64,000 bases of DNA from the NCBI RefSeq assembly GCF_014863545.1, contig NZ_CP062260.1, positions 558,001 to 622,000 of the forward strand, written 5' to 3'. The translations under genes and the position numbers were made by a program. Positions 1-64,000 of this stretch are shown piece after piece. This DNA comes from Paenibacillus sp. JNUCC32 (lineage in GTDB: Bacteria; Bacillota; Bacilli; Paenibacillales; Paenibacillaceae). Numbering within the stretch: position 1 is the first letter of the stretch; each line of letters starts with the position of its first letter. Below the pieces are notes generated by a model. That model ran no database searches. It was not told the DNA's origin and was given only the letters and a program-made list of their open reading frames with translations.

Positions 1-1
1 C

Positions 2-1504
2 TATAAGTTCCCGCAGGGAGAGGATATCGGCAATAACCTCTGGACAAGGACTTACAAGGACGAGTTCGGCATCAACCTGATCTATGATTGGGTTGCAGAC
101 AGCTCTGGCGGTAATGAAAGCGCATACAATAAGAAGTTGAACCTCATGATCGCTTCCGGAGAGCTGCCGGATATTGTGGCCGTGAACTCCAAGCAGTTCA
201 AGCAGCTGGCGGAGGACGGACAGTTAGCCGATCTAACAGAAGTGTTCGAGAATTACGCATCCCCCTACTTGAAGGAAGTGGCCAAGCAGGATGGCGGTAT
301 GGCGATGAATTCCGCTACGATCAATGGAAAGCTTCTGGCGATTCCCGGGTTTAACGGAAACATTACCAACGCCAATGTACTATGGATTCGTTCGGACTGG
401 ATGAAGAAGCTCAATCTGCCTGAGCCCAAAACGATGCAGGATCTGTTCGCCATCATGGAAGCCTTTGCTACCAAGGATCCGAATGGCGATGGCGGCGAAG
501 GCGTAGTCGGATTGGCCGCGAACAAAAACATCTATGACAGCTTCGCCGATCTGCTGAGCTTCTTTAACGGGTATCACGCTTATCCGAACGGCATGTGGAT
601 CAAGGACGATGCCGGCCAACTGACATACGGGGGCATCCAGAAGGAGATGAAGCCGGCCCTTGCGAAGCTGCAGGAGCTGTACAAATCCGGATTGATCGAT
701 AAGGAATTCGGAGCGAAGGACGCGGCCAAGGAGGCGGAACTGCTCGGACAGAATAAATTAGGCATTACATTCGGGGCGAACTCCAATCCTTTCTATCCAT
801 TCGATGATGCGCGCAAGCTGAATCCGAATATGGATTGGAAAGCTTATCCGATCCCTTCTATCGATAATAAACCGGCTCGGCCAACCGTAGGCTTCCCTAT
901 CGGTACCTACTATGTTGTGAATAAAAATTTCAAGCATCCTGAAGTTATAGTCAAGATGTTTAACGCGAACTTTGAGAAGTTTTACGGAAAAACGGGCGAT
1001 TGGGACAAATGGAGCGTGACGAAGGACCCGGTCACGAACGAACGGCTGGAAGCGTTCAAGTGGCCGTTCGTCTATGGCTTCCCACCCGATAAGGATGTTC
1101 CCGGACGTTACGAGGCATTAAAAAAAGCTGTAGCATCCAATGATCCGTCAGCATTAAACGGTGAGCAAAAAGCGGACTACGAAGCTTATCAAGCGTTCAA
1201 GAACGGAGATCAGACGAAGTGGTCGACGGTTCGGCAAGCAGGTCCGACAGACTCCTCGTTCGCCGTTCTGAATTATTACAAGGAGAAAGATCTGTTGTAT
1301 ACCAATGAATATCGCTCTAGCCTACAGACGCAGACGATGACGCTGAAATGGTTGACGCTCTTAAATCTGGAGAAAGAAATGATCACCAAGATTATCGTTG
1401 GCGCACCGTTGGACGAATTCGATAAATTCGTGGAAAACTGGAAAAAATCCGGCGGCGACCAAATTACGAAAGAAGTAAACGAGTGGGCTTCAACCTCCAA
1501 ATAA
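2..1504 (+). CDS. Sugar ABC transporter substrate-binding lipoprotein (5' partial)
   Basis: Family 1 extracellular solute-binding protein of the LipO/YtcQ type, expected to capture an oligosaccharide outside the membrane for the two permeases that follow. The frame is open from base 2, so the signal peptide and lipobox lie left of the window; the ATG at 137 is internal. About 500 residues are visible. Family features include the 'ASGELPDIVAV' segment near the start, the 'WIRSDWMKKLNLPEPKTMQD' region and a 'DPNGDGG' turn. The gene is followed by two permease genes and a GH38 gene in the same direction, suggesting a mannose-containing glycan as substrate; the ligand itself cannot be read from the sequence. 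Confidence 0.93.
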   Translation, partial: YKFPQGEDIGNNLWTRTYKDEFGINLIYDWVADSSGGNESAYNKKLNLMIASGELPDIVAVNSKQFKQLAEDGQLADLTEVFENYASPYLKEVAKQDGGMAMNSATINGKLLAIPGFNGNITNANVLWIRSDWMKKLNLPEPKTMQDLFAIMEAFATKDPNGDGGEGVVGLAANKNIYDSFADLLSFFNGYHAYPNGMWIKDDAGQLTYGGIQKEMKPALAKLQELYKSGLIDKEFGAKDAAKEAELLGQNKLGITFGANSNPFYPFDDARKLNPNMDWKAYPIPSIDNKPARPTVGFPIGTYYVVNKNFKHPEVIVKMFNANFEKFYGKTGDWDKWSVTKDPVTNERLEAFKWPFVYGFPPDKDVPGRYEALKKAVASNDPSALNGEQKADYEAYQAFKNGDQTKWSTVRQAGPTDSSFAVLNYYKEKDLLYTNEYRSSLQTQTMTLKWLTLLNLEKEMITKIIVGAPLDEFDKFVENWKKSGGDQITKEVNEWASTSK

Positions 1505-1521
1505 TAAACGACCAAAAAAGA

Positions 1522-1560
1522 AAGGGAAAAGATGATCCTCGACTTCTCTTCCCTTATCTT
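1522..1560 (+). terminator. Intercistronic stem-loop between binding protein and permease
   Basis: AAGGGAA (1522-1528) pairs with TTCCCTT (1549-1555), with a few more pairs inside. It lies between the binding-protein stop and the first permease. A partial terminator or mRNA-stabilising hairpin here would give more binding protein than permease, a common arrangement in sugar ABC operons. The T-rich stretch after it is interrupted, so read-through is likely. Confidence 0.45.
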
Positions 1561-1589
1561 TATTATACAACCGGACGGTGGGATGACAG

Positions 1590-2489
1590 ATGAAAACGGG
1601 CAAATGGCGCCGCGAGTTACCTTTGCATATACTGGTATTTCCCAGCTTAGTTATTGTATTGATCTATTGCTATATTCCTATGTTTGGGAACATTATTGCA
1701 TTTCAGGATTTCAAACCGATCAAAGGTTTTATGGGCTCGGAGTGGACAGGGCTTTCCAATCTGGAATACGTCCTGGAAATGCCGAACACATACCGGATCA
1801 TCTGGAATACCGTCTACATTGCTACGATGAAAATTATAATGGGCAATATCGTACCGATCATCATCGCTCTGCTGTTGAATGAAATCCGTAAGACGATTGT
1901 GAAGCGCAGCATTCAAACTTTAATCTATTTTCCTTATTTCCTATCGTGGGTCATTCTTGCCGGCATCCTCATCGATGTCCTCTCTCTACAGCACGGCATC
2001 GTCAATCAAGTTCTCGGATGGTTCGGCATCCAACCTATATACTTCCTCGGTGATAACCGATGGTTTCCCATCACGCTCGTGCTGACGGATACGTGGAAAG
2101 AATTCGGTTTCAACACAATCGTATACCTGGCGGCGCTGACAAGCATTAATCCATCTCTTTATGAAGCGGCCACCATAGACGGCGCAAACCGCTGGAAGCA
2201 AACCCTCAATATTACGCTGCCGGGGATGATCCCGATTGTTGTGCTAATGGCCACGCTAAGCCTAGGCAACGTGTTGAATGCGGGCTTCGACCAAGTGTTT
2301 AACTTATACAGTCCTCAAGTCTACGAAAGTGGAGATATTCTGGATACATTGATTTACCGCATCGGTGTCTCAGATGCCCAATATGGTCCGGCAACCGCTA
2401 TTGGATTACTGAAATCGTTCGTTTCCTTTTTGCTGATCTCGGTGTCTTATTGGCTGGCGTACCGGTTTGCGAATTACCGAATTTTTTAA
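1590..2489 (+). CDS. Sugar ABC transporter permease (LplB/YteP type)
   Basis: Integral-membrane subunit of a carbohydrate importer, 299 residues. Hydrophobic helices start at about residue 12 and recur to the C-terminus; the cytoplasmic EAA loop, which docks the ATPase, begins at about residue 192 and reads 'EAATIDGANRW'. The opening 'PMFGNIIAFQDFKP' pattern is typical of the LplB/YteP branch. It starts at an ATG 9 bases after a GGTGGG site. Its stop lies 20 bases before the second permease start, so the two are co-translated and probably form a heterodimer. No ATPase gene is nearby; a shared MsmX-like ATPase is the usual partner in this group. Confidence 0.95.
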   Translation: MKTGKWRRELPLHILVFPSLVIVLIYCYIPMFGNIIAFQDFKPIKGFMGSEWTGLSNLEYVLEMPNTYRIIWNTVYIATMKIIMGNIVPIIIALLLNEIRKTIVKRSIQTLIYFPYFLSWVILAGILIDVLSLQHGIVNQVLGWFGIQPIYFLGDNRWFPITLVLTDTWKEFGFNTIVYLAALTSINPSLYEAATIDGANRWKQTLNITLPGMIPIVVLMATLSLGNVLNAGFDQVFNLYSPQVYESGDILDTLIYRIGVSDAQYGPATAIGLLKSFVSFLLISVSYWLAYRFANYRIF

Positions 2490-2509
2490 CTGGAATAGGG
2501 GGGAACACA

Positions 2510-3394
2510 ATGATTCAACACGCCTCCGTAACCCGGAGCCTATTCAATATTTGCAATCTTATATTTTTGATCGCGCTCTCACTGCTCTGCATCCTTCCAG
2601 TCATCCAGGTCATTGCCGTCTCATTCAGCTCCAGCAGCGCTGCAGCGGCAGGGCTAGTCAAGCTATGGCCGGTCGAATTCTCACTGAAATCATATGAATT
2701 TATTTTGAAGAAGAAAGATTTTCTGGGGTCATTCCTGATTTCCATTCAGCGGGTAATATTGGGTACTGGTATCAGTATGTTTTTAACCGTAACGCTGGGT
2801 TACGCGCTTTCCAAAGAAGCGAAGGATTTCCGGATGAGAACCTTTTATGCCTGGTATTTTGTAATTACGATCTTATTCAGCGGCGGTTTAATTCCATGGT
2901 ACTTGACGATTAAATACACCCATTTAATGGATACAATTTGGGCGCTAGTCATTCCGGGGGCGGTAACCGTGTTTAACGTCATTCTGCTGCTCAATTTTTT
3001 TCGGGGACTGCCCAAGGAGCTAGAGGAATCGAGCTTCATGGATGGAGGAAGTCATTGGATAACGCTGTGGAAAATATATCTCCCGCTGTCCATGCCTGCT
3101 ATTGCGACGGTCTCGCTGTTTACAATCGTCGGGCACTGGAATTCCTGGTTCGATGGTCTCATGCTCGTGAATTCGCCAAGCGATTACCCACTCGCCACGT
3201 ATTTGCAGACTGCTATCATTCAACAGGATTTCGCTAACATGCGCGCAGAGGATGTGAAAACCTTGTCGGAGATTTCGGATCGGACCACACGTGCTGCGCA
3301 AATTTTTATAGGCGCATTGCCGATCATGGCTGTCTATCCGTTTTTGCAAAAATATTTCATGACCGGCCTGGTAATGGGAAGCGTGAAGGAATAG
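2510..3394 (+). CDS. Sugar ABC transporter permease (LplC/YtcP type)
   Basis: Second permease of the importer, 294 residues with about six membrane helices. The start chosen is the ATG at 2510, directly behind a GGGGGG site; a longer frame from 2450 would overlap the previous gene and lacks a ribosome site. The EAA-like loop begins near residue 172 ('EESSFMDGG'). The C-terminal 'YPFLQKYFMTGLVMGSVKE' ending is highly characteristic of YtcP-type permeases. It lies 20 bases downstream of its partner and is followed after another 20 bases by the GH38 gene. Confidence 0.95.
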   Translation: MIQHASVTRSLFNICNLIFLIALSLLCILPVIQVIAVSFSSSSAAAAGLVKLWPVEFSLKSYEFILKKKDFLGSFLISIQRVILGTGISMFLTVTLGYALSKEAKDFRMRTFYAWYFVITILFSGGLIPWYLTIKYTHLMDTIWALVIPGAVTVFNVILLLNFFRGLPKELEESSFMDGGSHWITLWKIYLPLSMPAIATVSLFTIVGHWNSWFDGLMLVNSPSDYPLATYLQTAIIQQDFANMRAEDVKTLSEISDRTTRAAQIFIGALPIMAVYPFLQKYFMTGLVMGSVKE

Positions 3395-3414
3395 GGAGGG
3401 AGCCGAAACCGCAT

Positions 3415-5853
3415 ATGAAGAAGCCAACCCGAAAGTGGACATTAGACATTATCCATCACTCCCATACGGATATCGGTTACACCGAACGTCAAGAGAAGAT
3501 CGAACGGTTTCACGTTCATTTTATTAAGCAAGCCCTACAAATCCTAAGCAGCATCAAGTCAGGCGAGAAGAGCAATTGGGAAGGCTTTAAATGGACTTGT
3601 GAAACGTTTTGGCCCGTGGAACGGTTTTTGGCGCAGGCAACCGACGATGAGGCGAAGGCGTTTCAAGCTTACGTCCGGGCCGGGGACATTTCATTGTCCG
3701 GGACTTACTTGAATATGACCGAACTTATTGATGCCGACCTGCTTGCGAGAATGATCAAGCGCTCCACGAAATACGCCAATTTTATCGGCGTTACGCTGGA
3801 CTCAGCTATGACGGCCGATATTAATGGATACAGTTGGGGGTTCGCGCAATGCTTATTAGATGCAGGCATACATAACCTGCTGTCCTGCATCCATACGCAT
3901 CATGGCATGTTTCCGCTTGGACAAAAGCAGACGCCGTTTTGGTGGGAATCCCCTTCTGGCCAGCGGCTGCTTGTGTGGAACGGCGACCATTATAACCTTG
4001 GCAATGACCTGGGGTTAGCCCTGAATGCGCTTCATTCCTATATCATTCGTGACGAGTTTCATACTCCGCCTATCGTGAACAATCACTGGGAGGTGATGGA
4101 GACTCGAATCATGCGCTATTTAAGCCAGCTGGAGGTAGAAGGGTATCCTTACGATTTCGCTCCGGTTGCCCTTTCCGGAATCATTGTAGACAACGCTCCC
4201 CCTAACGGTTCCATTATGGATTTGTTCCATCAGTGGAATGAGGTCCACGGTGATGTGGTTACGATTCAAATGACGACTTTGTCGGACCTGTTTGCAAAGC
4301 TTAGGCAGAAGACGGAAATAGAAATTCCCGTCTACCGCGGCGACTGGCCGGATTGGTGGTCGGACGGTGTTGCGTCGACTGCCGCACACACTCAACTATT
4401 CCGGGATGCACAGCGCAATTTCCAACTTCTCGTTCAACTTGATCCGGAGAACAGCATCATTCCCGAAGCAGCTGTTAGGGAGATGGAGGAACAGCTTACT
4501 CTGTACGCAGAGCATACTTGGGGATATTCTCATTCTATTACCGAGCCTTGGAATCCTATGGTGCAATCGCTCGGTGCCCGCAAGGAGGCCTATGCGGCCA
4601 ATGCCAGCCGGCTTGTCCATACTGCTATTGACGCCGTATTGGAAGCCAAGGGCGAAGCCATGCTCGCACCCGGGCGGTCAATGCGCTACAAGGTAATCAA
4701 TCCGTTCCAGCACGATATCCGGGTCATCGCCAAGATGTACTTGGATTATTGGGAGCTTCCCTTGATTCGGGACGGCTTTGAGGTTAGGGAGGAAGGGCGG
4801 ACTGATGCCGTGATAGTCCATCAAGTAAGCCAGGTCAGCCGGGGAACAGAGGTGTCCATTCTGATCACGCTGAAGGCAGCGGAAGAAAGAACGTTCCGAT
4901 TGGTTCCCCATTCCGCAGAGAATGGGAAGACGACCTCGAGCTTTGCCTTAACCGGCTCGGATCGAGTGAAGGATATTCGCGATTTTCGCTCGGAAGATCA
5001 ACCTTTCTGCGTGACCCAAAACTTCGTTGAGAGCGCACGTGTCTTGATCTCCTGGGAAGCGGGGAAAGGCATCGTCTCATGGATCGATAAACGGTCAGGG
5101 ATCAATCTAATCGATATCACGGCTCCGCACTCCGCTTTTGCTCCTGTCTACGAAGTGACGCCGGTGAAAGACCATGGTCTGATCCGCAAGACACGTACGA
5201 GAATGGGACGGAATCGGAAAGGCATGAACGTGCAGAGGCACGTAGGCCGGCTTGTCCATGCACTTGAAGTGGAACGCGGTCCGCTGTGGATCACAATAGA
5301 GCAGGAGTACGAATCGGTCGGGATGAGCCATTACGTGGTGAGACTGACGGTGTATGCCCATGAGCCAAGAGTGGATGTGGCGATACGCTTGCATAAAGAC
5401 AGTGTTTGGGAACCGGAGAATGTGTATATTCCGCTGCCGTTCTCCCTTCCAAACGCCCAGCTTTGGCTAGAGAAAGCGGGTGCGCTCATGCGGCCGGGGA
5501 TTGACCAAATTCCCGGTACAGGACTCGACTTCTATTGCATTCAAAACGGATTGGGATGGATCGGCCAAGAGCAAGGCTTGGCTATCGCCATGCCGGATAC
5601 CCCTTTAGTCCAGCTCGGCTCGCTTGCTTTTGGGGATCGGTTGCTACAAGGTCAGCAGGACTGTAACGAAGTCAGAGCGATATACTCATGGGTATTGAAC
5701 AATTTCTGGGAGACGAATTTCAAAGCGACGTTGGGAGGTTTTTATGAGTTTCGATATTCGGTTTATTGGGGAAATGACCTAAACAACGCAGAGAAGGCCA
5801 TCGCTCAATGCAGGTTATCTAATCAACGAGTAATTAACTATCGGGCCTGGTAG
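3415..5853 (+). CDS. Glycoside hydrolase family 38-like protein (alpha-mannosidase-like)
   Basis: Large cytoplasmic enzyme of 812 residues without signal peptide, expected to cleave alpha-mannosides imported by the upstream ABC transporter. The N-terminus carries the GH38 zinc-binding signature 'HSHTDIGYT' (H15, H17, D19), and 'TADINGYSW' places a candidate nucleophile at about D135. The rest would be the beta-sandwich domains. The catalytic domain diverges from classical MngB-type enzymes and may fall in the DUF5054 branch, so substrate and linkage are uncertain. The start is the ATG at 3415 with a GGGAGGGAG site about 12 bases upstream, a longer spacer than usual. It is the last gene of the operon. 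Confidence 0.85.
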   Translation: MKKPTRKWTLDIIHHSHTDIGYTERQEKIERFHVHFIKQALQILSSIKSGEKSNWEGFKWTCETFWPVERFLAQATDDEAKAFQAYVRAGDISLSGTYLNMTELIDADLLARMIKRSTKYANFIGVTLDSAMTADINGYSWGFAQCLLDAGIHNLLSCIHTHHGMFPLGQKQTPFWWESPSGQRLLVWNGDHYNLGNDLGLALNALHSYIIRDEFHTPPIVNNHWEVMETRIMRYLSQLEVEGYPYDFAPVALSGIIVDNAPPNGSIMDLFHQWNEVHGDVVTIQMTTLSDLFAKLRQKTEIEIPVYRGDWPDWWSDGVASTAAHTQLFRDAQRNFQLLVQLDPENSIIPEAAVREMEEQLTLYAEHTWGYSHSITEPWNPMVQSLGARKEAYAANASRLVHTAIDAVLEAKGEAMLAPGRSMRYKVINPFQHDIRVIAKMYLDYWELPLIRDGFEVREEGRTDAVIVHQVSQVSRGTEVSILITLKAAEERTFRLVPHSAENGKTTSSFALTGSDRVKDIRDFRSEDQPFCVTQNFVESARVLISWEAGKGIVSWIDKRSGINLIDITAPHSAFAPVYEVTPVKDHGLIRKTRTRMGRNRKGMNVQRHVGRLVHALEVERGPLWITIEQEYESVGMSHYVVRLTVYAHEPRVDVAIRLHKDSVWEPENVYIPLPFSLPNAQLWLEKAGALMRPGIDQIPGTGLDFYCIQNGLGWIGQEQGLAIAMPDTPLVQLGSLAFGDRLLQGQQDCNEVRAIYSWVLNNFWETNFKATLGGFYEFRYSVYWGNDLNNAEKAIAQCRLSNQRVINYRAW

Positions 5854-6014
5854 CGTTCACTGTGATTTTATCATCACAGCTCGGGAAATTTGCAAACGAA
5901 CAGAACAAAATATTCGAGCTGTTCAGCAGTTCACTGACTGAATTAGGGATCCCGCCACCAAAACGCGGAGAACGTTCGTTAAATTATAATTACGCATCAA
6001 AATTCAAACTCTAA
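5838..6014 (+). pseudogene. Gene-like open fragment, possible 3' remnant
   Basis: In the frame that is open from 5838 the translation ends in a plausible hydrophilic protein tail containing 'KFANEQNKIFELFSSSLTEL' and 'GIPPPKRGERSLNYNY', with a stop at 6012-6014 inside the stem of the following hairpin. There is no convincing start; a GTG occurs at 5862. I do not recognise a family. It may be the end of a gene whose front was deleted, or chance. Confidence 0.25.
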
Positions 6015-6043
6015 AATCCCATCATCCTATGATGGGATTTTAG
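6011..6043 (+). terminator. Perfect 15-bp hairpin, probable terminator
   Basis: A 15-base arm (6011-6025) and its exact complement (6029-6043) surround a 3-base loop. The core is ATCCCATCAT / ATGATGGGAT. The stem ends in A/T runs rather than a clean T tract, so it could act in both directions. It probably ends transcription of the GH38 operon. Confidence 0.65.
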
Positions 6044-6044
6044 A

Positions 6045-6348
6045 ATTGAAGAATCATGATTAAAGAAGGGAATGAAAAGGAAGGAAATCGGCCATGTATT
6101 GTATACATCAGCTTCGGTCGGGTGACAAGAACATTAATTCACTAATCGCCGCGAAAATCATGGCTTTTTAATATTATTGGATAAGGTTAGGGTCTGTCCC
6201 AGTTGAGGAAGCAGGGTTTCTTTATATCTATGTATGCAATATAACATATTTTTGTACATGATATTGCATACAGGTGACTTTTTGCATACAATGGAATGGT
6301 AAATGATATGTACGTTAAGATACTTCGGATCCACGGGAGGAATTTCAT
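6045..6348. promoter_or_regulatory. kbl upstream region with repeated TTGCATACA half-sites
   Basis: No supported gene; a 25-codon ATG frame at 6094 is too short to call. The region contains an exact 12-bp inverted repeat, TGTATGCAATAT (6231-6242) and ATATTGCATACA (6261-6272), a third half-site TTGCATACA at 6282-6290, and a one-mismatch copy TTGTATACA at 6099-6107. Their spacing and position just before kbl suggest operator sites for a regulator of threonine breakdown. No good -10 element was found, so the promoter is not defined. Confidence 0.5.
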
Positions 6349-7539
6349 ATGTCCAGTCAATCGTTAAGCGCTTTCTTACAGGATAATCTAACGGAACTCA
6401 AGCAGCAAGGGCTCTATAATACCATCCAGCCTCTTGAAAGTCCGAACGGTCCGCTCATTGCCATTCAGGGTCGTGAATTCGTGAATTTATCTTCCAACAA
6501 CTATCTCGGACTGGCAAATGATGAGCGACTGAAAGAAGCAGCCATCCGGGCTACGACCGATTTCGGAACAGGAAGCGGCGCCGTTCGCTCCATTAACGGA
6601 ACGCTTATGCTGCATGTAGAGCTTGAGGAGAAGCTTGCGCAGTTCAAGGGAACTGAAGCGGTGCTGACGTATCAGTCCGGTTTCAATTGCAATATGGCGG
6701 CGATTTCGGCGGTGATGGGTGCCGGGGATGCCATTTTGTCGGATGAGCTGAACCATGCGTCCATTATTGACGGCTGCCGGTTGACCAAGGCGAAGGTTAT
6801 TCGGTTTAACCATTCGGACATGGATGATTTGCGTTTGAAAGCGAAAGAAGCGAGAGAGTCCGGATTATACGGCAAGATCATGGTGATTACCGATGGCGTA
6901 TTCTCGATGGATGGCGATATTGCGAAACTCCCCGAAATCGTGGAGATCGCCGAGATCTATGATCTGATCACTTACGTGGATGACGCGCATGGATCGGGCG
7001 TGCTTGGCGGCGGTGCAGGCACCGTGAAGCATTTCGGGTTGTCGGATCGGGTGGATATCCAGATCGGAACCCTGTCCAAGGCGGTTGGCGTTGTCGGCGG
7101 TTATGTTGCCGGATCGCGCGACCTGGTGGATTGGCTCAAGGTTCGCAGCCGTCCGTTCCTGTTCTCGACTGCGCTGCCTCCAGGTACCGTAGCCGCTTGC
7201 ATTACCGCTATCGACATCCTGCAAAACAGCAAAGACCTGCAAACGAAGCTGTGGGAGAACACCCGTTATCTGCAGGAAGGACTTAAGCGCCTCGGTTATT
7301 CCGTCGGCCGCACGGAAACTCCGATTACGCCTTGCATCATCGGAGATGAAGCAACGACCCAGACATTCAGCACGAGACTGTACGAAGAAGGCGTGTATGC
7401 CAAATCGATCGTATTCCCGACGGTACCAAAAGGTACGGGAAGAGTTCGGAATATGCCAACCGCCATGCATACGAAGGAGATGCTGGATCGCGCACTTTCC
7501 GCATATGAAACCATCGGACGCGAGCTGGGTCTGATCTAA
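6349..7539 (+). CDS. kbl: Glycine C-acetyltransferase (2-amino-3-ketobutyrate CoA ligase)
   Basis: PLP enzyme of the alpha-oxoamine synthase family, 396 residues, cytoplasmic. It cleaves 2-amino-3-ketobutyrate with CoA to glycine and acetyl-CoA, the second step of threonine breakdown. Family marks are the '[10 protein letters not shown]' N-terminal motif, the 'DDAHGSG' PLP-contact motif and 'TLSKAVG', which places the Schiff-base lysine at K244. The start is an ATG behind GGGAGGAA. The tdh gene begins 17 bases after the stop, so both steps of the pathway are co-transcribed. Related enzymes such as BioF share these motifs; the tdh neighbour decides for Kbl. Confidence 0.95.
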
Positions 7540-7556
7540 TAAGGGGGCACGAGTTT

Positions 7557-8525
7557 ATGAAACGAATTATGGTAACCGGTGCACTCGGTCAGATCGGCTC
7601 AGACCTGGTGGCGAAATTGCGCCAGATTTACGGCGAAGAAGCCGTTCTTGCAACGGACATTCGCCAAATCCATCATGAAACGGTCCTATCGGGACCGTTC
7701 AAAACACTGGACGTAACCGATCACCATGCATTTCACGAAGCGGCTAAAGAGTTTCGGGCAGATACGATCATTCATCTAGCGGCTCTGTTGTCGGCCAAGG
7801 CAGAATCCAATCCGGCACTGGCCTGGAACCTGAACATGGGCGGTCTGTTAAGTGCGCTGGAGACGGCGCGTGCCTTGTCCTGCCAGTTCTTTACGCCGAG
7901 CTCCATCGCGGCATTCGGGGCGGACACCCCCAAAAACGCAACGCCGCAAGACACGCTGCAGCGTCCGCTAACCATGTATGGAGTCAGCAAGGTCTCCGGG
8001 GAGCTGTTGTGCGACTACTATTACCATAAATACGGAGTGGATACCCGCGGATTACGCTTTCCGGGACTGATCTCCCATTCCGCGCCTCCGGGCGGGGGAA
8101 CGACGGATTATGCGGTTGAGATGTATGTGGCCGCGATCCGCAGCGGAAGCTATACTTCTTTTATTGATAAAGGGACCTACCTTGATATGATGTACATGCC
8201 GGATGCGATCTCCGCCATCATTGCATTGATGGAGGCGGATCCGGCTAAGCTGAAGCATCGCAATGCTTTCAATGTTACGGCAATGAGCGTCGATCCTGAA
8301 GGAATTGCGGCCAGCATTCGCCGGCATATTCCGGATTTCAGCCTCGACTATGACGTGGATCCGGTCCGTCAAGCGATTGCAAGCGAATGGCCGGACTCGA
8401 TTGACGCAACTGCGGCACGCGAAGAATGGGGATTTGATGTACAATATGATTTGAACCATATGACCGATGATATGGTGTCAAAGCTTATGGAGAAGCGGCG
8501 GGCTGATCAGAGCAAGATCAGTTAA
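7557..8525 (+). CDS. tdh: L-threonine 3-dehydrogenase, short-chain (NAD-epimerase-like) type
   Basis: NAD-dependent enzyme of the extended SDR/epimerase superfamily, 322 residues, oxidising L-threonine to 2-amino-3-ketobutyrate, the substrate of the preceding gene product. The Rossmann motif 'GALGQIG' is at residues 8-14 and the catalytic Y-x3-K pair is Y141/K145 in 'YGVSK'. This is the SDR-type threonine dehydrogenase, not the zinc-dependent MDR enzyme of E. coli. The 17-base gap to kbl and the shared strand make an operon. A generic NAD-epimerase is the alternative, but length and neighbour support Tdh. Confidence 0.9.
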   Translation: MKRIMVTGALGQIGSDLVAKLRQIYGEEAVLATDIRQIHHETVLSGPFKTLDVTDHHAFHEAAKEFRADTIIHLAALLSAKAESNPALAWNLNMGGLLSALETARALSCQFFTPSSIAAFGADTPKNATPQDTLQRPLTMYGVSKVSGELLCDYYYHKYGVDTRGLRFPGLISHSAPPGGGTTDYAVEMYVAAIRSGSYTSFIDKGTYLDMMYMPDAISAIIALMEADPAKLKHRNAFNVTAMSVDPEGIAASIRRHIPDFSLDYDVDPVRQAIASEWPDSIDATAAREEWGFDVQYDLNHMTDDMVSKLMEKRRADQSKIS

Positions 8526-8558
8526 CGGCTTAGTTTCAGAAGGAGGATATGGTTACAC

Positions 8559-9128
8559 TTGGAACCCATTCATAAAAAGGTAGGGAGAAATCTGCAAGCC
8601 ATCCGTAAATCACGTGGCCTCAGCCTCGATAACGTAGCCGAGTTGACCGGTGTCAGCAAAGCCATGCTGGGACAGATCGAGCGTGGGGATTCCAACCCGA
8701 CGATCTCGGTATTGTGGCGCATCGTCAGCGGCCTCGGCATTTCATTCACCACACTCATCGAGGAGGCGGAAACCGAAGTGACCGTGGTCTCTCCGGATGA
8801 CGTGGAGCCTTTTCACGAGGCGGAAGGCGCGTACCGGGTGCACCCTTTGTTCTCCTACAACCTGCGTACTAAATTCGAGTCTTATATGGTCATCATGGAT
8901 CCGGGTTGCGATCATGGGTCCGAAGCTCATAATGACGGCGTGGAGGAGTATATTTTTGTGCATCAGGGAGAGCTTGAGCTTTGGCGCGAAGATGAAAGCT
9001 ATACCGTGCCTGCCGGAAGCTCCGTCCATTTCTCGGCTAACCGGCCTCATCGGTACGTCAACCCTGGTAACGAAACGACGAAATTTTACACGATTATTTT
9101 CTACGCGGATGCCGCAGCCAGGGGATGA
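8559..9128 (+). CDS. XRE-family transcriptional regulator with C-terminal cupin
   Basis: DNA-binding protein of 189 residues. Residues about 10-65 form a Cro/CI-type helix-turn-helix ('LDNVAELTGVSKAMLGQIER'); residues about 110-180 form a cupin barrel with H-rich positions around 'HNDGVEEYIFVHQGELEL', likely sensing a small ligand. The start is a TTG at 8559 with AGGAGG at 8541-8546; an ATG at 8549 is in another frame. It lies 33 bases after tdh on the same strand, with no terminator between them, so it is probably the local regulator of threonine catabolism and a candidate binder of the half-sites before kbl. Effector unknown. Confidence 0.88.
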   Translation: MEPIHKKVGRNLQAIRKSRGLSLDNVAELTGVSKAMLGQIERGDSNPTISVLWRIVSGLGISFTTLIEEAETEVTVVSPDDVEPFHEAEGAYRVHPLFSYNLRTKFESYMVIMDPGCDHGSEAHNDGVEEYIFVHQGELELWREDESYTVPAGSSVHFSANRPHRYVNPGNETTKFYTIIFYADAAARG

Positions 9129-9283
9129 AAACCTTCGTGTTGGCGGGCCAGTGATCGTGGTACTCTAGCGACCGTTTACGAGTTAAACGTGCTGTGAGTT
9201 GAGTTGTATGGCGGTGTGACGGGGATGCTTATACAGGTGTATCAGGCATTGCGATGGAGCGATACCTTCAGGGTGCTTGCCAG

Positions 9284-9641
9284 CGTGGAGCGGTCAAAGC
9301 CCTGGCAATGCGGCTTGGGCGTGTGGCGCGGTCAAAGCCTGGCAAAGCCGCTTGGCCGTGTGGCGCGGTCAAAGACCGGGAATGCGGCTCGGCCGTGTGG
9401 TGCGGCCAAAGCCTGGCAAAGCCGCTTGGCCGTGTGGCGGCTAAAGTCCGGGAATGCGGCTCGGTCTTGTGGTGCAGCGAAAGCTTGACAAAGCCGCTTG
9501 GCGTGTAGTGCGGCGAAAGCCTGGCAAAGCCGCTCGGTCGTGTGGAGCGGCTAAAGTCCGTCAATGCGGCTTTGGCGTGTGGAGCGTCCAAAGCCTGGCA
9601 ATGCAGCTGGTCTTGTAGTGCGGCTAAGCCTGGCCTTGCGG
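9284..9641. repeat. Ten tandem GC-rich repeats of 35-37 bp
   Basis: Units begin at 9284, 9320, 9357, 9394, 9431, 9466, 9502, 9539, 9576 and 9612. Each starts CGTGTGG or a close variant, continues to an AAAG core and ends near GCCGCTTGG or GCGGCTCGG. Units 2-5 alternate between a CTGGCAAAGCCG form and a CCGGGAATGCGG form, suggesting a higher-order 73-bp period. The minus strand is open across the array, but the low-complexity translation and lack of a ribosome site argue against a gene. Confidence 0.85.
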
Positions 9642-9704
9642 AACAATGGTAATTGCCGTCCTGCCATGCCTTGGTATTCTGCCCAGTGTACACGCGGTGT
9701 TTAG

Positions 9705-9833
9705 CGGACACAGGAGACCTTATTTCGTAGAAAATAGAGGTTTGAGCGAAATTATCGGACAGGGAATCCGTTATTCTCTGAAAAGAGCGGTATTATGGCT
9801 GTTTTCGGAGTAAATAACGTATCTGATGTCCGT
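9705..9833. repeat. Three degenerate 21-bp CGGACA motifs, two direct and one inverted
   Basis: Copies at 9705-9725 (+), 9757-9777 (+) and 9813-9833 (complement) share CGGACA at one end and TTATT at the other, with GA and C conserved between. The last copy faces the first two. It is non-coding and could be a small intergenic element found elsewhere in the genome. Confidence 0.6.
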
Positions 9834-10350
9834 TAACTACGGCGTGGGCGTTCGGCGGGTGTTCTTCTTGTCCCCCGTCGCCGCAGCTTCAATCTAGGCA
9901 GAATCACCAAAGCCGAGTGTGGACCGACAAACGCTAGTTTCCTTTGCCGCCTATGCTCCTTTAAGTAGTTAGTTATCGATTTGTCTGACAGTGCATCACC
10001 GTTTTTTGCATACCCATTATGAACAGAGGCGAGATCAGGAATGTAACCTGAAACTTGCCTTTTTGTTTTACCCTCCTGAAAAAGCAAACTCCCGGCAGTG
10101 TGGGTCATCCTCGCTCCTGTTCCCAGCTATTCTCTCTGTACCTTATTTCGCACATTTCTCAAAGTACCGTTACCAGTTACCGCATTTTCGCATTTTCCCC
10201 CATGTCTCTATTCATAAAAAAGAGGGGCATTTCTGAGCTTTCTTTCCCTTCCAAGTCATTCCCCCGTGTATCCAATCTCAATAAACACACTATGATCGAC
10301 AGCCAACCAAGCAAGCCCGGACTACGCACCGTGGGCGCGATGCGCTTTAC
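9834..10350. other. Gene-free stretch before tetR
   Basis: Open frames here (minus 9833-10108, plus 9991-10363) have no ribosome sites and resemble no family I know. AT content rises toward the right end. I see no terminator, RNA gene or transposon end. Confidence 0.5.
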
Positions 10351-10351
10351 T

Positions 10352-10381
10352 TTGACAAAATAAATTAACCTGTGTTAATTT
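10352..10381 (+). promoter_or_regulatory. tetR promoter with overlapping palindromic operator
   Basis: A consensus -35 TTGACA at 10352-10357 precedes a TG-extended -10-like TAATTT at 10376-10381. An 18-bp palindrome, AATTAAC (10363-10369) and GTTAATT (10374-10380) around CTGT, sits between and over these elements. This placement fits repression by the TetR protein encoded 36 bases downstream. Confidence 0.6.
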
Positions 10382-10415
10382 ATTTACAAGAGTTAATAAA
10401 AGGTGGTGTATTCCC

Positions 10416-11060
10416 TTGCAACATCCGGATATCCCATTAAGGGAGCTAAAAAAAGCCAAGAACAAAATCGCGCTGTACGAAGCGGGATTATCTTTGATGA
10501 AGGATCGGATGTTCAGCCAGGTCATGCTGGAGGACATCTGCAGGAGCGCCGAAATATCCAAGGTCACTTTTTTCAAGTTCTATCAACGCAAAGAGGATTT
10601 GCTGATTTATTTTATGCGGGTTTGGCTGACCGATCGGATGATCGAGATCGACCAGGAAGGGAAAAAAGGGTTTCAGGCATTCCGCCATCTGCTGTCCGAG
10701 GTCGCTAAGGAGCATCAAGTAAGGCCGGGCATGATGCCGAGTTTGATCTCTTTTCTCGCGGAGCAGAACATGCAGCCCTGCATGCCGGAGCTGAGCCGGG
10801 CGGAAGTATCGCTGCTCTTTCCCGATCACGAGGAAGCGGGAAGCGAATCGCCCAACATGCATGCTCTATTCGAGCGGTTCATGAAGGAGGAAGCTCAAGC
10901 CGGCAGGCTAAATAAAGCCTTAACCTTGGAGCAAGCCGTACAGATTTGTTTCACCGTTTTTTACGGGGCGTTTCTGACGGCCCAGTTGTACAATTCCACG
11001 GAAATCGGCTGCTTTTACGAAACGCACCTAGGTCTGCTCGAAATCAAGGAAGGGGAGTGA
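10416..11060 (+). CDS. TetR/AcrR-family transcriptional regulator
   Basis: Regulator of 214 residues. The N-terminal 60 residues form the TetR helix-turn-helix ('MLEDICRSAEISKVTFFKFY'); the remainder is the all-helical ligand and dimer domain. The start is a TTG at 10416 behind AGGTGGTG. The neighbouring DUF4188 gene starts 6 bases after its stop, so the regulator and its probable target are transcribed together from a promoter overlapped by a palindrome. Ligand unknown. Confidence 0.9.
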   Translation: MQHPDIPLRELKKAKNKIALYEAGLSLMKDRMFSQVMLEDICRSAEISKVTFFKFYQRKEDLLIYFMRVWLTDRMIEIDQEGKKGFQAFRHLLSEVAKEHQVRPGMMPSLISFLAEQNMQPCMPELSRAEVSLLFPDHEEAGSESPNMHALFERFMKEEAQAGRLNKALTLEQAVQICFTVFYGAFLTAQLYNSTEIGCFYETHLGLLEIKEGE

Positions 11061-11066
11061 GTAAGC

Positions 11067-11576
11067 ATGAGCAAAGTAATTCCAGGTCGATATACCGCCC
11101 ACATGGACGGTTCTTTCGTTGTATTCGTCATCGGGTTTCGAATTAACAAATGGTGGGCGGTACATAAGTGGCTGCCGGTCATGAGCGCCATGTCCCCGAT
11201 GCTGCAGGAGCTATACCGGAACAAGGAGGAGCTCGGCTTCATGGACGGTACCTATCATTTTTCGGGGCGCGGGCTTACCCTCATCCAATATTGGAGAAGC
11301 TTCGAACACCTCGAGCACTATGCCCGCCACGGAGCCAACCACCTGACGGCATGGCAGGATTTCAACCGCAAGGTCGGAACGGGAGGGGACGTGGGGATTT
11401 TTCACGAAACCTATCTGGTCCAGGAAGGCCAGTATGAATGCCTGTACAACAACATGCCGCGCTTCGGTTTGGCCAAAGCCGGAGCCCATGTATCCGCGGC
11501 AGGCCGCAGGGAAACGGCAAGCCGTCGGCTTGGCCGCGAGGGTGAACCCGCTGTGCCGACTCCTCCCAATCCCTAG
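11067..11576 (+). CDS. DUF4188 domain-containing protein
   Basis: Protein of 169 residues, most of it the DUF4188 domain, a ferredoxin-like fold related to small monooxygenases and phenylacetaldoxime dehydratase-like proteins. Typical segments are 'GRYTAHMDGSFVVFVIGFRI', 'LGFMDGTYHF' and 'YWRSFEHLEHYAR'. The enzymatic role is not established. The last 20 or so residues are basic and low in complexity and may be non-conserved. It is co-transcribed with the tetR gene before it, as expected for a detoxification or stress module. Confidence 0.8.
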   Translation: MSKVIPGRYTAHMDGSFVVFVIGFRINKWWAVHKWLPVMSAMSPMLQELYRNKEELGFMDGTYHFSGRGLTLIQYWRSFEHLEHYARHGANHLTAWQDFNRKVGTGGDVGIFHETYLVQEGQYECLYNNMPRFGLAKAGAHVSAAGRRETASRRLGREGEPAVPTPPNP

Positions 11577-11718
11577 ACCCTTATAGATTTTCGGCGACGG
11601 TTCCTCTACGTTTCCCTCAGCTAAAGATAAGTATGATTACCATAGGATCAAGACCAAGTCAATGCTATGGAAGTAATGATGCTTTAGACGCGTTTTTCTT
11701 CCGAGGTTCAAAAAAGTG

Positions 11719-11747
11719 TTGGTAAACCCCGTCCGTTCTTCTATGAT
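11719..11747 (+). promoter_or_regulatory. Candidate SigA promoter of the AraC sensor gene
   Basis: TTGGTA (11719-11724), a 17-base spacer and TATGAT (11742-11747). The start codon follows 55 bases later. The rest of the gap from 11577 shows no gene or clear terminator. Confidence 0.5.
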
Positions 11748-11802
11748 GAAATTACTTTCAATCGATGACGAGATAAGGAATTAATCGCTCAGGGGGATGC
11801 CT

Positions 11803-14049
11803 ATGGGAAGGAAAGCGTGGTTTTACCGTCAGCTTTTATCGTATATGCCGGTCTTCTTTATCGTGATTTCCTTTGTGTTTTTTGTCTTTTTCCAAATGCT
11901 CGGGGAACAGTCGCGGCAGGGCGCGATCCAGGCTAATGAGACGATGATTCAGCAGGCGATGCGTTCGGTCGACAATTCGCTGAAGGCCATCGATCAGATG
12001 CTGGTGCAGGAATTGCTGTTCAACCCTGATATGTCGGGATTTTTCAATCAAGAGGATCAGGACAACGTCTATTTGAACATGCAGGCCGTGAAGGCCATGA
12101 AGCAGTTCAAGGTTTCCAACCCGCTTGTGGATTCCATGGTCCTCGTTCGAACCCAGGATGAATTCGTCCTAAGCTCTTCGTCCACTTTCCGTTTGCAGGA
12201 GTATGCGGATTATGACTTTCTCCAGCCTTATCTGAGCCAGGTCAATAGCGAAGCAAAATGGAGTGCCCTGCGGAGTTTCCGGGAATTCAGCTTTAACAGC
12301 ACGCAGCAGGTGGTCACCCTGGTACGGGATGCCCCCTTCGTTACCCATGGCAAAGGCGTGATTGCCGTCAATATCAAGGTGGACGCCATACATAACATGA
12401 TTCAGGGCATGGTTAATCCCGAAGTTAGTTTCATTCATGTGATGGACACGGGGGGCCGTTCCTTGATCGCCGGCACCTCAGGCGCCGAGCACGGGGAACT
12501 TGTGTCCCAAGCGGTATCCCCTTACACCGGATGGGTTTACGAAGGGGGGCTTACCCAAGGCAGGGTGGTGGGTATCGTCAGCCAATTGTACAATGTCTGG
12601 TTTATCGTCGGCCTTCTGATGTGCATGGCCGGCGTGGTCTGGATCGTATTCGTCACGCGCCGGAACTATAAGCCGATCGAAGCCATCGTGTCCCGGATTT
12701 CGAAATATTCGCAGACCAAAACGAGCGTTCTGCTCCATGGCGGCAAACAGGATGAGTTTGCTTTTATCGAATCGGCGCTGGAGAGCCTGCTGGAACAGGC
12801 GAGCAGCTTTCAGCAGCAGCACCGTGAAGATTTGCTCCTGCGCAAAGCGTACCTGTTTCAGCAGCTGATGGAGGGACAGTATCCTTCTCATCTGGAGCAG
12901 TGGAACGAGCAGCGCGAAGCCATGGGGCTGCCGGACCTGTCCCAACCACAGATCGTCAATGTCATCGAAATCGATAAATACCCGCTGTTTTGCGAACAGT
13001 ATCCCCAGCAGGACCAGTATCTGATCAAGTTTGCCTTAAAAAGCGTCGTTCAAGAAATTGCGGCCGGGCAGGAAACGATGCTTTGGACGGAATGGATTTC
13101 AGCCTCGAAGCTGGGAGTTCTCGCGGCAGCGGAAGATCAGGTTCCGAATCGGCATGTGGCCACGCTGCTGGAGCAAGCCCGCCAGTGGGTGGAGGAGCAC
13201 CTGAAGCTGACCATAACCGTTGGCATCGGGGAGAAAGCGCAGCGGTATACGGATATCCCGGAATCCTATGAGCAGGCACGCGCCGCATTGAAATACAAAA
13301 TGATCCTCGGCGACAACCGAATCATTCATTACGCCGAAGTATCCGGTGAGGACCGGGGGAATGCATTCGATTTTCTGAACCTGATCCGCTCGATGGCGCA
13401 GTCCTTCCGGCTCGTCAACAAGGATTGGCAGGAGAAATACAGCACCCTTATCCATAACATCGAGCAGAACATGCTGGACCGGGACGGCGTGGTGAACCTG
13501 GCGGATTACATGATGTACTCGCTGGGACGCGAAATGTCCTGCATGGCGAAGGAATTTCAGGAATTATGGCTTACGGAGGGGCAGCCTGCCTTACGGAACG
13601 CGCTTCAGTCGTCCGATACGCTGGAGGAGCTGGAACAGGAACTCGGGGAGGCTTTATCCGCTCTGTACGACAGCATCCTCGCTCTCATGGAGGGCCGAAA
13701 TCATGCGGACACGATTCAGAAGGTACGCTTGTTTATGGAGCAGAACTCGAGCAACCCGGACCTGTCCCTCAATTATTTAAGCGAACGCTTCGGAATGAAC
13801 TGGAAAACGCTGAGCAAGCTGTTCCGGGAGGAGACCGGCCAGAAATTCGTGGATTATTTGATCGAGCTGCGGATGACCCATGCCCGAAGACTGCTGGAAG
13901 AAACCCTGCTGCCCGTACAGGATATCGCCACCGAAGTCGGGTATTCCAACGCCATCTCGTTTGGCCGGATGTTTAAAAAGCTGATGGGAATGTCGCCGGG
14001 GGATTATCGTGAGCAAGCTGCTATCAAGCAGCAGAAATTCGGGAATTAA
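11803..14049 (+). CDS. Membrane-bound AraC-family sensor-regulator (YesS type)
   Basis: One-component regulator of 748 residues that should sense extracellular sugar signals and activate the adjacent transporter operon. A membrane helix at about residues 12-33 is followed by an extracellular Cache-like domain, a second helix near 265-285 ('IVGLLMCMAGVVWIVFV'), a linker and degenerate central domain, and a C-terminal AraC double HTH ending in 'VGYSNAISFGRMFKKLMGMS'. The ATG at 11803 is preferred because AGGGGG ends 6 bases before it; an ATG at 11797 abuts the site. Terminator and about 250 bases separate it from the permeases. Confidence 0.92.
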   Translation: MGRKAWFYRQLLSYMPVFFIVISFVFFVFFQMLGEQSRQGAIQANETMIQQAMRSVDNSLKAIDQMLVQELLFNPDMSGFFNQEDQDNVYLNMQAVKAMKQFKVSNPLVDSMVLVRTQDEFVLSSSSTFRLQEYADYDFLQPYLSQVNSEAKWSALRSFREFSFNSTQQVVTLVRDAPFVTHGKGVIAVNIKVDAIHNMIQGMVNPEVSFIHVMDTGGRSLIAGTSGAEHGELVSQAVSPYTGWVYEGGLTQGRVVGIVSQLYNVWFIVGLLMCMAGVVWIVFVTRRNYKPIEAIVSRISKYSQTKTSVLLHGGKQDEFAFIESALESLLEQASSFQQQHREDLLLRKAYLFQQLMEGQYPSHLEQWNEQREAMGLPDLSQPQIVNVIEIDKYPLFCEQYPQQDQYLIKFALKSVVQEIAAGQETMLWTEWISASKLGVLAAAEDQVPNRHVATLLEQARQWVEEHLKLTITVGIGEKAQRYTDIPESYEQARAALKYKMILGDNRIIHYAEVSGEDRGNAFDFLNLIRSMAQSFRLVNKDWQEKYSTLIHNIEQNMLDRDGVVNLADYMMYSLGREMSCMAKEFQELWLTEGQPALRNALQSSDTLEELEQELGEALSALYDSILALMEGRNHADTIQKVRLFMEQNSSNPDLSLNYLSERFGMNWKTLSKLFREETGQKFVDYLIELRMTHARRLLEETLLPVQDIATEVGYSNAISFGRMFKKLMGMSPGDYREQAAIKQQKFGN

Positions 14050-14094
14050 CGAGTCCTTCGGAGTCCCTTCCATGCATACTCGAACCAAGTATAG

Positions 14095-14129
14095 AGCCCT
14101 GCGGACGATGCTGTCCGGCGGGCTTTTTT
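14095..14129 (+). terminator. Intrinsic terminator after AraC sensor gene
   Basis: AGCCCTGCGGAC (14095-14106) pairs with GTCCGGCGGGCT (14113-14124), with two mismatches, and a T run follows to 14129. It isolates the regulator from the transport operon. Confidence 0.7.
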
Positions 14130-14307
14130 GCCGTCAACGGAGAGAGGTTTAGCGGCGGAAAAAGGTTTATCGCTCTTACGGCCTGCCGGCTCTGAAATTT
14201 TCCCCTGCTCGCGGAAATACGTTGATTCGGAGAATCTTGTATATTGATCGGATGGAACCGTCCGCTCTAAACTTGGGACCAACACAAAGCGAAGGAGGGT
14301 GACCCCA

Positions 14308-15288
14308 TTGGCTCGTATGAGCAGCGCAATCCCAGTACCTGCAGATGCACAGGCACCAACGAATCTACCATCGAACAAGCCCATGAACCGAACGAGGAAG
14401 AAGCTGATGAAGCACTGGCAGTTCTACCTGCTCGTGTTCTTCCCGTTAGTCTACATCATCCTCTTCAAATACGTTCCGATGTTTGGCGTACTGATTGCAT
14501 TCAAGGAATACAACGTCGTACAGGGGATCTTCGGCAGTCCCTGGGTAGGGTTCGATTATTTCCGGCAATTATTCGACGCACCGTTCTTCTGGCAGTATGT
14601 CCGCAACACGCTCGAGATTTCCCTGTACGGCCTGCTGGTCGGATTCCCTGCACCCATTCTGTTGGCGCTGGCCCTGAATGAGATCAGGAACGGCCGATTC
14701 AAGAAAACCGTCCAGATGGTGACCTACGCGCCGTACTTTATTTCAACGGTTGTCATCGTCTCGATTCTGATCGTGAACCTCTCGCCCAACACCGGGCTGA
14801 TGAGCAACCTGTTCCGGGCGCTGGGACTGGAAACCGTTGATTTTCTCGGCGTGCCGGAGCTGTTCAAATCGATCTATGTCTGGTCCGATGTATGGCAGTT
14901 CACCGGTTACGGCGCCATCATCTATATTGCGGCCTTGGCGGGAGTCAATCCCGATTTGTACGAGGCGGCCCGAGTGGACGGGGCGACCCGGTTTCAAAAA
15001 ATCATCAATATCGATATTCCCAGCTTGTTTCCGGTCATCGTCATTTTGCTCATATTGAATCTGGGCAATCTGATGAGCCTGGGCTTCGAGAAAATCTATC
15101 TCATGCAAAACCCGCTGAATCAGAACACGTCCGAGGTCATCTCCACCTATGTGTACAAGGTCGGCCTGCTCGGAGCCAACTTCAGCTTCTCCGCCGCCAT
15201 CGGCCTGTTCAATTCCGTTATCAATTTCATTCTCTTGGTCATCGTCAATTACGTATCCAGAAAAGTCTCATCCACAAGTCTATGGTAG
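14308..15288 (+). CDS. Sugar ABC transporter permease (LplB/YteP type)
   Basis: First permease of the second importer, 326 residues. It has an extended polar N-terminus of about 35 residues, then membrane helices and an EAA loop reading 'YEAARVDGATRFQK'. The start chosen is TTG at 14308, 9 bases after AGGAGG (14293-14298); a GTG at 14299 overlaps the ribosome site. Pattern 'FKYVPMFGVLIAFKEYN' is characteristic. The second permease starts 10 bases after the stop. In this operon the permeases come before the binding protein, unlike the first importer of the window. Confidence 0.95.
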   Translation: MARMSSAIPVPADAQAPTNLPSNKPMNRTRKKLMKHWQFYLLVFFPLVYIILFKYVPMFGVLIAFKEYNVVQGIFGSPWVGFDYFRQLFDAPFFWQYVRNTLEISLYGLLVGFPAPILLALALNEIRNGRFKKTVQMVTYAPYFISTVVIVSILIVNLSPNTGLMSNLFRALGLETVDFLGVPELFKSIYVWSDVWQFTGYGAIIYIAALAGVNPDLYEAARVDGATRFQKIINIDIPSLFPVIVILLILNLGNLMSLGFEKIYLMQNPLNQNTSEVISTYVYKVGLLGANFSFSAAIGLFNSVINFILLVIVNYVSRKVSSTSLW

Positions 15289-15298
15289 GAGGAATCGC

Positions 15299-16195
15299 AT
15301 GAGCAGATCAACCGTACGGGAGTCCGCTGCAGACCGGATTTTCCTTGGTATCGTGTATTTGTTTCTATCCGTCGTCCTGATTGTCATCCTGTTTCCGCTG
15401 CTGCATATTGTAAGCGCATCCTTCAGCTCCCCGGGCGCAGTGTCGTCGGGCAAGGTGTGGCTGTGGCCGGTGGACGTGACCCTGATCGGCTACAAAGCGG
15501 TATTCCAGAATTCCAATATTCTGATCGGGTTTGGCAACTCGCTGTTCTATGCCGTTGTCGGCACGCTTGTCAACGTCGCATTCACGGTGATGCTTGCATA
15601 TCCGTTAGCCCGAAAGACGTTTTACGTTCGCAACCTCATCATGATGCTGCTGGTGTTCACGATGTTTTTTGACGGCGGGCTCATTCCGAACTATCTGCTC
15701 GTGAAGTCGCTCGGCATGCTCGACACGCGCTGGGCCATGATCATACCGGGTGCGTTAGCCGTGTTTCAGGTCATCATCGCCAGAACCTTTTTTCAAACCA
15801 CGATCCCGGAGGAGCTCGCCGAAGCGGCCGAAATGGACGGCAGCAGCGACATTACCTTTTTTCTGAAAATCGTCCTTCCGTTATCCAAGCCGATCCTGGC
15901 CGTGCTCGCGCTGATGTACGCCGTCGGCCATTGGAACTCCTATTTCAACGCCCTGATTTATTTAAAGGACAGCAGCCTGTTTCCGCTGCAAATCTTCCTG
16001 AGGGATATTCTGATCCTGAATTCCGTCAGCGCCGAGATGGTGACCAACGTGAATGAGCTGCTGGTCCGCGAAGGGCTGAAGGATCTGCTGAAGTATTCGC
16101 TGATCGTGGTGGCAAGCGCCCCGGTACTGGTCATTTACCCGTTCGTGCAGAAGTATTTTGTCAAAGGCGTGATGATCGGGTCCTTGAAAGGGTGA
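15299..16195 (+). CDS. Sugar ABC transporter permease (LplC/YtcP type)
   Basis: Second permease, 298 residues and about six helices. The ATG at 15299 follows AGGAGG with good spacing; a longer frame from 15149 overlaps the first permease and is not used. The cytoplasmic loop 'ELAEAAEMDGSSDITFFLKI' is the EAA motif and the C-terminus 'YPFVQKYFVKGVMIGSLKG' is diagnostic for the YtcP branch. With the preceding gene it would form the membrane channel for the sugar carried by the lipoprotein encoded 138 bases downstream. Confidence 0.95.
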   Translation: MSRSTVRESAADRIFLGIVYLFLSVVLIVILFPLLHIVSASFSSPGAVSSGKVWLWPVDVTLIGYKAVFQNSNILIGFGNSLFYAVVGTLVNVAFTVMLAYPLARKTFYVRNLIMMLLVFTMFFDGGLIPNYLLVKSLGMLDTRWAMIIPGALAVFQVIIARTFFQTTIPEELAEAAEMDGSSDITFFLKIVLPLSKPILAVLALMYAVGHWNSYFNALIYLKDSSLFPLQIFLRDILILNSVSAEMVTNVNELLVREGLKDLLKYSLIVVASAPVLVIYPFVQKYFVKGVMIGSLKG

Positions 16196-16333
16196 TTCCT
16201 GCTTATTGTGAAGGAGGTGAGGCCGGCAGTATAGAATGGGTAATTCCGATGATCGGACACATAGGGGGTATATGCAAAATTAGGTTTCGTTTATGAAGTA
16301 CGGGCAAGCATTTCATATTAGGGAGGAATTGAT

Positions 16334-17962
16334 TTGAAAAGGTTCACTGGATTAGGTTTAAGTCTGATTCTCGCGGCAGTGCTGGTTTTATCCGCTTGCG
16401 GCAAATCGAGCGAAACAGGAACTGGAAATCCGGCAAGCCCTCCGGAGTCGGGGGCACCCGTTGAACTATCGGTATTCGCTCCTCAGTCCGCCGGCATCGA
16501 GAGCCTCGAGGTCAATCCATTCTCCAAGCATATCGAAGAGAAGCTGGGGATTACGTTCAAATGGAATACGACGCCCGACGCGGTATTCAACGACAAGAAA
16601 CTGCTGATGCTGGCCAGCGGGGATTATCCGGCGCTTATTATGAATGCCGGCATATCCAAGGCGGATCAGATCAAGTACGGAATGCAGGGGGCCTTTATCC
16701 CTTTGAATGATTTAATCGACCAGCATGCGCCGAACATCAAGAAGGCATTGGAGGAAGTTTCCTATTTGAAATCCGCCATGACGGCCCCGGACGGCAATAT
16801 ATACGCGCTTCCGAAGGTGAACGAGTGCCTGCACTGCACGTATGGCCAGCGGATGTGGATCAATACGACCTGGCTCGAGAAGTTAGGGCTTGAAATGCCA
16901 ACGACCACCGACGAGTTCTATGAAGTGCTGAAAGCCTTTAAGGAGCAGGACCCGAACGGCAACGGAAAGGCTGACGAAATTCCGATGACCACTTCGCTCG
17001 ATGTATGGGGAGGAGGAGTTGACGCCTTTTTGATGAATGCTTTTATATACAACAATGGCACGACTTATCTAAGCGTGAAGGATGGCAAGGTGATTTTGTC
17101 GGCGGCTGAGCCCGAATGGAGGGAAGGGCTGAAATATCTGCGTAAGCTTTACAGCGAAGGACTGATCGATAAAGGAGCCTTTACGCAGAACGGCGATGCC
17201 GTCAAGCAGCTTGGCAACAAAGCGGAGAATGTGGTCGGCACCGTCGGTTATGCGCTGATCAGCAGCGTGCTGGAGCCGACCGACGCCAAGCCCCGCCATA
17301 AGGAATACGATGTCGTTCCCCCGCTGAAAGGACCGAATGGCGTGCAGCTAGCAGGTTATAGCGTCGGAGCAGGGGACGGATCGTTTGTCATTACGAACAA
17401 AGCGACGGAGGAGCAGCGGATCGCAGCGATCAAGCTGGCGGATTACTTGTTCTCCGAAGAAGGCACCGTGATGACTTCCTGGGGGTTCGAGGGAGACGGA
17501 TGGCGAAAGGCGGAGTCCGGTGCGCTTGATTATAACGGCGAGCCGGCCGCATACGAAGCGTTGAAGCGGGATGTGCCCGAGGGATCCCTTGACGTAACCT
17601 GGTGGCAGCTCGGCACGATGCTGATGGTGAATTCCCTCCGCGAATCCTTTGTTGCTCCTGAAGATCCGCTCGGCAACGGAGCCTACGAGTATCGTTTATG
17701 GCTGGCTGCCAAGAAATATGAGCCTTTTGCCAAACCGGAGTTAGTGTACCCGACCGATGTGTTCATCGATCCGAAAGACGCAACCTTTATCGCGCAGATT
17801 CAGAAGACGATTCAGGATTACGTGAAATCGAACCTGGCCCAGTTCGTAACCGGCAGCAAAGACATCGAGAAGGATTGGGATGCCTATGTCAGCGGATTTA
17901 AGGGGCTTCAGCTGGATAAGTATCTGGAGATTCATCAGAAAGCATTAGACAATCAAGGATGA
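16334..17962 (+). CDS. Sugar ABC transporter substrate-binding lipoprotein
   Basis: Family 1 extracellular binding protein of 542 residues. A signal peptide ends in the lipobox 'LSAC' with the lipidated cysteine at C22, followed by a Ser/Gly/Pro-rich tether, then the two-lobe binding fold ('DPNGNGKADEIPMTT' and 'GTVMTSWGFEGDGWR' regions are typical). The start is a TTG at 16334 behind GGGAGGAA. It follows two permeases and is itself followed after 19 bases by an alpha-fucosidase gene, so a fucosylated oligosaccharide is the likely cargo. No ATPase is encoded here. Confidence 0.95.
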   Translation: MKRFTGLGLSLILAAVLVLSACGKSSETGTGNPASPPESGAPVELSVFAPQSAGIESLEVNPFSKHIEEKLGITFKWNTTPDAVFNDKKLLMLASGDYPALIMNAGISKADQIKYGMQGAFIPLNDLIDQHAPNIKKALEEVSYLKSAMTAPDGNIYALPKVNECLHCTYGQRMWINTTWLEKLGLEMPTTTDEFYEVLKAFKEQDPNGNGKADEIPMTTSLDVWGGGVDAFLMNAFIYNNGTTYLSVKDGKVILSAAEPEWREGLKYLRKLYSEGLIDKGAFTQNGDAVKQLGNKAENVVGTVGYALISSVLEPTDAKPRHKEYDVVPPLKGPNGVQLAGYSVGAGDGSFVITNKATEEQRIAAIKLADYLFSEEGTVMTSWGFEGDGWRKAESGALDYNGEPAAYEALKRDVPEGSLDVTWWQLGTMLMVNSLRESFVAPEDPLGNGAYEYRLWLAAKKYEPFAKPELVYPTDVFIDPKDATFIAQIQKTIQDYVKSNLAQFVTGSKDIEKDWDAYVSGFKGLQLDKYLEIHQKALDNQG

Positions 17963-17981
17963 GGTATGGGAGGTTTATCGT

Positions 17982-19406
17982 TTGCACAATTTCATTGAAT
18001 ACGCTGCCAACATCGAGCCCTCGGAACGTCAATTAGCCGTACAAGAGATGGAGTTTTACGCCTTCTTTCATTTTACCATCAATACGTTCACGGATATGGA
18101 ATGGGGCACGGGAAAGGAAGACCCGGCGCTGTTCAATCCGGCGCAGCTGGATGCGGATCAATGGGTCAGCGCTTGTGTCAGCGCCGGGATGCGCGGCCTG
18201 ATCCTGACCTGCAAGCATCATGACGGCTTCTGTTTATGGCCGAGTCAGTATACGGAGCATTCCGTGAAGAGCAGCCCTTGGCGAAACGGACATGGGGATG
18301 TGGTGAAGGAGGTTGCCGATGCCTGTAGGAGAAAGGGGATCAAATTCGGCATCTACTTGTCCCCATGGGACCGGCATGAACCGTCGTATGGGGATTCGCC
18401 GCGGTACAATCAATTTTTCCTGAATCAGCTAAGAGAGCTCCTGACCGGCTACGGCGAGATTTTCAGCGTCTGGTTTGACGGAGCCTGCGGCGAAGGGCCG
18501 AACGGCAAGCGCCAGGAATACGATTGGGATGCGTATTACGCCCTGATTCGGGAACTGCAGCCGAATGCCGCCATCTCGGTATGCGGGCCGGATATTCGCT
18601 GGTGCGGGAATGAAGCGGGGCATTGCAGGGAGTCGGAGTGGAGCGTCGTTCCGGCGTCGCTGCGCCAAAATGAAGCGATCCAGGAAAAGTCGCAGCAAAC
18701 GGATGACCGGGAGTTCGCGCGCCGCTATGAATCCAGCGAAGAGGATCTCGGCAGCCGGAGCGTCATTCAAGGCGAGAAGGAGCTGGTATGGTATCCGGCC
18801 GAAGTGAATACCTCGATCCGTCCCGGCTGGTTCTACCATGCGTCCGAAGACGATAAGGTTCGATCGCTGGAAGAATTGCTGCATATTTATTACGGCTCGG
18901 TTGGCGGCAATGCCACCTTTCTGCTCAATATTCCGCCGGATACCCGCGGACTCGTTCATGAGAACGATCTGCGGCGTCTGCAGGAACTCGGGGACGCCAT
19001 CCGAACAACGTTTGATACCGATTTGGCAGCCGGCGCGGATATTACGGCTTCCGAAACGAAAGCCGGATCGGATGCTCGAAATATGGTCGATGGTAACAAG
19101 GATACGTATTGGAGCCCCGAGGAGGGTACGGAATACGCCGTGATTGAGCTGGACCTCGGGCGGGCGATCGATTTCGATCATATCGTATTGGCCGAATACC
19201 GGTACGGGCAGCGGATCGAGCGCTTCGAGCTTGAATATATGGAAAACGGGAACTGGCACACGATCCAATCCGGGACGGTAATCGGGTGCAAACGCATCTG
19301 CCGCTTTCCCGCCGTACGCAGTCAATATATCCGCCTTACCATTTTGGAATCGAGATGGTGTCCGCGCCTGTCCGGCATGGAAGTTTACCGGAGCTCGAGG
19401 GATTGA
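17982..19406 (+). CDS. Alpha-L-fucosidase (GH29) with C-terminal F5/8-type C domain
   Basis: Enzyme of 474 residues removing alpha-L-fucose from glycans by retaining hydrolysis. Residues about 20-350 form the GH29 barrel, with 'CKHHDGFCLWPS', 'GIYLSPWDRHEP' and 'VWFDGACGEG', whose Asp is the expected nucleophile. The last 120 residues resemble a discoidin/F5-8 type C carbohydrate-binding module. There is no signal peptide, so it should act on imported oligosaccharides in the cytoplasm. The start is TTG at 17982 behind GGGAGG. It is the last gene of the transport operon, ended by a terminator at 19453. Confidence 0.92.
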   Translation: MHNFIEYAANIEPSERQLAVQEMEFYAFFHFTINTFTDMEWGTGKEDPALFNPAQLDADQWVSACVSAGMRGLILTCKHHDGFCLWPSQYTEHSVKSSPWRNGHGDVVKEVADACRRKGIKFGIYLSPWDRHEPSYGDSPRYNQFFLNQLRELLTGYGEIFSVWFDGACGEGPNGKRQEYDWDAYYALIRELQPNAAISVCGPDIRWCGNEAGHCRESEWSVVPASLRQNEAIQEKSQQTDDREFARRYESSEEDLGSRSVIQGEKELVWYPAEVNTSIRPGWFYHASEDDKVRSLEELLHIYYGSVGGNATFLLNIPPDTRGLVHENDLRRLQELGDAIRTTFDTDLAAGADITASETKAGSDARNMVDGNKDTYWSPEEGTEYAVIELDLGRAIDFDHIVLAEYRYGQRIERFELEYMENGNWHTIQSGTVIGCKRICRFPAVRSQYIRLTILESRWCPRLSGMEVYRSSRD

Positions 19407-19452
19407 TGGGAGGACTGCAGATCTGCAGCCTCCCCTAAGGATTGGCAGTAAT

Positions 19453-19490
19453 AAGGCGGCCATCGCAAAAGAGCGGTGGCTCCTTTTTTT
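19453..19490 (+). terminator. Intrinsic terminator after the fucosidase gene
   Basis: GGCCATCGC pairs with GCGGTGGCT (some G-T pairs) around AAAAGA, and a run of seven T follows. It closes the second glycan-uptake operon. Confidence 0.75.
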
Positions 19491-19582
19491 CGAAAACGCA
19501 AAATTTACCTTCCGTTCCATCCAGATTAGTGTAAGATGTACGTGAAAGTACCTCATTCCATTGTAGAGAGGATGCAATCTGC

Positions 19583-21247
19583 ATGAGTCATTCCATAACG
19601 TTTGAAACCCGGCTGTTAAGCTCTCTGTCCAAAGTATTCGCCGATGAAGAACTGTCCCCAGCCTCGTACGACGCAGGGGCAGCGTTTAGCAATGAGACAT
19701 TCTCGTTTCAAGTTGCCTACCGTTCCAATCGCTTGTTGAAAAACATCCGGGTTATTCTGCAATCCGAGTTAAGCGAACGGGTGACCGTCCGCTCCGTAGG
19801 CCTGGTTCCGTCGGAGCTGCCTACGTATCATGACCATGACGAGTTTATCTTAAGAGCTACGCCCGGGCTATATCCGGACCCGCTGCTGCCTCTGGCATCA
19901 GATCCTGTTATAACCGGATGCCCAGGCCAGTGGAGAAGCCTCTGGATCACGGTACAGCCTGAGGAAGAGATCCAGGGAGGTACATATGAAATCCGGATCC
20001 GTTTTGAAGCGGAATCGGGAGATACGCTTGGGGAAGAGGTATTTACGCTGGAAGTGATTCCGGCAGCCTTACCTGCGCAGAAGCTCATTCATACGGAATG
20101 GTTCCATGCCGATTGCCTGGCAAACTACTATGAGGTGGGGATTTTTAGCGAGCGGCACTGGATGTTGATCGATCAATTTATGCAGACCGCGGCACAGCAT
20201 GGGATCAATATGATCCTGACTCCGGTGTTTACGCCTCCGCTGGATACGGAAGTGGGCGGAGAGCGGCCGACGGTACAGCTGGTCGATGTCGATGTGAGCG
20301 AAGATGGAAAATATGCGTTTGGGTTTGACAAACTCGACCGCTGGGCTGACCTGTGTGATTCCAATGGCATTCAGTATCTGGAATTCTCGCACCTCTTCAC
20401 GCAGTGGGGAGCCCGGCATGCGCCGAAGATTATGGCTAACGTGAACGGACAGCCGGAGAAGCTGTTCGGTTGGGAGACGGATGCGACTGGAGAAGCGTAT
20501 CATGCCTTCATCAGACAATTCATTCCTGCCCTGACCGGTTGGATCGAAAGCCGGGGACTTGAGCAGCGCTGTTATTTCCATGTATCCGATGAGCCGTCCG
20601 AGTCCCATCTGGAGGCTTACGGGCATGCAAGCCGGTTGATGAACGAACTGCTGCCGGATTACCCGATCATTGACGCGCTCTCCGATATTTCGTTCTATGA
20701 GCAGGGGCTGGTGAAGCGTCCGATTCCGGGCAGCAACCACATCGAGCCTTTCCTGGATCAGCAGGTAACCCCGCTGTGGACCTATTATTGCTGTTCCCAA
20801 TACAAGGAAGTGTCCAACCGATTCTTCAATCTGCCTTCGGCGAGAAACCGGATCATCGGGATTCAGCTGTATAAGTTTAACATTGAGGGATTTCTCCATT
20901 GGGGATATAACTTTTGGAATTCGCAATACTCGAAACGCGCCATTGATCCGTTCAAGGTGACGGATGCGGATTGCGGTTTTCCTTCCGGAGATGCATTTGT
21001 GGTATATCCCGGCGAAGTAGGGCCGATCGAATCCATTCGGCTGAAGGTATTCCAGGAAGCTCTTCAGGATTTGAGAGCGCTTCAACTGCTGGAAACCCAG
21101 ATCGGCAGGGAGGCAGTTCTGCAGGCGCTGGAAGAAGGGCTTGAAGAGCCGATCACCTTCAAGACGTACCCAAGGGATCCGGAATGGCTGCTGTCGAAGC
21201 GGCAGTGGATCAATGATAAGATCAGGGAAAGCTTGGCTGTGAAGTAA
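19583..21247 (+). CDS. DUF4091 / GH123-like protein
   Basis: Cytoplasmic protein of 554 residues without signal peptide. An N-terminal beta-sandwich (to about residue 170) precedes a TIM-barrel DUF4091 domain related to GH123 beta-N-acetylgalactosaminidases. The 'HVSDEPSESH' segment contains an adjacent Asp-Glu pair matching the substrate-assisted catalytic pair of GH123. Located just after the fucosidase operon but behind its own terminator, it may cut GalNAc from imported glycans; the activity is inferred, not shown. The start is an ATG at 19583 following GAGAGGAT. Confidence 0.75.
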   Translation: MSHSITFETRLLSSLSKVFADEELSPASYDAGAAFSNETFSFQVAYRSNRLLKNIRVILQSELSERVTVRSVGLVPSELPTYHDHDEFILRATPGLYPDPLLPLASDPVITGCPGQWRSLWITVQPEEEIQGGTYEIRIRFEAESGDTLGEEVFTLEVIPAALPAQKLIHTEWFHADCLANYYEVGIFSERHWMLIDQFMQTAAQHGINMILTPVFTPPLDTEVGGERPTVQLVDVDVSEDGKYAFGFDKLDRWADLCDSNGIQYLEFSHLFTQWGARHAPKIMANVNGQPEKLFGWETDATGEAYHAFIRQFIPALTGWIESRGLEQRCYFHVSDEPSESHLEAYGHASRLMNELLPDYPIIDALSDISFYEQGLVKRPIPGSNHIEPFLDQQVTPLWTYYCCSQYKEVSNRFFNLPSARNRIIGIQLYKFNIEGFLHWGYNFWNSQYSKRAIDPFKVTDADCGFPSGDAFVVYPGEVGPIESIRLKVFQEALQDLRALQLLETQIGREAVLQALEEGLEEPITFKTYPRDPEWLLSKRQWINDKIRESLAVK

Positions 21248-21313
21248 GCGGGCCGGGAGTACGGCTTATTTAGACGAATCAGGGCCGTATAGGCCGAACG
21301 AATACGGCGTAAT

Positions 21314-21351
21314 ACTGCCCCATCTTCCTTTGAGAAGGTGGGGCAGTTTTT
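21314..21351 (+). terminator. Strong intrinsic terminator after DUF4091 gene
   Basis: A 14-bp stem, ACTGCCCCATCTTC with GAAGGTGGGGCAGT (one G-T pair), has a 6-base loop and is followed by T5. The remaining bases to 21614 contain no supported gene. Confidence 0.9.
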
Positions 21352-21614
21352 GATTTTCCGATCTGTTTTTTCGCCAGATGGGTACCAAGAATGTTTCATT
21401 CTTGCTTGTGCATGATCCCGTATGGTTCCATGATATAGAGAACGTGCATGTCATCAAGGTATACCGGCGCAAAGGGCAGTCCAATCCTAGGGATGAGATG
21501 GCCGGGATTCTGCCAACGATATCGGCAAACCACGCCCGTGGCGAAAGAGGCCTGCTGTGGTTCTAGTGGTGCCGCCGAAATTATGCCATCATAAGAGCAA
21601 GGGGGAAATGAACG

Positions 21615-23069
21615 ATGTATTTGGATTTCAAGTTGGCGAATGACCGCCCGGCGTATATTCAAGTCAAGGATTACATGAAGCGCTTGATGACAACCGGGGC
21701 GCTGCAAGCCGATCAGAAGCTTCCCTCCACGCGTGAGCTAAGCGCGCTGTTTCGAGTGGGCCGCAATACGGTGCTGAGCGCATACTCCGATTTGGAGGAT
21801 GAAGGCTATATCTACGCGGTTAAAGGGCAAGGACACTTTGTTTCCCCTTCGATCAGCGGGGCATCCGCACAGCCGGAAGGCAAACGGCTGGACTGGGGTC
21901 CTCGCCTGAACGAGTATGCCAGGCTTGCGGAAGCGAACGATCTGATGAAGCACGGGATCCGTGCTGAGAAGGGTTCCATATCGTTTACAAGCATCGCTCC
22001 CGACGAGAAGCTGTTCGACCTGCCCAATGTCAAGCGTGCATTCCTGGACCGGATGTCGCTTGAAGGCGATATCCTACTAAATTACGGTTACGCCAAAGGC
22101 TATAAACCGCTTATTGATTACCTTCTCCGTTACATGGAGAACAAAGGGGTGAATGTTCAGGGCAAAGATATGCTGATCACCAGCGGTTTTACGGAAGGCT
22201 TAAGTCTGGTGCTATCCGCCTTGAACCAAGGGCATGGCCGCATTCTCTGCGAGAATCCCACCCATCATACCGCCATTAAAAATTTTAAAATGCACGGGTA
22301 CGCCATTACCGGCGTCGAGATGGAGCAAGACGGCATCAGCCTGACAGGGCTCGCACGCGAGCTGTCGGAGCGGTCGTACGACATGGCGTACCTTGTGCCT
22401 TCCTATCATAATCCTACCGGAATCGTGATGTCCCACCAGAAGCGGCTGGAAGCGCTGCGGCTGCTGAACGAGCATGAGATTCCCGTGATCGAAGACGGCT
22501 TCAACGAGGAGCTGCGTTATTCGGGCTCCCACATCGCGCCTCTCGTTGCATGTGCAGGAGGGGAGAACAACAGCGTGATTTACCTGGGCAGCTTCTCCAA
22601 GATTCTGTTTCCCGGCCTGCGAGTCGGATGGGTGCTGGCCGACAAGACCCTGATTCATTATCTGGAAAGCGTGAAGCGGGCCCGCAGCATTCATACGTCG
22701 ACTCTGGATCAGTCCTTGCTCTTTCAATATCTGTACAATGGCAACTTCGAGAAGTATTTAAAGAGAGCGAAGGCCGAGTACAAGCGAAAATATGAACTTG
22801 CGATCCGCTGCTGCGAGGAGTGGATTCCGATGGAACGGCTGTCCGGCGATGGCGGGCTTCACCTGTTCGTTGAATTCGGTCCGGACTTCCGGACGCGGGA
22901 GCTGCTGGAGGCCTGTTCCGCCCAGGGCGTGGTGTTTACGCCGGGCGATATTTTCTATACCGATGGCGGCGGCCAGCACACCATGCGTCTTGGATTCTCC
23001 CGCGTCTCCGACGAGAACATCGAGAAGGGGATTCGCATTATCGGCGAGGCGGCGAGGAAGCTGGTGTGA
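21615..23069 (+). CDS. ddlR: MocR/GabR-type PLP-binding regulator, DdlR-like
   Basis: Regulator of 484 residues. Residues about 5-75 form a GntR winged helix ('LPSTRELSALFRVGRNTVLS'), and the rest is a fold-type I aminotransferase domain that binds PLP, with the lysine in 'GSFSKILFPG'. The gene lies directly before ddl on the same strand. A MocR protein named DdlR activates the D-alanine-D-alanine ligase gene in Brevibacillus brevis, and this gene has the same neighbourhood, so it is likely the orthologue. Expected effectors are PLP plus a D-alanine-type ligand; this is inferred. The start ATG follows AAGGGGGAAA. Confidence 0.85.
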   Translation: MYLDFKLANDRPAYIQVKDYMKRLMTTGALQADQKLPSTRELSALFRVGRNTVLSAYSDLEDEGYIYAVKGQGHFVSPSISGASAQPEGKRLDWGPRLNEYARLAEANDLMKHGIRAEKGSISFTSIAPDEKLFDLPNVKRAFLDRMSLEGDILLNYGYAKGYKPLIDYLLRYMENKGVNVQGKDMLITSGFTEGLSLVLSALNQGHGRILCENPTHHTAIKNFKMHGYAITGVEMEQDGISLTGLARELSERSYDMAYLVPSYHNPTGIVMSHQKRLEALRLLNEHEIPVIEDGFNEELRYSGSHIAPLVACAGGENNSVIYLGSFSKILFPGLRVGWVLADKTLIHYLESVKRARSIHTSTLDQSLLFQYLYNGNFEKYLKRAKAEYKRKYELAIRCCEEWIPMERLSGDGGLHLFVEFGPDFRTRELLEACSAQGVVFTPGDIFYTDGGGQHTMRLGFSRVSDENIEKGIRIIGEAARKLV

Positions 23070-23076
23070 TCGGGGT

Positions 23077-23292
23077 GCAACAGAGATCGGAGGAATAATC
23101 CGCATGCGGAGTGATGATTAACATACAAAAGAATACTTCTCCGAGAAATCATGGGCTGCAACGGAGAAGGCGGAATTATTGTGGAGAAGCGGAGCGTTCT
23201 CCTTTGCCGTCGGTTTTCAACAACGAAAATTCAGATCAGTGGATATCTTAGGGCAACAGAGATCGGAAAAATAATCATCCACATGCGGAGTG
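23077..23292. repeat. Three diverged copies of a 37-40 bp element before ddl
   Basis: Copies at 23077-23113, 23158-23194 and 23253-23292. The first and third share GCAACAGAGATCGGA, an AATAATC block and ATGCGGAGTG; the middle copy is more diverged (GCAACGGAGA ... AGCGGAG). All point the same way. They fill the gap between ddlR and ddl, so they are either the DdlR binding region or a mobile intergenic repeat that has landed there. Confidence 0.7.
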
Positions 23293-23338
23293 TTGTACAG
23301 GCAATCAGCTTGAAGAATTTATTTAGGAGGTCTACATC

Positions 23339-24256
23339 ATGAAGGTTGGCGTCATCATGGGAGGCGTATCCTCCGAGAGGGAAGTTTCACTCATGACCGG
23401 CAAAGAGATGATCGCTCATTTGGATAAAAGCCGCTACGAGGTTTATCCGATCGAGATTCACGATAAACGGGAGCTGATCAGCAAAACCAAAGGCATCGAT
23501 ATTGCGCTGCTCGCCCTGCACGGCACGTTCGGGGAAGACGGAACGGTCCAGGGCACCCTCGATACGTTGGGGATTCCGTATACCGGCAGCGGCGTTCTGG
23601 CCAGCAGTCTCTGCATGGATAAAGATTTGAGCAAGAAGCTGCTGCGTTACGAAGGATTGCATACGGCTGACTGGATCATGGTCAGCTGCATGGAAGAGCT
23701 GGCGGCCGCCGACGTGGAGGGGCTCGGTTTTCCCGTTGTGGTGAAGCCGAATGCGGGCGGATCCAGCATCGGTACCCGGATCGTGCGCGACTCGGCTGAC
23801 CTTGCATCCGCCGTCGAAGAGGCGCTGCGGTGGGACCGCTCCGTCATGATCGAGCAATGGATCGAGGGAGAAGAAATCACCTGCCCGGTCCTGAACGGCG
23901 ACATGCTTCCGATTGTGTCGATCAAGCCGAACTCGGAGTTTTTCGATTATGCATCCAAATACGAAGAAGGCGAAGCGGATGAGCAGGTGATCGAGCTTCC
24001 CGCAGAATTTCAGGAGCAGGTGCGCACAGCCGCGCTTCAATGCTATAAGGCGATGAAGTGCAGCGTATATGCCCGGATCGATATCATCCTGAAGGGAAAG
24101 ATTCCTTATATTTTGGAGGTCAACACGCTTCCGGGTTTAACGAAGACCAGTCTGCTGCCAAGAAGCGCGGAAGCGGCGGGATATTCGTTCAGCGGACTTT
24201 TGGATGCCTTGATTGAAACCTCATTATCGGAACGAAAAAGCGAAGGCAAGGAGTAG
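23339..24256 (+). CDS. ddl: D-alanine-D-alanine ligase
   Basis: ATP-grasp enzyme of 305 residues that joins two D-alanines in the cytoplasm for peptidoglycan precursor synthesis. Family motifs are 'GGVSSEREVSL' at the N-terminus, the 'LHGTFGEDGTVQG' loop, 'VVKPNAGGSSIGT' for ATP binding and 'LEVNTLPGLT' for magnesium and substrate contacts. The length is typical for the short Ddl type. The ATG at 23339 follows TAGGAGGTC. It probably forms an operon with the aminotransferase gene that begins 7 bases after its stop, and is likely controlled by the upstream DdlR-like protein. Confidence 0.97.
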   Translation: MKVGVIMGGVSSEREVSLMTGKEMIAHLDKSRYEVYPIEIHDKRELISKTKGIDIALLALHGTFGEDGTVQGTLDTLGIPYTGSGVLASSLCMDKDLSKKLLRYEGLHTADWIMVSCMEELAAADVEGLGFPVVVKPNAGGSSIGTRIVRDSADLASAVEEALRWDRSVMIEQWIEGEEITCPVLNGDMLPIVSIKPNSEFFDYASKYEEGEADEQVIELPAEFQEQVRTAALQCYKAMKCSVYARIDIILKGKIPYILEVNTLPGLTKTSLLPRSAEAAGYSFSGLLDALIETSLSERKSEGKE

Positions 24257-24262
24257 AAGGAT

Positions 24263-25465
24263 ATGAAGACAACGAGCAGCTTTCTAACATCGACGGTGCA
24301 AGTCATGCCGCCATCCGGCATCCGGCAATTTTTTAATGCTGCGGAAGCGGATGACGAGGTCATTTCGCTCGGCGTGGGCGAACCGGATTTCGTGACGCCC
24401 CAGTGTGCGATCGATGCATGCAAACAGGCGCTGGAGCACGGGCGCACGATGTACACGCCGAATGAAGGGCTGATGGAGCTGAGGGAAGGAATTGCAGACT
24501 ATCTGCATGCCGGCTTCCAGCTGCAATACGAGCCGTCGAGGGAAGTCCTGGTCACGGTCGGCGGCAGCGAAGCGATTGATCTTGCGCTGCGGGCGCTCAT
24601 CTCGCCGGGCGATGAAATTATCATTCCCGTACCGGGATATGTCGCCTATGCTCCTCTTGTGCAATTGAACGGCGGCACCGTCGTCGAGCTGGAGCTATCC
24701 GCCGAGCATGGCTTCAAGTTGACGGCGGATGCACTGCAGCAGGCGATCACGCCCCGGACGAAAGCGATCGTTGTTAACTTTCCGAGCAATCCGACAGGAG
24801 CCGTCATGACCCATGAGGATTGGCTTCCGATCGCACGCCTTGCGGTCGAGCACAATTTGGTGGTGATATCAGACGAGATGTATGCCGAGCTTACTTATAG
24901 CGGCACGCATACGAGCGTCGCTTCCCTGCCGGGGATGCGGGAGCGGACCGTCATCATCGGCGGATTCTCCAAAGCCTTCGCCATGACGGGCTGGCGGGTC
25001 GGCTACCTCTGCGGCGAAGCCGGGCTGGTGGGCGCTATGGTCAAGATCCATCAGTATACCGCGCTCTGCGCGCCCATCATGGGACAGATTGCGGCCATCG
25101 AATGTTTAAAGAACGGGCTCGAGGATCGGGACGTGATGAGGCAGGCTTACGATGAGCGCCGACAAATGTTTGTGCAGGGACTGAGCGATATCGGCCTGAG
25201 CTGCCGCGATCCTCAGGGAGCCTTCTATGCATTCCCCAGCATAACCGGAACCGGCCTCGGCTCGCAGCAGTTCGCGGAGCGATTGCTTCGGGAGGCCAAA
25301 GTAGCCGTTGTGCCGGGCCATGTATTCGGTGCCGGGGGCGAAGGCTTCATCCGCTGCTCGTATGCCGCTTCGTCCGCTCGACTCTGCGAAGCGCTCGAAC
25401 GAATGGAACGCTGGCTTCAAACGCATGTACGTGCCGAAGGTCTTCATGCCTTACAGAATTCTTGA
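24263..25465 (+). CDS. Class I/II pyridoxal-phosphate aminotransferase (PatA-like)
   Basis: Fold-type I aminotransferase of 400 residues. 'SLGVGEPDFVTP' is the substrate-loop motif, 'NFPSNPTGA' contacts PLP, and 'GGFSKAFAMTGWRVGYL' holds the Schiff-base lysine. It is most similar in pattern to Bacillus PatA and related aspartate or N-acetyl-diaminopimelate aminotransferases. Placed 7 bases after ddl, it may supply a peptidoglycan amino acid such as diaminopimelate; the exact substrate cannot be read. Its 3' end overlaps the convergent AraC gene by 15 bases. Confidence 0.88.
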   Translation: MKTTSSFLTSTVQVMPPSGIRQFFNAAEADDEVISLGVGEPDFVTPQCAIDACKQALEHGRTMYTPNEGLMELREGIADYLHAGFQLQYEPSREVLVTVGGSEAIDLALRALISPGDEIIIPVPGYVAYAPLVQLNGGTVVELELSAEHGFKLTADALQQAITPRTKAIVVNFPSNPTGAVMTHEDWLPIARLAVEHNLVVISDEMYAELTYSGTHTSVASLPGMRERTVIIGGFSKAFAMTGWRVGYLCGEAGLVGAMVKIHQYTALCAPIMGQIAAIECLKNGLEDRDVMRQAYDERRQMFVQGLSDIGLSCRDPQGAFYAFPSITGTGLGSQQFAERLLREAKVAVVPGHVFGAGGEGFIRCSYAASSARLCEALERMERWLQTHVRAEGLHALQNS

Positions 25466-26356
25466 CAGCTTCCGGTAATCGGTAGCGGTAATCCCCTCCA
25501 GCCTCCGGAAGATACGGCTGAAATAATGAATGTCCGGGTATCCGACGCCTTCGCCAACCATCTCGATCGAGATGTCGGATTCCCGGAGCAGCCGGCGCGC
25601 TTCACGGTGACGAACGGATTGCACGAATTCGCTCGGCGGCATCCCGGCAAGGCGCTTAAACAATTTGGCGGTATGATCCGCGCTTAACATCAAATGCTCC
25701 GCGATGACTTTGTTGCTCCAGTCTTTGGCTGGAGCTTTTTCGATTTGAGCCATCAGCTCGATCAGCTTGGCCTCGTGCGGCGACGTTTCCGTCAATGCCC
25801 GGGAGGGGTGCGTCCGAAACAGTTGAACCAGCACATCCAGCATCAGACCCTTGCAGGCAAGCTCGTAGCCGGCGGGACGCAGGGTAAATTCCTCTACGAT
25901 GCGTTCCATCATCTGTACGCATGGCAGGGGAGGCGTATAGATAATCCGGGAAGAAAGGGGAGGGAAGGCGGATGACACGGCTTCATGCGCGAACTTATCC
26001 GTATCCACCACGGCTTCGTTCACGATCATATCGGCTTCCGTCTGGATGTCCAACTCATCGAAAAAATCAAAATGGATACCCAGAAAACGCGCGTCGGGAT
26101 GGGAAACCACCTCATTTTGGTGGTAAACGCCGGACGGCAGAAAGATCAGCTGGCCTGCTTCGACGACATGCCGGTTCCCGTACAACGTGGTAACGGCTTC
26201 CCCATGGCATACATAGAGCAGTTCGAAATCATATAACCTGCGCTGCGGGAGAGCTCCCGTCGCCATGCGTTGAAACTGTGCATAATGAATGCTGGGCGAC
26301 CATTCGCGGAAAGGCGCTTCGCGTTTTACCGGATAATCGGGGTCCATATCGGCCAT
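25451..26356 (-). CDS. AraC-family transcriptional regulator
   Basis: Regulator of 301 residues with an N-terminal cupin sensing domain (about 30-150, 'LYGNRHVVEAGQLIFLPSGV') and a C-terminal double HTH ending in 'GVGYPDIHYFSRIFRRLEGI'. The ATG at 26356 follows GGGAGTGA. It is transcribed away from the isomerase-dehydrogenase pair starting at 26570 and is its probable activator, sharing the 213-bp gap as control region. Sugar effector unknown. The 3' end runs 15 bases into the aminotransferase gene on the other strand. Confidence 0.92.
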   Translation of the reverse strand: MADMDPDYPVKREAPFREWSPSIHYAQFQRMATGALPQRRLYDFELLYVCHGEAVTTLYGNRHVVEAGQLIFLPSGVYHQNEVVSHPDARFLGIHFDFFDELDIQTEADMIVNEAVVDTDKFAHEAVSSAFPPLSSRIIYTPPLPCVQMMERIVEEFTLRPAGYELACKGLMLDVLVQLFRTHPSRALTETSPHEAKLIELMAQIEKAPAKDWSNKVIAEHLMLSADHTAKLFKRLAGMPPSEFVQSVRHREARRLLRESDISIEMVGEGVGYPDIHYFSRIFRRLEGITATDYRKLSRIL

Positions 26357-26490
26357 CGTAGATTCACTCCCAAATGTTATTAAGAGAATAGAACGGAATT
26401 GTCCAAATAATCGCTTTTCTTTCTAAATCATTTCTTGGAATGTTTATTTATTATATAAGTATTATTACATCCAATTGGTTTATTTACAAC

Positions 26491-26507
26491 TTGACGGAAA
26501 AAGTCAA
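26491..26507. promoter_or_regulatory. TTGAC-N7-GTCAA inverted repeat in divergent control region
   Basis: A perfect 5-bp dyad with a 7-base spacer, 63 bases before the isomerase start. TTGACG could also be a -35 element, but no matching -10 was found. It may be an AraC or other regulator site. Confidence 0.3.
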
Positions 26508-26569
26508 ATGATGCGTTTCAGAAAACATTTGTAACATCATCAACCTATGAATTTTAGGAGGGATTTGCG

Positions 26570-27457
26570 ATGAAAAAAGGGATTAATATCTGGTCGTTCC
26601 CGGGAGAGGCTTCCATCTCCGACTGTATCCGATTGGCAAAAGAAGCGGGCTTTGACGGAATCGAATTGTCGCTGAACCAAACGGGGGAGCTCGGGCTCCA
26701 GGCAGGCGATAAGGAAGTGCAGAACATAACGGCACAGCTGAAGGACGCAGACCTCGATATTGCAGGATTGGCGACAGGCTTGTATTGGGACTATCCGATG
26801 ACCAGCGACGACCCGGCCATCCGTGAAAAGGCCATGGACGTTTGCAAAAAGCAGCTGGAGCTCGCGGCTGCATTCGGTGTGGATGCCATTCTTGTGATAC
26901 CAGGGGCGGTCGGCGTCGATTTTGTTCCCGGTTCGGCAGTCATCGATTACGAATATGCTTACGAGCGGGCTCAAGAATCCATTCGCAAGCTGGTTCCGTA
27001 CGCGGAAAGCGCCGGCGTTTCGATCGCGCTCGAGAATGTATGGAACAAATTCCTGTTGTCCCCGCTGGAATTGCGGACCTTCATTGACGAGATCGGTTCC
27101 GACTATGTCGGCTCATATTTTGATGTAGGCAACGTCGTGCACAACGGTTATCCGGAGCATTGGATTCGGATTTTGGGCGAGCGGATCAAGAAAGTCCATT
27201 TCAAGGATTACCGCAGGCAGGCAGGCGGATTGCACGGCTTTGTCGACCTGCTGGCAGGAGACGTCAATTATCCCGCAGTGGTGGAAGCTCTGCGCCTGAT
27301 CGGCTACGACAACTATGTCACGGCAGAGATGATCCCGGCCTACACCCATTATTCGGAGCAGATCATATTTAACACATCCAATGCGATGGATGCGATTCTT
27401 GGACGGACGCCGTCTTTGCGCAAGCCGGACGCGCGGCAGCATCAAGGACAATCATAA
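26570..27457 (+). CDS. Sugar phosphate isomerase/epimerase (xylose isomerase-like TIM barrel)
   Basis: TIM-barrel protein of 295 residues of the AP-endonuclease-2 superfamily that includes L-ribulose-5-phosphate and ketose 3-epimerases. The metal-site pattern is visible: 'IALENVWNKF' with the Glu, 'GSYFDVGNVVHNGYPEHWI' with Asp and His, and 'NYVTAEMIP' with the last Glu. The ATG follows GGAGGGATT. It forms an operon with the dehydrogenase 27 bases downstream. Substrate not determinable; such pairs often oxidise and then isomerise or cleave sugars and glycosides. Confidence 0.88.
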   Translation: MKKGINIWSFPGEASISDCIRLAKEAGFDGIELSLNQTGELGLQAGDKEVQNITAQLKDADLDIAGLATGLYWDYPMTSDDPAIREKAMDVCKKQLELAAAFGVDAILVIPGAVGVDFVPGSAVIDYEYAYERAQESIRKLVPYAESAGVSIALENVWNKFLLSPLELRTFIDEIGSDYVGSYFDVGNVVHNGYPEHWIRILGERIKKVHFKDYRRQAGGLHGFVDLLAGDVNYPAVVEALRLIGYDNYVTAEMIPAYTHYSEQIIFNTSNAMDAILGRTPSLRKPDARQHQGQS

Positions 27458-27483
27458 TCATAAGGGATACGGAGGGAATGAGA

Positions 27484-28515
27484 ATGCTTAAGATCGGAAT
27501 ATTGGGTTTTGGTTTCATGGGCCGCATGCATTTCGACAATTATCTTCGTTTGGCTCAAGAAGGCGCAGACATCGAGCTGGTGGCGATTTGCGATCTCCTC
27601 ATCGATGAGCTTAAAGACAGCAAAGCCAACGGGAATATGGCGACCGAGCGGGATGTCTACGACCTGGAGCCCTATCGTCTTTACGACCATGTGGACAAAA
27701 TGCTCGAGCATGAAGATCTGGATATCGTGGATGTGTGCCTGCCAACGTATTTGCATGCGGATATGTCCTGCATGCTGCTGGAGCGCGGCATTCACGTCCT
27801 GTGCGAGAAACCCGTTGCGGGCAGCTCGGAAGAAGCCTGGCGCATGGTGAAAACAGCGGAACGCACGGGCAAAACGCTGATGATCGGACAATGCCTGCGT
27901 TTCTGGCCGGCTTATGAATATTTGAAAGAATGCGTGGAGGACGGCCGCTACGGCAGCATCGTTGCGGGCGAATTCTTCCGGGGATCGGAGCCTCCTAAGG
28001 GCTGGTTCCTGGAAGGGGAGAAAAGCGGAGGCTGCATCACGGACATGCATGTGCATGACGCGGACATGATCCACTGGCTGATGGGCAAACCGGAGCGGGT
28101 GTCCACATTCGCCAAAACGATCATTGAAGGAAGCTCGTACGATATCGTATCCACCCATTACACTTACCCTGACGGGAAAGTGATTAACGCCCATGCGGAT
28201 TGGACGCTGCACGGCGAACATGGCTTCCATATGGGATACCGGGTAAATTTCGAGGAGGCTACCCTGGTGTTCGAGAATAATGAATTGAAGGTGTATCCTG
28301 AAGACGCACCGGGCTTTACAGCCGAACTGTCCGGAGATTCCGGCTACTACCGCGAGCTTCAGTATTTCATCGAGCATGTTGCGCAAGGAAAGCCGGTAAC
28401 GGTATGTACGCCAGACAGCGCGGCAGGATCGCTGGAAATTATCGAAGCCGAGATCCGTTCAGCGAGAGCGAACGGGGCTTTGGAGACCGTGACGGGGAAA
28501 CAAGCGGTATCTTAA
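27484..28515 (+). CDS. Gfo/Idh/MocA-family oxidoreductase
   Basis: NAD(P)-dependent sugar dehydrogenase of 343 residues. The N-terminal Rossmann fold starts with 'IGILGFGFMGRMHFDNY', 'CEKPVAGSSEEAW' carries the conserved E-K-P lysine, and 'GGCITDMHVHDADMIHWL' holds the catalytic H-D pair. ATG 27484 is preferred because GGAGGG (27471-27476) lies 7 bases before it; an ATG at 27478 nearly touches the site. It is the second gene of the pair controlled by the AraC gene at 26356. Possible substrates include inositol-, glucose- or glycoside-type sugars. Confidence 0.92.
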   Translation: MLKIGILGFGFMGRMHFDNYLRLAQEGADIELVAICDLLIDELKDSKANGNMATERDVYDLEPYRLYDHVDKMLEHEDLDIVDVCLPTYLHADMSCMLLERGIHVLCEKPVAGSSEEAWRMVKTAERTGKTLMIGQCLRFWPAYEYLKECVEDGRYGSIVAGEFFRGSEPPKGWFLEGEKSGGCITDMHVHDADMIHWLMGKPERVSTFAKTIIEGSSYDIVSTHYTYPDGKVINAHADWTLHGEHGFHMGYRVNFEEATLVFENNELKVYPEDAPGFTAELSGDSGYYRELQYFIEHVAQGKPVTVCTPDSAAGSLEIIEAEIRSARANGALETVTGKQAVS

Positions 28516-28560
28516 GGTATACAAGTTTCAAGTTCCAACATACATCATGGTGCGACAATG

Positions 28561-28596
28561 AACAGGCCGATCAGGAAATTTCCTGATCGGCCTGTT
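28561..28596. terminator. Perfect 36-nt palindromic bidirectional terminator
   Basis: Eighteen bases (28561-28578, starting AACAGGCCGATCAGG) are followed by their exact reverse complement to 28596. It lies between the converging dehydrogenase and isomerase genes and should stop transcription from both sides; T-rich sequence follows on the plus strand. Confidence 0.9.
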
Positions 28597-28668
28597 GTTT
28601 GTGTTTATCAAGTCCTTTCCAAGCGAACGTTGCGGTTTGCTTGGAACGGTCTCAAAGCTTGCGTCGGT

Positions 28669-29565
28669 TTATGCTCTGAACGTCTTCAAGAAGTCCACGG
28701 CAAGCTTGATGTCCGCTTCCGGATTGGTCTTCACTTCGCGTTCGATTGTCAAATACCCGGTATAGCCGATATCTTTAAGGGCTTGCAGGTAAGCATTCCA
28801 GTTAACGCCGCCTTCGCCAAGCGGAACCTCACGGAACTTCTCGCCGGATTCCGCCATATCGGCAATTTTGTCATGGTCAAGCGCGGGTGCTTCATATCCG
28901 AAATCGCCGTATACGTCACGAGGATCGATGTAGTCTGCCAGCTTGATTCCGTCCTTCGCGTGCGTATGAACGATATAATCCTTCAGGTTGTATACGCCCT
29001 GTACTGGATCGTCCCCGGTGACCATGACCATGTTGGCCGGGTCAAAGTTAACGGATACGCCGTTGGAACCCAGGCCGTCCAGGAATGATTTCAAGTGAGC
29101 CGAAGGCTCCGGCCCTGTCTCGATGGCAAAAAACGCGTTCATCGAGTTTGCGAAGGTGCTGAGCTCTACGCAGGCCTTATGCATCGTTTCGTATACGCGG
29201 CCGTTGTGATCCTGCGGCACGATACCGATATGGGTCGTAATGATATTGGTTCCAAGCTCCAAACCGAGCTCCATGATCCGCTTGGATTTTTCGATTTTGG
29301 CCGCATTTTCGGCAGGATCCTGAAAGCCGTGTCCGCCAAGGTCACCGACGAGGGCGGAAATTTCAAGTCCCAGGGAATCGATATAATCCTTCAATTCTTT
29401 TCGAGCGGAAGCGGAGAGGTTGGCTGGATCCATTTCGCCGTGAACGGCATAAATCTGTACGCCGTCCGCCCCGACCTCCCGTGCTTTGACAAGACCTTCT
29501 CTTACGCCAACCCGAAAGCTGTCAACGATAACGCCAATTTTGTTAGGCATGATAGGCTTCGACAT
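28669..29565 (-). CDS. Sugar phosphate isomerase/epimerase
   Basis: TIM-barrel protein of 298 residues. Metal and active-site regions are 'NAFFAIETGPEP', 'SVNFDPANMVMVTGDDP', 'VHTHAKDGIKL' and the terminal 'LTIEREV'. The ATG follows a GGGGGATAT site. It is the last gene of a three-gene minus-strand operon, 49 bases after the preceding isomerase. Most similar in layout to inositol-catabolic or 3-keto-sugar epimerases; the exact substrate is unknown. Confidence 0.9.
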   Translation of the reverse strand: MSKPIMPNKIGVIVDSFRVGVREGLVKAREVGADGVQIYAVHGEMDPANLSASARKELKDYIDSLGLEISALVGDLGGHGFQDPAENAAKIEKSKRIMELGLELGTNIITTHIGIVPQDHNGRVYETMHKACVELSTFANSMNAFFAIETGPEPSAHLKSFLDGLGSNGVSVNFDPANMVMVTGDDPVQGVYNLKDYIVHTHAKDGIKLADYIDPRDVYGDFGYEAPALDHDKIADMAESGEKFREVPLGEGGVNWNAYLQALKDIGYTGYLTIEREVKTNPEADIKLAVDFLKTFRA

Positions 29566-29614
29566 CCTAATATCCCCCTTATATCATCCTTATGTGATCC
29601 ATAAGCCTTCTGCC

Positions 29615-30472
29615 TTAAGCTTCGTTCCAGGCTTTACGGACATATTCCAAACCAAATTTAGCACCCGTGCGGCAATCTTCCATCCCTTCGAATTCAATCG
29701 AGATATAGCCGTCGTAACCGGATTCCTTCACGATGCGAACGACTTCCGGCATATCGATATCGCCTTGGCCGACAATCGCGCCACGCAGCCAGTTGCCGCT
29801 GGAGGTGTTAAACCAGCCGGATCCGGGCGCGCGGTTAGCCGGACGATAGTAGAAGTCCTTGAAGTGAACCATGGACGCGAGGCCGATGTTGTTCGCGACA
29901 GCCACGGTGGATACCTCGTCTGCACAGAGGAAGTTTCCGATGTCCAGGGTTGTTTTGAAATTAGGGTGGTTCACGGTCTGAACCAGAGCTTTGACGCGGT
30001 CGCTATGCTGAATGAAGTAACCATGGTTCTCCACGCTGGTGGTAATGCCGCGTTCTGCCGCGTAATCGGCAATGATGCGGCATGCATTGGCCAGCCGCGG
30101 AAGTTCCTCCAGGAAATGCGTGATGGACAAGTCCTTGGAAGAGCCTACGTCATGGCGCATCAGCTTGACGCCAAGCGCAGCCGCAATGTCCACTTCGCCT
30201 TTAACTCGTTCAATCTCCGCTTCATAAGCAGCGTCATCCAATTCCGCAAAATTGGCGCCGATGGCGTAGTTGGAGATTTCAAGCCCTTTGGAGGCGGCAC
30301 GGGATTTGATCGTATCGATCAGCTCCGGCGTTTCCTTGAGGTTAAAGCCGAGCGGAACGATCTCGATATGCTCTCCGCCGATCTCCGCAACGTAGTCGAT
30401 GACGTCGGTAATGGTCATTTCGCCTTTGTTCATGGCCTGGTACAGGCTGTACGAGCTTATTCCGAGTTTCAT
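29615..30472 (-). CDS. Sugar phosphate isomerase/epimerase (second in operon)
   Basis: TIM-barrel protein of 285 residues related to, but clearly distinct from, its downstream neighbour. Expected metal-site segments are 'ITTSVENHGYFI', 'KTTLDIGNFLCADE', 'VHFKDFYYRPANR' and 'GYISIEFEG'. Its ATG overlaps the dehydrogenase stop by 4 bases (30469-30472), which couples translation. Two different isomerases beside one dehydrogenase suggests successive steps or a heteromeric enzyme. Confidence 0.9.
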   Translation of the reverse strand: MKLGISSYSLYQAMNKGEMTITDVIDYVAEIGGEHIEIVPLGFNLKETPELIDTIKSRAASKGLEISNYAIGANFAELDDAAYEAEIERVKGEVDIAAALGVKLMRHDVGSSKDLSITHFLEELPRLANACRIIADYAAERGITTSVENHGYFIQHSDRVKALVQTVNHPNFKTTLDIGNFLCADEVSTVAVANNIGLASMVHFKDFYYRPANRAPGSGWFNTSSGNWLRGAIVGQGDIDMPEVVRIVKESGYDGYISIEFEGMEDCRTGAKFGLEYVRKAWNEA

Positions 30473-31527
30473 AGGAGAACTTCAGCCCCTTTCTCGGCGG
30501 ATTCATAGATGCCGCACAGAATCTTCATGATCTCAACGCCGTCTTCAACCGGGCTGAGCGGTGTTGTGCCGTTCTCGATACAGGAAATGAAGTGATTGAC
30601 CTCGCTTTGGAAAGCAGCATCGAAGTCGAATCCCTTGTTGTCGGTTTGCGGCTGGATGTTGATGATGGTATCGTGCTTCTCGGTTACGATGGAAACCTCA
30701 GGGTCGATCTCGAATCCGCCCTTGTCTCCATACAATTTAACGGATTGCAGATTTTCCTTCGAGTGCAGCGTGAAGCTTACGTCCACCAACAAAGAGGCGC
30801 CGTTTTCAAAACGGATCATTGCATTCGCCATATCCTCGACGGTGTTCTTCTCAGCATCATAATCAGCTGCTTTATAGAAGGACAGGTTGCGCACGTTTGA
30901 GCGATTGCCCAGCTTCCGGTATGTATTGGCACTGACGGCAACCGGCTTCGGACGGCCCATCATGTACCAGCACAGATCGATGACGTGCACGCCGATATCG
31001 ATGAGCGGTCCGCCGCCGGAACGTTCGATGTCGGAGAACCAGCCGCCCGGATTGCCGAGGCGGCGAATGGAGGAAGCCTTCGCGAAGTAGATCTCCCCGA
31101 ATTCACCCTTGTCTGCAAACTCGCGGAGCATTTGAGCGTTAGGGTCATAGCGTCTTACGAAACCGACCTGGAGCATCTTGCCGGAGGATTTCACGGCCTC
31201 CTGTACTTGAAGCGCTTCCTCAACGGTGCGGCAAAGCGGTTTCTCAACCAGAACGTGTTTGCCGGCATTCAGTGCCGCAATGCTGATTTCGGCATGCGTA
31301 TTGTTCCAGGTACAGATGCTTACCGCATCGATTTCCGGATCGGCCAGAAGTTCTTTATAGTCCGTGTAGACTTTGGTAGCGCCGTATTTTTCAGCTGCGC
31401 GCTGTGCTCTTTCTTCGTTTAAATCGCACACGGCGAGCAAATTCGCGTTCGCATGTTTTTGATAGGATTGCAAATGCATAGCAGAGATTGATCCAGTGCC
31501 AATGACGCCAACATTAATAGATTTCAT
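30469..31527 (-). CDS. Gfo/Idh/MocA-family oxidoreductase
   Basis: NAD(P)-dependent dehydrogenase of 352 residues and first gene of the three-gene minus-strand operon. 'VGVIGTGSISAMHLQSY' is the nucleotide-binding turn, 'VEKPLCRTVEEAL' holds the E-K-P motif and 'GGGPLIDIGVHVIDLCWYMM' the catalytic D-x3-H pair. The ATG follows GAGGAGTGAA. Divergently transcribed from the AraC gene at 31654 across 126 bases. A TATAAT-type -10 is present on the minus strand at 31567-31572, though no clear -35. Confidence 0.93.
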   Translation of the reverse strand: MKSINVGVIGTGSISAMHLQSYQKHANANLLAVCDLNEERAQRAAEKYGATKVYTDYKELLADPEIDAVSICTWNNTHAEISIAALNAGKHVLVEKPLCRTVEEALQVQEAVKSSGKMLQVGFVRRYDPNAQMLREFADKGEFGEIYFAKASSIRRLGNPGGWFSDIERSGGGPLIDIGVHVIDLCWYMMGRPKPVAVSANTYRKLGNRSNVRNLSFYKAADYDAEKNTVEDMANAMIRFENGASLLVDVSFTLHSKENLQSVKLYGDKGGFEIDPEVSIVTEKHDTIINIQPQTDNKGFDFDAAFQSEVNHFISCIENGTTPLSPVEDGVEIMKILCGIYESAEKGAEVLL

Positions 31528-31653
31528 GAGTTCACTCCTCTGAATTTACTGCATTACACTTTCGTATTATAATGCTTTTAGAGGAAGACACCATGATAAA
31601 CCGTGCTGTTTGTTTGTACAATTGTGCTGTCTTACTGGAAGGAGATCAGAGCA

Positions 31654-32511
31654 TTGGACAAAACACTGCGAGAACCGATGACGATGCCGGATCCTCAGTT
31701 TCCGATCAAGGTTCATCGTTGCGAGTTTGATGGCCGGGGACAGGTATTATTTAATCATCACTGGCATGAGCATCTTGAAATATTATATTTTGTTTCGGGG
31801 GAAGCGACGCTGGAATGCGGCTCGACCACCTTTACCGCCAAGGAAGGCGATATGATCGTCATTAACCGAAATGAACTGCATTATGGCCTCAGCCAGTCGG
31901 ACCATTTGTTTTATTATGCGTTAATCGCAGATTTCTCGCTGCTGCAGAGCCATTCCCTGGATGCGCCCGAGATGAAATTCATCACGCCGATCACCCAGAA
32001 CCGGCTGATCTTCGAAAACCGAATCAGCGGGGATGATGCGCTGGCGCCCATGCTATCCATTATCAAGGAGCTGGAACGGCAGGAATTCGGTTATGAGCTG
32101 GCTATCAAATCGGAGCTGTACCGATTGCTTACGCTCCTGCTTCGAGGTTATGTCGCAACGGTTCTGACGCAGGATGAATACGTCGAGCGGATGAAGAACG
32201 TCGAGCGGTTTGCACCGATATTCAAGTATATCGAGGAGCATTACCGGGAGGATCTGTCGGTGGAGCAGTTATCCGGCATGGCCGGCCTCAGCCGTTTTCA
32301 TTTCAGCCGGTTGTTCAAGGAAATCAGCGGCCGAACCGTAACGGAGTACGTGAATGAAACCAGGCTCAACCGGGCGGATTACCTGCTCCGCGAAAGCCCG
32401 CTTACGGTATCGGAAATCGCGGCTGCTACCGGATTCAACGATATTTATTATTTCAGCCGGACCTTCAAGAAATATAAGCGGATGGCTCCATCGGCTTTGC
32501 GGAAAAAGTGA
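31654..32511 (+). CDS. AraC-family transcriptional regulator
   Basis: Regulator of 285 residues, N-terminal cupin ('NHHWHEHLEILYFVSGEATL', about 30-110) and C-terminal double HTH ending in 'ATGFNDIYYFSRTFKKYKRM'. TTG at 31654 is chosen as start because AAGGAGAT lies 8 bases upstream; the longer frame from 31603 has no ribosome site. Divergent from the dehydrogenase-isomerase operon, its probable target. Confidence 0.92.
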   Translation: MDKTLREPMTMPDPQFPIKVHRCEFDGRGQVLFNHHWHEHLEILYFVSGEATLECGSTTFTAKEGDMIVINRNELHYGLSQSDHLFYYALIADFSLLQSHSLDAPEMKFITPITQNRLIFENRISGDDALAPMLSIIKELERQEFGYELAIKSELYRLLTLLLRGYVATVLTQDEYVERMKNVERFAPIFKYIEEHYREDLSVEQLSGMAGLSRFHFSRLFKEISGRTVTEYVNETRLNRADYLLRESPLTVSEIAAATGFNDIYYFSRTFKKYKRMAPSALRKK

Positions 32512-32544
32512 TCCCGAGGTTTTGCGGTTCTATCAGGTTCCATA

Positions 32545-32573
32545 TAGACATAAATATAAAAGCGACATATAAT
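32545..32573 (+). promoter_or_regulatory. glpD promoter
   Basis: TAGACA (32545-32550), a 17-base spacer and a perfect TATAAT (32568-32573). Transcription would start near 32580, giving a leader of about 240 bases that contains the GlpP-type terminator. Confidence 0.75.
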
Positions 32574-32598
32574 GAGTAATCATATTGATTGCATAAAG

Positions 32599-32680
32599 CG
32601 GCGGAGACGACGGAGAACCCTTTTGCTTACATGCATACCGTATTTGGTATGCATTCCGAGCAGAAGCGGTTCTTTTTTTT
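32599..32680 (+). promoter_or_regulatory. glpD leader terminator, predicted GlpP antitermination target
   Basis: A long hairpin: GAACC (32615-32619) pairs with GGTTC (32668-32672), CTTTTGCTT (32620-32628) with GAGCAGAAG (32658-32666), and an apical GCATACC / GGTATGC stem closes it. Eight T follow. The 5' flank GCGGCGGAGACGACG matches the leader before the HAD gene at 34653. In Bacillus subtilis, GlpP with glycerol-3-phosphate antiterminates the glpD leader; glpP is encoded 3 kb downstream. Confidence 0.8.
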
Positions 32681-32822
32681 AGATTATGAATGTAAAAGTT
32701 TTCAGCGAAGCTGAACCCATTCGATAATCGCAAGAAAAACGTCCACTAAATGCGGTTTGTCTTCTGTGAAGGTACGTCGATAGATGTTTTTCTTATTATA
32801 TGTTGAGAGAGGAGAATGTCAG

Positions 32823-34586
32823 GTGGACACAAGCTTATCCGCCAAGATGCGGACCCGTTATTTACAGGACATGTCGGCAAAAAAGCTGGATGTGCTGGTG
32901 ATTGGCGGCGGTATCACGGGGGCGGGCATTGCTTGGGACGCCAGCTGCAGAGGGATGAGCGTGGGCTTGGTGGAGATGAATGATTTTGCTTCGGGAACGA
33001 GCGGCAGATCAACGAAGCTGATCCACGGGGGACTCCGGTATTTGAAGCAAGGGGAAATCGGCCTGGTACGGGAGGTGGGCTCCGAACGGGCGCTGCTTCA
33101 CCGCAGCGCTCCGCACCTGGTGGAGCCGATCCCCATGCTGCTCCCTATTTATAAAAAAGGCACCTATGGTTATTTTGCCAGCTGCGTCGGGTTGTATCTG
33201 TATGACTGGCTGGCGGGTGTCAAACGCAGCGAACGGCGGAAGATGTTTCGGAGGGAGAGCACCCTGGCCCTTGAACCACTCTTTCGGAAGGAGGGATTGA
33301 AAGGTTCCGGTTATTATTACGAATACCGCACCGATGATGCTCGTTTGACGGTCGAAGTGGTAAAGTCTGCAAGGGCTAAGGGAGCGCACATCGCGAATTA
33401 CGCCAAGGTTCGTGAATTCATTTATCGAGGAGGAAAAGTAGCAGGAGCACAGGTGGAAGACCAATTGAGCGGGGAGACCTATGCGATATACGCCAAAAAA
33501 ATCATAAACGCCGCTGGTCCATGGGTGGATCAGGTCAGGCTGAAGGATCATTCGCTCAAGGGCAAGCAGCTGCTCTTAACAAAGGGCGTTCACCTGGTGG
33601 TGGATCATGCCAAGCTTCCCGTACGACAGGCCGCTTATTTTGATGTGCCTGGCGGCCGTATGATTTTTGCCATTCCGCGGGAGGGCAAGACGTATATCGG
33701 AACGACTGATACCGTCTATAAAGGGTCGATTGAGACGCCCGGCATTACCGAGGAAGACCGGCGCTATCTCATCGATGCGATCAATCATGCGTTTCCGGAA
33801 GCAGGGCTGAAGCCAAGCGATATCGAATCCGGATGGGCGGGACTGCGGCCGCTCGTTCGCGAGGAAGGAAAAGGTCCTTCGGAAATTTCACGAAAAGATG
33901 AGTTGTTTATATCCGATTCCGGTTTGATCACAATTGCAGGCGGAAAGCTGACCGGATTCCGGAGAATGGCCGAAAAGGTCGTTAACCTTGCTGCCAGACA
34001 GCTTCAGGACGCCGATGGCACTATCTATCCTCCTTGTACTACGGATCGGGTTCCGATAAACGGAGGAGACTTGAACGGACTCACCTATGCGGAAGCTCAG
34101 GAGAAGCTTATTAAACAGGGCGAATCCCTCGGCATCAGGCACGATGACGTGAGGCGCCTTATGACCAGGTATGGTACCGATACCCTTGAACTGTTTAAAC
34201 GGATCAAGGCTGCTTCCGACAAAACAGAAGCTGTCGGATTTAGATTGCTGCGTGCCGAAATCGAGTATTCCATCGAATGCGAAATGACGATGAGTGCCGT
34301 GGATTTTCTGTTAAGAAGAACAGGCTGGATGTTATTCGACCGGCCCAAAACCGAGCGAGTCATTGCTTCGGTCATGAGCTTGATGGGAGAATACTTAGAG
34401 TGGGATTCTGAGGAAGTCGACAGGCAATGGGAGCTGCTGCAGGACCAATTGCAGGCGGCATGGGGAGTAGCGGAAGGTAACAGAATGGAGCTGACTGCAG
34501 CTCCGACGGATCGGGAACACGTCAATGATGCGGTCTCCAAAGAAGAAGCCGGGCATCCATCGGCCGTGTCGGCGATGAACCGATAA
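32823..34586 (+). CDS. glpD: Glycerol-3-phosphate dehydrogenase, FAD-dependent
   Basis: Membrane-associated flavoenzyme of 587 residues that oxidises glycerol-3-phosphate to dihydroxyacetone phosphate and passes electrons to quinone. The FAD motif 'VIGGGITGAG' starts at about residue 26; 'STKLIHGGLRYL' and 'GGKLTGFRRMAEKV' are family signatures. GTG at 32823 is chosen because GGAG (32811-32814) is correctly placed; the ATG at 32784 has no site. Preceded by a promoter and a GlpP-type leader. The C-terminal 40 residues are polar and less conserved. It is followed by its own control region for the HAD gene. Confidence 0.95.
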   Translation: MDTSLSAKMRTRYLQDMSAKKLDVLVIGGGITGAGIAWDASCRGMSVGLVEMNDFASGTSGRSTKLIHGGLRYLKQGEIGLVREVGSERALLHRSAPHLVEPIPMLLPIYKKGTYGYFASCVGLYLYDWLAGVKRSERRKMFRRESTLALEPLFRKEGLKGSGYYYEYRTDDARLTVEVVKSARAKGAHIANYAKVREFIYRGGKVAGAQVEDQLSGETYAIYAKKIINAAGPWVDQVRLKDHSLKGKQLLLTKGVHLVVDHAKLPVRQAAYFDVPGGRMIFAIPREGKTYIGTTDTVYKGSIETPGITEEDRRYLIDAINHAFPEAGLKPSDIESGWAGLRPLVREEGKGPSEISRKDELFISDSGLITIAGGKLTGFRRMAEKVVNLAARQLQDADGTIYPPCTTDRVPINGGDLNGLTYAEAQEKLIKQGESLGIRHDDVRRLMTRYGTDTLELFKRIKAASDKTEAVGFRLLRAEIEYSIECEMTMSAVDFLLRRTGWMLFDRPKTERVIASVMSLMGEYLEWDSEEVDRQWELLQDQLQAAWGVAEGNRMELTAAPTDREHVNDAVSKEEAGHPSAVSAMNR

Positions 34587-34606
34587 GGTTTATCATCATG
34601 ATGATC

Positions 34607-34635
34607 TTGTCAAATGTAAAATGTGGATGTAGTAT
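34607..34635 (+). promoter_or_regulatory. Candidate promoter of the HAD phosphatase gene
   Basis: TTGTCA (34607-34612), a 17-base spacer and TAGTAT (34630-34635). It sits just before the second GlpP-type leader. Confidence 0.5.
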
Positions 34636-34652
34636 AACCATATAAAGTTATA

Positions 34653-34749
34653 GAGCGGGCAGAGATGATGAGAAGCCCTTTGCATAACGAGAATCTTTCA
34701 TTTGTCATGAATGAAGGTTTCTTCCATGCAAAGCGCTTCTCATTTTTTT
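34653..34749 (+). promoter_or_regulatory. Second GlpP-type leader terminator, before the HAD gene
   Basis: GAGAAGCCCTTTGCA (34670-34684) pairs with TGCAAAGCGCTTCTC (34727-34741) with one mismatch; an inner TTCATT / AATGAA stem lies at the tip, and T7 follows. The 5' block GCGGGCAGAGATGATG-AGAA matches the glpD leader block at 32599, including the CCCTTT after it. This similarity in sequence and shape suggests common control by GlpP. Confidence 0.75.
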
Positions 34750-34911
34750 GTATCCGCAAGGGACCGCCGGTCCAGGGACTAAAGGACATGGCGCTGTCAT
34801 ATGTATACCTTACGGACAAGGGCTGGAGATATAACAGAGATATTTGAACGGACCTGTCCCATGACGTTTGCAGGCGAAATTACAGATTGAACATGCAGAG
34901 GAGAACGAAGT

Positions 34912-35721
34912 ATGGATCATTTTGCAGGGTATATTTTTGATTTGGACGGTACGATTTATCTTGGGGCCGAGGCCATCGACGGTGCGGTGGAGACCATTCA
35001 TTACTTGCAGGGATTGGATAAGAGGCTGTTGTTTTTGACCAACAAAACGATAGACTCTAGGGAGAATTATTTGAAGAAATTAGCGAAGCTTGGCATTCAG
35101 GTTGAATTGAATCATATTCTGAATCCCGCGCTTGTTACGATTCATTATCTTCAGAAGCATCATCCGGACGCAAAAGTATATGTCATTGGCGAGGATATAT
35201 TGAAGGCTGAGCTGCTGGATAATGGGATACGATTCGCCTCATCCCCGGAGGAAACCGACGTCGTGGTCGTATCGTGGGATCGGGATTTTCACTATCGTCA
35301 TCTGGATTTTGCATATCAGGCGATCAAGGGGGGCGCTGAGGTTATTGCTACCCACCCGGATCGAACATGTCCGATGCCTGGCGGCGATGTTCCGGATTGC
35401 GGCGGCATGATTGGTGCCATCGAAGGCACTGCCGGCATTACCATTACGACGGTCATGGGCAAACCCTCCGTCTTGACGGCATTGACGGCTCTTGATATTT
35501 TGGGAGTGAAGGCCGAAGATTGCCTGATGTCGGGGGATCGGCTGGAGACGGATATCAAGATGGGCAATCAGGCGGGAATGAGCACGGCTTTGGTGCTGAC
35601 CGGGGTGTCGACCAAGGAGGATCTGATGGACAGTAGCGTGAAGCCCACCTATGTGCTGAATTCGGTTCACGATATTTATCTCAGCGGTACTGCCTTGCAG
35701 CAGGCAAACGAAGCGCAATGA
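34912..35721 (+). CDS. HAD-IIA family phosphatase (NagD/AraL-like)
   Basis: Phosphatase of 269 residues. Motif I 'FDLDGTIYLG' has the nucleophile D10 and acid D12; motif II 'LTNKT', motif III lysine in 'GKPSVLTALTAL' and motif IV 'MSGDRLETDIKMG' are present, with a C2-type cap between. It lies between glpD and glpP and behind a GlpP-type leader, so its substrate is probably glycerol-3-phosphate or a related triose or polyol phosphate; this is inferred from context. ATG 34912 follows GAGGAGAA. Confidence 0.88.
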   Translation: MDHFAGYIFDLDGTIYLGAEAIDGAVETIHYLQGLDKRLLFLTNKTIDSRENYLKKLAKLGIQVELNHILNPALVTIHYLQKHHPDAKVYVIGEDILKAELLDNGIRFASSPEETDVVVVSWDRDFHYRHLDFAYQAIKGGAEVIATHPDRTCPMPGGDVPDCGGMIGAIEGTAGITITTVMGKPSVLTALTALDILGVKAEDCLMSGDRLETDIKMGNQAGMSTALVLTGVSTKEDLMDSSVKPTYVLNSVHDIYLSGTALQQANEAQ

Positions 35722-35791
35722 CGAGTATCTACAAAAATATGCCGGGGCAACGGGAGAATTGGAGAGGTTGCGGCGGCAACGAGGTGAAGAC

Positions 35792-36397
35792 ATGAAAACC
35801 AGTGTTGAAGGTGCACAACGAATTTCGTATTGCTTGAAGCGTAAACCCATTATTACTTCATTAATGAATGCGGATGAACTTCCTGCCGTGTTAGCGACCG
35901 AATCGAACATCGTATTTATTCTCAAGACCGATATTTTTATCATTGAATCGATCGTCGAGGAGATTCGCGAGGCAGGCAAGCTTTCGTTTGTGCATTTTGA
36001 TCTGATTGAAGGGATCGGCAAAGATAAGACGGGAGTTAAGTACTTGGCTGAGAAGGTTGGCATCGACGGGATTGTCACGACAAAAAACACGGCGATTGTG
36101 GAAGCAAAGAAGCTGGGCTTGTTAACGGTTCAGCGTCTGTTCGTATTTGACTCCGTCTCCCTGGACAACGGGATCAAGATGATTAAGGCCTCCAATCCCG
36201 ATGCCATTGAAGTGCTCCCGGGCATGGTGTGCCAGCGGATTATGGAACGTATTCGCGCAGAGGTGGACGTGCCTGTCATTGCTGGGGGGCTCATGATCGA
36301 TTTGGAGGATTTTGATACGGCTCTAAAGAGCGGTGTAATCGGCATATCCACCTCCAGCAAAGAGTTATGGCGCTGGCAGGATGAACATATGGCATAA
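35792..36397 (+). CDS. glpP: Glycerol-3-phosphate responsive antiterminator
   Basis: RNA-binding antiterminator of 201 residues with a TIM-barrel-like fold. With glycerol-3-phosphate it allows read-through of leader terminators of glp genes. Typical segments are 'KPIITSLMN', 'HFDLIEGIGKD', 'GIVTTKN' and 'PGMVCQRIMERIR'. ATG 35792 has GAGGTG 5 bases upstream; a TTG at 35759 extends the frame without a good site. It probably shares a transcript with the HAD gene 70 bases upstream. Predicted targets in this window are the leaders at 32599 and 34653. Confidence 0.93.
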   Translation: MKTSVEGAQRISYCLKRKPIITSLMNADELPAVLATESNIVFILKTDIFIIESIVEEIREAGKLSFVHFDLIEGIGKDKTGVKYLAEKVGIDGIVTTKNTAIVEAKKLGLLTVQRLFVFDSVSLDNGIKMIKASNPDAIEVLPGMVCQRIMERIRAEVDVPVIAGGLMIDLEDFDTALKSGVIGISTSSKELWRWQDEHMA

Positions 36398-36439
36398 CGA
36401 AGAGCCGCCTTACATGATGAAGATGGGTGGAGATTAGGA

Positions 36440-37153
36440 ATGGATGTGTTTCAACTGGATACGGAGACCATGCTGATGCGGCTGCTGTTCGCTGCATTGC
36501 TCGGCGGTTTGATCGGTTGGGAGCGGGAACGCCGGAATAAGCAGGCCGGGTTAAAAACCCATCTCTTGGTGGCCGTCGGATCGACGCTGATTATGCTGAC
36601 TTCCATCTACGGGTTTGATTCTGCACTGATCAATCATCCCAATGCGAGGTTTGATCCTGCCCGGCTGGCGGCACAAGTTGTAAGCGGTATCGGTTTTCTT
36701 GGTGCCGGAGCCATATTGCGGCGTTCCAATCATATCATTTCAGGTCTGACCACGGCCGCCACTTTATGGGTGGCAGCGGCTATTGGTTTAAGCGTGGGCT
36801 CCGGTTTTTACTGGCCTGCGATCATCACGACAGCGATCGTTCTGGTCAGCACGCTGGTGCTGAATAAATTGGAATCGAGGTTTCTCTTTATCAAAAAGTC
36901 CGGCAGCTTAAAGATTATCATCGAGGCGGGTGACCGTCCGGTACATGTGAGCACGATTACGGAATTGCTGCAAAAGGCCAATATGACGGTGGAAGGCATG
37001 ATCGTGAACAATGACACGACGGAAGACGATTCGACCAAGGTCACAATGGAATTCCGGGTATACTCGTTCAACAGCAAGGGAATTAACGGATTGTTCGAGC
37101 AGTTGTGGCAGGTAGAGGGGATTAAGCAGGTTCGCATGAACTGGCGTGATTGA
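36440..37153 (+). CDS. MgtC/SapB-family membrane protein
   Basis: Protein of 237 residues with about four membrane helices in the first 130 ('FAALLGGLIGWERERRNKQA' and 'SGIGFLGAGAILRR' are family signatures) and a soluble ACT-like C-terminal domain. MgtC proteins help adaptation to low magnesium, but the biochemical role of this branch is unclear. ATG 36440, 42 bases after glpP with GGTGGAGA before it, so it may be co-transcribed. No magnesium riboswitch is seen. Confidence 0.9.
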   Translation: MDVFQLDTETMLMRLLFAALLGGLIGWERERRNKQAGLKTHLLVAVGSTLIMLTSIYGFDSALINHPNARFDPARLAAQVVSGIGFLGAGAILRRSNHIISGLTTAATLWVAAAIGLSVGSGFYWPAIITTAIVLVSTLVLNKLESRFLFIKKSGSLKIIIEAGDRPVHVSTITELLQKANMTVEGMIVNNDTTEDDSTKVTMEFRVYSFNSKGINGLFEQLWQVEGIKQVRMNWRD

Positions 37154-37232
37154 GGACTCGGCGTTGCTTCGTTGCTTGATAGGGGAGTTATGGACCGACA
37201 TATCATGGAACATGAAGCGGTGAAATGTCCTG

Positions 37233-37273
37233 TAAAAGCTGAGCCCGGGGGGAACCCGGACTCGGCTTTTTTT
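37233..37273. terminator. Intrinsic terminator after mgtC-like gene
   Basis: AAAAGCTGAGCCCGGG pairs with CCCGGACTCGGCTTTT (mismatches only in the middle) and T runs follow. It lies 6 bases from the end of the convergent YhhN gene and may serve both. Confidence 0.85.
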
Positions 37274-37279
37274 GGTTTT

Positions 37280-37963
37280 CTAATGGATGGTGGAAGCATT
37301 GAGCGACGAGTCGCCCCTGCTCCGCGCTTTCGTCCAGTTAAAAGCCGAGATGCTTCTGGCTATCAGAAACTGGGCTGCATAATACGTGGTCATGATCCAT
37401 ACGTTCGAATAAAGGATATCGGAAACAAACATGTTCCAGGACAGGATCGAGTCCGAGATGACAAAGAGCAGACTTCCAAGCATGGCTAACCGGTTTCCGG
37501 TCATGACGGAGGTCCAGAGCATGGTCGAAATGACCGCAATATAAGCGATGACGGGAAATATCAAAGCCTGCTCCCCATTTGAGTTGAGAGAGGTTACCAA
37601 TTGAATGCCCATCCAGACGGAATAGGCCGCAATCGGAACGATGCTGAGGAGGCGGGGAAGCGAATATCGCCATTGTCCCAGAAAGCCGGCCGTATAGAAC
37701 AGGTGACCGATCAGAAAAAAGGTAAGGCCAACGACAAACCAGATCAGCGTACCGTCACCGATCATGCAGAAGAACAGTCCCAATAACAGAAGATAGTGAA
37801 CTTTCGTGGCACGGGGCGGGAATTGCCGATATGCAAACAGGATGATGAGCCACATGGGGATGAGTTTGAACAGCAGTTTGACGAGCATGGGCTCGGAAGG
37901 AATGAAGAAAATGTAAAGCAGACTCATGATCAGGATGAATAATGGCAGCAGATATCGTTTCAA
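37280..37963 (-). CDS. Lysoplasmalogenase-like membrane protein (YhhN/TMEM86 family)
   Basis: Protein of 227 residues with about eight membrane helices. 'FFCMIGDGTL' and 'GSLLFVISDSILSWNMF' contain the conserved acidic residues of the YhhN family, whose animal members hydrolyse lysoplasmalogens; the bacterial role is less certain. The TTG at 37963 is selected because GGGGGG lies 7 bases before it; a longer frame to 38092 would add non-conserved residues. Confidence 0.85.
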   Translation of the reverse strand: MKRYLLPLFILIMSLLYIFFIPSEPMLVKLLFKLIPMWLIILFAYRQFPPRATKVHYLLLLGLFFCMIGDGTLIWFVVGLTFFLIGHLFYTAGFLGQWRYSLPRLLSIVPIAAYSVWMGIQLVTSLNSNGEQALIFPVIAYIAVISTMLWTSVMTGNRLAMLGSLLFVISDSILSWNMFVSDILYSNVWIMTTYYAAQFLIARSISAFNWTKARSRGDSSLNASTIH

Positions 37964-38240
37964 TAAGAATCCCCCCGGTAGAAATATAATCTCATGCTTA
38001 GACAAGTTCTTCCTCAGCGTCTCAATTCCTCTTTCCTGATCCTTGACTGTATAAAAGGTATGTTGAGTAAATATAAATGGGGGGTTAGGCATAGCGAACC
38101 TGGGGCGTGAGGGGAGTGCATATCCAGTGGCTGCACGGAGTAATCGGCAATTGCTTTATGGATGGGTCTATGGGTTATAGACATTTTATAATGGAAATGG
38201 AAAAAGAGATAGTGAACTGAGCAGAAGGAGGGGATAGTTT

Positions 38241-39224
38241 GTGATGAAGAAACGTCAAGGAGTGAAAAAGCTGCTGGCCGGTATGATGGCGGCAGCGATA
38301 GGGATCGCCGGTTTCCTGTTTGGAGGAGAAGAAGTTTGGGCTTCGGGTACATCTTCAGACAAACCTATTGAAATTAGGGTGAATGGCGGCAAATTGCTGC
38401 TGGATTCGCCTGCTTTTATTCATCAAGGGAGGGTGATGGTGCCATTCCGCGGCATTTCGGAAGCTATGGGTGCCGAGGTGCGTTGGAATCAAGCCGATCG
38501 GTCGGCGATCGTGAGCAATGGCAAACATACGACGAGTTATACCGTTGGGCATACCCGTGCCGTGAAGGACGGCAAGGTCGTGACCCTGCATGCTCCGCCT
38601 CTTCTCAGGGAGGGACGGGTTTACATCCCGCTCCGTTTCTCGGCTGAAGGGCTTGGAGGCAAGGTATCCTGGGATAACAAGGCTAAAGAAGCTATGATTT
38701 ATCCGCTGCTCACGCCGAAAGAAGCAGAAGCCGCCCTGTCCAAAATCAGTGCTGAAGCGATCGCATTTTTGAAAAACAAGGATTTTGAGAAGCTGGCCGA
38801 ACTCGCTCATCCAGACGGAATCACCTTCTCTCCGTATGCTTACGTCGACCGGCAGAAGGACGTAACGCTCAGCAAGCAGCAGCTGCGGCAGGGATTGAAC
38901 AACGACGCCGTTTACCGATGGGGTGAGTTTGACGGCAGCGGAGAACCGATTTCGATGACTCTTGATGGCTATTACAAGAAATTCATTTATTCGCTGGACT
39001 TTGCGAAGGCGCCGTGGATCGGATATAACCAATCGAAGAGCGAAGGAAATACGGTGAACAATGCCAGCAGCCAGTACAGAGAGGCCTGCATCGTTGAGTA
39101 TTATTATGATGGAGTTGATCCTGATTATGCGGGCATGGACTGGGAAAGCCTGCGGCTAGTGTTTGAGCGGTATGAGGATCGTTGGGTATTGTCCGGCATC
39201 ATACATGATCAATGGACGATCTGA
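38241..39224 (+). CDS. Secreted protein with copper amine oxidase N-terminal-like domains
   Basis: Protein of 327 residues. A signal peptide (to about residue 35, ending 'GEEVWASG') is followed by two Cu-amine-oxidase-N1-type repeats (about 45-155, 'GRVMVPFRGISEAMGAEVRW' and 'GRVYIPLRFSAEGLGGKVSW'), a small domain used as a cell-wall module in this group, and a C-terminal domain of about 160 residues that I do not recognise. The start is GTG 38241 or ATG 38244, behind AAGGAGGGG. Single gene with its own terminator. Confidence 0.85.
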   Translation: MMKKRQGVKKLLAGMMAAAIGIAGFLFGGEEVWASGTSSDKPIEIRVNGGKLLLDSPAFIHQGRVMVPFRGISEAMGAEVRWNQADRSAIVSNGKHTTSYTVGHTRAVKDGKVVTLHAPPLLREGRVYIPLRFSAEGLGGKVSWDNKAKEAMIYPLLTPKEAEAALSKISAEAIAFLKNKDFEKLAELAHPDGITFSPYAYVDRQKDVTLSKQQLRQGLNNDAVYRWGEFDGSGEPISMTLDGYYKKFIYSLDFAKAPWIGYNQSKSEGNTVNNASSQYREACIVEYYYDGVDPDYAGMDWESLRLVFERYEDRWVLSGIIHDQWTI

Positions 39225-39238
39225 GACTGGCCTGATTA

Positions 39239-39278
39239 GTCGAAACCATGATGAAATGATGGTTTCGACATTTTTTTT
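39239..39278 (+). terminator. Intrinsic terminator
   Basis: GTCGAAACCAT and ATGGTTTCGAC form a perfect 11-bp stem, followed by eight T. It ends the preceding secreted-protein gene. Confidence 0.9.
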
Positions 39279-39288
39279 GAAAAAATGC

Positions 39289-39317
39289 TTGCTTTTTAGC
39301 TTGGGGCGTAATATACT
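39289..39317 (+). promoter_or_regulatory. tRNA-Leu promoter
   Basis: TTGCTT (39289-39294), 17-base spacer, TATACT (39312-39317). The tRNA begins 41 bases beyond. Confidence 0.75.
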
Positions 39318-39358
39318 CTTAATTACGGTGATCAACAAGATCACGACTTACATAATAT

Positions 39359-39442
<84 letters not shown>

Positions 39443-39453
39443 TCTATGAAGCA

Positions 39454-39497
39454 AAGCTGTTTTTCAAGTGGAATTCGACTTGAAAAACAGCTTTTTT
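39454..39497 (+). terminator. Terminator of tRNA-Leu
   Basis: A perfect 16-bp stem starting AAGCTGTTTTTC at 39454, loop GGAATTCG, and T run to 39497. Confidence 0.92.
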
Positions 39498-39620
39498 CGT
39501 TCCTCTTCATGTGGAAATCGCGTTATACTGAATAGGAGTACCGTTCCGTATGAGGGTGATGGAATGGGACGAAAGCGTAAATAGCCGTTTTGGTATTTAG
39601 AACATAAGGGGTGTGATCGC

Positions 39621-40346
39621 ATGATAAAACCTCGAAACAGGATGGGCTTTATGCTGATGATGTTGATCGCAGTCAGCGTAGCTGTCGGATGTCAGCCATC
39701 GGATAAAGGGAATGGGGCCGGGTCTTTGCCGACTGAGGCATTGGGAAACTCCCTCAAGGGAGATATTCCTGAGACAAAGCCGCCTTCCGGCACGGATGAA
39801 ACCTCAGGCCATACGGATGGCAGCGCAGGAAACGGTTCCGCAGCAGACACGCAAGAAGATCCAGCGGCCGAACCCGATGTGGATTTATCGGATGTGACGG
39901 CAGTCCGGCTCGTTAATCATAACTCAGGCTGGATCGGCGGAGAAGGCTGGATTGCTTTTAGTGATGATGGAGGCACCGAATGGGAGGTTCAAGCTCAACT
40001 GAAGGGCACAGTACGCCAAATCTTTGCGCTGAACGGAAAGCAGGCCTGGACCGTGATGGAGAATAACGATCTGTACCGTACAACGGATGGCGGAGAAACA
40101 TGGAACCGGATAGGAAGCACGCCGAATGCCGGCTTTCTCCATTTTATCTCGCCCGAAACGGGATTCAGCGGTCAAGCCAAAACCGAGGACGGAGGCAAGA
40201 CCTGGAGCATTCAGGATATGCCGGATACGACCACCCGAGGCCATGACCAAAGAGCCGCCATTGACGGAGTCGTTCAACATTTCAAAAACGATGGCGTTAA
40301 TCCTGGGAAATGGTACGTTATAAACGAGACGAAGACCCATAACTAA
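39621..40346 (+). CDS. Lipoprotein with Asp-box (BNR/Ycf48-like) repeats
   Basis: Secreted lipoprotein of 241 residues. A short signal peptide ends in the lipobox 'VAVGC' (C24). A long Gly/Ser/Pro/Glu-rich tether (about 25-90) precedes a partial beta-propeller containing three Asp-box motifs: 'SDDGGTEW', 'TTDGGETW' and 'TEDGGKTW'. Three blades are too few for a complete propeller. Function unknown. Start ATG behind AAGGGGTGTG. Flanked by tRNA-Leu and a terminator, so monocistronic. Confidence 0.85.
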   Translation: MIKPRNRMGFMLMMLIAVSVAVGCQPSDKGNGAGSLPTEALGNSLKGDIPETKPPSGTDETSGHTDGSAGNGSAADTQEDPAAEPDVDLSDVTAVRLVNHNSGWIGGEGWIAFSDDGGTEWEVQAQLKGTVRQIFALNGKQAWTVMENNDLYRTTDGGETWNRIGSTPNAGFLHFISPETGFSGQAKTEDGGKTWSIQDMPDTTTRGHDQRAAIDGVVQHFKNDGVNPGKWYVINETKTHN

Positions 40347-40353
40347 TCATATC

Positions 40354-40388
40354 AAAGCAGACCGGAAAATTACCGGCCTGCTTTTTTT
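40354..40388 (+). terminator. Intrinsic terminator after Asp-box lipoprotein gene
   Basis: AAGCAGACCGG pairs with CCGGCCTGCTT (one mismatch), loop AAAATTA, followed by T7. Confidence 0.85.
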
Positions 40389-40446
40389 GAGCTTATGCCT
40401 GAACGTTCAGCAAGAATCAGGCAGAACGACGAGCCTCACATGGTTT

Positions 40447-40638
40447 TTAAGGGAGCTCTTTGAATATTCTTCGGGAGCCTGCCCAAAGACCGGCTGCAAT
40501 ACCGAAAAAACCGAAGAGGGAAACCAGGACCATCAGATTGTAGGAGTGCCATCCGAGGAGGAATCCGATGCCGCTTCCCATGGTCGTTCCAGCCAGCAAT
40601 CCCAGTGAAGCGCCAATTTCCTTCTGACGCAGCTTCAT
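40447..40638 (-). CDS. Small two-helix membrane protein (AtpZ-like)
   Basis: Protein of 63 residues with two hydrophobic helices at about 13-30 and 36-55 joined by a short loop ('GWHSYNL'), resembling AtpZ/AtpI-type small membrane proteins. It has a convincing GAGGTGA site before the ATG. It is downstream of the double-HTH gene on the same strand, but 171 bases and a long inverted repeat separate them. Role unknown. Confidence 0.65.
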   Translation of the reverse strand: MKLRQKEIGASLGLLAGTTMGSGIGFLLGWHSYNLMVLVSLFGFFGIAAGLWAGSRRIFKELP

Positions 40639-40715
40639 TGGTCAGTCACCTCATTCCTGGATGCTTTCGTATGCCCGATGTTACTTGTATTCCCTGAAAA
40701 CCTCAAACTATGCCA

Positions 40716-40774
40716 TGACACAAAATAAGCCCGGCTTGGCCGAATGGAGTCCGGCAAGCAGAGCATTTGTGTCA
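40716..40774. repeat. Two-tier inverted repeat between HTH and small membrane gene
   Basis: TGACACAAA (40716-40724) and TTTGTGTCA (40766-40774) are exact complements; inside, GGCTTGGCCG and CCGGCAAGC pair imperfectly. There is no T tract, so it is not a normal terminator. It may be a processed or regulatory RNA structure, or an operator. Confidence 0.5.
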
Positions 40775-40809
40775 GATCATAAGTATGGTTATTGGTTTAA
40801 CGGCTAGTT

Positions 40810-41409
40810 TTATCGGGACTCTTGCTTCAGTGCGCAATCTGCGAATAACACAGACTTAGGGATTCGAAAGAACTGTTCCGCTTTCTCCTGAAATGCTGCT
40901 GAAGGTACGGTGCCTTGGTGCAGCCATTTGCGGAACGTGCCGGGATGCACGCCGATCCAGCGGCTGACATCGCTCACCGACAAATCATGAACCATGCACA
41001 GGCCTGTCAGAATCCGATTGCTGACCGGAGAGCGTGTCAGGGTGCGTTTCATGAATCGGGAAGGCGCTGGCTGACAGATCAAGGGCGACTTGTCCAGCAA
41101 TTCTTCTCTGAAGAGAATGTGGCGGGGATAACCCAAGTAGTCGCAGGCTTTCTCCAGGTTGTTTTTTCCGGGAACGCGTCCCTCATATACCCAGGCGCTG
41201 ACGCTACGGGAGGATACTCCCAGTTCCTCGGCCAATTGCGACAATTTGATATCGTTGGCCATAAGTACGGCTAGCAGGACGCGGTTACGAATTTGGCAGC
41301 GGGTCGGCCGACGAAAGCGCTTGACTCGCACGCCTTTCCCCAAATATTTACGGTTGATCAGGGACCACGCCTCAATGGAGTGTTTTTCTTGCTGCAGTTG
41401 TGTAGGCAT
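40810..41409 (-). CDS. Protein with two tandem helix-turn-helix units
   Basis: DNA-binding protein of 199 residues. Two 59-residue units, at 42-100 and 131-189, align without gaps, share about 18 identical positions (NR.L....M, D..., G V, W, G.VP, EKA, P..LF) and each contain an XRE-like HTH. This indicates an internal duplication and a protein that may bind two sites or an asymmetric operator as a monomer. ATG 41409 follows GGAGGAATT; the GTG at 41433 lacks a site. It is transcribed away from the riboswitch-controlled dehydrogenase. No known family is recognised. Confidence 0.75.
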   Translation of the reverse strand: MPTQLQQEKHSIEAWSLINRKYLGKGVRVKRFRRPTRCQIRNRVLLAVLMANDIKLSQLAEELGVSSRSVSAWVYEGRVPGKNNLEKACDYLGYPRHILFREELLDKSPLICQPAPSRFMKRTLTRSPVSNRILTGLCMVHDLSVSDVSRWIGVHPGTFRKWLHQGTVPSAAFQEKAEQFFRIPKSVLFADCALKQESR

Positions 41410-41563
41410 AATTCCTCCGATTTTTTTTAACACAATACTACAATATTCGACACTATCTTTTCAATAGCCAATCACTAAACATTTGTTTCCATTTCGTTGT
41501 TACATGATTTATGGAGCCGGCGCAGTGGTTCGATAGACCTACAATGTGTATTTGGTCTTGTTG

Positions 41564-41641
41564 GAACATTGTTCGTATTTATATAAAAATTAACGATTAT
41601 TCCCCTGTATAAATCGAAATTTATCGCAAAAGACGAACAAT
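41564..41641. promoter_or_regulatory. Palindrome and distant inverted repeat in divergent region
   Basis: GAACATTGTTC (41564-41574) is a perfect 11-bp palindrome. Its ATTGTTCGT (41568-41576) recurs inverted as ACGAACAAT at 41633-41641. Both lie upstream of the riboswitch promoter and near the HTH gene, so they are candidate binding sites for that protein. Confidence 0.4.
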
Positions 41642-41655
41642 TTCAAATATTCGTA

Positions 41656-41684
41656 TTGACTCATTCGTAATTCCGTTTTATATT
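41656..41684 (+). promoter_or_regulatory. Promoter of the riboswitch transcript
   Basis: TTGACT (41656-41661), 17-base spacer and TATATT (41679-41684). Transcription would begin near 41691, 25 bases before the aptamer. Confidence 0.75.
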
Positions 41685-41714
41685 AACTATGGTTGTTGAA
41701 GAGAAAAATAGGCT

Positions 41715-41821
41715 TATTCGTATATCCCTGAAAATAAGGTTCAGGGGTTTCTACAAGGGACCTTAAATTCCTGACTACGAATAGGGTGCGCAAGCATACC
41801 TATTCGGAGCAGGATTTTTTT
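41715..41821 (+). ncRNA. Purine riboswitch (guanine-type aptamer) with overlapping terminator
   Basis: P1 is TATTCGTA (41715-41722) with TACGAATA (41776-41783). P2 is CCCTGAA / TTCAGGG (41726-41746) with loop AATAAGG. The J2/3 core is GTTTCTAC. P3 is AGGGA / TTCCT with loop CCTTAAA. The junction GACTACG has C at the specificity position (41775), indicating guanine rather than adenine. A terminator, with TCCTG (41769-41773) pairing CAGGA (41810-41814), CGAATAGG (41778-41785) pairing CCTATTCG (41799-41806) and T7 after it, uses the 3' strands of P1 and P3. Ligand binding should therefore prevent termination. A conserved A in J1/2 is T here (41725). Confidence 0.9.
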
Positions 41822-41872
41822 GTGCCTGAAATCGGTGTGCGCAAACGACAGTCAAACACACAGGGGGATATG

Positions 41873-43303
41873 ATGAGCAAATATGATGTTATCGTTGTTG
41901 GTGCCGGTCCTGCGGGAATTTTTGCATGTTATGAGCTGACATTGAAATCACCGGGCAGCAGGGTGCTGCTGGTTGACAAGGGACATGATATTTACCGGAG
42001 AAGCTGTCCGATTCTGGAGGAGAAGATTAAGCTGTGTCCTCCGGCGGTAGGCCGGAAGGAATTCGCCGGTTGCCTGCCGGCCTGCTCGATTACGGCCGGA
42101 TTTGGTGGAGCCGGGGCATACAGTGACGGCAAATTCAACATAACCACAGAGTTTGGCGGCTGGATGACCGATTATTTGCCCGGATCCAAAGTCATGGAGC
42201 TCATTCAATATGTGGACGCCATCAACCTGGAGCATGGGGCGACGCCTGCCATTACAGATCCGACGACCCATGCGATCCGCGATATTGAACAGCGAGGATA
42301 CGCAGCAGGCCTTAAGCTGCTTCGCGCACAGGTAAGGCATCTTGGAACCGAGCAGAATTTGGAAATCCTGAAGTCGATTTATGAATATTTAAAGACAAGG
42401 ATTGATATGGCATTCCGGGCGGAGGTCGAGGACATCGTCACCGTCAAGGAGGACGGCACCCACCGCGTCACCGGCATCGCGATGAAGGGCGGAGAGGTCC
42501 ATGAGGCGAATCTGGTGATGGTTGCCCCCGGCCGCGACGGGTCTGCCTGGTTGACCGGCATTCTTAAAAAACGCAGATTGAAAATGCATAATAACCAAGT
42601 GGATGTCGGCGTGCGCGTCGAAACCTCGGATGTGGTCATGCGTGAAATCAACGAGCATTTGTATGAAGGCAAATTCATCTTCAACACTTCGGTCGGGACC
42701 CGCGTGCGGACATTCTGCAGTAATCCTTCCGGCCATGTCGTGGTGGAAAACCACAGCGGCGTCATGGCCGCCAACGGCCATTCCTACAAGGATCCGGCGT
42801 TGGGCTCGGCCAATACGAACTTTGCGCTGCTGGTATCCCATAAGTTTACGGAGCCGTTTGATAAGCCTAACGAATACGCGCGCGAAATATGCAAGCGGGC
42901 GAATGATCTGTCCAGCGGCGGGGTCATCGTGCAGAAATTCGGCGACGTGCTTCGCGGCCGGAGATCCACCGAGGGCAGAATCCGCGAAGGGTTTCTTGAG
43001 CCGACGCTGAAGGAAGCCGTTCCAGGCGATCTTGGCTTGGTGCTGCCTTACAACACGATGAAAAGTCTGATCGAGATGGTTGAAGCGCTTGATCAAGTCA
43101 CGCCGGGGATCGCGTCGGAGCACACGTTGTTCTATGGCGTCGAGGCCAAGTTTTACTCCGCAAGGCCGAAGCTGTCGGATTCCTTCGAGACGGAGATCAA
43201 GGGGCTGTATTGCGGCGGGGATGGCGCCGGAATTACCCGAGGGCTTGCTCAGGCAGGAGCCGCCGGGGTCTGGATTGCCCGGAACATGCTGAACCATATT
43301 TAG
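41873..43303 (+). CDS. FAD-dependent dehydrogenase (COG2509-like), riboswitch-controlled
   Basis: Flavoprotein of 476 residues. The FAD motif 'VVGAGPAGIFACYEL' is at residues 8-22; a Cys-containing segment 'CPILEEKIKLCPPAVGRKEF' follows, then 'GFGGAGAYSDGKFN' and a C-terminal FAD-binding 'GLYCGGDGAGITRGLAQAGA'. This matches a widespread group of uncharacterised NAD(P)/FAD-dependent dehydrogenases. The ATG at 41873 has AGGGGG 5 bases upstream; the frame continues upstream into the riboswitch without use. Control by a purine aptamer suggests a link to purine salvage, oxidation or nucleotide metabolism, but the substrate is unknown. Confidence 0.88.
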   Translation: MSKYDVIVVGAGPAGIFACYELTLKSPGSRVLLVDKGHDIYRRSCPILEEKIKLCPPAVGRKEFAGCLPACSITAGFGGAGAYSDGKFNITTEFGGWMTDYLPGSKVMELIQYVDAINLEHGATPAITDPTTHAIRDIEQRGYAAGLKLLRAQVRHLGTEQNLEILKSIYEYLKTRIDMAFRAEVEDIVTVKEDGTHRVTGIAMKGGEVHEANLVMVAPGRDGSAWLTGILKKRRLKMHNNQVDVGVRVETSDVVMREINEHLYEGKFIFNTSVGTRVRTFCSNPSGHVVVENHSGVMAANGHSYKDPALGSANTNFALLVSHKFTEPFDKPNEYAREICKRANDLSSGGVIVQKFGDVLRGRRSTEGRIREGFLEPTLKEAVPGDLGLVLPYNTMKSLIEMVEALDQVTPGIASEHTLFYGVEAKFYSARPKLSDSFETEIKGLYCGGDGAGITRGLAQAGAAGVWIARNMLNHI

Positions 43304-43346
43304 CGCATAAATCCAAATGACCGGCTTTTTTAATAGGATGTTCATT

Positions 43347-43386
43347 CAGGAGCACGTTCTGGCGCCGTCCAGTCGATGCTCCTGTT
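43347..43386 (+). terminator. Hairpin after the FAD dehydrogenase gene
   Basis: CAGGAGCA and TGCTCCTG enclose a second stem CTGG / CCAG; only three T follow, so termination may be partial. Confidence 0.55.
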
Positions 43387-43513
43387 TGGTTATATCTGGA
43401 GAGCCTTGATGTTCCTCATGTACGTGGGAGCGATTTCTTTTTCCGGTCGAACGGGGTATGATAGATACGAGAGTTTTAGTTTTACATATATGCTAGAGAT
43501 GGAGGAACGGACG

Positions 43514-43801
43514 ATGATTAAACATATTGTTTTTTTCAAATTAAAGGATCCAACCGCAGAGAATATTGAGAAAACCGTGCAGGTGCTGCGCGACATGGAC
43601 GGGAAAATTCCGATGCTGAGATCCCTTGAAGCGGGTGCCGATGTGATCCGCTCCGAGCGCTCTTATGATTTGGCTTTGATCGTTGAAGTTGACAATCTTG
43701 AAGATTTGCAGGCTTATGCCGTTCACCCCGTACATCAGGAAGTGATCCAATACATCAATACGGTGAAAGATCATACGCTTAGCGTTGATTTTGAAGTGTA
43801 G
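43514..43801 (+). CDS. Dabb-family protein (stress-responsive alpha/beta barrel)
   Basis: Small dimeric alpha+beta barrel protein of 95 residues. 'MIKHIVFFKLKD' and 'YAVHPVHQEVIQYI' are family signatures, with His in the ligand pocket. Family members have varied or unknown roles. The ATG at 43514 follows GGAGGAA; longer starts from 43376 would add non-conserved residues. Confidence 0.9.
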   Translation: MIKHIVFFKLKDPTAENIEKTVQVLRDMDGKIPMLRSLEAGADVIRSERSYDLALIVEVDNLEDLQAYAVHPVHQEVIQYINTVKDHTLSVDFEV

Positions 43802-43842
43802 GCGTAGATAGACTTACAACAACAGGCTGGAGGAGATTTGCG

Positions 43843-44265
43843 GTGTATTATGTGAATCAAGAGCAAATTGAACGGCGGCTGAACGCAATTCCGGACATTG
43901 CGGAAGGTTTGCGGGCCGCGGCGCAATCGTGGGACGGAGGCCTGGTTCTGGGCCTGGTTCAGGAGCGTGCGCTTCATCTGGCGATCGAGGTCGTCACGGA
44001 TGTGGGAAGCTACCTGATCGACGGATTTATTATGCGGGATGCCAGCAGTTACGAAGATATCATGGATATCAATCATGAGGAAAAGGTGTTTCCGCAAGAG
44101 GTTCATAAGGTTCTGATGGAGCTGGTTCGTTTACGTAAGCCGCTCGTACAGGACTACTATGATTGGGACCGGCAGGCGTTGCATTCTTTAACGCCCGTAC
44201 TTCCCGATGTGCTGGAGCAGTTTGCGGGAAACGTTCGCGAATATTTAAAGAACGAACTGTACTGA
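43843..44265 (+). CDS. DUF86/HepT-like protein (YutE family)
   Basis: All-helical HEPN-fold protein of 140 residues. In active HepT toxins an R-x4-H motif performs RNA cleavage; here the corresponding segment reads 'RKPLVQDYYDWD', with Gln103 in place of His after R98. No MntA-like nucleotidyltransferase antitoxin lies next to it. Both points suggest a non-toxic, non-nuclease member. GTG start at 43843 with GGAGGAGA upstream, 41 bases after the Dabb gene, possibly co-transcribed. Confidence 0.8.
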   Translation: MYYVNQEQIERRLNAIPDIAEGLRAAAQSWDGGLVLGLVQERALHLAIEVVTDVGSYLIDGFIMRDASSYEDIMDINHEEKVFPQEVHKVLMELVRLRKPLVQDYYDWDRQALHSLTPVLPDVLEQFAGNVREYLKNELY

Positions 44266-44338
44266 TGGCTGCTTAGCTTAGCTTGAATGATTTCTCCCAT
44301 GCCCGCATGGGCTCGCTCATCTATATGACTCATGGAAG

Positions 44339-44377
44339 AACAGACCTTCAGGGAATCCTCTGAACGGTCTGTTTTTT
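44339..44377 (+). terminator. Intrinsic terminator after DUF86 gene
   Basis: AACAGACC / GGTCTGTT with inner TTCAG / CTGAA and T6 after the stem. Confidence 0.88.
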
Positions 44378-44543
44378 GTTGAATTCGTACCGTTGCCGCA
44401 TGTTCCTTGAGCGGGCGGGGATATTCGTTGTTCTCTGGCCGAAATAAAAAGATCGCCGATGTTGTGTCAAGACAAGCCCAACCTGCTTATAATGCATCAA
44501 GCGACTAGGCATTCGCCCGGTCGGACGAAAGGAGGAGTTCCCG

Positions 44544-44996
44544 ATGACAGAATGGAGTGCGCTGGCCGCTGCCGCCGGCATCGTGCTGATCGCGGTTGCC
44601 GCGGTGGTCATGATGCTGTCGATTAGAAAGCTGATGCGGCGGGCTGAGACCATGCTGGGCCGGCTTGAAGAAGACAGCGCCCGATTGGCACAGGAGGCTT
44701 CGCAAGTGCTTGAGCAGGCTTCCGTCTCTTTGGAGATGATACAGCGTCAGCTGGCAGCCGGCGAAGCTTTTGCCGCTTCCATGTCCAGTGCAGCGACAGC
44801 CGTAGCCAAGACGGCCGATGCGGTTCATGCTGTTGGGAAAAAAGCTTCCATAACGGCCATTGAGCATCTGGAACGTGCTCGCCTCGATAATGAACGGCAG
44901 ATCGGGGAGATGTTCCGTTGGGTGGATGCCGGGATGACGCTCTGGCATTCCTGGAACAAATATGCCTCCAAGTCCGGCGAAGGGCAAGCCAAATAG
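44544..44996 (+). CDS. DUF948 domain-containing protein (YtxG-like)
   Basis: Protein of 150 residues with one N-terminal membrane helix (about 6-26) and a long amphipathic, coiled-coil-like segment rich in Ala, Glu and Gln. It matches DUF948, found next to YtxH in Bacillus (ytxG-ytxH), a pair induced by general stress there. ATG with AAGGAGGAG upstream. TATAAT at 44488-44493 may be its -10. The YtxH gene starts 15 bases after the stop. Confidence 0.88.
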   Translation: MTEWSALAAAAGIVLIAVAAVVMMLSIRKLMRRAETMLGRLEEDSARLAQEASQVLEQASVSLEMIQRQLAAGEAFAASMSSAATAVAKTADAVHAVGKKASITAIEHLERARLDNERQIGEMFRWVDAGMTLWHSWNKYASKSGEGQAK

Positions 44997-45011
44997 AAGG
45001 AGAGATGGGAT

Positions 45012-45374
45012 ATGAAAGAGAAGAGCAAAGGACTCCTCTGGGGAGTATTGATCGGCAGTGTTGCAGGTTCTGTTACCGCACTTCTTCTGGCTCCGAAATC
45101 CGGCAAAGAGCTTCGGGATGACATTGCTGACGGCGCACGCGGAATCGGTGCCAAGGTGCAGGAGGCAGCGGAGAAGGTAGGAGAGCAGGGCGTTAATCTG
45201 ATCGGCATCATGACGGATCGTGCCGAGCATGTCATCTCCGACATTCAGTCCTGGCGGAACCGGCAGGAGAGCTGGCTGGCAGAAGAGGAAATCGCACAGG
45301 TGTCCTCGTTTGATGAGGATTTTGAAGAAGAGGCGTATGTGCCCTCTGTTTCGGAAGAGAAGATCAACGATTAA
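45012..45374 (+). CDS. YtxH-family protein
   Basis: Protein of 120 residues. 'GLLWGVLIGSVAGSVTALLLAPKSGKELR' (about 7-35) is the glycine-zipper membrane segment and signature of the family, followed by an amphipathic helix and an acidic tail ('DEDFEEEAYV'). General-stress-associated, function unknown. Operon partner of the preceding DUF948 gene. Confidence 0.92.
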   Translation: MKEKSKGLLWGVLIGSVAGSVTALLLAPKSGKELRDDIADGARGIGAKVQEAAEKVGEQGVNLIGIMTDRAEHVISDIQSWRNRQESWLAEEEIAQVSSFDEDFEEEAYVPSVSEEKIND

Positions 45375-45437
45375 AACCAGGATCATCAGTCTTCAGCACA
45401 TCGATTACGGGAATAAGGATCACGCCAAAATACATGA

Positions 45438-45469
45438 AAAGCCGGGGCGGCGCCAAACACCCCGGCTTT
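45438..45469. terminator. Bidirectional terminator between ytxH and nos
   Basis: AAAGCCGGGG and CCCCGGCTTT form a perfect 10-bp stem around 12 bases. It is placed between converging genes and has A/T flanks on both sides. Confidence 0.8.
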
Positions 45470-45502
45470 GCTGCGTTTAGTGTTTAGCGTGGTCAGGCGG
45501 GA

Positions 45503-46600
45503 TTATTGTTCCTTGTTCCTATAATGGAAATTCGGCGAACGCATGTCATTATGATAGGATGCATGAAAAATATGCGTGGTGGCCGGCGAAACCGGAGGAA
45601 TCAGCCAGCTCCAGTCTCCGGTAAGCTCGCGCCCGGCCTGCGCTTCACGCCGTTCGAACAGACCGAACTGGGCTGCAGCCGAGTGATGGTCCACGATGCT
45701 GACGCCCGCCTTTTTGTAGGAATAAAGCACGGCCACATTGAGTTCGACCAGTGCACGATCCCTCCACAAGGTGGCTTCGCTTGAAGTCTCCAGTCCCATC
45801 AGCTTGGCGATGAGCGGAAGCTTGTTGTAACGGGCCTCATCTGCGAGGTTGCGGGCACCGATTTCGGTTCCCATATACCATCCGTTGAACGGAGCGGCCG
45901 TATACGTAATGCCCCCGATCTCAAGCAGCATGTCCGAGATGAGAGGCACCCCGTACCATTTTAACCCTTCCTCTTTAAGCTCCGGAAGATCAGGATGCTC
46001 CAGGCAGACCTCCAGCACGGAGGATTTCGGTATCGGCAGCCACTCGGGCGGCTCATTCCCCTGCTGCACCACCAGCGGCAGCACATCATGGGCGGTCAAG
46101 TCACCCTGCCAACCCATCTCCATGCATTCCTTCGTGAAGGCGATCGAAGCCGGGTCGCCAATCGTGCCGTCCGGCGTTTCGTAACCCGCATACCGAATCA
46201 ATTGATGGTTTTTGATCATTAGGGGAGCTTCCCCGGGACGCGCAGCTCTGAAAATGGTAATCGTAGGTATGATCTTTCCGCCATTGGTGGCACTCTCGAT
46301 ATGGTGGAGAAGCGCCGAAAAGATGTCGGAGGTCTCCGTTAAGTGTCTGGCATCAATGACCTTCAGGCGATCCCAAAAGAGTCTCCCGATACAGCGGTTG
46401 CTGTTTCGCCAGGCCATTTTGGCCCCGTGCGTCAGTTCCTCTATCGTATGTTCATATGTACCTGTCCGCTCGATCTGTGAGCGGATGTCGCGGATCCGGG
46501 ACTGCACTTCTTCCCCGGTCCGGTTTAACTCTGCATAACAGAGCCCGATAAACTGCTCCGCAGCCTGAAAAAGGCCCGTGCGATGTATGCTGTCATTCAC
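45503..46600 (-). CDS. nos: Nitric oxide synthase, oxygenase domain only
   Basis: Heme-thiolate enzyme of 365 residues producing nitric oxide from arginine with electrons from a separate reductase. '[12 protein letters not shown]' supplies the heme ligand C70, and '[15 protein letters not shown]' holds the arginine-binding Glu. Bacterial forms lack the reductase domain and calmodulin site, as here. GTG 46600 is chosen because AAAGGAGAA is correctly spaced; a longer frame to 46711 has no site. It is divergent from murI. NO from these enzymes protects against oxidative stress and some antibiotics in Bacillus. Confidence 0.96.
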
Positions 46601-46762
46601 GTGAGATTCTCCTTTTCTATACGAGCGCTTACTATAGTATAAACTACCTAAGCTCCGCATCTGGAGCAAGAGTCCTACAATTGCTTGAACATCGTATCCA
46701 AGGTTTTTCACAACGGCGCCCTTGTTGAAGATAGGGGGGAATTGGGGTAAGATTTAAGGTAC

Positions 46763-46779
46763 ATTTCGATCCGAAATGA
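46763..46779. promoter_or_regulatory. 17-bp palindrome upstream of murI
   Basis: CATTTCG-ATC-CGAAATG is a perfect inverted repeat in the nos-murI gap, 53 bases before murI. It may be an operator; the regulator is unknown. Confidence 0.35.
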
Positions 46780-46831
46780 CATATGGTATCACTGTAAACC
46801 ATGAATTTGACAAGAAGGAAGCGGTGGGTTC

Positions 46832-47638
46832 GTGCAGCAAGCAATCGCAATACTAGACTCGGGTGTGGGCGGGCTGACTGTCGCCAAAGAAGTGATGAGA
46901 CAGCTCCCGAGAGAGAAGATTATTTATTTCGGAGATACAGCCCGCGCACCCTACGGACCCCGTACACCGGAAGAAGTCCGTTTATTTACGGAGCAAATCG
47001 TAGATTATTTAATTCAATATGATCCCAAAATGATCGTTATCGCCTGTAATACGGCAACGGCGGCGGCGCTTGATTATATTTCGTCCAAAGTGCCCGTGCC
47101 GGTCATCGGTGTCATTCATCCAGGGGCACGAGCCGCCATAAGCGCAACGAAGACCGGACACGTCGGCGTGATCGGTACGGTCGGAACCATTGGCAGCGGA
47201 GCGTATACAGCGGCTCTGAAACAGCTGTCACCATATATCGGGGTAGAGAGTCAAGCCTGCCCCGAATTGGTACCGCTCGTCGAACACGGATTGTTCCGGT
47301 CCAAGGATTCCCTGCAGGTGGTGGAGCGATCGCTACGAGTCATCAAGGATACCTCCATTGATTGCCTGATCCTGGGTTGTACCCACTATCCGTTTCTCAT
47401 GAATACGATTCAAACCGTCATGGGGCCGAATGTGAAGCTGATCAGCTCCGCCGATGAAACGGCACGCGAAGTCAGCACGATTCTGTACGATAAAGGCCAG
47501 CTCGCGAGCAGCATGGAAGGGCCGGTGCATCAATTTTTCTGTACAGGAGATCCGGAAATTTTTCAGAGCATTGCAACCGAATGGCTTGGTGAGCATATCA
47601 AGCGGACGCCGGTGGTATGGCAGATTACGAAGCTATAA
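46832..47638 (+). CDS. murI: Glutamate racemase
   Basis: Cytoplasmic cofactor-independent racemase of 268 residues that makes D-glutamate for peptidoglycan. The two catalytic cysteines are C72 in 'ACNTATA' and C183 in 'GCTHYP'; 'LDSGVGGLTV' is the N-terminal signature and 'FGDTARAPYG' contacts substrate. GTG start at 46832 with a GGTGGG site. Monocistronic, ending before a hairpin at 47696. Confidence 0.97.
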   Translation: MQQAIAILDSGVGGLTVAKEVMRQLPREKIIYFGDTARAPYGPRTPEEVRLFTEQIVDYLIQYDPKMIVIACNTATAAALDYISSKVPVPVIGVIHPGARAAISATKTGHVGVIGTVGTIGSGAYTAALKQLSPYIGVESQACPELVPLVEHGLFRSKDSLQVVERSLRVIKDTSIDCLILGCTHYPFLMNTIQTVMGPNVKLISSADETAREVSTILYDKGQLASSMEGPVHQFFCTGDPEIFQSIATEWLGEHIKRTPVVWQITKL

Positions 47639-47695
47639 TTCACGGTTCATACTTTAAAGCTTATTAGAATGATTACGAATACGAGTATGCGAGGC

Positions 47696-47736
47696 AGGCA
47701 GGACAAGGGATGAGGCCCTTTCCTGCCTTTCTTTTG
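47696..47736 (+). terminator. Terminator after murI
   Basis: GGCAGGACAAGGG pairs with CCCTTTCCTGCC, loop ATGAGG, followed by a C-interrupted T run. Confidence 0.7.
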
Positions 47737-47875
47737 TTTCACGATCGCCTTCATACGATAGGAAGGGGCTTGGCGCCGTTTCGATCGGCTGCATCACTCA
47801 TGTCGGACAAGCGGCTGCTCATATACATGGATTGGACACTAATTGAAGCGGCTTAGCCGCGGAAAGGAATCCATT

Positions 47876-49078
47876 ATGCAGCAATATGTCGTACAGAAAG
47901 GCGATACACTAAGACGCGTGGCTGCCAGACATGGTCTGGCGTATGAACAGCTGATTACGGCAAATCCATGGGCCGCCCAGCAGCCGTATCTCCAGCAGGG
48001 ACAAATGCTCTATCTTCCTGCATCGCTGCGCCGGCGGTATGTCATTCAGGAGCATGATACGTTTGATCGTATTGCCAGTGCGTTCCGGTTTCGCAAGGAA
48101 GCCTTGGAAGAATTGAATCCCGGTTTATCGGCTAATCAGCTGCCCCAGGGAAAAACGATCGTTCTGCCGGGCCCAACGCATAAGCATTTGATACGGTTAA
48201 CCGGCGAATATGGGCCGGGGGATCTGGAGCGCGATATCCAAGAGATGCAGCTGCTTTACCCTGCCATCGAGTGGAGCGTCATCGGACGGAGCGTGCTCGG
48301 CAAACCCATATATGCGGCCAAAATCGGCAAAGGCCCGAAGAATCTTCACATGAATGCGGCGCTGCATGCCAATGAATGGATCACCACTCCTTGTCTGATG
48401 CGATTCATGGAGGAGTACGGCAGGGCGTTGGTCCAAGATTCAACGGTTTATCATCAGGAACCGACGGCCTGGTACCAGGACTATACGCTGTGGGTTGTCC
48501 CGATGGCAAACCCGGACGGGGTAGAACTCGTACAAGAAGGAATCACACCTCCTCATCCCTATTATGAACGTCTGCTGGAATGGAATGGCGGTCGCGAGGA
48601 CTTTCGCCGCTGGAAGGCGAATATCAACGGCGTGGATTTGGGGGACCAATTCCCGGCGCATTGGAACGAGGAAGTTGCTCGCAGGGGCAAAACGCGCCCT
48701 TCTCCGCAGGATTATGCGGGGGCTAAGCCGCTGAGCGAGCCGGAAGCCGAGACCGTCTATCAGCATACCCTGTCGATCTCTCCGGAACGAGCCGTTTCCC
48801 TTCACAGCCAAGGCAGGGAAATTTATTGGAATTACAGGGACTACGAACCTCCGGAAAGCGAGAACATGGCCAGAATAATGGGTCAGGCGGGCGGTTACAG
48901 GCCGGTGAAGCTTCAGGGGAGCGATGCGGGCTACAAGGATTGGTTCATTCAGCATTTCAGAAGACCGGGCTTTACGGTGGAGATCGGTTATGGGATTAAT
49001 CCGCTGCCGCTCGAGGATTTCGAGGACCTGTGCGTCGAGGTGGGATCGATCCTGTCGGCGTTCATGTCTTTGGAATAA
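47876..49078 (+). CDS. LysM-containing M14 peptidase (gamma-D-glutamyl-meso-diaminopimelate peptidase type)
   Basis: Protein of 400 residues. Two LysM modules (about 2-47 and 50-98, 'YVVQKGDTLRRVAARHGL' and 'YVIQEHDTFDRIASAFRF') bind peptidoglycan; an M14 zinc carboxypeptidase domain follows. Zinc ligands are H164 and E167 in 'HANEW' and a later His in 'SLHSQGREIYWN'; 'FTVEIGYG' carries the catalytic Glu. It resembles endopeptidase I of Bacillus, which hydrolyses gamma-D-glutamyl-diaminopimelate bonds in cell-wall peptides. There is no signal peptide. ATG 47876 follows AAAGGA; the longer frame from 47843 is not needed. Confidence 0.92.
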   Translation: MQQYVVQKGDTLRRVAARHGLAYEQLITANPWAAQQPYLQQGQMLYLPASLRRRYVIQEHDTFDRIASAFRFRKEALEELNPGLSANQLPQGKTIVLPGPTHKHLIRLTGEYGPGDLERDIQEMQLLYPAIEWSVIGRSVLGKPIYAAKIGKGPKNLHMNAALHANEWITTPCLMRFMEEYGRALVQDSTVYHQEPTAWYQDYTLWVVPMANPDGVELVQEGITPPHPYYERLLEWNGGREDFRRWKANINGVDLGDQFPAHWNEEVARRGKTRPSPQDYAGAKPLSEPEAETVYQHTLSISPERAVSLHSQGREIYWNYRDYEPPESENMARIMGQAGGYRPVKLQGSDAGYKDWFIQHFRRPGFTVEIGYGINPLPLEDFEDLCVEVGSILSAFMSLE

Positions 49079-49130
49079 CCTGATAATGAAACGAGAAGCA
49101 TTCCTAAACGTATACAAAGATAGAAGAATC

Positions 49131-49168
49131 GGCCGCTGCTTGTCATGGATCAAGGCAGTGGCCTCTTT
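49131..49168 (+). terminator. Terminator after LysM-M14 gene
   Basis: GGCCGCTGCTTG pairs with CAAGGCAGTGGCC (one mismatch), with TCTTTT after it. Confidence 0.8.
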
Positions 49169-49272
49169 TCGCCCTCTGATTGATTGCGGGCCGCATAGGA
49201 ATGGCCGGGATTTCTTAGAGATTCAGGAATTGGGTAATATATATTCATGCAATTGGAATGGAGGTATGCACC

Positions 49273-49548
49273 ATGAAGTGGAGAAGATTATGGTCGCTTC
49301 GGCGCTGGTCGCACGTATTCCAGCGGATATTCGGGTACTTGGCCTCTTCCCGGGTTGCTTTAGGGGACAAGCTGTTATTCCTGGTTCCGGTTGCGCTGTA
49401 CTGGGTACTGCCGGATTTCATGCCTTTCCTGCCGATCGATGATATCGGAGTCACGATGCTGCTGATGAACTGGTTCGTATCCCGCGTCGAACGGAAATAT
49501 CCGGGTTTGCTCGATGAGAACCAAGGCACGGTCAAGCGCGCAAGGTAA
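49273..49548 (+). CDS. DUF1232 (YkvA-like) small membrane protein
   Basis: Protein of 91 residues. 'LGDKLLFLVPVALYWVLPDF' and 'MPFLPIDDIGVTMLL' match the DUF1232 signature with its hydrophobic segments and P-D-x-P-I-D-D-I-G loop. ATG 49273 is preferred because GGAGG (49260-49264) precedes it by 8 bases; an ATG at 49258 overlaps the site. Role unknown; it starts a run of small conserved genes. Confidence 0.85.
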   Translation: MKWRRLWSLRRWSHVFQRIFGYLASSRVALGDKLLFLVPVALYWVLPDFMPFLPIDDIGVTMLLMNWFVSRVERKYPGLLDENQGTVKRAR

Positions 49549-49651
49549 GCGGCCTTCAGTCAGCGGCAATACGGACAGAACCCTTGCGAAAAAGTCGGCA
49601 GGGGTCTACAATAACATATTGAATGAAACATCCGTGAGGAGATGAATATAC

Positions 49652-49954
49652 GTGAAATGTAAAATTACCCGCAATGCGGCCAAAGTGATAAAGCGAGAGC
49701 TGGACAAGGAAGAAAACAAGGACAAGAAACTTCGCGTGCTGGTTACCCATGCGCATGGCGATCATGCCCACTATGGACTGGATCTGGACACACCTAAGGA
49801 AAGCGATGTCGTCGTATCGACGGATAAAGAGATCGACGTCATTTTGGAGGCTGGACAACCTTTTCTGGACGGCGTCAAAATCGACTATCTTTATTTTCCC
49901 GAGGAAGGTTTTGTCATTACGAATCCATCCCAAGGGAATCACGGCGACCACTAG
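49652..49954 (+). CDS. HesB/IscA-fold protein lacking the iron-sulfur cysteines
   Basis: Small protein of 100 residues resembling the HesB/IscA-like fold of Bacillus ('KITRNAAKVIKRELDKEENK', 'LRVLVTHAHGDHAHYGLDLD', 'DYLYFPEEGFVITNP'). A-type carriers normally use three cysteines; this protein has only C3, and the usual C-terminal C-x-C becomes H-rich 'GNHGDH'. It may not carry an iron-sulfur cluster, or may bind metal through histidines. GTG start at 49652 behind GAGGAG. Confidence 0.75.
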   Translation: MKCKITRNAAKVIKRELDKEENKDKKLRVLVTHAHGDHAHYGLDLDTPKESDVVVSTDKEIDVILEAGQPFLDGVKIDYLYFPEEGFVITNPSQGNHGDH

Positions 49955-49984
49955 GATACTTCAGAACAAAGAAGGTAATGAATA

Positions 49985-50206
49985 ATGGCTAATGATATTC
50001 GCGTCTGCGAGAAATGCAGGCATACGAAATTGAAGACAATCATCCCGAAGATTCAGAAAATGGTGCCGGATGCCGACATTAAGATCGGCTGCAAATCCTA
50101 TTGCGGTCCTTGCGGCAAACGCGCATTCATTTATATCAACGGCCGGTATGTCAGCGCACCTACAGAGGATGAGGTGCTGGCAAAGGCGCTGCCGTTTGTG
50201 AAGTAA
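49985..50206 (+). CDS. DUF1450 protein (YuzB-like)
   Basis: Protein of 73 residues with 'CEKC' and 'CKSYCGPCGKRAF' cysteine clusters, likely a small thioredoxin-like or metal-binding fold. It matches Bacillus YuzB, of unknown function. Begins 31 bases after the HesB-like gene and is probably in the same transcript. ATG behind GAAGGTAATG. Confidence 0.9.
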   Translation: MANDIRVCEKCRHTKLKTIIPKIQKMVPDADIKIGCKSYCGPCGKRAFIYINGRYVSAPTEDEVLAKALPFVK

Positions 50207-50333
50207 CCAACGGGCTGTTCGGGCCCCCAATCGAAGATTCATGGATTTCCCATTTCTACGGGTATAGTTCCTGGCTCAGCCATCCATGCTAAGAGGGCAA
50301 CAGGAACAACGACTTTAGAAGGGAGCATCCGTC

Positions 50334-50600
50334 ATGAACAGTCACGATTCCAGTCTTCACTCCAACAGTCCAAGTAACAGCGCGTTAGATTCCGTGGAGA
50401 AACTGCACCGTGCCGTATCCTCGGCCATGTCTCATCCGACGGAACAGTTAATTCAGCAAGCGGAGAATTCGTTATCCCATACAGAGCAAGCGGTCGCTCA
50501 GGTGATCGAGCAGGGGAACCGAAACGCCGTGGAATTGGCGGAAGAGTTGTTAGGTGAAGAGAAGGAACGCCTGTCCAAGCTTCGTTCGGCTAAAAAGTAA
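50334..50600 (+). CDS. Small hypothetical helical protein
   Basis: Protein of 88 residues, polar and helical after a Ser/Asn-rich first 20 residues; 'EQLIQQAENSLSHTEQAVAQ' and 'ELAEELLGEEKERLSKLRSA' suggest a coiled coil. I do not recognise a family. ATG behind GAAGGGAGC, and a strong terminator follows, which supports it as a gene. Confidence 0.7.
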   Translation: MNSHDSSLHSNSPSNSALDSVEKLHRAVSSAMSHPTEQLIQQAENSLSHTEQAVAQVIEQGNRNAVELAEELLGEEKERLSKLRSAKK

Positions 50601-50612
50601 ATCATCCTGTGC

Positions 50613-50652
50613 AAGCCCGTTCCAGAGCTTTCAAGCTTTGAACGGGCTTTTT
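50613..50652 (+). terminator. Intrinsic terminator after the 88-residue gene
   Basis: AAGCCCGTT and AACGGGCTT pair perfectly, with an inner AGCTT / AAGCT stem and T5. Confidence 0.9.
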
Positions 50653-50837
50653 GGCCAACTTATATGAAGCTGGGGCGGCCATCCTAGAAGAAGCTCAGGT
50701 GATATGTGGTGAAGCGTTTGCCAAGATGGGAAACCGACTCGAGTCAGTGTTCTATTGGGCAGGGTGGAAGAAGCAGGCGGCAAGAATAAGGGTCTTCTTG
50801 TAAGGGGACATGGTCTTATCGAAAATCGCATTAAAAA

Positions 50838-50870
50838 ACAGGCTGATCATCATGATCAACCTGTTTTTTT
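50838..50870. terminator. Bidirectional terminator near the LTA-synthase-like gene
   Basis: AACAGGCTGATCAT pairs with ATGATCAACCTGTT (one mismatch) and has T7 on the right and A6 on the left. It can stop minus-strand transcription from the gene ending at 50923. Between 50653 and 50837 no gene is supported. Confidence 0.85.
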
Positions 50871-50922
50871 GGTTAAGCGGGGCGCCTGGGTCTTGGGTTG
50901 AACCTAAATCGAAGCTGTTTTG

Positions 50923-52908
50923 TTACTCCATTTCACCCTTGCCCTGTGCTTTAAATAACTTCAACAGATCGTACGTGATGACTTGGTCCGAGATTTGCAG
51001 CTGCTTCCGGGTTTCGTCGTACCCGTCACGGCAGGCCTGGATATCGGTTGGCTGACGCGTTGTCAGATCATAACAGGTTCCACCTTCCAGCCCGGCCGTT
51101 TCAGAAGGCAGGTAGAACACCTTCTCTTCGGAAAAAGCGCCGCTGCGCAGCGGAATCAGACGCGGCTTATCATCAAACAGATGGCCCCCGATCCAGTAAT
51201 ACGGCGCTTCCGATACGCCGAGAAGATGAAGGATGCTCGGCGTCACGTTCATCATGCCGGCGGCCTCGGGATATACTCCGGCATTCCCGCCGTCAGGCAG
51301 GCGAATGAGCAGGGGGACCTGGTTCATGATCTGTTCCATGTCGAGTGCGTTCAGATCCCGTCCAAGAAACTTCTCATAGTCCGATATTTCCTTGATCGAA
51401 TTATCGTGATCGCCATAGATGAGCAGTATGGTATTATCCCACAGCCCTTGCTGCTTCATCTGCTCCTCGAACTGGCCGAAGGCTTCGTCCACATAATGGA
51501 TCGACTGCAGATAATCCCCGAACATCGTGCCTTCAAACTCTCCAGTATCCAGCTTGCGGGCATCCTTCGGGACATAATACGGATGATGGCTCGTTAACGT
51601 AATCAGGAAGGAATAGAAGGGCTGCTCGATGCCTTTCATACGATCCAACGATTGCGCGAAGAATGCTTTGTCGCTCAGCGACCATCCGAGCACATCGTTC
51701 ATTTCATAATCCTTCTTGCTGTAAAAACGGTCATAGTTCATTTCCCGATACATCGTCGTCCGGTTCCAGAAGCTGCTGTCATAGGCATGGAACACGTTTG
51801 CTGCATAACCCTGCTCCTTCAGAATCTCCGGAAGAGTATCGTACTCGCGGTCGGCATATCGCGTAAACACGGAACCCGTGGGCAGGGGAAGCAGGGAGCT
51901 GTGCGTGACAAAGTCCGCATCGGACGTTCGTCCTTGCCCGGTTTGATGGTAGAAATTGCTGAAATACATGCTGTCCTTCATCAAACGGTTGAAGTTGGGG
52001 GTAATTTCCTGCCCCCCAATCGACTGGCCAATGACAAAATTCATGAAGGCCTCCGTCTGGATCATGATGACGTTGCTGCCTTTATACTTGCCGAACAAAG
52101 CCCCGGTTCCGGATGCTTTCCCATGCTTGGCATCAAACCATGCCTTGACCTGGTTGACCTCTTCATCTGCCAGCTTCGGCTGGCCGATGAGATGATCCCG
52201 GCCGTAACGGTACAGATCATATCCGTGAAAACCGATCAGTCCCGTCACGTTATATAGCGTAATATTCCACCAATTGCCTTCAAAGAGGCCGACAGCCCAA
52301 GTATCGGACGCTTTCTTGATGGGGACGAAAGTCATCACCATGCCAAGGATGAAAACGAGCGTACCAGCTGCCAACCGGCCAAACACCCGTTTCCGCCGAT
52401 GCCGCTGAAATTCACCCGGGAACCCGTACGTTTCGGAGGTCGATGTCCGTTTGCGGAACACCATCACGGCCGTAAACGGGACGATGACAAGCCAATCGAT
52501 AAAAAAGAACAGGTCGACGCCGTGTATAAGGGAACGGATGCTGTCTCCGAGCGAGCCGACTTGCCCGGCCTGCATGAGCACCGGCACCGTTATGAAATCA
52601 TCGAAGTACCGGTAATAGATTAAATCGGCGTACAGGATCCCCGTCCATATCAGATTCAGTAGGGTTAATGAAGCAAGCCGGCCTCTTGCCGGGAGCCATA
52701 AGGTCCAGAAGGAGATCAGCAGGAGCGAGCCGACGGCGATCACATAGTCGGCCCGGTCCAGCTTCATATTGGCAATATGGAGCTGATGATCCAGCATGAT
52801 CAGCTTGTACATCATGAGGATAAGGAATAACAGATAGGCGGTGTACCGGTAATGCAGTCCTCTGGAGACCCGGCTGCGAATATCGATCCATGACGGCGAT
52901 GAGAGCAC
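50923..52908 (-). CDS. LTA synthase-family sulfatase-like membrane protein
   Basis: Protein of 661 residues with five N-terminal membrane helices (to about residue 200) and an extracellular sulfatase-fold domain. 'GRTSDADF' positions the catalytic Thr at T328, 'NVIMIQTEAF' carries a metal-binding Glu, and 'LIYGDHDN' gives further metal ligands. LtaS enzymes polymerise glycerol-phosphate from phosphatidylglycerol into lipoteichoic acid. Which paralogue this is (LtaS, YfnI, YqgS or YvgJ-like) cannot be decided here. GTG 52908 follows AAAGGAGG. Confidence 0.92.
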   Translation of the reverse strand: MLSSPSWIDIRSRVSRGLHYRYTAYLLFLILMMYKLIMLDHQLHIANMKLDRADYVIAVGSLLLISFWTLWLPARGRLASLTLLNLIWTGILYADLIYYRYFDDFITVPVLMQAGQVGSLGDSIRSLIHGVDLFFFIDWLVIVPFTAVMVFRKRTSTSETYGFPGEFQRHRRKRVFGRLAAGTLVFILGMVMTFVPIKKASDTWAVGLFEGNWWNITLYNVTGLIGFHGYDLYRYGRDHLIGQPKLADEEVNQVKAWFDAKHGKASGTGALFGKYKGSNVIMIQTEAFMNFVIGQSIGGQEITPNFNRLMKDSMYFSNFYHQTGQGRTSDADFVTHSSLLPLPTGSVFTRYADREYDTLPEILKEQGYAANVFHAYDSSFWNRTTMYREMNYDRFYSKKDYEMNDVLGWSLSDKAFFAQSLDRMKGIEQPFYSFLITLTSHHPYYVPKDARKLDTGEFEGTMFGDYLQSIHYVDEAFGQFEEQMKQQGLWDNTILLIYGDHDNSIKEISDYEKFLGRDLNALDMEQIMNQVPLLIRLPDGGNAGVYPEAAGMMNVTPSILHLLGVSEAPYYWIGGHLFDDKPRLIPLRSGAFSEEKVFYLPSETAGLEGGTCYDLTTRQPTDIQACRDGYDETRKQLQISDQVITYDLLKLFKAQGKGEME

Positions 52909-53035
52909 GAGGGTATCCTCCTTTATCTAAAACTATAACATTCTCGAAACGTTGTCTGATTTCTATGCAAGAACGTCGATAGACGCTTTTCTAATTATAG
53001 CTTGGCCCGGCATGAATTCAAACGGCGATGCAGAC

Positions 53036-53057
53036 AAAAAAGCCGCCCGAAGGCGGC
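53036..53057 (-). terminator. Minus-strand terminator after the rRNA methyltransferase gene
   Basis: On the minus strand, GCCGCC-TTCG-GGCGGC is followed by six T. The stem is perfect with a stable UUCG-type loop. Confidence 0.92.
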
Positions 53058-53078
53058 GGTTCAAGCGGCGTCATGACG

Positions 53079-54227
53079 TTATTCCGCCGATTTGTTACGC
53101 GGTGGCAAGGGCCCCAGATATTGATAATACTGGCACTCGATCCGGCCGTTGAACAGCTTGCGGCGCTTGTCCGCCTTGCGGCCGAAGTAATGCTCGAATT
53201 GCTTGGTCGGGCTGATCGCGAAGAAGGACCAGGTCGGAAGCGAATGCATGACGGAGCCGAATTGGCGGATCAAACGTTCAACTTCCTCTTTCTCGCTTAA
53301 CCGTTCGCCGTAAGGCGGATTAGTGATAATACAGCCGAATTCGCCATCAGGGATGGCTTTGGCCGCTGGAAGGACCCTGAAGTCGATTTCGCCGGCAAGC
53401 CCCGCGCTTTTGGCAGCGGCTTTGGCTACTTCGATGGCTTTCGGGTCGATATCGCTTCCTGCGATATGGAGCGGTATATCGTCTTTCACCGCATCAAACG
53501 CCTCCTCGCGCGCATCCTCCCACAGGCTGTCTCCGATGATATCCCAGTGCTCGGACGGGAACGACCGGCGCAGGCCAGGCGCAATGTTCCAGGCCATCAT
53601 GGCGGCTTCAATCAGGATCGTGCCCGAACCGCAGCACGGGTCATACAGCGGGCGATGCGGGCCCCAGCGGCTTAACTGCAGCAGGGCGGAAGCCATCGTT
53701 TCTTTCAGCGGAGCTTCCGTCACCAGCTTGCGGTAACCTCGTTTATGCAGGGCTGGCCCTGTCGTATCCAGCGTCAGGATGGCTCGATCCTTCAAGAGAG
53801 ATACCTCGACTACATAACGGGGACCGTCCTCGGGGAACCATTCCGTGCGGTGCGAGAGCTTCAGCTTCTCCACGATAGCTTTTTTCACGATGCCCTGACA
53901 GGCGGGAACGCTGCTAAGCTGCGATTTATGGGAACGTCCTTCCACGGGGAATTCGCCATCTGCCGGAATCCATTCCTCCCACGGCAGCGCTTTTGTTCCT
54001 TCAAAGAGCTCGTCGAAGGTCAGGGCCGTAAATTCCCCCATCTTGACGAGGATTCGGTCCGACGTCCGGAGCCATAGATTGCAGCGGCAAATATCGATCA
54101 GGTCACCCGAAAAGGTAACTCTTCCATTCTCTACTTCCATGTCGGCATACCCGAGCTCTTTCAACTCGCGGGCAACGACGGCTTCCAGCCCCATCGGGGC
54201 CGTCGCGATCAATTGTAATCGAGGCAT
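53079..54227 (-). CDS. Class I SAM-dependent RNA methyltransferase (THUMP, RlmL/YpsC type)
   Basis: Cytoplasmic enzyme of 382 residues modifying guanosine N2 in 23S rRNA by family similarity. An N-terminal ferredoxin-like/THUMP region (to about 160) precedes the Rossmann methyltransferase domain, with 'YDPCCGSGTILIEAAMMA' for SAM and 'NPPYGERL' as catalytic motif. ATG 54227 matches the conserved beginning 'LQLIATAPMGLEAVVAREL'; an ATG at 54245 adds six residues and cannot be excluded. Divergent from the O-methyltransferase gene. Confidence 0.92.
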   Translation of the reverse strand: MPRLQLIATAPMGLEAVVARELKELGYADMEVENGRVTFSGDLIDICRCNLWLRTSDRILVKMGEFTALTFDELFEGTKALPWEEWIPADGEFPVEGRSHKSQLSSVPACQGIVKKAIVEKLKLSHRTEWFPEDGPRYVVEVSLLKDRAILTLDTTGPALHKRGYRKLVTEAPLKETMASALLQLSRWGPHRPLYDPCCGSGTILIEAAMMAWNIAPGLRRSFPSEHWDIIGDSLWEDAREEAFDAVKDDIPLHIAGSDIDPKAIEVAKAAAKSAGLAGEIDFRVLPAAKAIPDGEFGCIITNPPYGERLSEKEEVERLIRQFGSVMHSLPTWSFFAISPTKQFEHYFGRKADKRRKLFNGRIECQYYQYLGPLPPRNKSAE

Positions 54228-54304
54228 TAACGATGTCAACTCCATTTAACATGTGTACGGCGAGAGTCGCCGCCGGTTCAATCTATATAGTATAGGCGAT
54301 TGCA

Positions 54305-54332
54305 TTGACTAAGACAATTATCATATGATAGT
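54305..54332 (+). promoter_or_regulatory. Candidate promoter with TATCATATGATA palindrome
   Basis: TTGACT (54305-54310), 16-base spacer and GATAGT (54327-54332). A perfect 12-bp palindrome TATCATATGATA (54319-54330) overlaps the -10, typical for an operator. Confidence 0.45.
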
Positions 54333-54387
54333 TCTCGTTAGGTTTAACGGAGTCAAGGCATGTTATGAGAAAAAGGAGGCAGCTTCA

Positions 54388-55023
54388 TTGCTTACGACCC
54401 CTGATGATTATGTTAACCAATTATACCCTGAAGATGAAGAGCTTCGGCTTGTAATAGAAGCCATCCGCGAGCATGGGATGCCGGAGGTTTCGGTGGCACC
54501 GGCATACGGCCGGCTGCTGACCATGCTGGTACAGGCTGCCGGCGCAAGGAATATTCTCGAAATCGGCGCCCTTGGCGGCTATAGCGGCATCTGTCTGTGT
54601 CGCGGACTTGCAGCCGACGGCAAGCTCACGTCCTTAGAGCTGAAGGAAGAATACGCGGCACTCGCAGGACGTCATCTGGAGAAGGCCGGATTCAAGGATC
54701 AGGTGGAGTACCGCATCGGTCCGGCGGCGGATAGCCTGGAGGCGTTGAAGCAGGAAGGGCGGACATTCGATTTTTTCTTTATTGATGCGGATAAGGAGAA
54801 CTATCCTCTGTACTTGGAATATGCCATGGAGCTTGCCAATCCCGGTGCCCTCATTGCCGGAGACAATTGCTTTTTGCGGGGCCGGACGCTGAACTCGGAG
54901 AAGAACGGTCCTTCGGTTCAGGCCGTCCGCCGCTTTAATGAAATCATCGCGACGGACGAGAGGCTGATCAGCACGCTGCTGCCCGCCTATGACGGGCTGA
55001 TCCTTGCGCGCGTGAAGGAATGA
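54388..55023 (+). CDS. O-methyltransferase (class I SAM, COMT-like)
   Basis: Cytoplasmic enzyme of 211 residues. 'ILEIGALGGYSGICL' is SAM motif I, 'FDFFFIDADKENYPLY' the metal and SAM motif, and 'GALIAGDNCFLRG' the following strand, typical of the cation-dependent catechol O-methyltransferase-like family (YrrM). TTG 54388 is chosen because AAGGAGG (54373-54379) lies 8 bases upstream; the longer frame from 54325 spans the operator region. Substrate unknown. Confidence 0.9.
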   Translation: MLTTPDDYVNQLYPEDEELRLVIEAIREHGMPEVSVAPAYGRLLTMLVQAAGARNILEIGALGGYSGICLCRGLAADGKLTSLELKEEYAALAGRHLEKAGFKDQVEYRIGPAADSLEALKQEGRTFDFFFIDADKENYPLYLEYAMELANPGALIAGDNCFLRGRTLNSEKNGPSVQAVRRFNEIIATDERLISTLLPAYDGLILARVKE

Positions 55024-55035
55024 AACAGATAACAC

Positions 55036-55081
55036 AAAGGGGCTGTCCTCGGGTCGGTTAGACCACGGGACAGCCCTTTTT
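55036..55081. terminator. Bidirectional terminator
   Basis: AAAGGGGCTGTCC pairs with GGGACAGCCCTTT with one bulge, followed by T. It lies between the converging O-methyltransferase and MFS genes. Confidence 0.88.
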
Positions 55082-55117
55082 GGATTGAGACAGGTTGCTG
55101 CTCGCCTGCTGGCAGGC

Positions 55118-56329
55118 TCAACGGTATTTGGGCGAAGGCTTATGCGAGAACAGTTTCCGTCTCACCCATAACATATTGATGATCAGCAGGCAGCCGGATG
55201 TAATGAACAATCCTTCGATTCCGATGAATCCGGATAAGAATCCGCCGATTACCGCGCCCAGCATGTTGCCAAGCGCAAGCGAGCTTGTGTTGAAGCCGAA
55301 GGAGCGGCTTTCCATGCCGTCCGGCGTGTAGGAGCGAATCAGCGCGTTGACGCTTGGCAGCAGCCCGCCCATGAACACGCCCATCATGAACCGCACGATG
55401 ATCAGCTGCCACACGGATTGCACGAAGGCTTGCGGGATCAACGTAAGTCCCGTACCGATCAAGGCGTACGTCAGTATGCGGTGCGCGCCGACCTTGTCGC
55501 TGAACTTGCCGAGTATCGGGGAGGCGATCATGTTCGACAGCCCCGTGACCGCCACGACGAATCCGGCCCATATCGCGATATCCACCGCGGATCCATGAAG
55601 CTTCTGAACATACAGCGGGAGCAGCGCCATAGGGCTGATCATCGCGAATTGAAGCAGGAACGTGACGGCGAATAACGCCGGCAGCTGCGGAATGTGGCTC
55701 AGCTCCTTGAGCCCGGCGATAACCGATGGCTGCGGCGCCTTGGCCGCCCGCTCGCGGTTGAAGTTTTCCTTGACGAGGAACAAGGCGAGCAGCGAGGCCG
55801 TAAAGATTAACCCGCCTGTAATATAGAAAATCGGCCGGAAGCCGACCCAGCTGGCCATGAGTCCGCCGATCAACGGACCGAGTATGGTGCCGGCGACTTG
55901 TCCGGATTGCATGATGCCCATCGCAAACCCCATCCGATTCTTGGGCGTCGTGCCCGATACGAGCGATATCGCCGCAGGGTTAAATCCCGATATGGTACCG
56001 TTCAGCAGCCGAAGAGCCAGCAGATGCCACGGATGGGTGGCAAAGCCCATGCATGCGATGACAAGCGCCATGCCGAAGCCGGAGCGCAGCAGCATGATTT
56101 TGCGTCCGTACTTATCGGCGACTTTTCCCCAGATCGGCTGAAAAATAAACGAGGTCAGGAAGTTGGCCGCAAAGATCAATCCGGCCCATACGCCTATCTC
56201 CCGGTCTCCTACGACATTCAGGTCCTGCGCCAAATACAATGTCAGGAACGGGGTGATCATGGTCATCCCGGAGTTGACCAAGAACTGCCCGAACCAAAGC
56301 ACAATGAGATTGATTTTCCAATTGGTCAA
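55118..56329 (-). CDS. MFS multidrug/efflux transporter
   Basis: Major facilitator protein of 403 residues with 12 predicted helices. 'GKVADKYGRKIMLLRSG' is MFS motif A and 'GKFSDKVGAHRILTYAL' its C-terminal repeat. It belongs to the drug:H+ antiporter (DHA1) group, exporting unknown compounds. The start is uncertain: TTG 56329 has an AAAGG site 4 bases ahead, GTG 56341 nearly touches its site, and the full frame extends to 56422 with a polar non-conserved stretch. Confidence 0.9.
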   Translation of the reverse strand: MTNWKINLIVLWFGQFLVNSGMTMITPFLTLYLAQDLNVVGDREIGVWAGLIFAANFLTSFIFQPIWGKVADKYGRKIMLLRSGFGMALVIACMGFATHPWHLLALRLLNGTISGFNPAAISLVSGTTPKNRMGFAMGIMQSGQVAGTILGPLIGGLMASWVGFRPIFYITGGLIFTASLLALFLVKENFNRERAAKAPQPSVIAGLKELSHIPQLPALFAVTFLLQFAMISPMALLPLYVQKLHGSAVDIAIWAGFVVAVTGLSNMIASPILGKFSDKVGAHRILTYALIGTGLTLIPQAFVQSVWQLIIVRFMMGVFMGGLLPSVNALIRSYTPDGMESRSFGFNTSSLALGNMLGAVIGGFLSGFIGIEGLFITSGCLLIINMLWVRRKLFSHKPSPKYR

Positions 56330-56496
56330 TGTGCCTTTCACTTCCTTTCTAAGCTGTCGGGTCCGGCGCGAACCGGACGTATGTGGAATTACCCTAAAAA
56401 AGCCGTTCTTCCAGTATAACATATTTAAAAAGTGCCAAATGCTAACAATGTCATAAGATTGTCATGCGATTTTCATAGGATGTCCATGTAAGACGG

Positions 56497-56525
56497 TTGT
56501 TACTTACTTTTAAAAAGGGCATAAT
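56497..56525 (+). promoter_or_regulatory. hemE promoter
   Basis: TTGTTA (56497-56502), 17-base spacer and CATAAT (56520-56525). The hemE start is 41 bases downstream. Confidence 0.75.
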
Positions 56526-56566
56526 GTTCTTTAGGAAACTTTATACACATTGATGGGGGCCTAATC

Positions 56567-57625
56567 ATGACCTATAACGATCAATTCATCCGCGCTTGCC
56601 GCAAGCAGGAAGTGGACCACGTTCCTGTATGGTACATGCGACAAGCGGGACGCTACGACCCGGAGTATCGAAAGATTAAAGAAAAGTACTCCCTGCTGGA
56701 AATATGCAGTCAACCCGAGCTGGCGGCAGAAGTGACCCTGATGCCGGTACGGAAGCTCGGCGTGGACGCGGCTATTTTATATTCCGATATCATGAATCCC
56801 GTTGCCTCGATCGGGGTAGACTTCGATATTGTGAAAAATATCGGTCCCGTAATCGACAATCCGATCCGATCCGCAGCGGATGTAGAGAAGCTTCGCCCGA
56901 TCGACGTGGAAGGTGATCTTGGCCATGTATTGGAGACGATCCGCATTCTGGACAAGGAGCTCGACGTTCCGCTCATTACGTTTGCCGGTGCTCCGTTCAC
57001 GATTGCCAGTTATCTCATCGAAGGCAGACCTTCCAAAAATTATCTTCGCACGAAAGAGCTTATGTACAGCGAGCCGAAGGTATGGTTTTCGCTGATGGAC
57101 AAGCTCGGCGACATGGTGATCGCTTATTTGCGCGCCCACGTGGCAAACGGCGGGAAAGCGTTTCAATTGTTCGACAGCTGGGTTGGAGCTTTGTCTCCAA
57201 AGGATTTCCAAACGTTTGTCCTTCCAACCATTCAGCGTATCTTTGCCGAGCTTCAGGACCTAAGCGTTCCGAAGATCTATTTCCCGGGGGTAAGCTCAGG
57301 AGAGCTGCTGCCTACGCTTACGGATCTCAGCACGGATGTCATCGGTCTCGACTGGCGAGTGTCCATTACGGAAGGACGCCGCCGTTTGGAGCATAAATAT
57401 GCCGTTCAGGGCAATTTGGATCCGACGGTTCTGACCGGGCCGATGCCGGTCATTCAGCAGTATGCCAAAGAAATTATCGATCAGGGGATTCAGGAGCCGG
57501 GCTTTGTGTTTAATCTAGGACACGGTTTATTCCCGGAGGCTTCTCTGGAGAAGCTGCGTGAGCTGACCTCGTATATTCACGAATACTCCGCTCAAGCATT
57601 GCAGGCAGGAGCACAACGCTCTTAA
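56567..57625 (+). CDS. hemE: Uroporphyrinogen decarboxylase
   Basis: Cytoplasmic enzyme of 352 residues converting uroporphyrinogen III to coproporphyrinogen III in heme synthesis. Signatures are 'PVWYMRQAGRYDPEYR' near the N-terminus and 'GAPFTIASYLIEG'; 'FNLGHGLFPEA' is near the end. ATG behind GGGGGCC. The hemH gene starts 35 bases after its stop, forming an operon driven by the promoter at 56497. Confidence 0.97.
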   Translation: MTYNDQFIRACRKQEVDHVPVWYMRQAGRYDPEYRKIKEKYSLLEICSQPELAAEVTLMPVRKLGVDAAILYSDIMNPVASIGVDFDIVKNIGPVIDNPIRSAADVEKLRPIDVEGDLGHVLETIRILDKELDVPLITFAGAPFTIASYLIEGRPSKNYLRTKELMYSEPKVWFSLMDKLGDMVIAYLRAHVANGGKAFQLFDSWVGALSPKDFQTFVLPTIQRIFAELQDLSVPKIYFPGVSSGELLPTLTDLSTDVIGLDWRVSITEGRRRLEHKYAVQGNLDPTVLTGPMPVIQQYAKEIIDQGIQEPGFVFNLGHGLFPEASLEKLRELTSYIHEYSAQALQAGAQRS

Positions 57626-57660
57626 ACGTTGAATATTTTATTAGCCAGAGGTGAGATGGT

Positions 57661-58602
57661 ATGAAGAATAAGATTGGCGTATTGGTCATGTCCTACGGCA
57701 CGCCGGAGAGCATGGAAGGAATCGAAAGTTATTATACGCATATCCGCCGCGGAAATAAGCCGTCGGAAGAGCAGCTCAAGGAGCTGACGGACCGCTATGA
57801 GGCGATTGTGGGAGGCGTGTTTCCGCTCCGCGAGAACACGGACCGGCAGGTCCGCACGCTGCAGGATACATTAAATGCGGATCCCCGGGCCATCGATCTT
57901 GAGTTCGTGTGTTATCAAGGCTTGAAGCACGCGGCTCCGTATATCGAAGACGGCGTGGAGCAAATGGTCCGGGACGGCATCAAGGAAGCCGTCGGCATCG
58001 TGCTGGCTCCCCACTACTCCACCATGAGCATCGGATCCTACGTGAAGCGTGCCCAGGCGAAGGCCGATGAGCTGGGACTTCAGATTTCGTTCGTGGAGAG
58101 CTATCACATGCATCCGAAACTGATCGAGGCTTTTGCAGACCGGGTGTCGGCGAAGCTGAACCAGTTCGAGCAAGCGGGGGCTGTTCGGGACAGCGTGAGG
58201 GTGCTGTTCAGTGCCCACAGCCTTCCGGAACGCATTTTGTCCGTCGGAGATCCTTATCAGGATCAGCTGCTTGAGACATCCAAGGCCGTAGCCGAGAAGG
58301 CAGGCGTGAAGCAGTGGCAGTTTACGTGGCAAAGCGCCGGCCGGACGGCGGAGCCTTGGCTGGGCCCGGACATTCTGGATACGCTGCAGGCGCTGAACAA
58401 AGAAGAACAGGTGGAGGACGTGCTGGTCGCGCCGGTCGGTTTCGTATCGGACCATCTTGAGGTGCTGTACGATTTGGATATCGAAGCTAAAAGCATTGCC
58501 AAGGAGATGGATATGCGGCTTGAGCGCATCGACTCCTTGAACAGCGACCCGCTCTATATGGAGGCGCTGAGCGACTCCGTGATCACCTTGATTGGACTGT
58601 AA
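57661..58602 (+). CDS. hemH: Ferrochelatase (coproporphyrin type)
   Basis: Cytoplasmic enzyme of 313 residues inserting iron into a porphyrin. 'VLAPHYSTMSIGSY' holds the catalytic His and 'LFSAHSLPERI' and 'PVGFVSDHLEVLYDLD' are family signatures, the latter with metal-site Glu. In Bacillota this enzyme acts on coproporphyrin (CpfC). The usual third gene hemY (coproporphyrinogen oxidase) is not next to it; a CapA-like gene follows instead. ATG behind AGAGGTGAG. Confidence 0.96.
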   Translation: MKNKIGVLVMSYGTPESMEGIESYYTHIRRGNKPSEEQLKELTDRYEAIVGGVFPLRENTDRQVRTLQDTLNADPRAIDLEFVCYQGLKHAAPYIEDGVEQMVRDGIKEAVGIVLAPHYSTMSIGSYVKRAQAKADELGLQISFVESYHMHPKLIEAFADRVSAKLNQFEQAGAVRDSVRVLFSAHSLPERILSVGDPYQDQLLETSKAVAEKAGVKQWQFTWQSAGRTAEPWLGPDILDTLQALNKEEQVEDVLVAPVGFVSDHLEVLYDLDIEAKSIAKEMDMRLERIDSLNSDPLYMEALSDSVITLIGL

Positions 58603-58648
58603 GCCGTATTACCCGAATTTCGAATTTCTCAACAGAATGCTTTGATAT

Positions 58649-58680
58649 GGAACTCCCCGGCGACGGGGGGTTCTATTCTT
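58649..58680 (+). terminator. Hairpin after hemH
   Basis: GAACTCCCCG and CGGGGGGTTC form a GC-rich stem with a GCGA tetraloop; the T tract is interrupted, so termination may be incomplete. Confidence 0.6.
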
Positions 58681-58691
58681 TATGGGGAAGC

Positions 58692-58700
58692 TGGTATAAT
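58692..58700 (+). promoter_or_regulatory. Extended -10 promoter of capA-like gene
   Basis: TGGTATAAT: a perfect TATAAT with an upstream TG. No -35 is apparent, as common for extended -10 promoters. The start codon is 51 bases downstream. Confidence 0.6.
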
Positions 58701-58750
58701 GGGGGAAGCGACTTATTGCGCGAGCTCATGAGTGAATAAAGGAGTGACCT

Positions 58751-60070
58751 ATGCAGCATCTGTCACGATCAGAGAAAAGCAAGGCCGAGAAGAAGGCCCG
58801 TAAGCAGCGAACCGGACAGGTTTGGCTCATTCTGAACCTATGCCTGATTTTTATGATCGCTGCTTTGCTTGTTTATCATTTTAAATTCAAGGAAGATCCG
58901 GTTCCGCAAACGGCTTATCCCCCTGGTATGCCGGACTTTGGCATGGAAGGGGAGCAGGCGGGAAGCACCGGCTCCGGGCAGCAGGATGTAGGCGCGGGAA
59001 CGGATTCGGATCCTTCGACGACGACGGAGCCCGGCGAACCTCCCGATTCCGCTATAACGGGGCCTGATGGCAGCGCAGCGGATGAACCTGCCGATGACGA
59101 GATGGCAGCGCGGGTGGTCATGCATTTTGCAGGGGACACGTTGTTCTCGGGCAAGGTGGAGGCTGAGCTGAAGAAGCATGGATACGATTATCCCTACAAG
59201 CACCTGGGTACCGCATTTCTGGAGGACGACCTAACCGTGCTTAATCTGGAAACCCCGGTTACGACCGGAGGCGTTGGCGCCGCCAACAAGAAATTCGTAT
59301 TCAAGTCCTCTCCGGACGTATTGCCCGCCCTCCGGGATGCCGGGGTGGAAGCCGTTAATCTGGCTAACAATCACATTCTGGATCAGGGGCAGGAGGGGCT
59401 ATTGGATACCTTGAAGCACCTGAAGGACCATGATATCCGTTATGTGGGAGCAGGACGGAATGAGGAAGAAGCCTTTGCGGCCGAATATTTCGAGCTTCAG
59501 GGCATGACGGTTGCCTTGCTTGGGTTCAGCCGCGTCCTGCCGGAGACGACCTGGTATGCGCTGGAGAACAGGCCGGGGGTCGCCGGGGCTTATGACCATG
59601 TGCTGCCCAAGGCGGTTGAAGCGATCCAGGAGGCAAGGAACAAGGCCGATCTGGTGGTTGTCATCGCCCATTGGGGGGAGGAGCTTCATAAGACGCCGAA
59701 TGTCCATCAGATCAATCTGTCACGCGCATTCATTGACGGCGGCGCCGATCTGATTATCGGCGGCCACCCGCATGTGCTGCAGGGATTGGAGCAGTACAAG
59801 GGCAAGTGGATTGCGTACAGCACCGGCAATTTCATCTTTACCAAATCGTCGAATGCGGATACGTGGAAAACAGCCGTGTTCCGGGCTTCATGCAGCAAGC
59901 AAGGAGACTGCGACCTGAAGCTGACGCCTTACCGTACGGAGATCGGACAGGTCATTCCGTTTGAAGGCAAAGAAGCTGAAGCCCTGCTGAAAGAGGTCCA
60001 GGATCGATCCGTCGGCGGCGTCAAAATAGCGCGTGATGGTGAAGTTATAGCAGGCAAGGCCGCAGACTAA
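58751..60070 (+). CDS. CapA-family (poly-gamma-glutamate capsule type) metallophosphatase-like protein
   Basis: Protein of 439 residues anchored by one helix (about 24-45) with a basic N-terminus inside, a Pro/Gly/Ser/Asp-rich linker (about 50-120) and an extracellular CapA domain. 'HFAGDTLFSGKV', 'NLETPVTTGG', 'NLANNHILDQG', 'IAHWGEE' and 'GGHPHVLQGLE' are the conserved metal-site motifs of PGA_cap/CapA proteins. No capB or capC lies nearby, so it need not act in poly-glutamate synthesis. ATG behind AAAGGAGTGA. Confidence 0.9.
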   Translation: MQHLSRSEKSKAEKKARKQRTGQVWLILNLCLIFMIAALLVYHFKFKEDPVPQTAYPPGMPDFGMEGEQAGSTGSGQQDVGAGTDSDPSTTTEPGEPPDSAITGPDGSAADEPADDEMAARVVMHFAGDTLFSGKVEAELKKHGYDYPYKHLGTAFLEDDLTVLNLETPVTTGGVGAANKKFVFKSSPDVLPALRDAGVEAVNLANNHILDQGQEGLLDTLKHLKDHDIRYVGAGRNEEEAFAAEYFELQGMTVALLGFSRVLPETTWYALENRPGVAGAYDHVLPKAVEAIQEARNKADLVVVIAHWGEELHKTPNVHQINLSRAFIDGGADLIIGGHPHVLQGLEQYKGKWIAYSTGNFIFTKSSNADTWKTAVFRASCSKQGDCDLKLTPYRTEIGQVIPFEGKEAEALLKEVQDRSVGGVKIARDGEVIAGKAAD

Positions 60071-60102
60071 TTCGTTAAACGTTACATCAAGGAGGTCCCA
60101 CC

Positions 60103-60876
60103 ATGAACAATTTATGCGTGGCTCACCGGGGGTTTTCCGGTAAAGCGCCTGAAAATACGCGCGCAGCCATTCAGATGGCGATGGATGAGCCCTTCGTGCA
60201 TTGGATGGAGATTGATGTGCAGCTGACTCAGGACGGGGTCCCTGTCGTGATCCATGACTTCAGCGTGGATCGTACGACGACCGGGAAGGGCAAGGTGAAG
60301 GATCTGACCTGGCAGCAAATCCGGAGGATGGACGCCGGAGAATGGAAGGGACGCCAGTTCAGGGGAGAGCAGGTTCCATCGCTGGATGAGGTCCTGCAGC
60401 TGGTCAAAGGCCGATTGAAACTTAACATCGAACTCAAAACGAGCGGGGACATGTATCCCGGCCTGGAAGCCGCTGTCCTGGAGCGGATTCAAGCCCACCG
60501 GATGCTGCCGGACGTGGTGCTTACTTCGTTTGAACCGAAAGCTTTGATGAAGGCAAAGGAATTGGAGCCCGACGTGAAAACCGGACTTATCATCGATGCG
60601 CATCCTCGCAATTTGCTGGCACGCTTGAAGCAAATGAAATGTTCCTTTTTATCCATCGGCTATTCCCACCTGGATGCGGCTTTTGCGTCGGATCTGGTGA
60701 AGAACGGCATTACGCCCATGGCTTGGACGGTGGATGATGCGAAGAGCATGAGGTCGCTCGCCCGAATGAATCCCGCCATCATGATCTGTACGAACCGGCC
60801 CGATACATGGGGCCAAATCTTTATTCATAAAATTGCACCAAAAGTTCCGTTCTGGCGAAGAAAATGGAGGTTTTAA
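60103..60876 (+). CDS. Glycerophosphodiester phosphodiesterase
   Basis: TIM-barrel enzyme of 257 residues hydrolysing glycerophosphodiesters to glycerol-3-phosphate and an alcohol. 'VAHRGFSGKAPENTRAA' has the H-R-G and E-N-T motifs, 'MEIDVQLTQDGVPVVIHD' supplies the metal-binding E-x-D and catalytic His, and 'LNIELK' another acidic ligand. No signal peptide, so cytoplasmic. ATG behind AAGGAGGTCC. The FAH gene starts 3 bases after its stop. Confidence 0.95.
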   Translation: MNNLCVAHRGFSGKAPENTRAAIQMAMDEPFVHWMEIDVQLTQDGVPVVIHDFSVDRTTTGKGKVKDLTWQQIRRMDAGEWKGRQFRGEQVPSLDEVLQLVKGRLKLNIELKTSGDMYPGLEAAVLERIQAHRMLPDVVLTSFEPKALMKAKELEPDVKTGLIIDAHPRNLLARLKQMKCSFLSIGYSHLDAAFASDLVKNGITPMAWTVDDAKSMRSLARMNPAIMICTNRPDTWGQIFIHKIAPKVPFWRRKWRF

Positions 60877-60879
60877 TTG

Positions 60880-61503
60880 ATGTGTGCCCTAGTGAATAAC
60901 GTTTATTGTGTAGGACGTAATTACCAACTGCATGCGGCGGAGCTCGGCAATGCCGTACCGGAAGAGCCGATGATTTTTCTTAAACCCTCGCATGCCGTCG
61001 TTCCGCTGGACGGCAGCGTGCTGAAGCTGCCGATGGACAGGGGCAGCCTTCATTTTGAAGGCGAGCTTGTTATTCAGCTTGCAGAGGATTACGCGCCAGG
61101 CAAGACCGTGGACGAGCTTGTAAAAACGATGGCCCTTGGCATCGATTTCACGCTGCGTGACGTACAGACGGTCATTAAGGAGAAAGGACACCCGTGGACG
61201 GCGGCAAAGGCGTTTAAATCTTCCGCACCGCTTACGCCATCCATTGCTTTCCCGGGAACCGCCAAGCTTGAGGATAAGGATTTTACCGTCTGGAAGAACG
61301 GCGCCCAGGTCCAGCGGGGGAATGTGAAGGATATGATCTTCTCTCTTCAGCGCATCATCGATTACATCGGCGAGCATTACGGTCTTGGCCAAGGGGATTT
61401 GATCTTCACAGGCACGCCGGCCGGCGTGGGACCCACGGAATCCGGCGACGTGTTCGAACTGTTCTGGGGAGACGTCCGTCTGGGCCGCTGCGAAATCGGG
61501 TAA
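60880..61503 (+). CDS. Fumarylacetoacetate hydrolase-family protein
   Basis: Protein of 207 residues of the FAH superfamily, with members acting as hydrolases, isomerases or oxaloacetate decarboxylases/tautomerases. 'VYCVGRNYQLHAAELG', 'FEGELVIQLA' (metal-binding E-x-E type) and 'GDLIFTGTPAGVGP' are family motifs. ATG 60880 is chosen; a TTG at 60877 is also possible. GGAGG sits at the end of the upstream gene, so the two are translationally coupled. Substrate unknown. Confidence 0.92.
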   Translation: MCALVNNVYCVGRNYQLHAAELGNAVPEEPMIFLKPSHAVVPLDGSVLKLPMDRGSLHFEGELVIQLAEDYAPGKTVDELVKTMALGIDFTLRDVQTVIKEKGHPWTAAKAFKSSAPLTPSIAFPGTAKLEDKDFTVWKNGAQVQRGNVKDMIFSLQRIIDYIGEHYGLGQGDLIFTGTPAGVGPTESGDVFELFWGDVRLGRCEIG

Positions 61504-61535
61504 TCTGACAAGCTTTATTATGGGAGGGATCGCGG

Positions 61536-62342
61536 ATGGATTGGCTGATCGGGGCAGCGGGTGCCGTCATCGTGGCAGGAGCCGCTTACAGGAAACGATC
61601 GTTATCGGAATCCGGAGCCTTAGCCGCTATTCTGATGGGTACCATATATTACGGAGCAGGGAACGCGTTTTGGTTCGGAACCCTGCTTCTTTTTTTCATA
61701 ACGTCCACGCTGCTCTCGCGGCATGGGAAGCAGCGGAAGGCGGACCTGGAGAAATCCTATGCCAAGACCGGCCGGCGGGATGCCGGTCAGGTCTTCGCCA
61801 ATGGCGGCATCGGCATGGTGCTGTGTCTGTTGAACGTATGGATTCCGTCCCATCTGTGGGTGTACCTGTTTATAGGCGTCATGGCTACGGTGACGGCGGA
61901 TACCTGGGCCACGGAGGTAGGCAGCCTTAGCCGGAAGCCCCCGCGTTCCGTGCTGAACGGAAGGGTGCTGACAGCCGGGGAATCCGGCGGCGTGTCCTGG
62001 GTCGGCTCCGCGGCGGCGGCGGCAGGGAGTATGCTGATTGGGGCAGGCGGATGGCTGCTGGCCGAGTGGAGCGGCATGAATGCGGATCTGTTGCCGTATG
62101 TCCTGGCTGCCCTTGCGGGCGGCATGGTCGGAGCTTTTGCCGATTCGTACCTCGGTGCGACCATGCAGGTAATGTATCGCTGCCCGGCGTGCGGCAAATC
62201 GGTGGAAGTGTCTCGACATTGCGGCCAGGATACGGTGCGCATGCGCGGACATGCCTGGATGTCCAACGATGCGGTCAATCTGGTCAGCTCATTGCTTGGC
62301 GGCGCGGCAGCTTATGGGATTGCGGCGTGGATTGCGTTATAA
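61536..62342 (+). CDS. DUF92-family membrane protein
   Basis: Protein of 268 residues with about seven membrane helices. 'SGALAAILMGTIYYGAG', 'GQVFANGGIGMVLCLL' and 'TVTADTWATEVGSLSRKPPRSVLNGR' are signatures of DUF92, related to phytyl-phosphate kinase VTE6. The 'CPACGKSVEVSRHCG' loop adds a cysteine pair that may bind metal. Role in bacteria unknown. ATG 61536 with GGGAGGGAT upstream, 32 bases after the FAH gene. Confidence 0.9.
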   Translation: MDWLIGAAGAVIVAGAAYRKRSLSESGALAAILMGTIYYGAGNAFWFGTLLLFFITSTLLSRHGKQRKADLEKSYAKTGRRDAGQVFANGGIGMVLCLLNVWIPSHLWVYLFIGVMATVTADTWATEVGSLSRKPPRSVLNGRVLTAGESGGVSWVGSAAAAAGSMLIGAGGWLLAEWSGMNADLLPYVLAALAGGMVGAFADSYLGATMQVMYRCPACGKSVEVSRHCGQDTVRMRGHAWMSNDAVNLVSSLLGGAAAYGIAAWIAL

Positions 62343-62407
62343 TGTATCCGTCTTACCGATGAAGGAACGATCAACGAAATCTATAAATGTAAGTAGGGAT
62401 CATAACT

Positions 62408-64000
62408 ATGAATATATTGACCGTGGAACAGGTAACGAAAAGCTATGGAGACAAAATTCTGTTTCAGGATGCTTCCTTCGGGATGGAGGACCAGGATAAA
62501 ATCGGGATCATCGGCGTAAACGGCACGGGGAAATCCACGTTTATGCGCGTTATCGCGGGGATTGAGCCGCCGGATGCCGGTAAAATATCGATGGGCAATC
62601 GCATCCGGGTGCGTTATCTGGCCCAGAACCCCGAGTTTGATCCGGACAATACCGTCCTGCAGCAGGTATTTGAGGGCGATCTTCCAGAGATGAAGGCGGT
62701 CCGGGAGTACACCGAAACGATGGAACTGCTGGAGCTGCATCCGAATCGCGAAGACCTGCAGCAGAAGCTGCTGAAGCTCAATCAGACGCTGGATACGCTG
62801 CAGGCGTGGCAGCTGGAAAGCGATGCGAAAACCATCCTGTCCAAGCTGGGCATCCGGAATTATGACGCGAAGATGGGGACGCTCTCAGGCGGCCAGCGTA
62901 AGCGGGTCGCATTGGCTGCGGCCTTGATTCAGCCTTCCGATTTGCTTATCTTGGATGAGCCGACGAACCATATCGACAATGAATCCGTGGCCTGGCTGGA
63001 ACAGTATCTGCAGAAGCGCCGGGGTGCGCTGCTCATGATTACGCATGATCGGTATTTTCTGGACCGGGTGGCCAATGTCATGCTGGAGCTGGACCACGGG
63101 CGGCTGTTCCGATATGAGGCGAATTACAGCCGCTTTCTGGAACTGAAGGCGGAGCGCGAGGAGCGTGAGGCTGCTTCCGAGCAGAAGCGCCAGAATTTGC
63201 TGCGGAACGAACTGGCCTGGATTCGCCGAGGAGCCAAGGCGCGTACGACCAAGCAGAAGGCGAGGATCGAACGATTCGAGAAGCTCAAGGATCAGGAGAT
63301 GGTACACAGCTCCGGCGAACTGGACGTCTCGGTCGCTTCTACCCGGCTGGGACGAAAAATTCTGGAGATTGAAGGTCTGCGGAAGAAGAGCGACGACAAA
63401 GTTCTCATTCAGGATCTTTCCTACATTGCCGTTCCCGAGGATCGGATCGGCATCGTTGGCCCGAACGGCAGCGGCAAATCCACGCTGCTCAATCTGATTG
63501 CCGGGCGGCTTCAGCCGGATGCCGGGGAAGTCGTGCTTGGCCCCACGGTCAAGCTCGGTTATTTCACCCAGGAGCATCAGGAGATGGACGGCAGTCAGCG
63601 AGTGATTGAGTATATCAAGGATGAAGCGGAGGTTGTCCGCACGGCGGACGGCTCGGCCATTACCGCGGCCCAGATGCTGGAACGCTTCCTGTTCCCGCCG
63701 GCGCTGCAGTGGACGCCGATCGCCAAGCTGTCCGGGGGCGAAAAGCGCAGGCTGTACCTGCTGCGGGTGCTGATGAGCGCGCCGAACGTGCTGCTTCTCG
63801 ATGAACCGACCAATGATCTGGACATTCAGACGCTGTCCGTCCTGGAGCAGTACCTGGATGAATTCCCGGGCGTCTGCATCGTGGTATCCCATGATCGCTT
63901 TTTCTTGGATCGAACGGTGGAAAAGATCATGGCGTTTGAGGGCAATGGACAGATCCGTGTCCATGTCGGCTCTTACAGCGAATATGCCGAATGGATGCAG
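62408..64000 (+). CDS. ABC-F family ATPase (YfmR/Uup-like), 3' partial
   Basis: Cytoplasmic translation-factor-type ATPase; 531 residues are visible and the frame is still open at the right edge, lacking the C-terminal coiled coil. Two ABC domains: Walker A 'GVNGTGKST' (36-44) and later 'GPNGSGKST', signatures 'LSGGQRKRV' and 'LSGGEKRRL', Walker B 'LLILDEPTNHID' and 'VLLLDEPTNDLD'. The charged linker between domains is typical of ABC-F. Members bind the ribosome E site and relieve stalling or confer antibiotic tolerance; YfmR/Uup is the best match in layout. ATG 62408 with a weak TAGGGA site. Confidence 0.93.
   Translation, partial: MNILTVEQVTKSYGDKILFQDASFGMEDQDKIGIIGVNGTGKSTFMRVIAGIEPPDAGKISMGNRIRVRYLAQNPEFDPDNTVLQQVFEGDLPEMKAVREYTETMELLELHPNREDLQQKLLKLNQTLDTLQAWQLESDAKTILSKLGIRNYDAKMGTLSGGQRKRVALAAALIQPSDLLILDEPTNHIDNESVAWLEQYLQKRRGALLMITHDRYFLDRVANVMLELDHGRLFRYEANYSRFLELKAEREEREAASEQKRQNLLRNELAWIRRGAKARTTKQKARIERFEKLKDQEMVHSSGELDVSVASTRLGRKILEIEGLRKKSDDKVLIQDLSYIAVPEDRIGIVGPNGSGKSTLLNLIAGRLQPDAGEVVLGPTVKLGYFTQEHQEMDGSQRVIEYIKDEAEVVRTADGSAITAAQMLERFLFPPALQWTPIAKLSGGEKRRLYLLRVLMSAPNVLLLDEPTNDLDIQTLSVLEQYLDEFPGVCIVVSHDRFFLDRTVEKIMAFEGNGQIRVHVGSYSEYAEWMQ

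Follow-up and report, generated by a model that had tools for sequence, protein, structure and literature searches.

In the adenine riboswitch pbuE, the terminator is made from the 3' strands of the aptamer, and the ligand turns the gene on. A riboswitch class for 8-oxoguanine, reportedly published in 2023, is said to be linked to the 8-oxoguanine deaminase gene, and the 8-oxoguanine riboswitch occurs in Paenibacillaceae. Several guanine-related classes are treated in a further paper, where the bases contacting guanine in known structures are U22, U51 and C74 (PMC9295807). For Paenibacillus, that paper predicts ON regulation for guanine-II and OFF regulation for guanine-I; xanthine-II and 2'-dG-III are further classes with predicted ON regulation (PMC9295807). 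There, xanthine-II is marked by U51G together with insertions in J2/3 and J3/1, 2'-dG-III has junctions deviating in all three regions and goes with a nucleoside hydrolase gene, and a guanine-I-like class sensing 8-oxoguanine is reported (PMC9295807).

The window analyzed here, the whole stretch of 64,000 nucleotides from Paenibacillus sp. JNUCC32, contains a guanine-I-type aptamer that, joined to a pbuE-style terminator, probably forms an ON switch for the gene of an FAD-dependent oxidoreductase. The Rfam covariance model of the purine aptamer, RF00167, matches the window at 41698-41797 on the forward strand with 74.1 bits (E 2.8e-11; cut-off 37 bits). The features of the locus are as follows.

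41656-41684, + strand: promoter-like site TTGACT-17-TATATT, 10 of 12 consensus matches
41698-41797, + strand: purine riboswitch aptamer (RF00167 match, 74.1 bits)
41713-41722, + strand: P1 5' strand, pairing with 41776-41785
41723-41725, + strand: J1/2, with U22, A23 and U24 (the Rfam consensus has A at 24)
41726-41746, + strand: P2 hairpin, 41726-41732 paired with 41740-41746
41733-41739, + strand: P2 loop with GG at its end, expected from the family to kiss the CC of L3
41747-41754, + strand: J2/3, GUUUCUAC, full length, U47 and U51 kept
41755-41773, + strand: P3 hairpin, 41756-41760 paired with 41768-41772; the first pair, 54-72, is an A.G opposition
41774-41775, + strand: J3/1, with A73 and C74, the latter the ligand-pairing base by analogy
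41776-41785, + strand: P1 3' strand, common to the terminator 5' arm
41769-41821, + strand: intrinsic terminator, 5' arm 41769-41785, 3' arm 41799-41814, then T7 (41815-41821)
41862-41868, + strand: likely ribosome binding site AGGGGGA, from the sequence
41873-43303, + strand: gene of an NAD(P)/FAD-dependent oxidoreductase of 476 aa (P0001), ATG at 41873, named from Pfam, a structure match and homologue names

The window also has a tRNA gene at 39359-39442 (Rfam RF00005, 50 bits).

Position 74 is C (41775), and U22, U47 and U51 are also present within full-length junctions, which is the guanine-I arrangement. U47 is a further guanine-contact base. The U74 of adenine riboswitches is replaced by C at 41775, and the insertions of guanine-II and xanthine-II are absent, J2/3 reading GUUUCUAC and J3/1 reading AC; the U51G that also belongs to xanthine-II is likewise missing. 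Canonical J2/3 and J3/1 and a different target gene set the aptamer apart from 2'-dG-III. A preliminary description had claimed a guanine-class purine aptamer with all core elements and C at the specificity position, and had called for an RF00167 covariance search with comparison of homologues; the search gave the 74.1 bits above, an aptamer was found before all 80 named loci described below, and the canonical pocket bases point to guanine. Two positions are off consensus, U24 (41725) and, at the foot of P3, the A54.G72 opposition (41755/41773). The first had already been noted as an A-to-T change in J1/2, and T is indeed read there, while the second was absent from that description. Paenibacillus lautus NBRC 15380 has the same core aptamer without any difference in sequence.

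The aptamer and its overlap with the terminator can be read directly in the sequence. The terminator 5' arm at 41769-41785 consists of TCCTG, ACTA and CGAATAGG, and lies opposite a 3' arm at 41799-41814 that consists of CCTATTCG-GAG-CAGGA. The 5' arm is built from the 3' strands of P3, J3/1 and P1, which is the ON platform of pbuE, and it agrees with the earlier statement that the terminator takes the 3' strands of both P1 and P3. Since these strands are reused, aptamer and terminator are mutually exclusive, and an ON switch is predicted. Position 73 is unpaired in the window's own terminator. The fold of 41765-41820 has -25.5 kcal/mol; when the sequence following the aptamer was dinucleotide-shuffled 100 times, this energy was never reached. 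A simple terminator scan of the stretch found none (0.4 expected), probably because it allowed no internal loop. Three promoter-like sites were found against 1.8 expected, so the site at 41656-41684 is weak taken alone; it would place the transcript start near 41691. For transcripts folded from 41691, all 10 P1 pairs are present at the ends 41785, 41790, 41795, 41800 and 41803, and none remains from end 41806 on, where the terminator replaces P1. At full length, enforcing the aptamer costs 10.9 kcal/mol relative to the free fold, which contains the terminator. Switching must therefore be kinetic, and the ligand would have to act between the ends at which aptamer and terminator form; the ligand of the pbuE adenine switch is known to act in this way.

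From these folds we infer a co-transcriptional mechanism. RNA polymerase would transcribe the aptamer first. In the absence of ligand, the terminator 3' arm would capture the 3' strands of P1 and P3 together with J3/1, including C74, and transcription would end at the T-run. Bound guanine would keep P1, P3 and J3/1 in the aptamer, the terminator would be blocked and the gene would be read; the enzyme may then handle surplus guanine or a derivative of it. The OFF regulation that PMC9295807 describes for guanine-I in Paenibacillus does not apply to this ON-type platform. The guanine-I class is defined by its pocket and not by the direction of regulation.

A scan with one genome per species gave 427 protein relatives, and the best 80 of these were used as named loci; they come from Paenibacillus, Fontibacillus, Brevibacillus, Cohnella and one isolate named Bacillus. 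An aptamer precedes the same NAD(P)/FAD-dependent oxidoreductase gene in all 80 of these best 80 of 427. Seventy-nine were detected by a pattern within 700 bases upstream, and the constancy of C74 and of most J2/3 bases in these 79 is partly by construction, as the pattern fixed them. The remaining one, in Paenibacillus sanguinis (L098), was detected by Rfam at 3209-3308; it lies about 690 nt from the gene, and what stands between them is unrelated sequence. The 79 pattern loci and the window make 80 leaders, and 79 of these have a T-run in reach; in P. zeisoli (L080) the aptamer is kept and a T-run was not found.

The terminator includes three or more bases of the P3 3' strand in 79 of these 79 leaders, and in 77 it also includes five or more of the P1 3' strand. 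Shuffled leaders, in which the sequence following the aptamer was dinucleotide-shuffled, often show the overlap when the energy is disregarded (1152 of 3950), so overlap alone is weak evidence. Overlap of both strands with a dG of -17 or lower was found in 77 of 79 leaders vs 267 of 7900 shuffles (100 per leader), and the real energy was reached by at least one shuffle in 100 in 10 of the 79. Because MAFFT misaligned the terminator 3' arms, pairing was tallied per sequence. In the terminator, position 72 forms G-C in 72 leaders, A-U in 5 and G-U in 2, and position 73 forms G-C in 42, A-U in 13, G-U in 12 and U-G in 1, and is unpaired in 11, including the window; C74 is paired with G in 76 of 79. 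In these conservation and covariation counts, identical and near-identical leaders stand as separate rows. We read the pattern as selection on the exchange between aptamer and terminator. The predicted ON logic, which the preliminary description had put forward from one locus, is strongly supported by this comparison, in which anatomy, conservation in related leaders and covariation of J3/1 with the terminator 3' arm agree. Of the 79 homologues, 71 have U at position 24 and 8 have A; at position 73, G stands in 59, A in 19 and U in one, and 72 have A at position 54. A54 and G73 lie outside the Rfam consensus.

The genome of the window has six RF00167 matches. The other five are before purE, xpt and an NCS2-type permease, all OFF-like, and two more. 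One aptamer of this genome (L004) has U74, precedes an MFS transporter, was called ON and looks like pbuE. Another (L002, C1:6032854-6032955) has C74 and precedes an adenine deaminase relative; no terminator was found for it, and it is perhaps under translational control. A genus sample of 75 aptamers was assembled from these five, 30 listed loci and 40 picked by hand from the listed matches, leaving out FAD-linked aptamers and favoring high scores. In this sample, 69 aptamers have C74, of which 53 are OFF-like, 6 look ON and 10 are without a found terminator; the 6 that look ON all precede an amidohydrolase gene. Counting L185, L188 and L190 as OFF-like is a judgement, since each also has, at an earlier T-run, a weaker hairpin with its start inside the aptamer. 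The six U74 aptamers were all called ON, L189 and L196 not cleanly.

A pattern search of 118 genomes of the bacterial family gave matches in 68, and its reversed control gave none. Thirty loci listed from this search precede the flavoenzyme (20), the amidohydrolase (6) or an EamA-like transporter (4); 28 are ON-like and 2 are without a found terminator. A search with a shorter P3 gave seven NCS2-type permeases, one EamA-like transporter and, in another bacterial family, one flavoenzyme, with targets assigned by Pfam for L298 and L305 and by eye for the others, and 9 of 9 were ON-like. These two results make ON-like C74 switches a recurrent theme of the bacterial family. The C74 aptamers before EamA-like transporters (L297, L305, L307-L309) are ON-like in 5 of 5, and a part of these transporters in purine efflux is plausible. 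ON-like C74 aptamers also precede NCS2-type permeases at L296, L298-L303 and L220, although permeases of this type mostly follow OFF-like switches. The preliminary description had called a guanine-class ON switch unusual. This stands for the genus sample, in which 53 of 69 other C74 aptamers are OFF-like and 6 ON; it falls short where ON-like C74 aptamers precede EamA-like and NCS2 transporters, and where ON regulation of guanine-II is predicted in Paenibacillus (PMC9295807). In the open-licence papers searched, neither an ON guanine-I switch nor this flavoenzyme as its target was found described. New is the widely conserved group with a guanine-I pocket, ON wiring as predicted and an unusual target, and already known is the ON prediction for guanine-II.

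Genes of 8-oxoguanine deaminase (NF006055) are present in 13 of 100 genus genomes, and an RF00167 aptamer precedes all 13. In each of them J2/3 is one base shorter, a mark of the 8-oxoguanine class that was derived here from these 13 loci. These aptamers (L335-L347) have an ON-type terminator by eye, and they are probably the published 8-oxoguanine switch. Another group (L246-L275), whose C74/G73/U24 aptamers vary very little and have ON-type terminators, precedes an amidohydrolase gene. NCBIfam names this amidohydrolase a 5'-deoxyadenosine deaminase (NF005557, 684 bits, cut-off 522), and it reaches 270 bits with the 8-oxoguanine deaminase model, below the cut-off of 532. The group was considered as a part of the 8-oxoguanine class and set aside, given this assignment and the different J2/3 of the true 8-oxoguanine deaminase loci.

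In other Bacilli, A73G, mostly with a base other than C at 54, was found by pattern in 31 of 398 genomes, with the reversed control matching in 13. Thirty listed A73G loci precede guaA (4) or NCS2-type permeases (26; by eye, L216 checked), and 28 of them are OFF-like, one is ON-like (L220) and one is without a terminator. Among the 53 OFF-like C74 switches of the genus sample, G73 occurs in 7 and U24 in 10, and 7 of these 10 precede xpt-like genes (L183 checked). Both bases were considered as specificity marks; since OFF-like switches before usual guanine targets carry them too, neither marks a new ligand, and the suggestion that the change at 41725 may alter specificity is not supported.

The mean identity of FAD-linked aptamers is 0.78 to amidohydrolase-linked, 0.62 to guanine-type A73 and 0.65 to 'adenine' aptamers, and for 64 distinct FAD-linked sequences the nearest group is amidohydrolase-linked in 36, 'adenine' in 25 and guanine A73 in 3, the 'adenine' set here and in the tree including the C74 aptamers L184, L185, L188 and L190. 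A FastTree clade with support 0.73, in a tree that is weak as short aptamers make it, unites 62 of the 64 with 7 amidohydrolase and 5 adenine ON aptamers. The P3 design common to FAD-linked and amidohydrolase-linked aptamers could be convergence. Outside the FAD-linked group, the closest sequences to the window aptamer itself are two guanine-type A73 aptamers that precede relatives of adenine deaminase (0.78), followed by the amidohydrolase-linked ones at 0.75.

Because the FAD-linked group resembles the amidohydrolase-linked ON group more than guanine A73 aptamers, an altered ligand common to both groups is possible. The same ON mechanism might thus answer to another guanine-like ligand, perhaps the substrate of the flavoenzyme, with U24, G73 and the lost 54-72 pair tuning the pocket. 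We consider this unlikely, though a serious contender: the kinship seen in 36 of 64 distinct sequences, the change of position 73 and of the 54-72 pair in most members and a target other than the usual guanine genes speak for it, but the bases in direct contact with the ligand are canonical, G73 and U24 recur in OFF-like switches of usual guanine targets, and the window has A73. A tentative extension, in which we place somewhat less trust, is that the FAD-linked aptamers, perhaps with the amidohydrolase-linked ones, form an unrecognized variant class, whose ligand would be a guanine derivative besides guanine, 8-oxoguanine and xanthine, and which would activate the flavoenzyme that consumes it. 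Membership in the 8-oxoguanine class itself is improbable. It would agree with the bacterial group, the ON wiring, the redox-enzyme target and the guanine-I-like 8-oxoguanine-sensing class reported in PMC9295807, but J2/3 of the window is full length and the 13 of 13 deaminase-linked aptamers lack one base there, on which ground this class was rejected for the window aptamer. Guanine is our first choice and the most likely ligand, about twice as probable as all other ligands together.

The predicted ON direction would be reversed by a hidden antiterminator, with the ligand acting as in the OFF switch xpt. The prevalence of OFF-like wiring among C74 switches of the genus sample lends this some color, but the aptamer itself serves as the terminator 5' arm, the T-run follows about 30 nt later with little room, and the overlap is kept in 77 of 79 leaders, so that we hold it to be highly improbable. 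That the overlap arose by chance or has decayed and regulates nothing, to which the missing T-run of P. zeisoli and the distant aptamer of P. sanguinis could be added, is scarcely credible against conservation and covariation across 79 leaders.

The ON switch preferred here would control a flavoenzyme with three domains above cut-off (PF21688, PF01134 and PF07992), whose solved relative is 3nlc_A, an uncharacterized protein (E 4.8e-21). Of 299 phylum genomes, 228 have a match to the family. Among the matches listed, 49 of 91 genomes have a homologue upstream of purA, in the same orientation and at a distance of 31-238 nt; the count is 49 of 88 when three genomes of the same class, in which purA lies elsewhere, are left out. 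These purA-adjoining homologues are distant (44-53% identity), and in 10 genomes with a relative of 65-72% identity and a listed purA the relative is not beside purA. Of 27 homologues scanned outside the bacterial family, none had an RF00167 match within about 1.5 kb, and 5 of the 27 are purA-linked. For the 80 named loci (best 80 of 427), no partner gene was kept within up to 4 kb on each side; the widest neighbor cluster covered 18 of 80, with shadow frames of the flavoenzyme set aside. A plasmid search gave no match. Cys45, Cys55, Cys67 and Cys71 of P0001 are invariant in 24 aligned homologues, and they are a possible metal or Fe-S site. The structure prediction of the flavoenzyme had a mean pLDDT of 49 and was left unused. 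In one genus genome (G069:C16), the flavoenzyme gene is in pieces with an internal stop.

Taken together, the purA neighborhood and the purine switch make it plausible that the flavoenzyme has a purine-related role. A detoxifying, catabolic or redox-linked step would agree with induction by surplus guanine, which is a guess. In this way, a widespread flavoenzyme family would be tied to purine metabolism by two independent signs, the riboswitch in Paenibacillus, Brevibacillus and relatives and the purA neighborhood elsewhere in the phylum. If guanine is the ligand, one genome holds guanine-I aptamers of opposite sign, OFF-like for purE and xpt and ON for the flavoenzyme, which would make the logic of guanine homeostasis testable. 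For members of RF00167, there is also a caution that U24 and G73 by themselves are no sign of changed specificity.

Compared with known systems, the window switch agrees with guanine-II in being a predicted guanine ON switch of Paenibacillus, whereas guanine-II has an extra J2/3 base and most other xanthine-II variations (the J3/1 insertion), and its targets are mostly phosphoribosyltransferase genes instead of a flavoenzyme (PMC9295807). The deaminase-linked 8-oxoguanine aptamers are likewise guanine-I-like with an ON-type terminator, but differ in the shorter J2/3 and in the gene. The amidohydrolase-linked ON aptamers share U24, C74 and the ON-type terminator with the window, their G73 matches most FAD-linked homologues and they are the group nearest to the FAD-linked set in sequence, but they keep the C54-G72 pair in 29 of 30 and precede a gene that scores above cut-off as 5'-deoxyadenosine deaminase (NF005557). 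With guanine-I of xpt and purE, the window has in common the three-stem junction, U22, U47, U51, C74 and the RF00167 match, and it differs in its predicted ON instead of OFF direction, in U24, in A54.G72 and in the flavoenzyme target. With the pbuE adenine riboswitch, it shares the terminator from aptamer 3' strands and the ON logic, joined here to C74 instead of U74 and to another gene.
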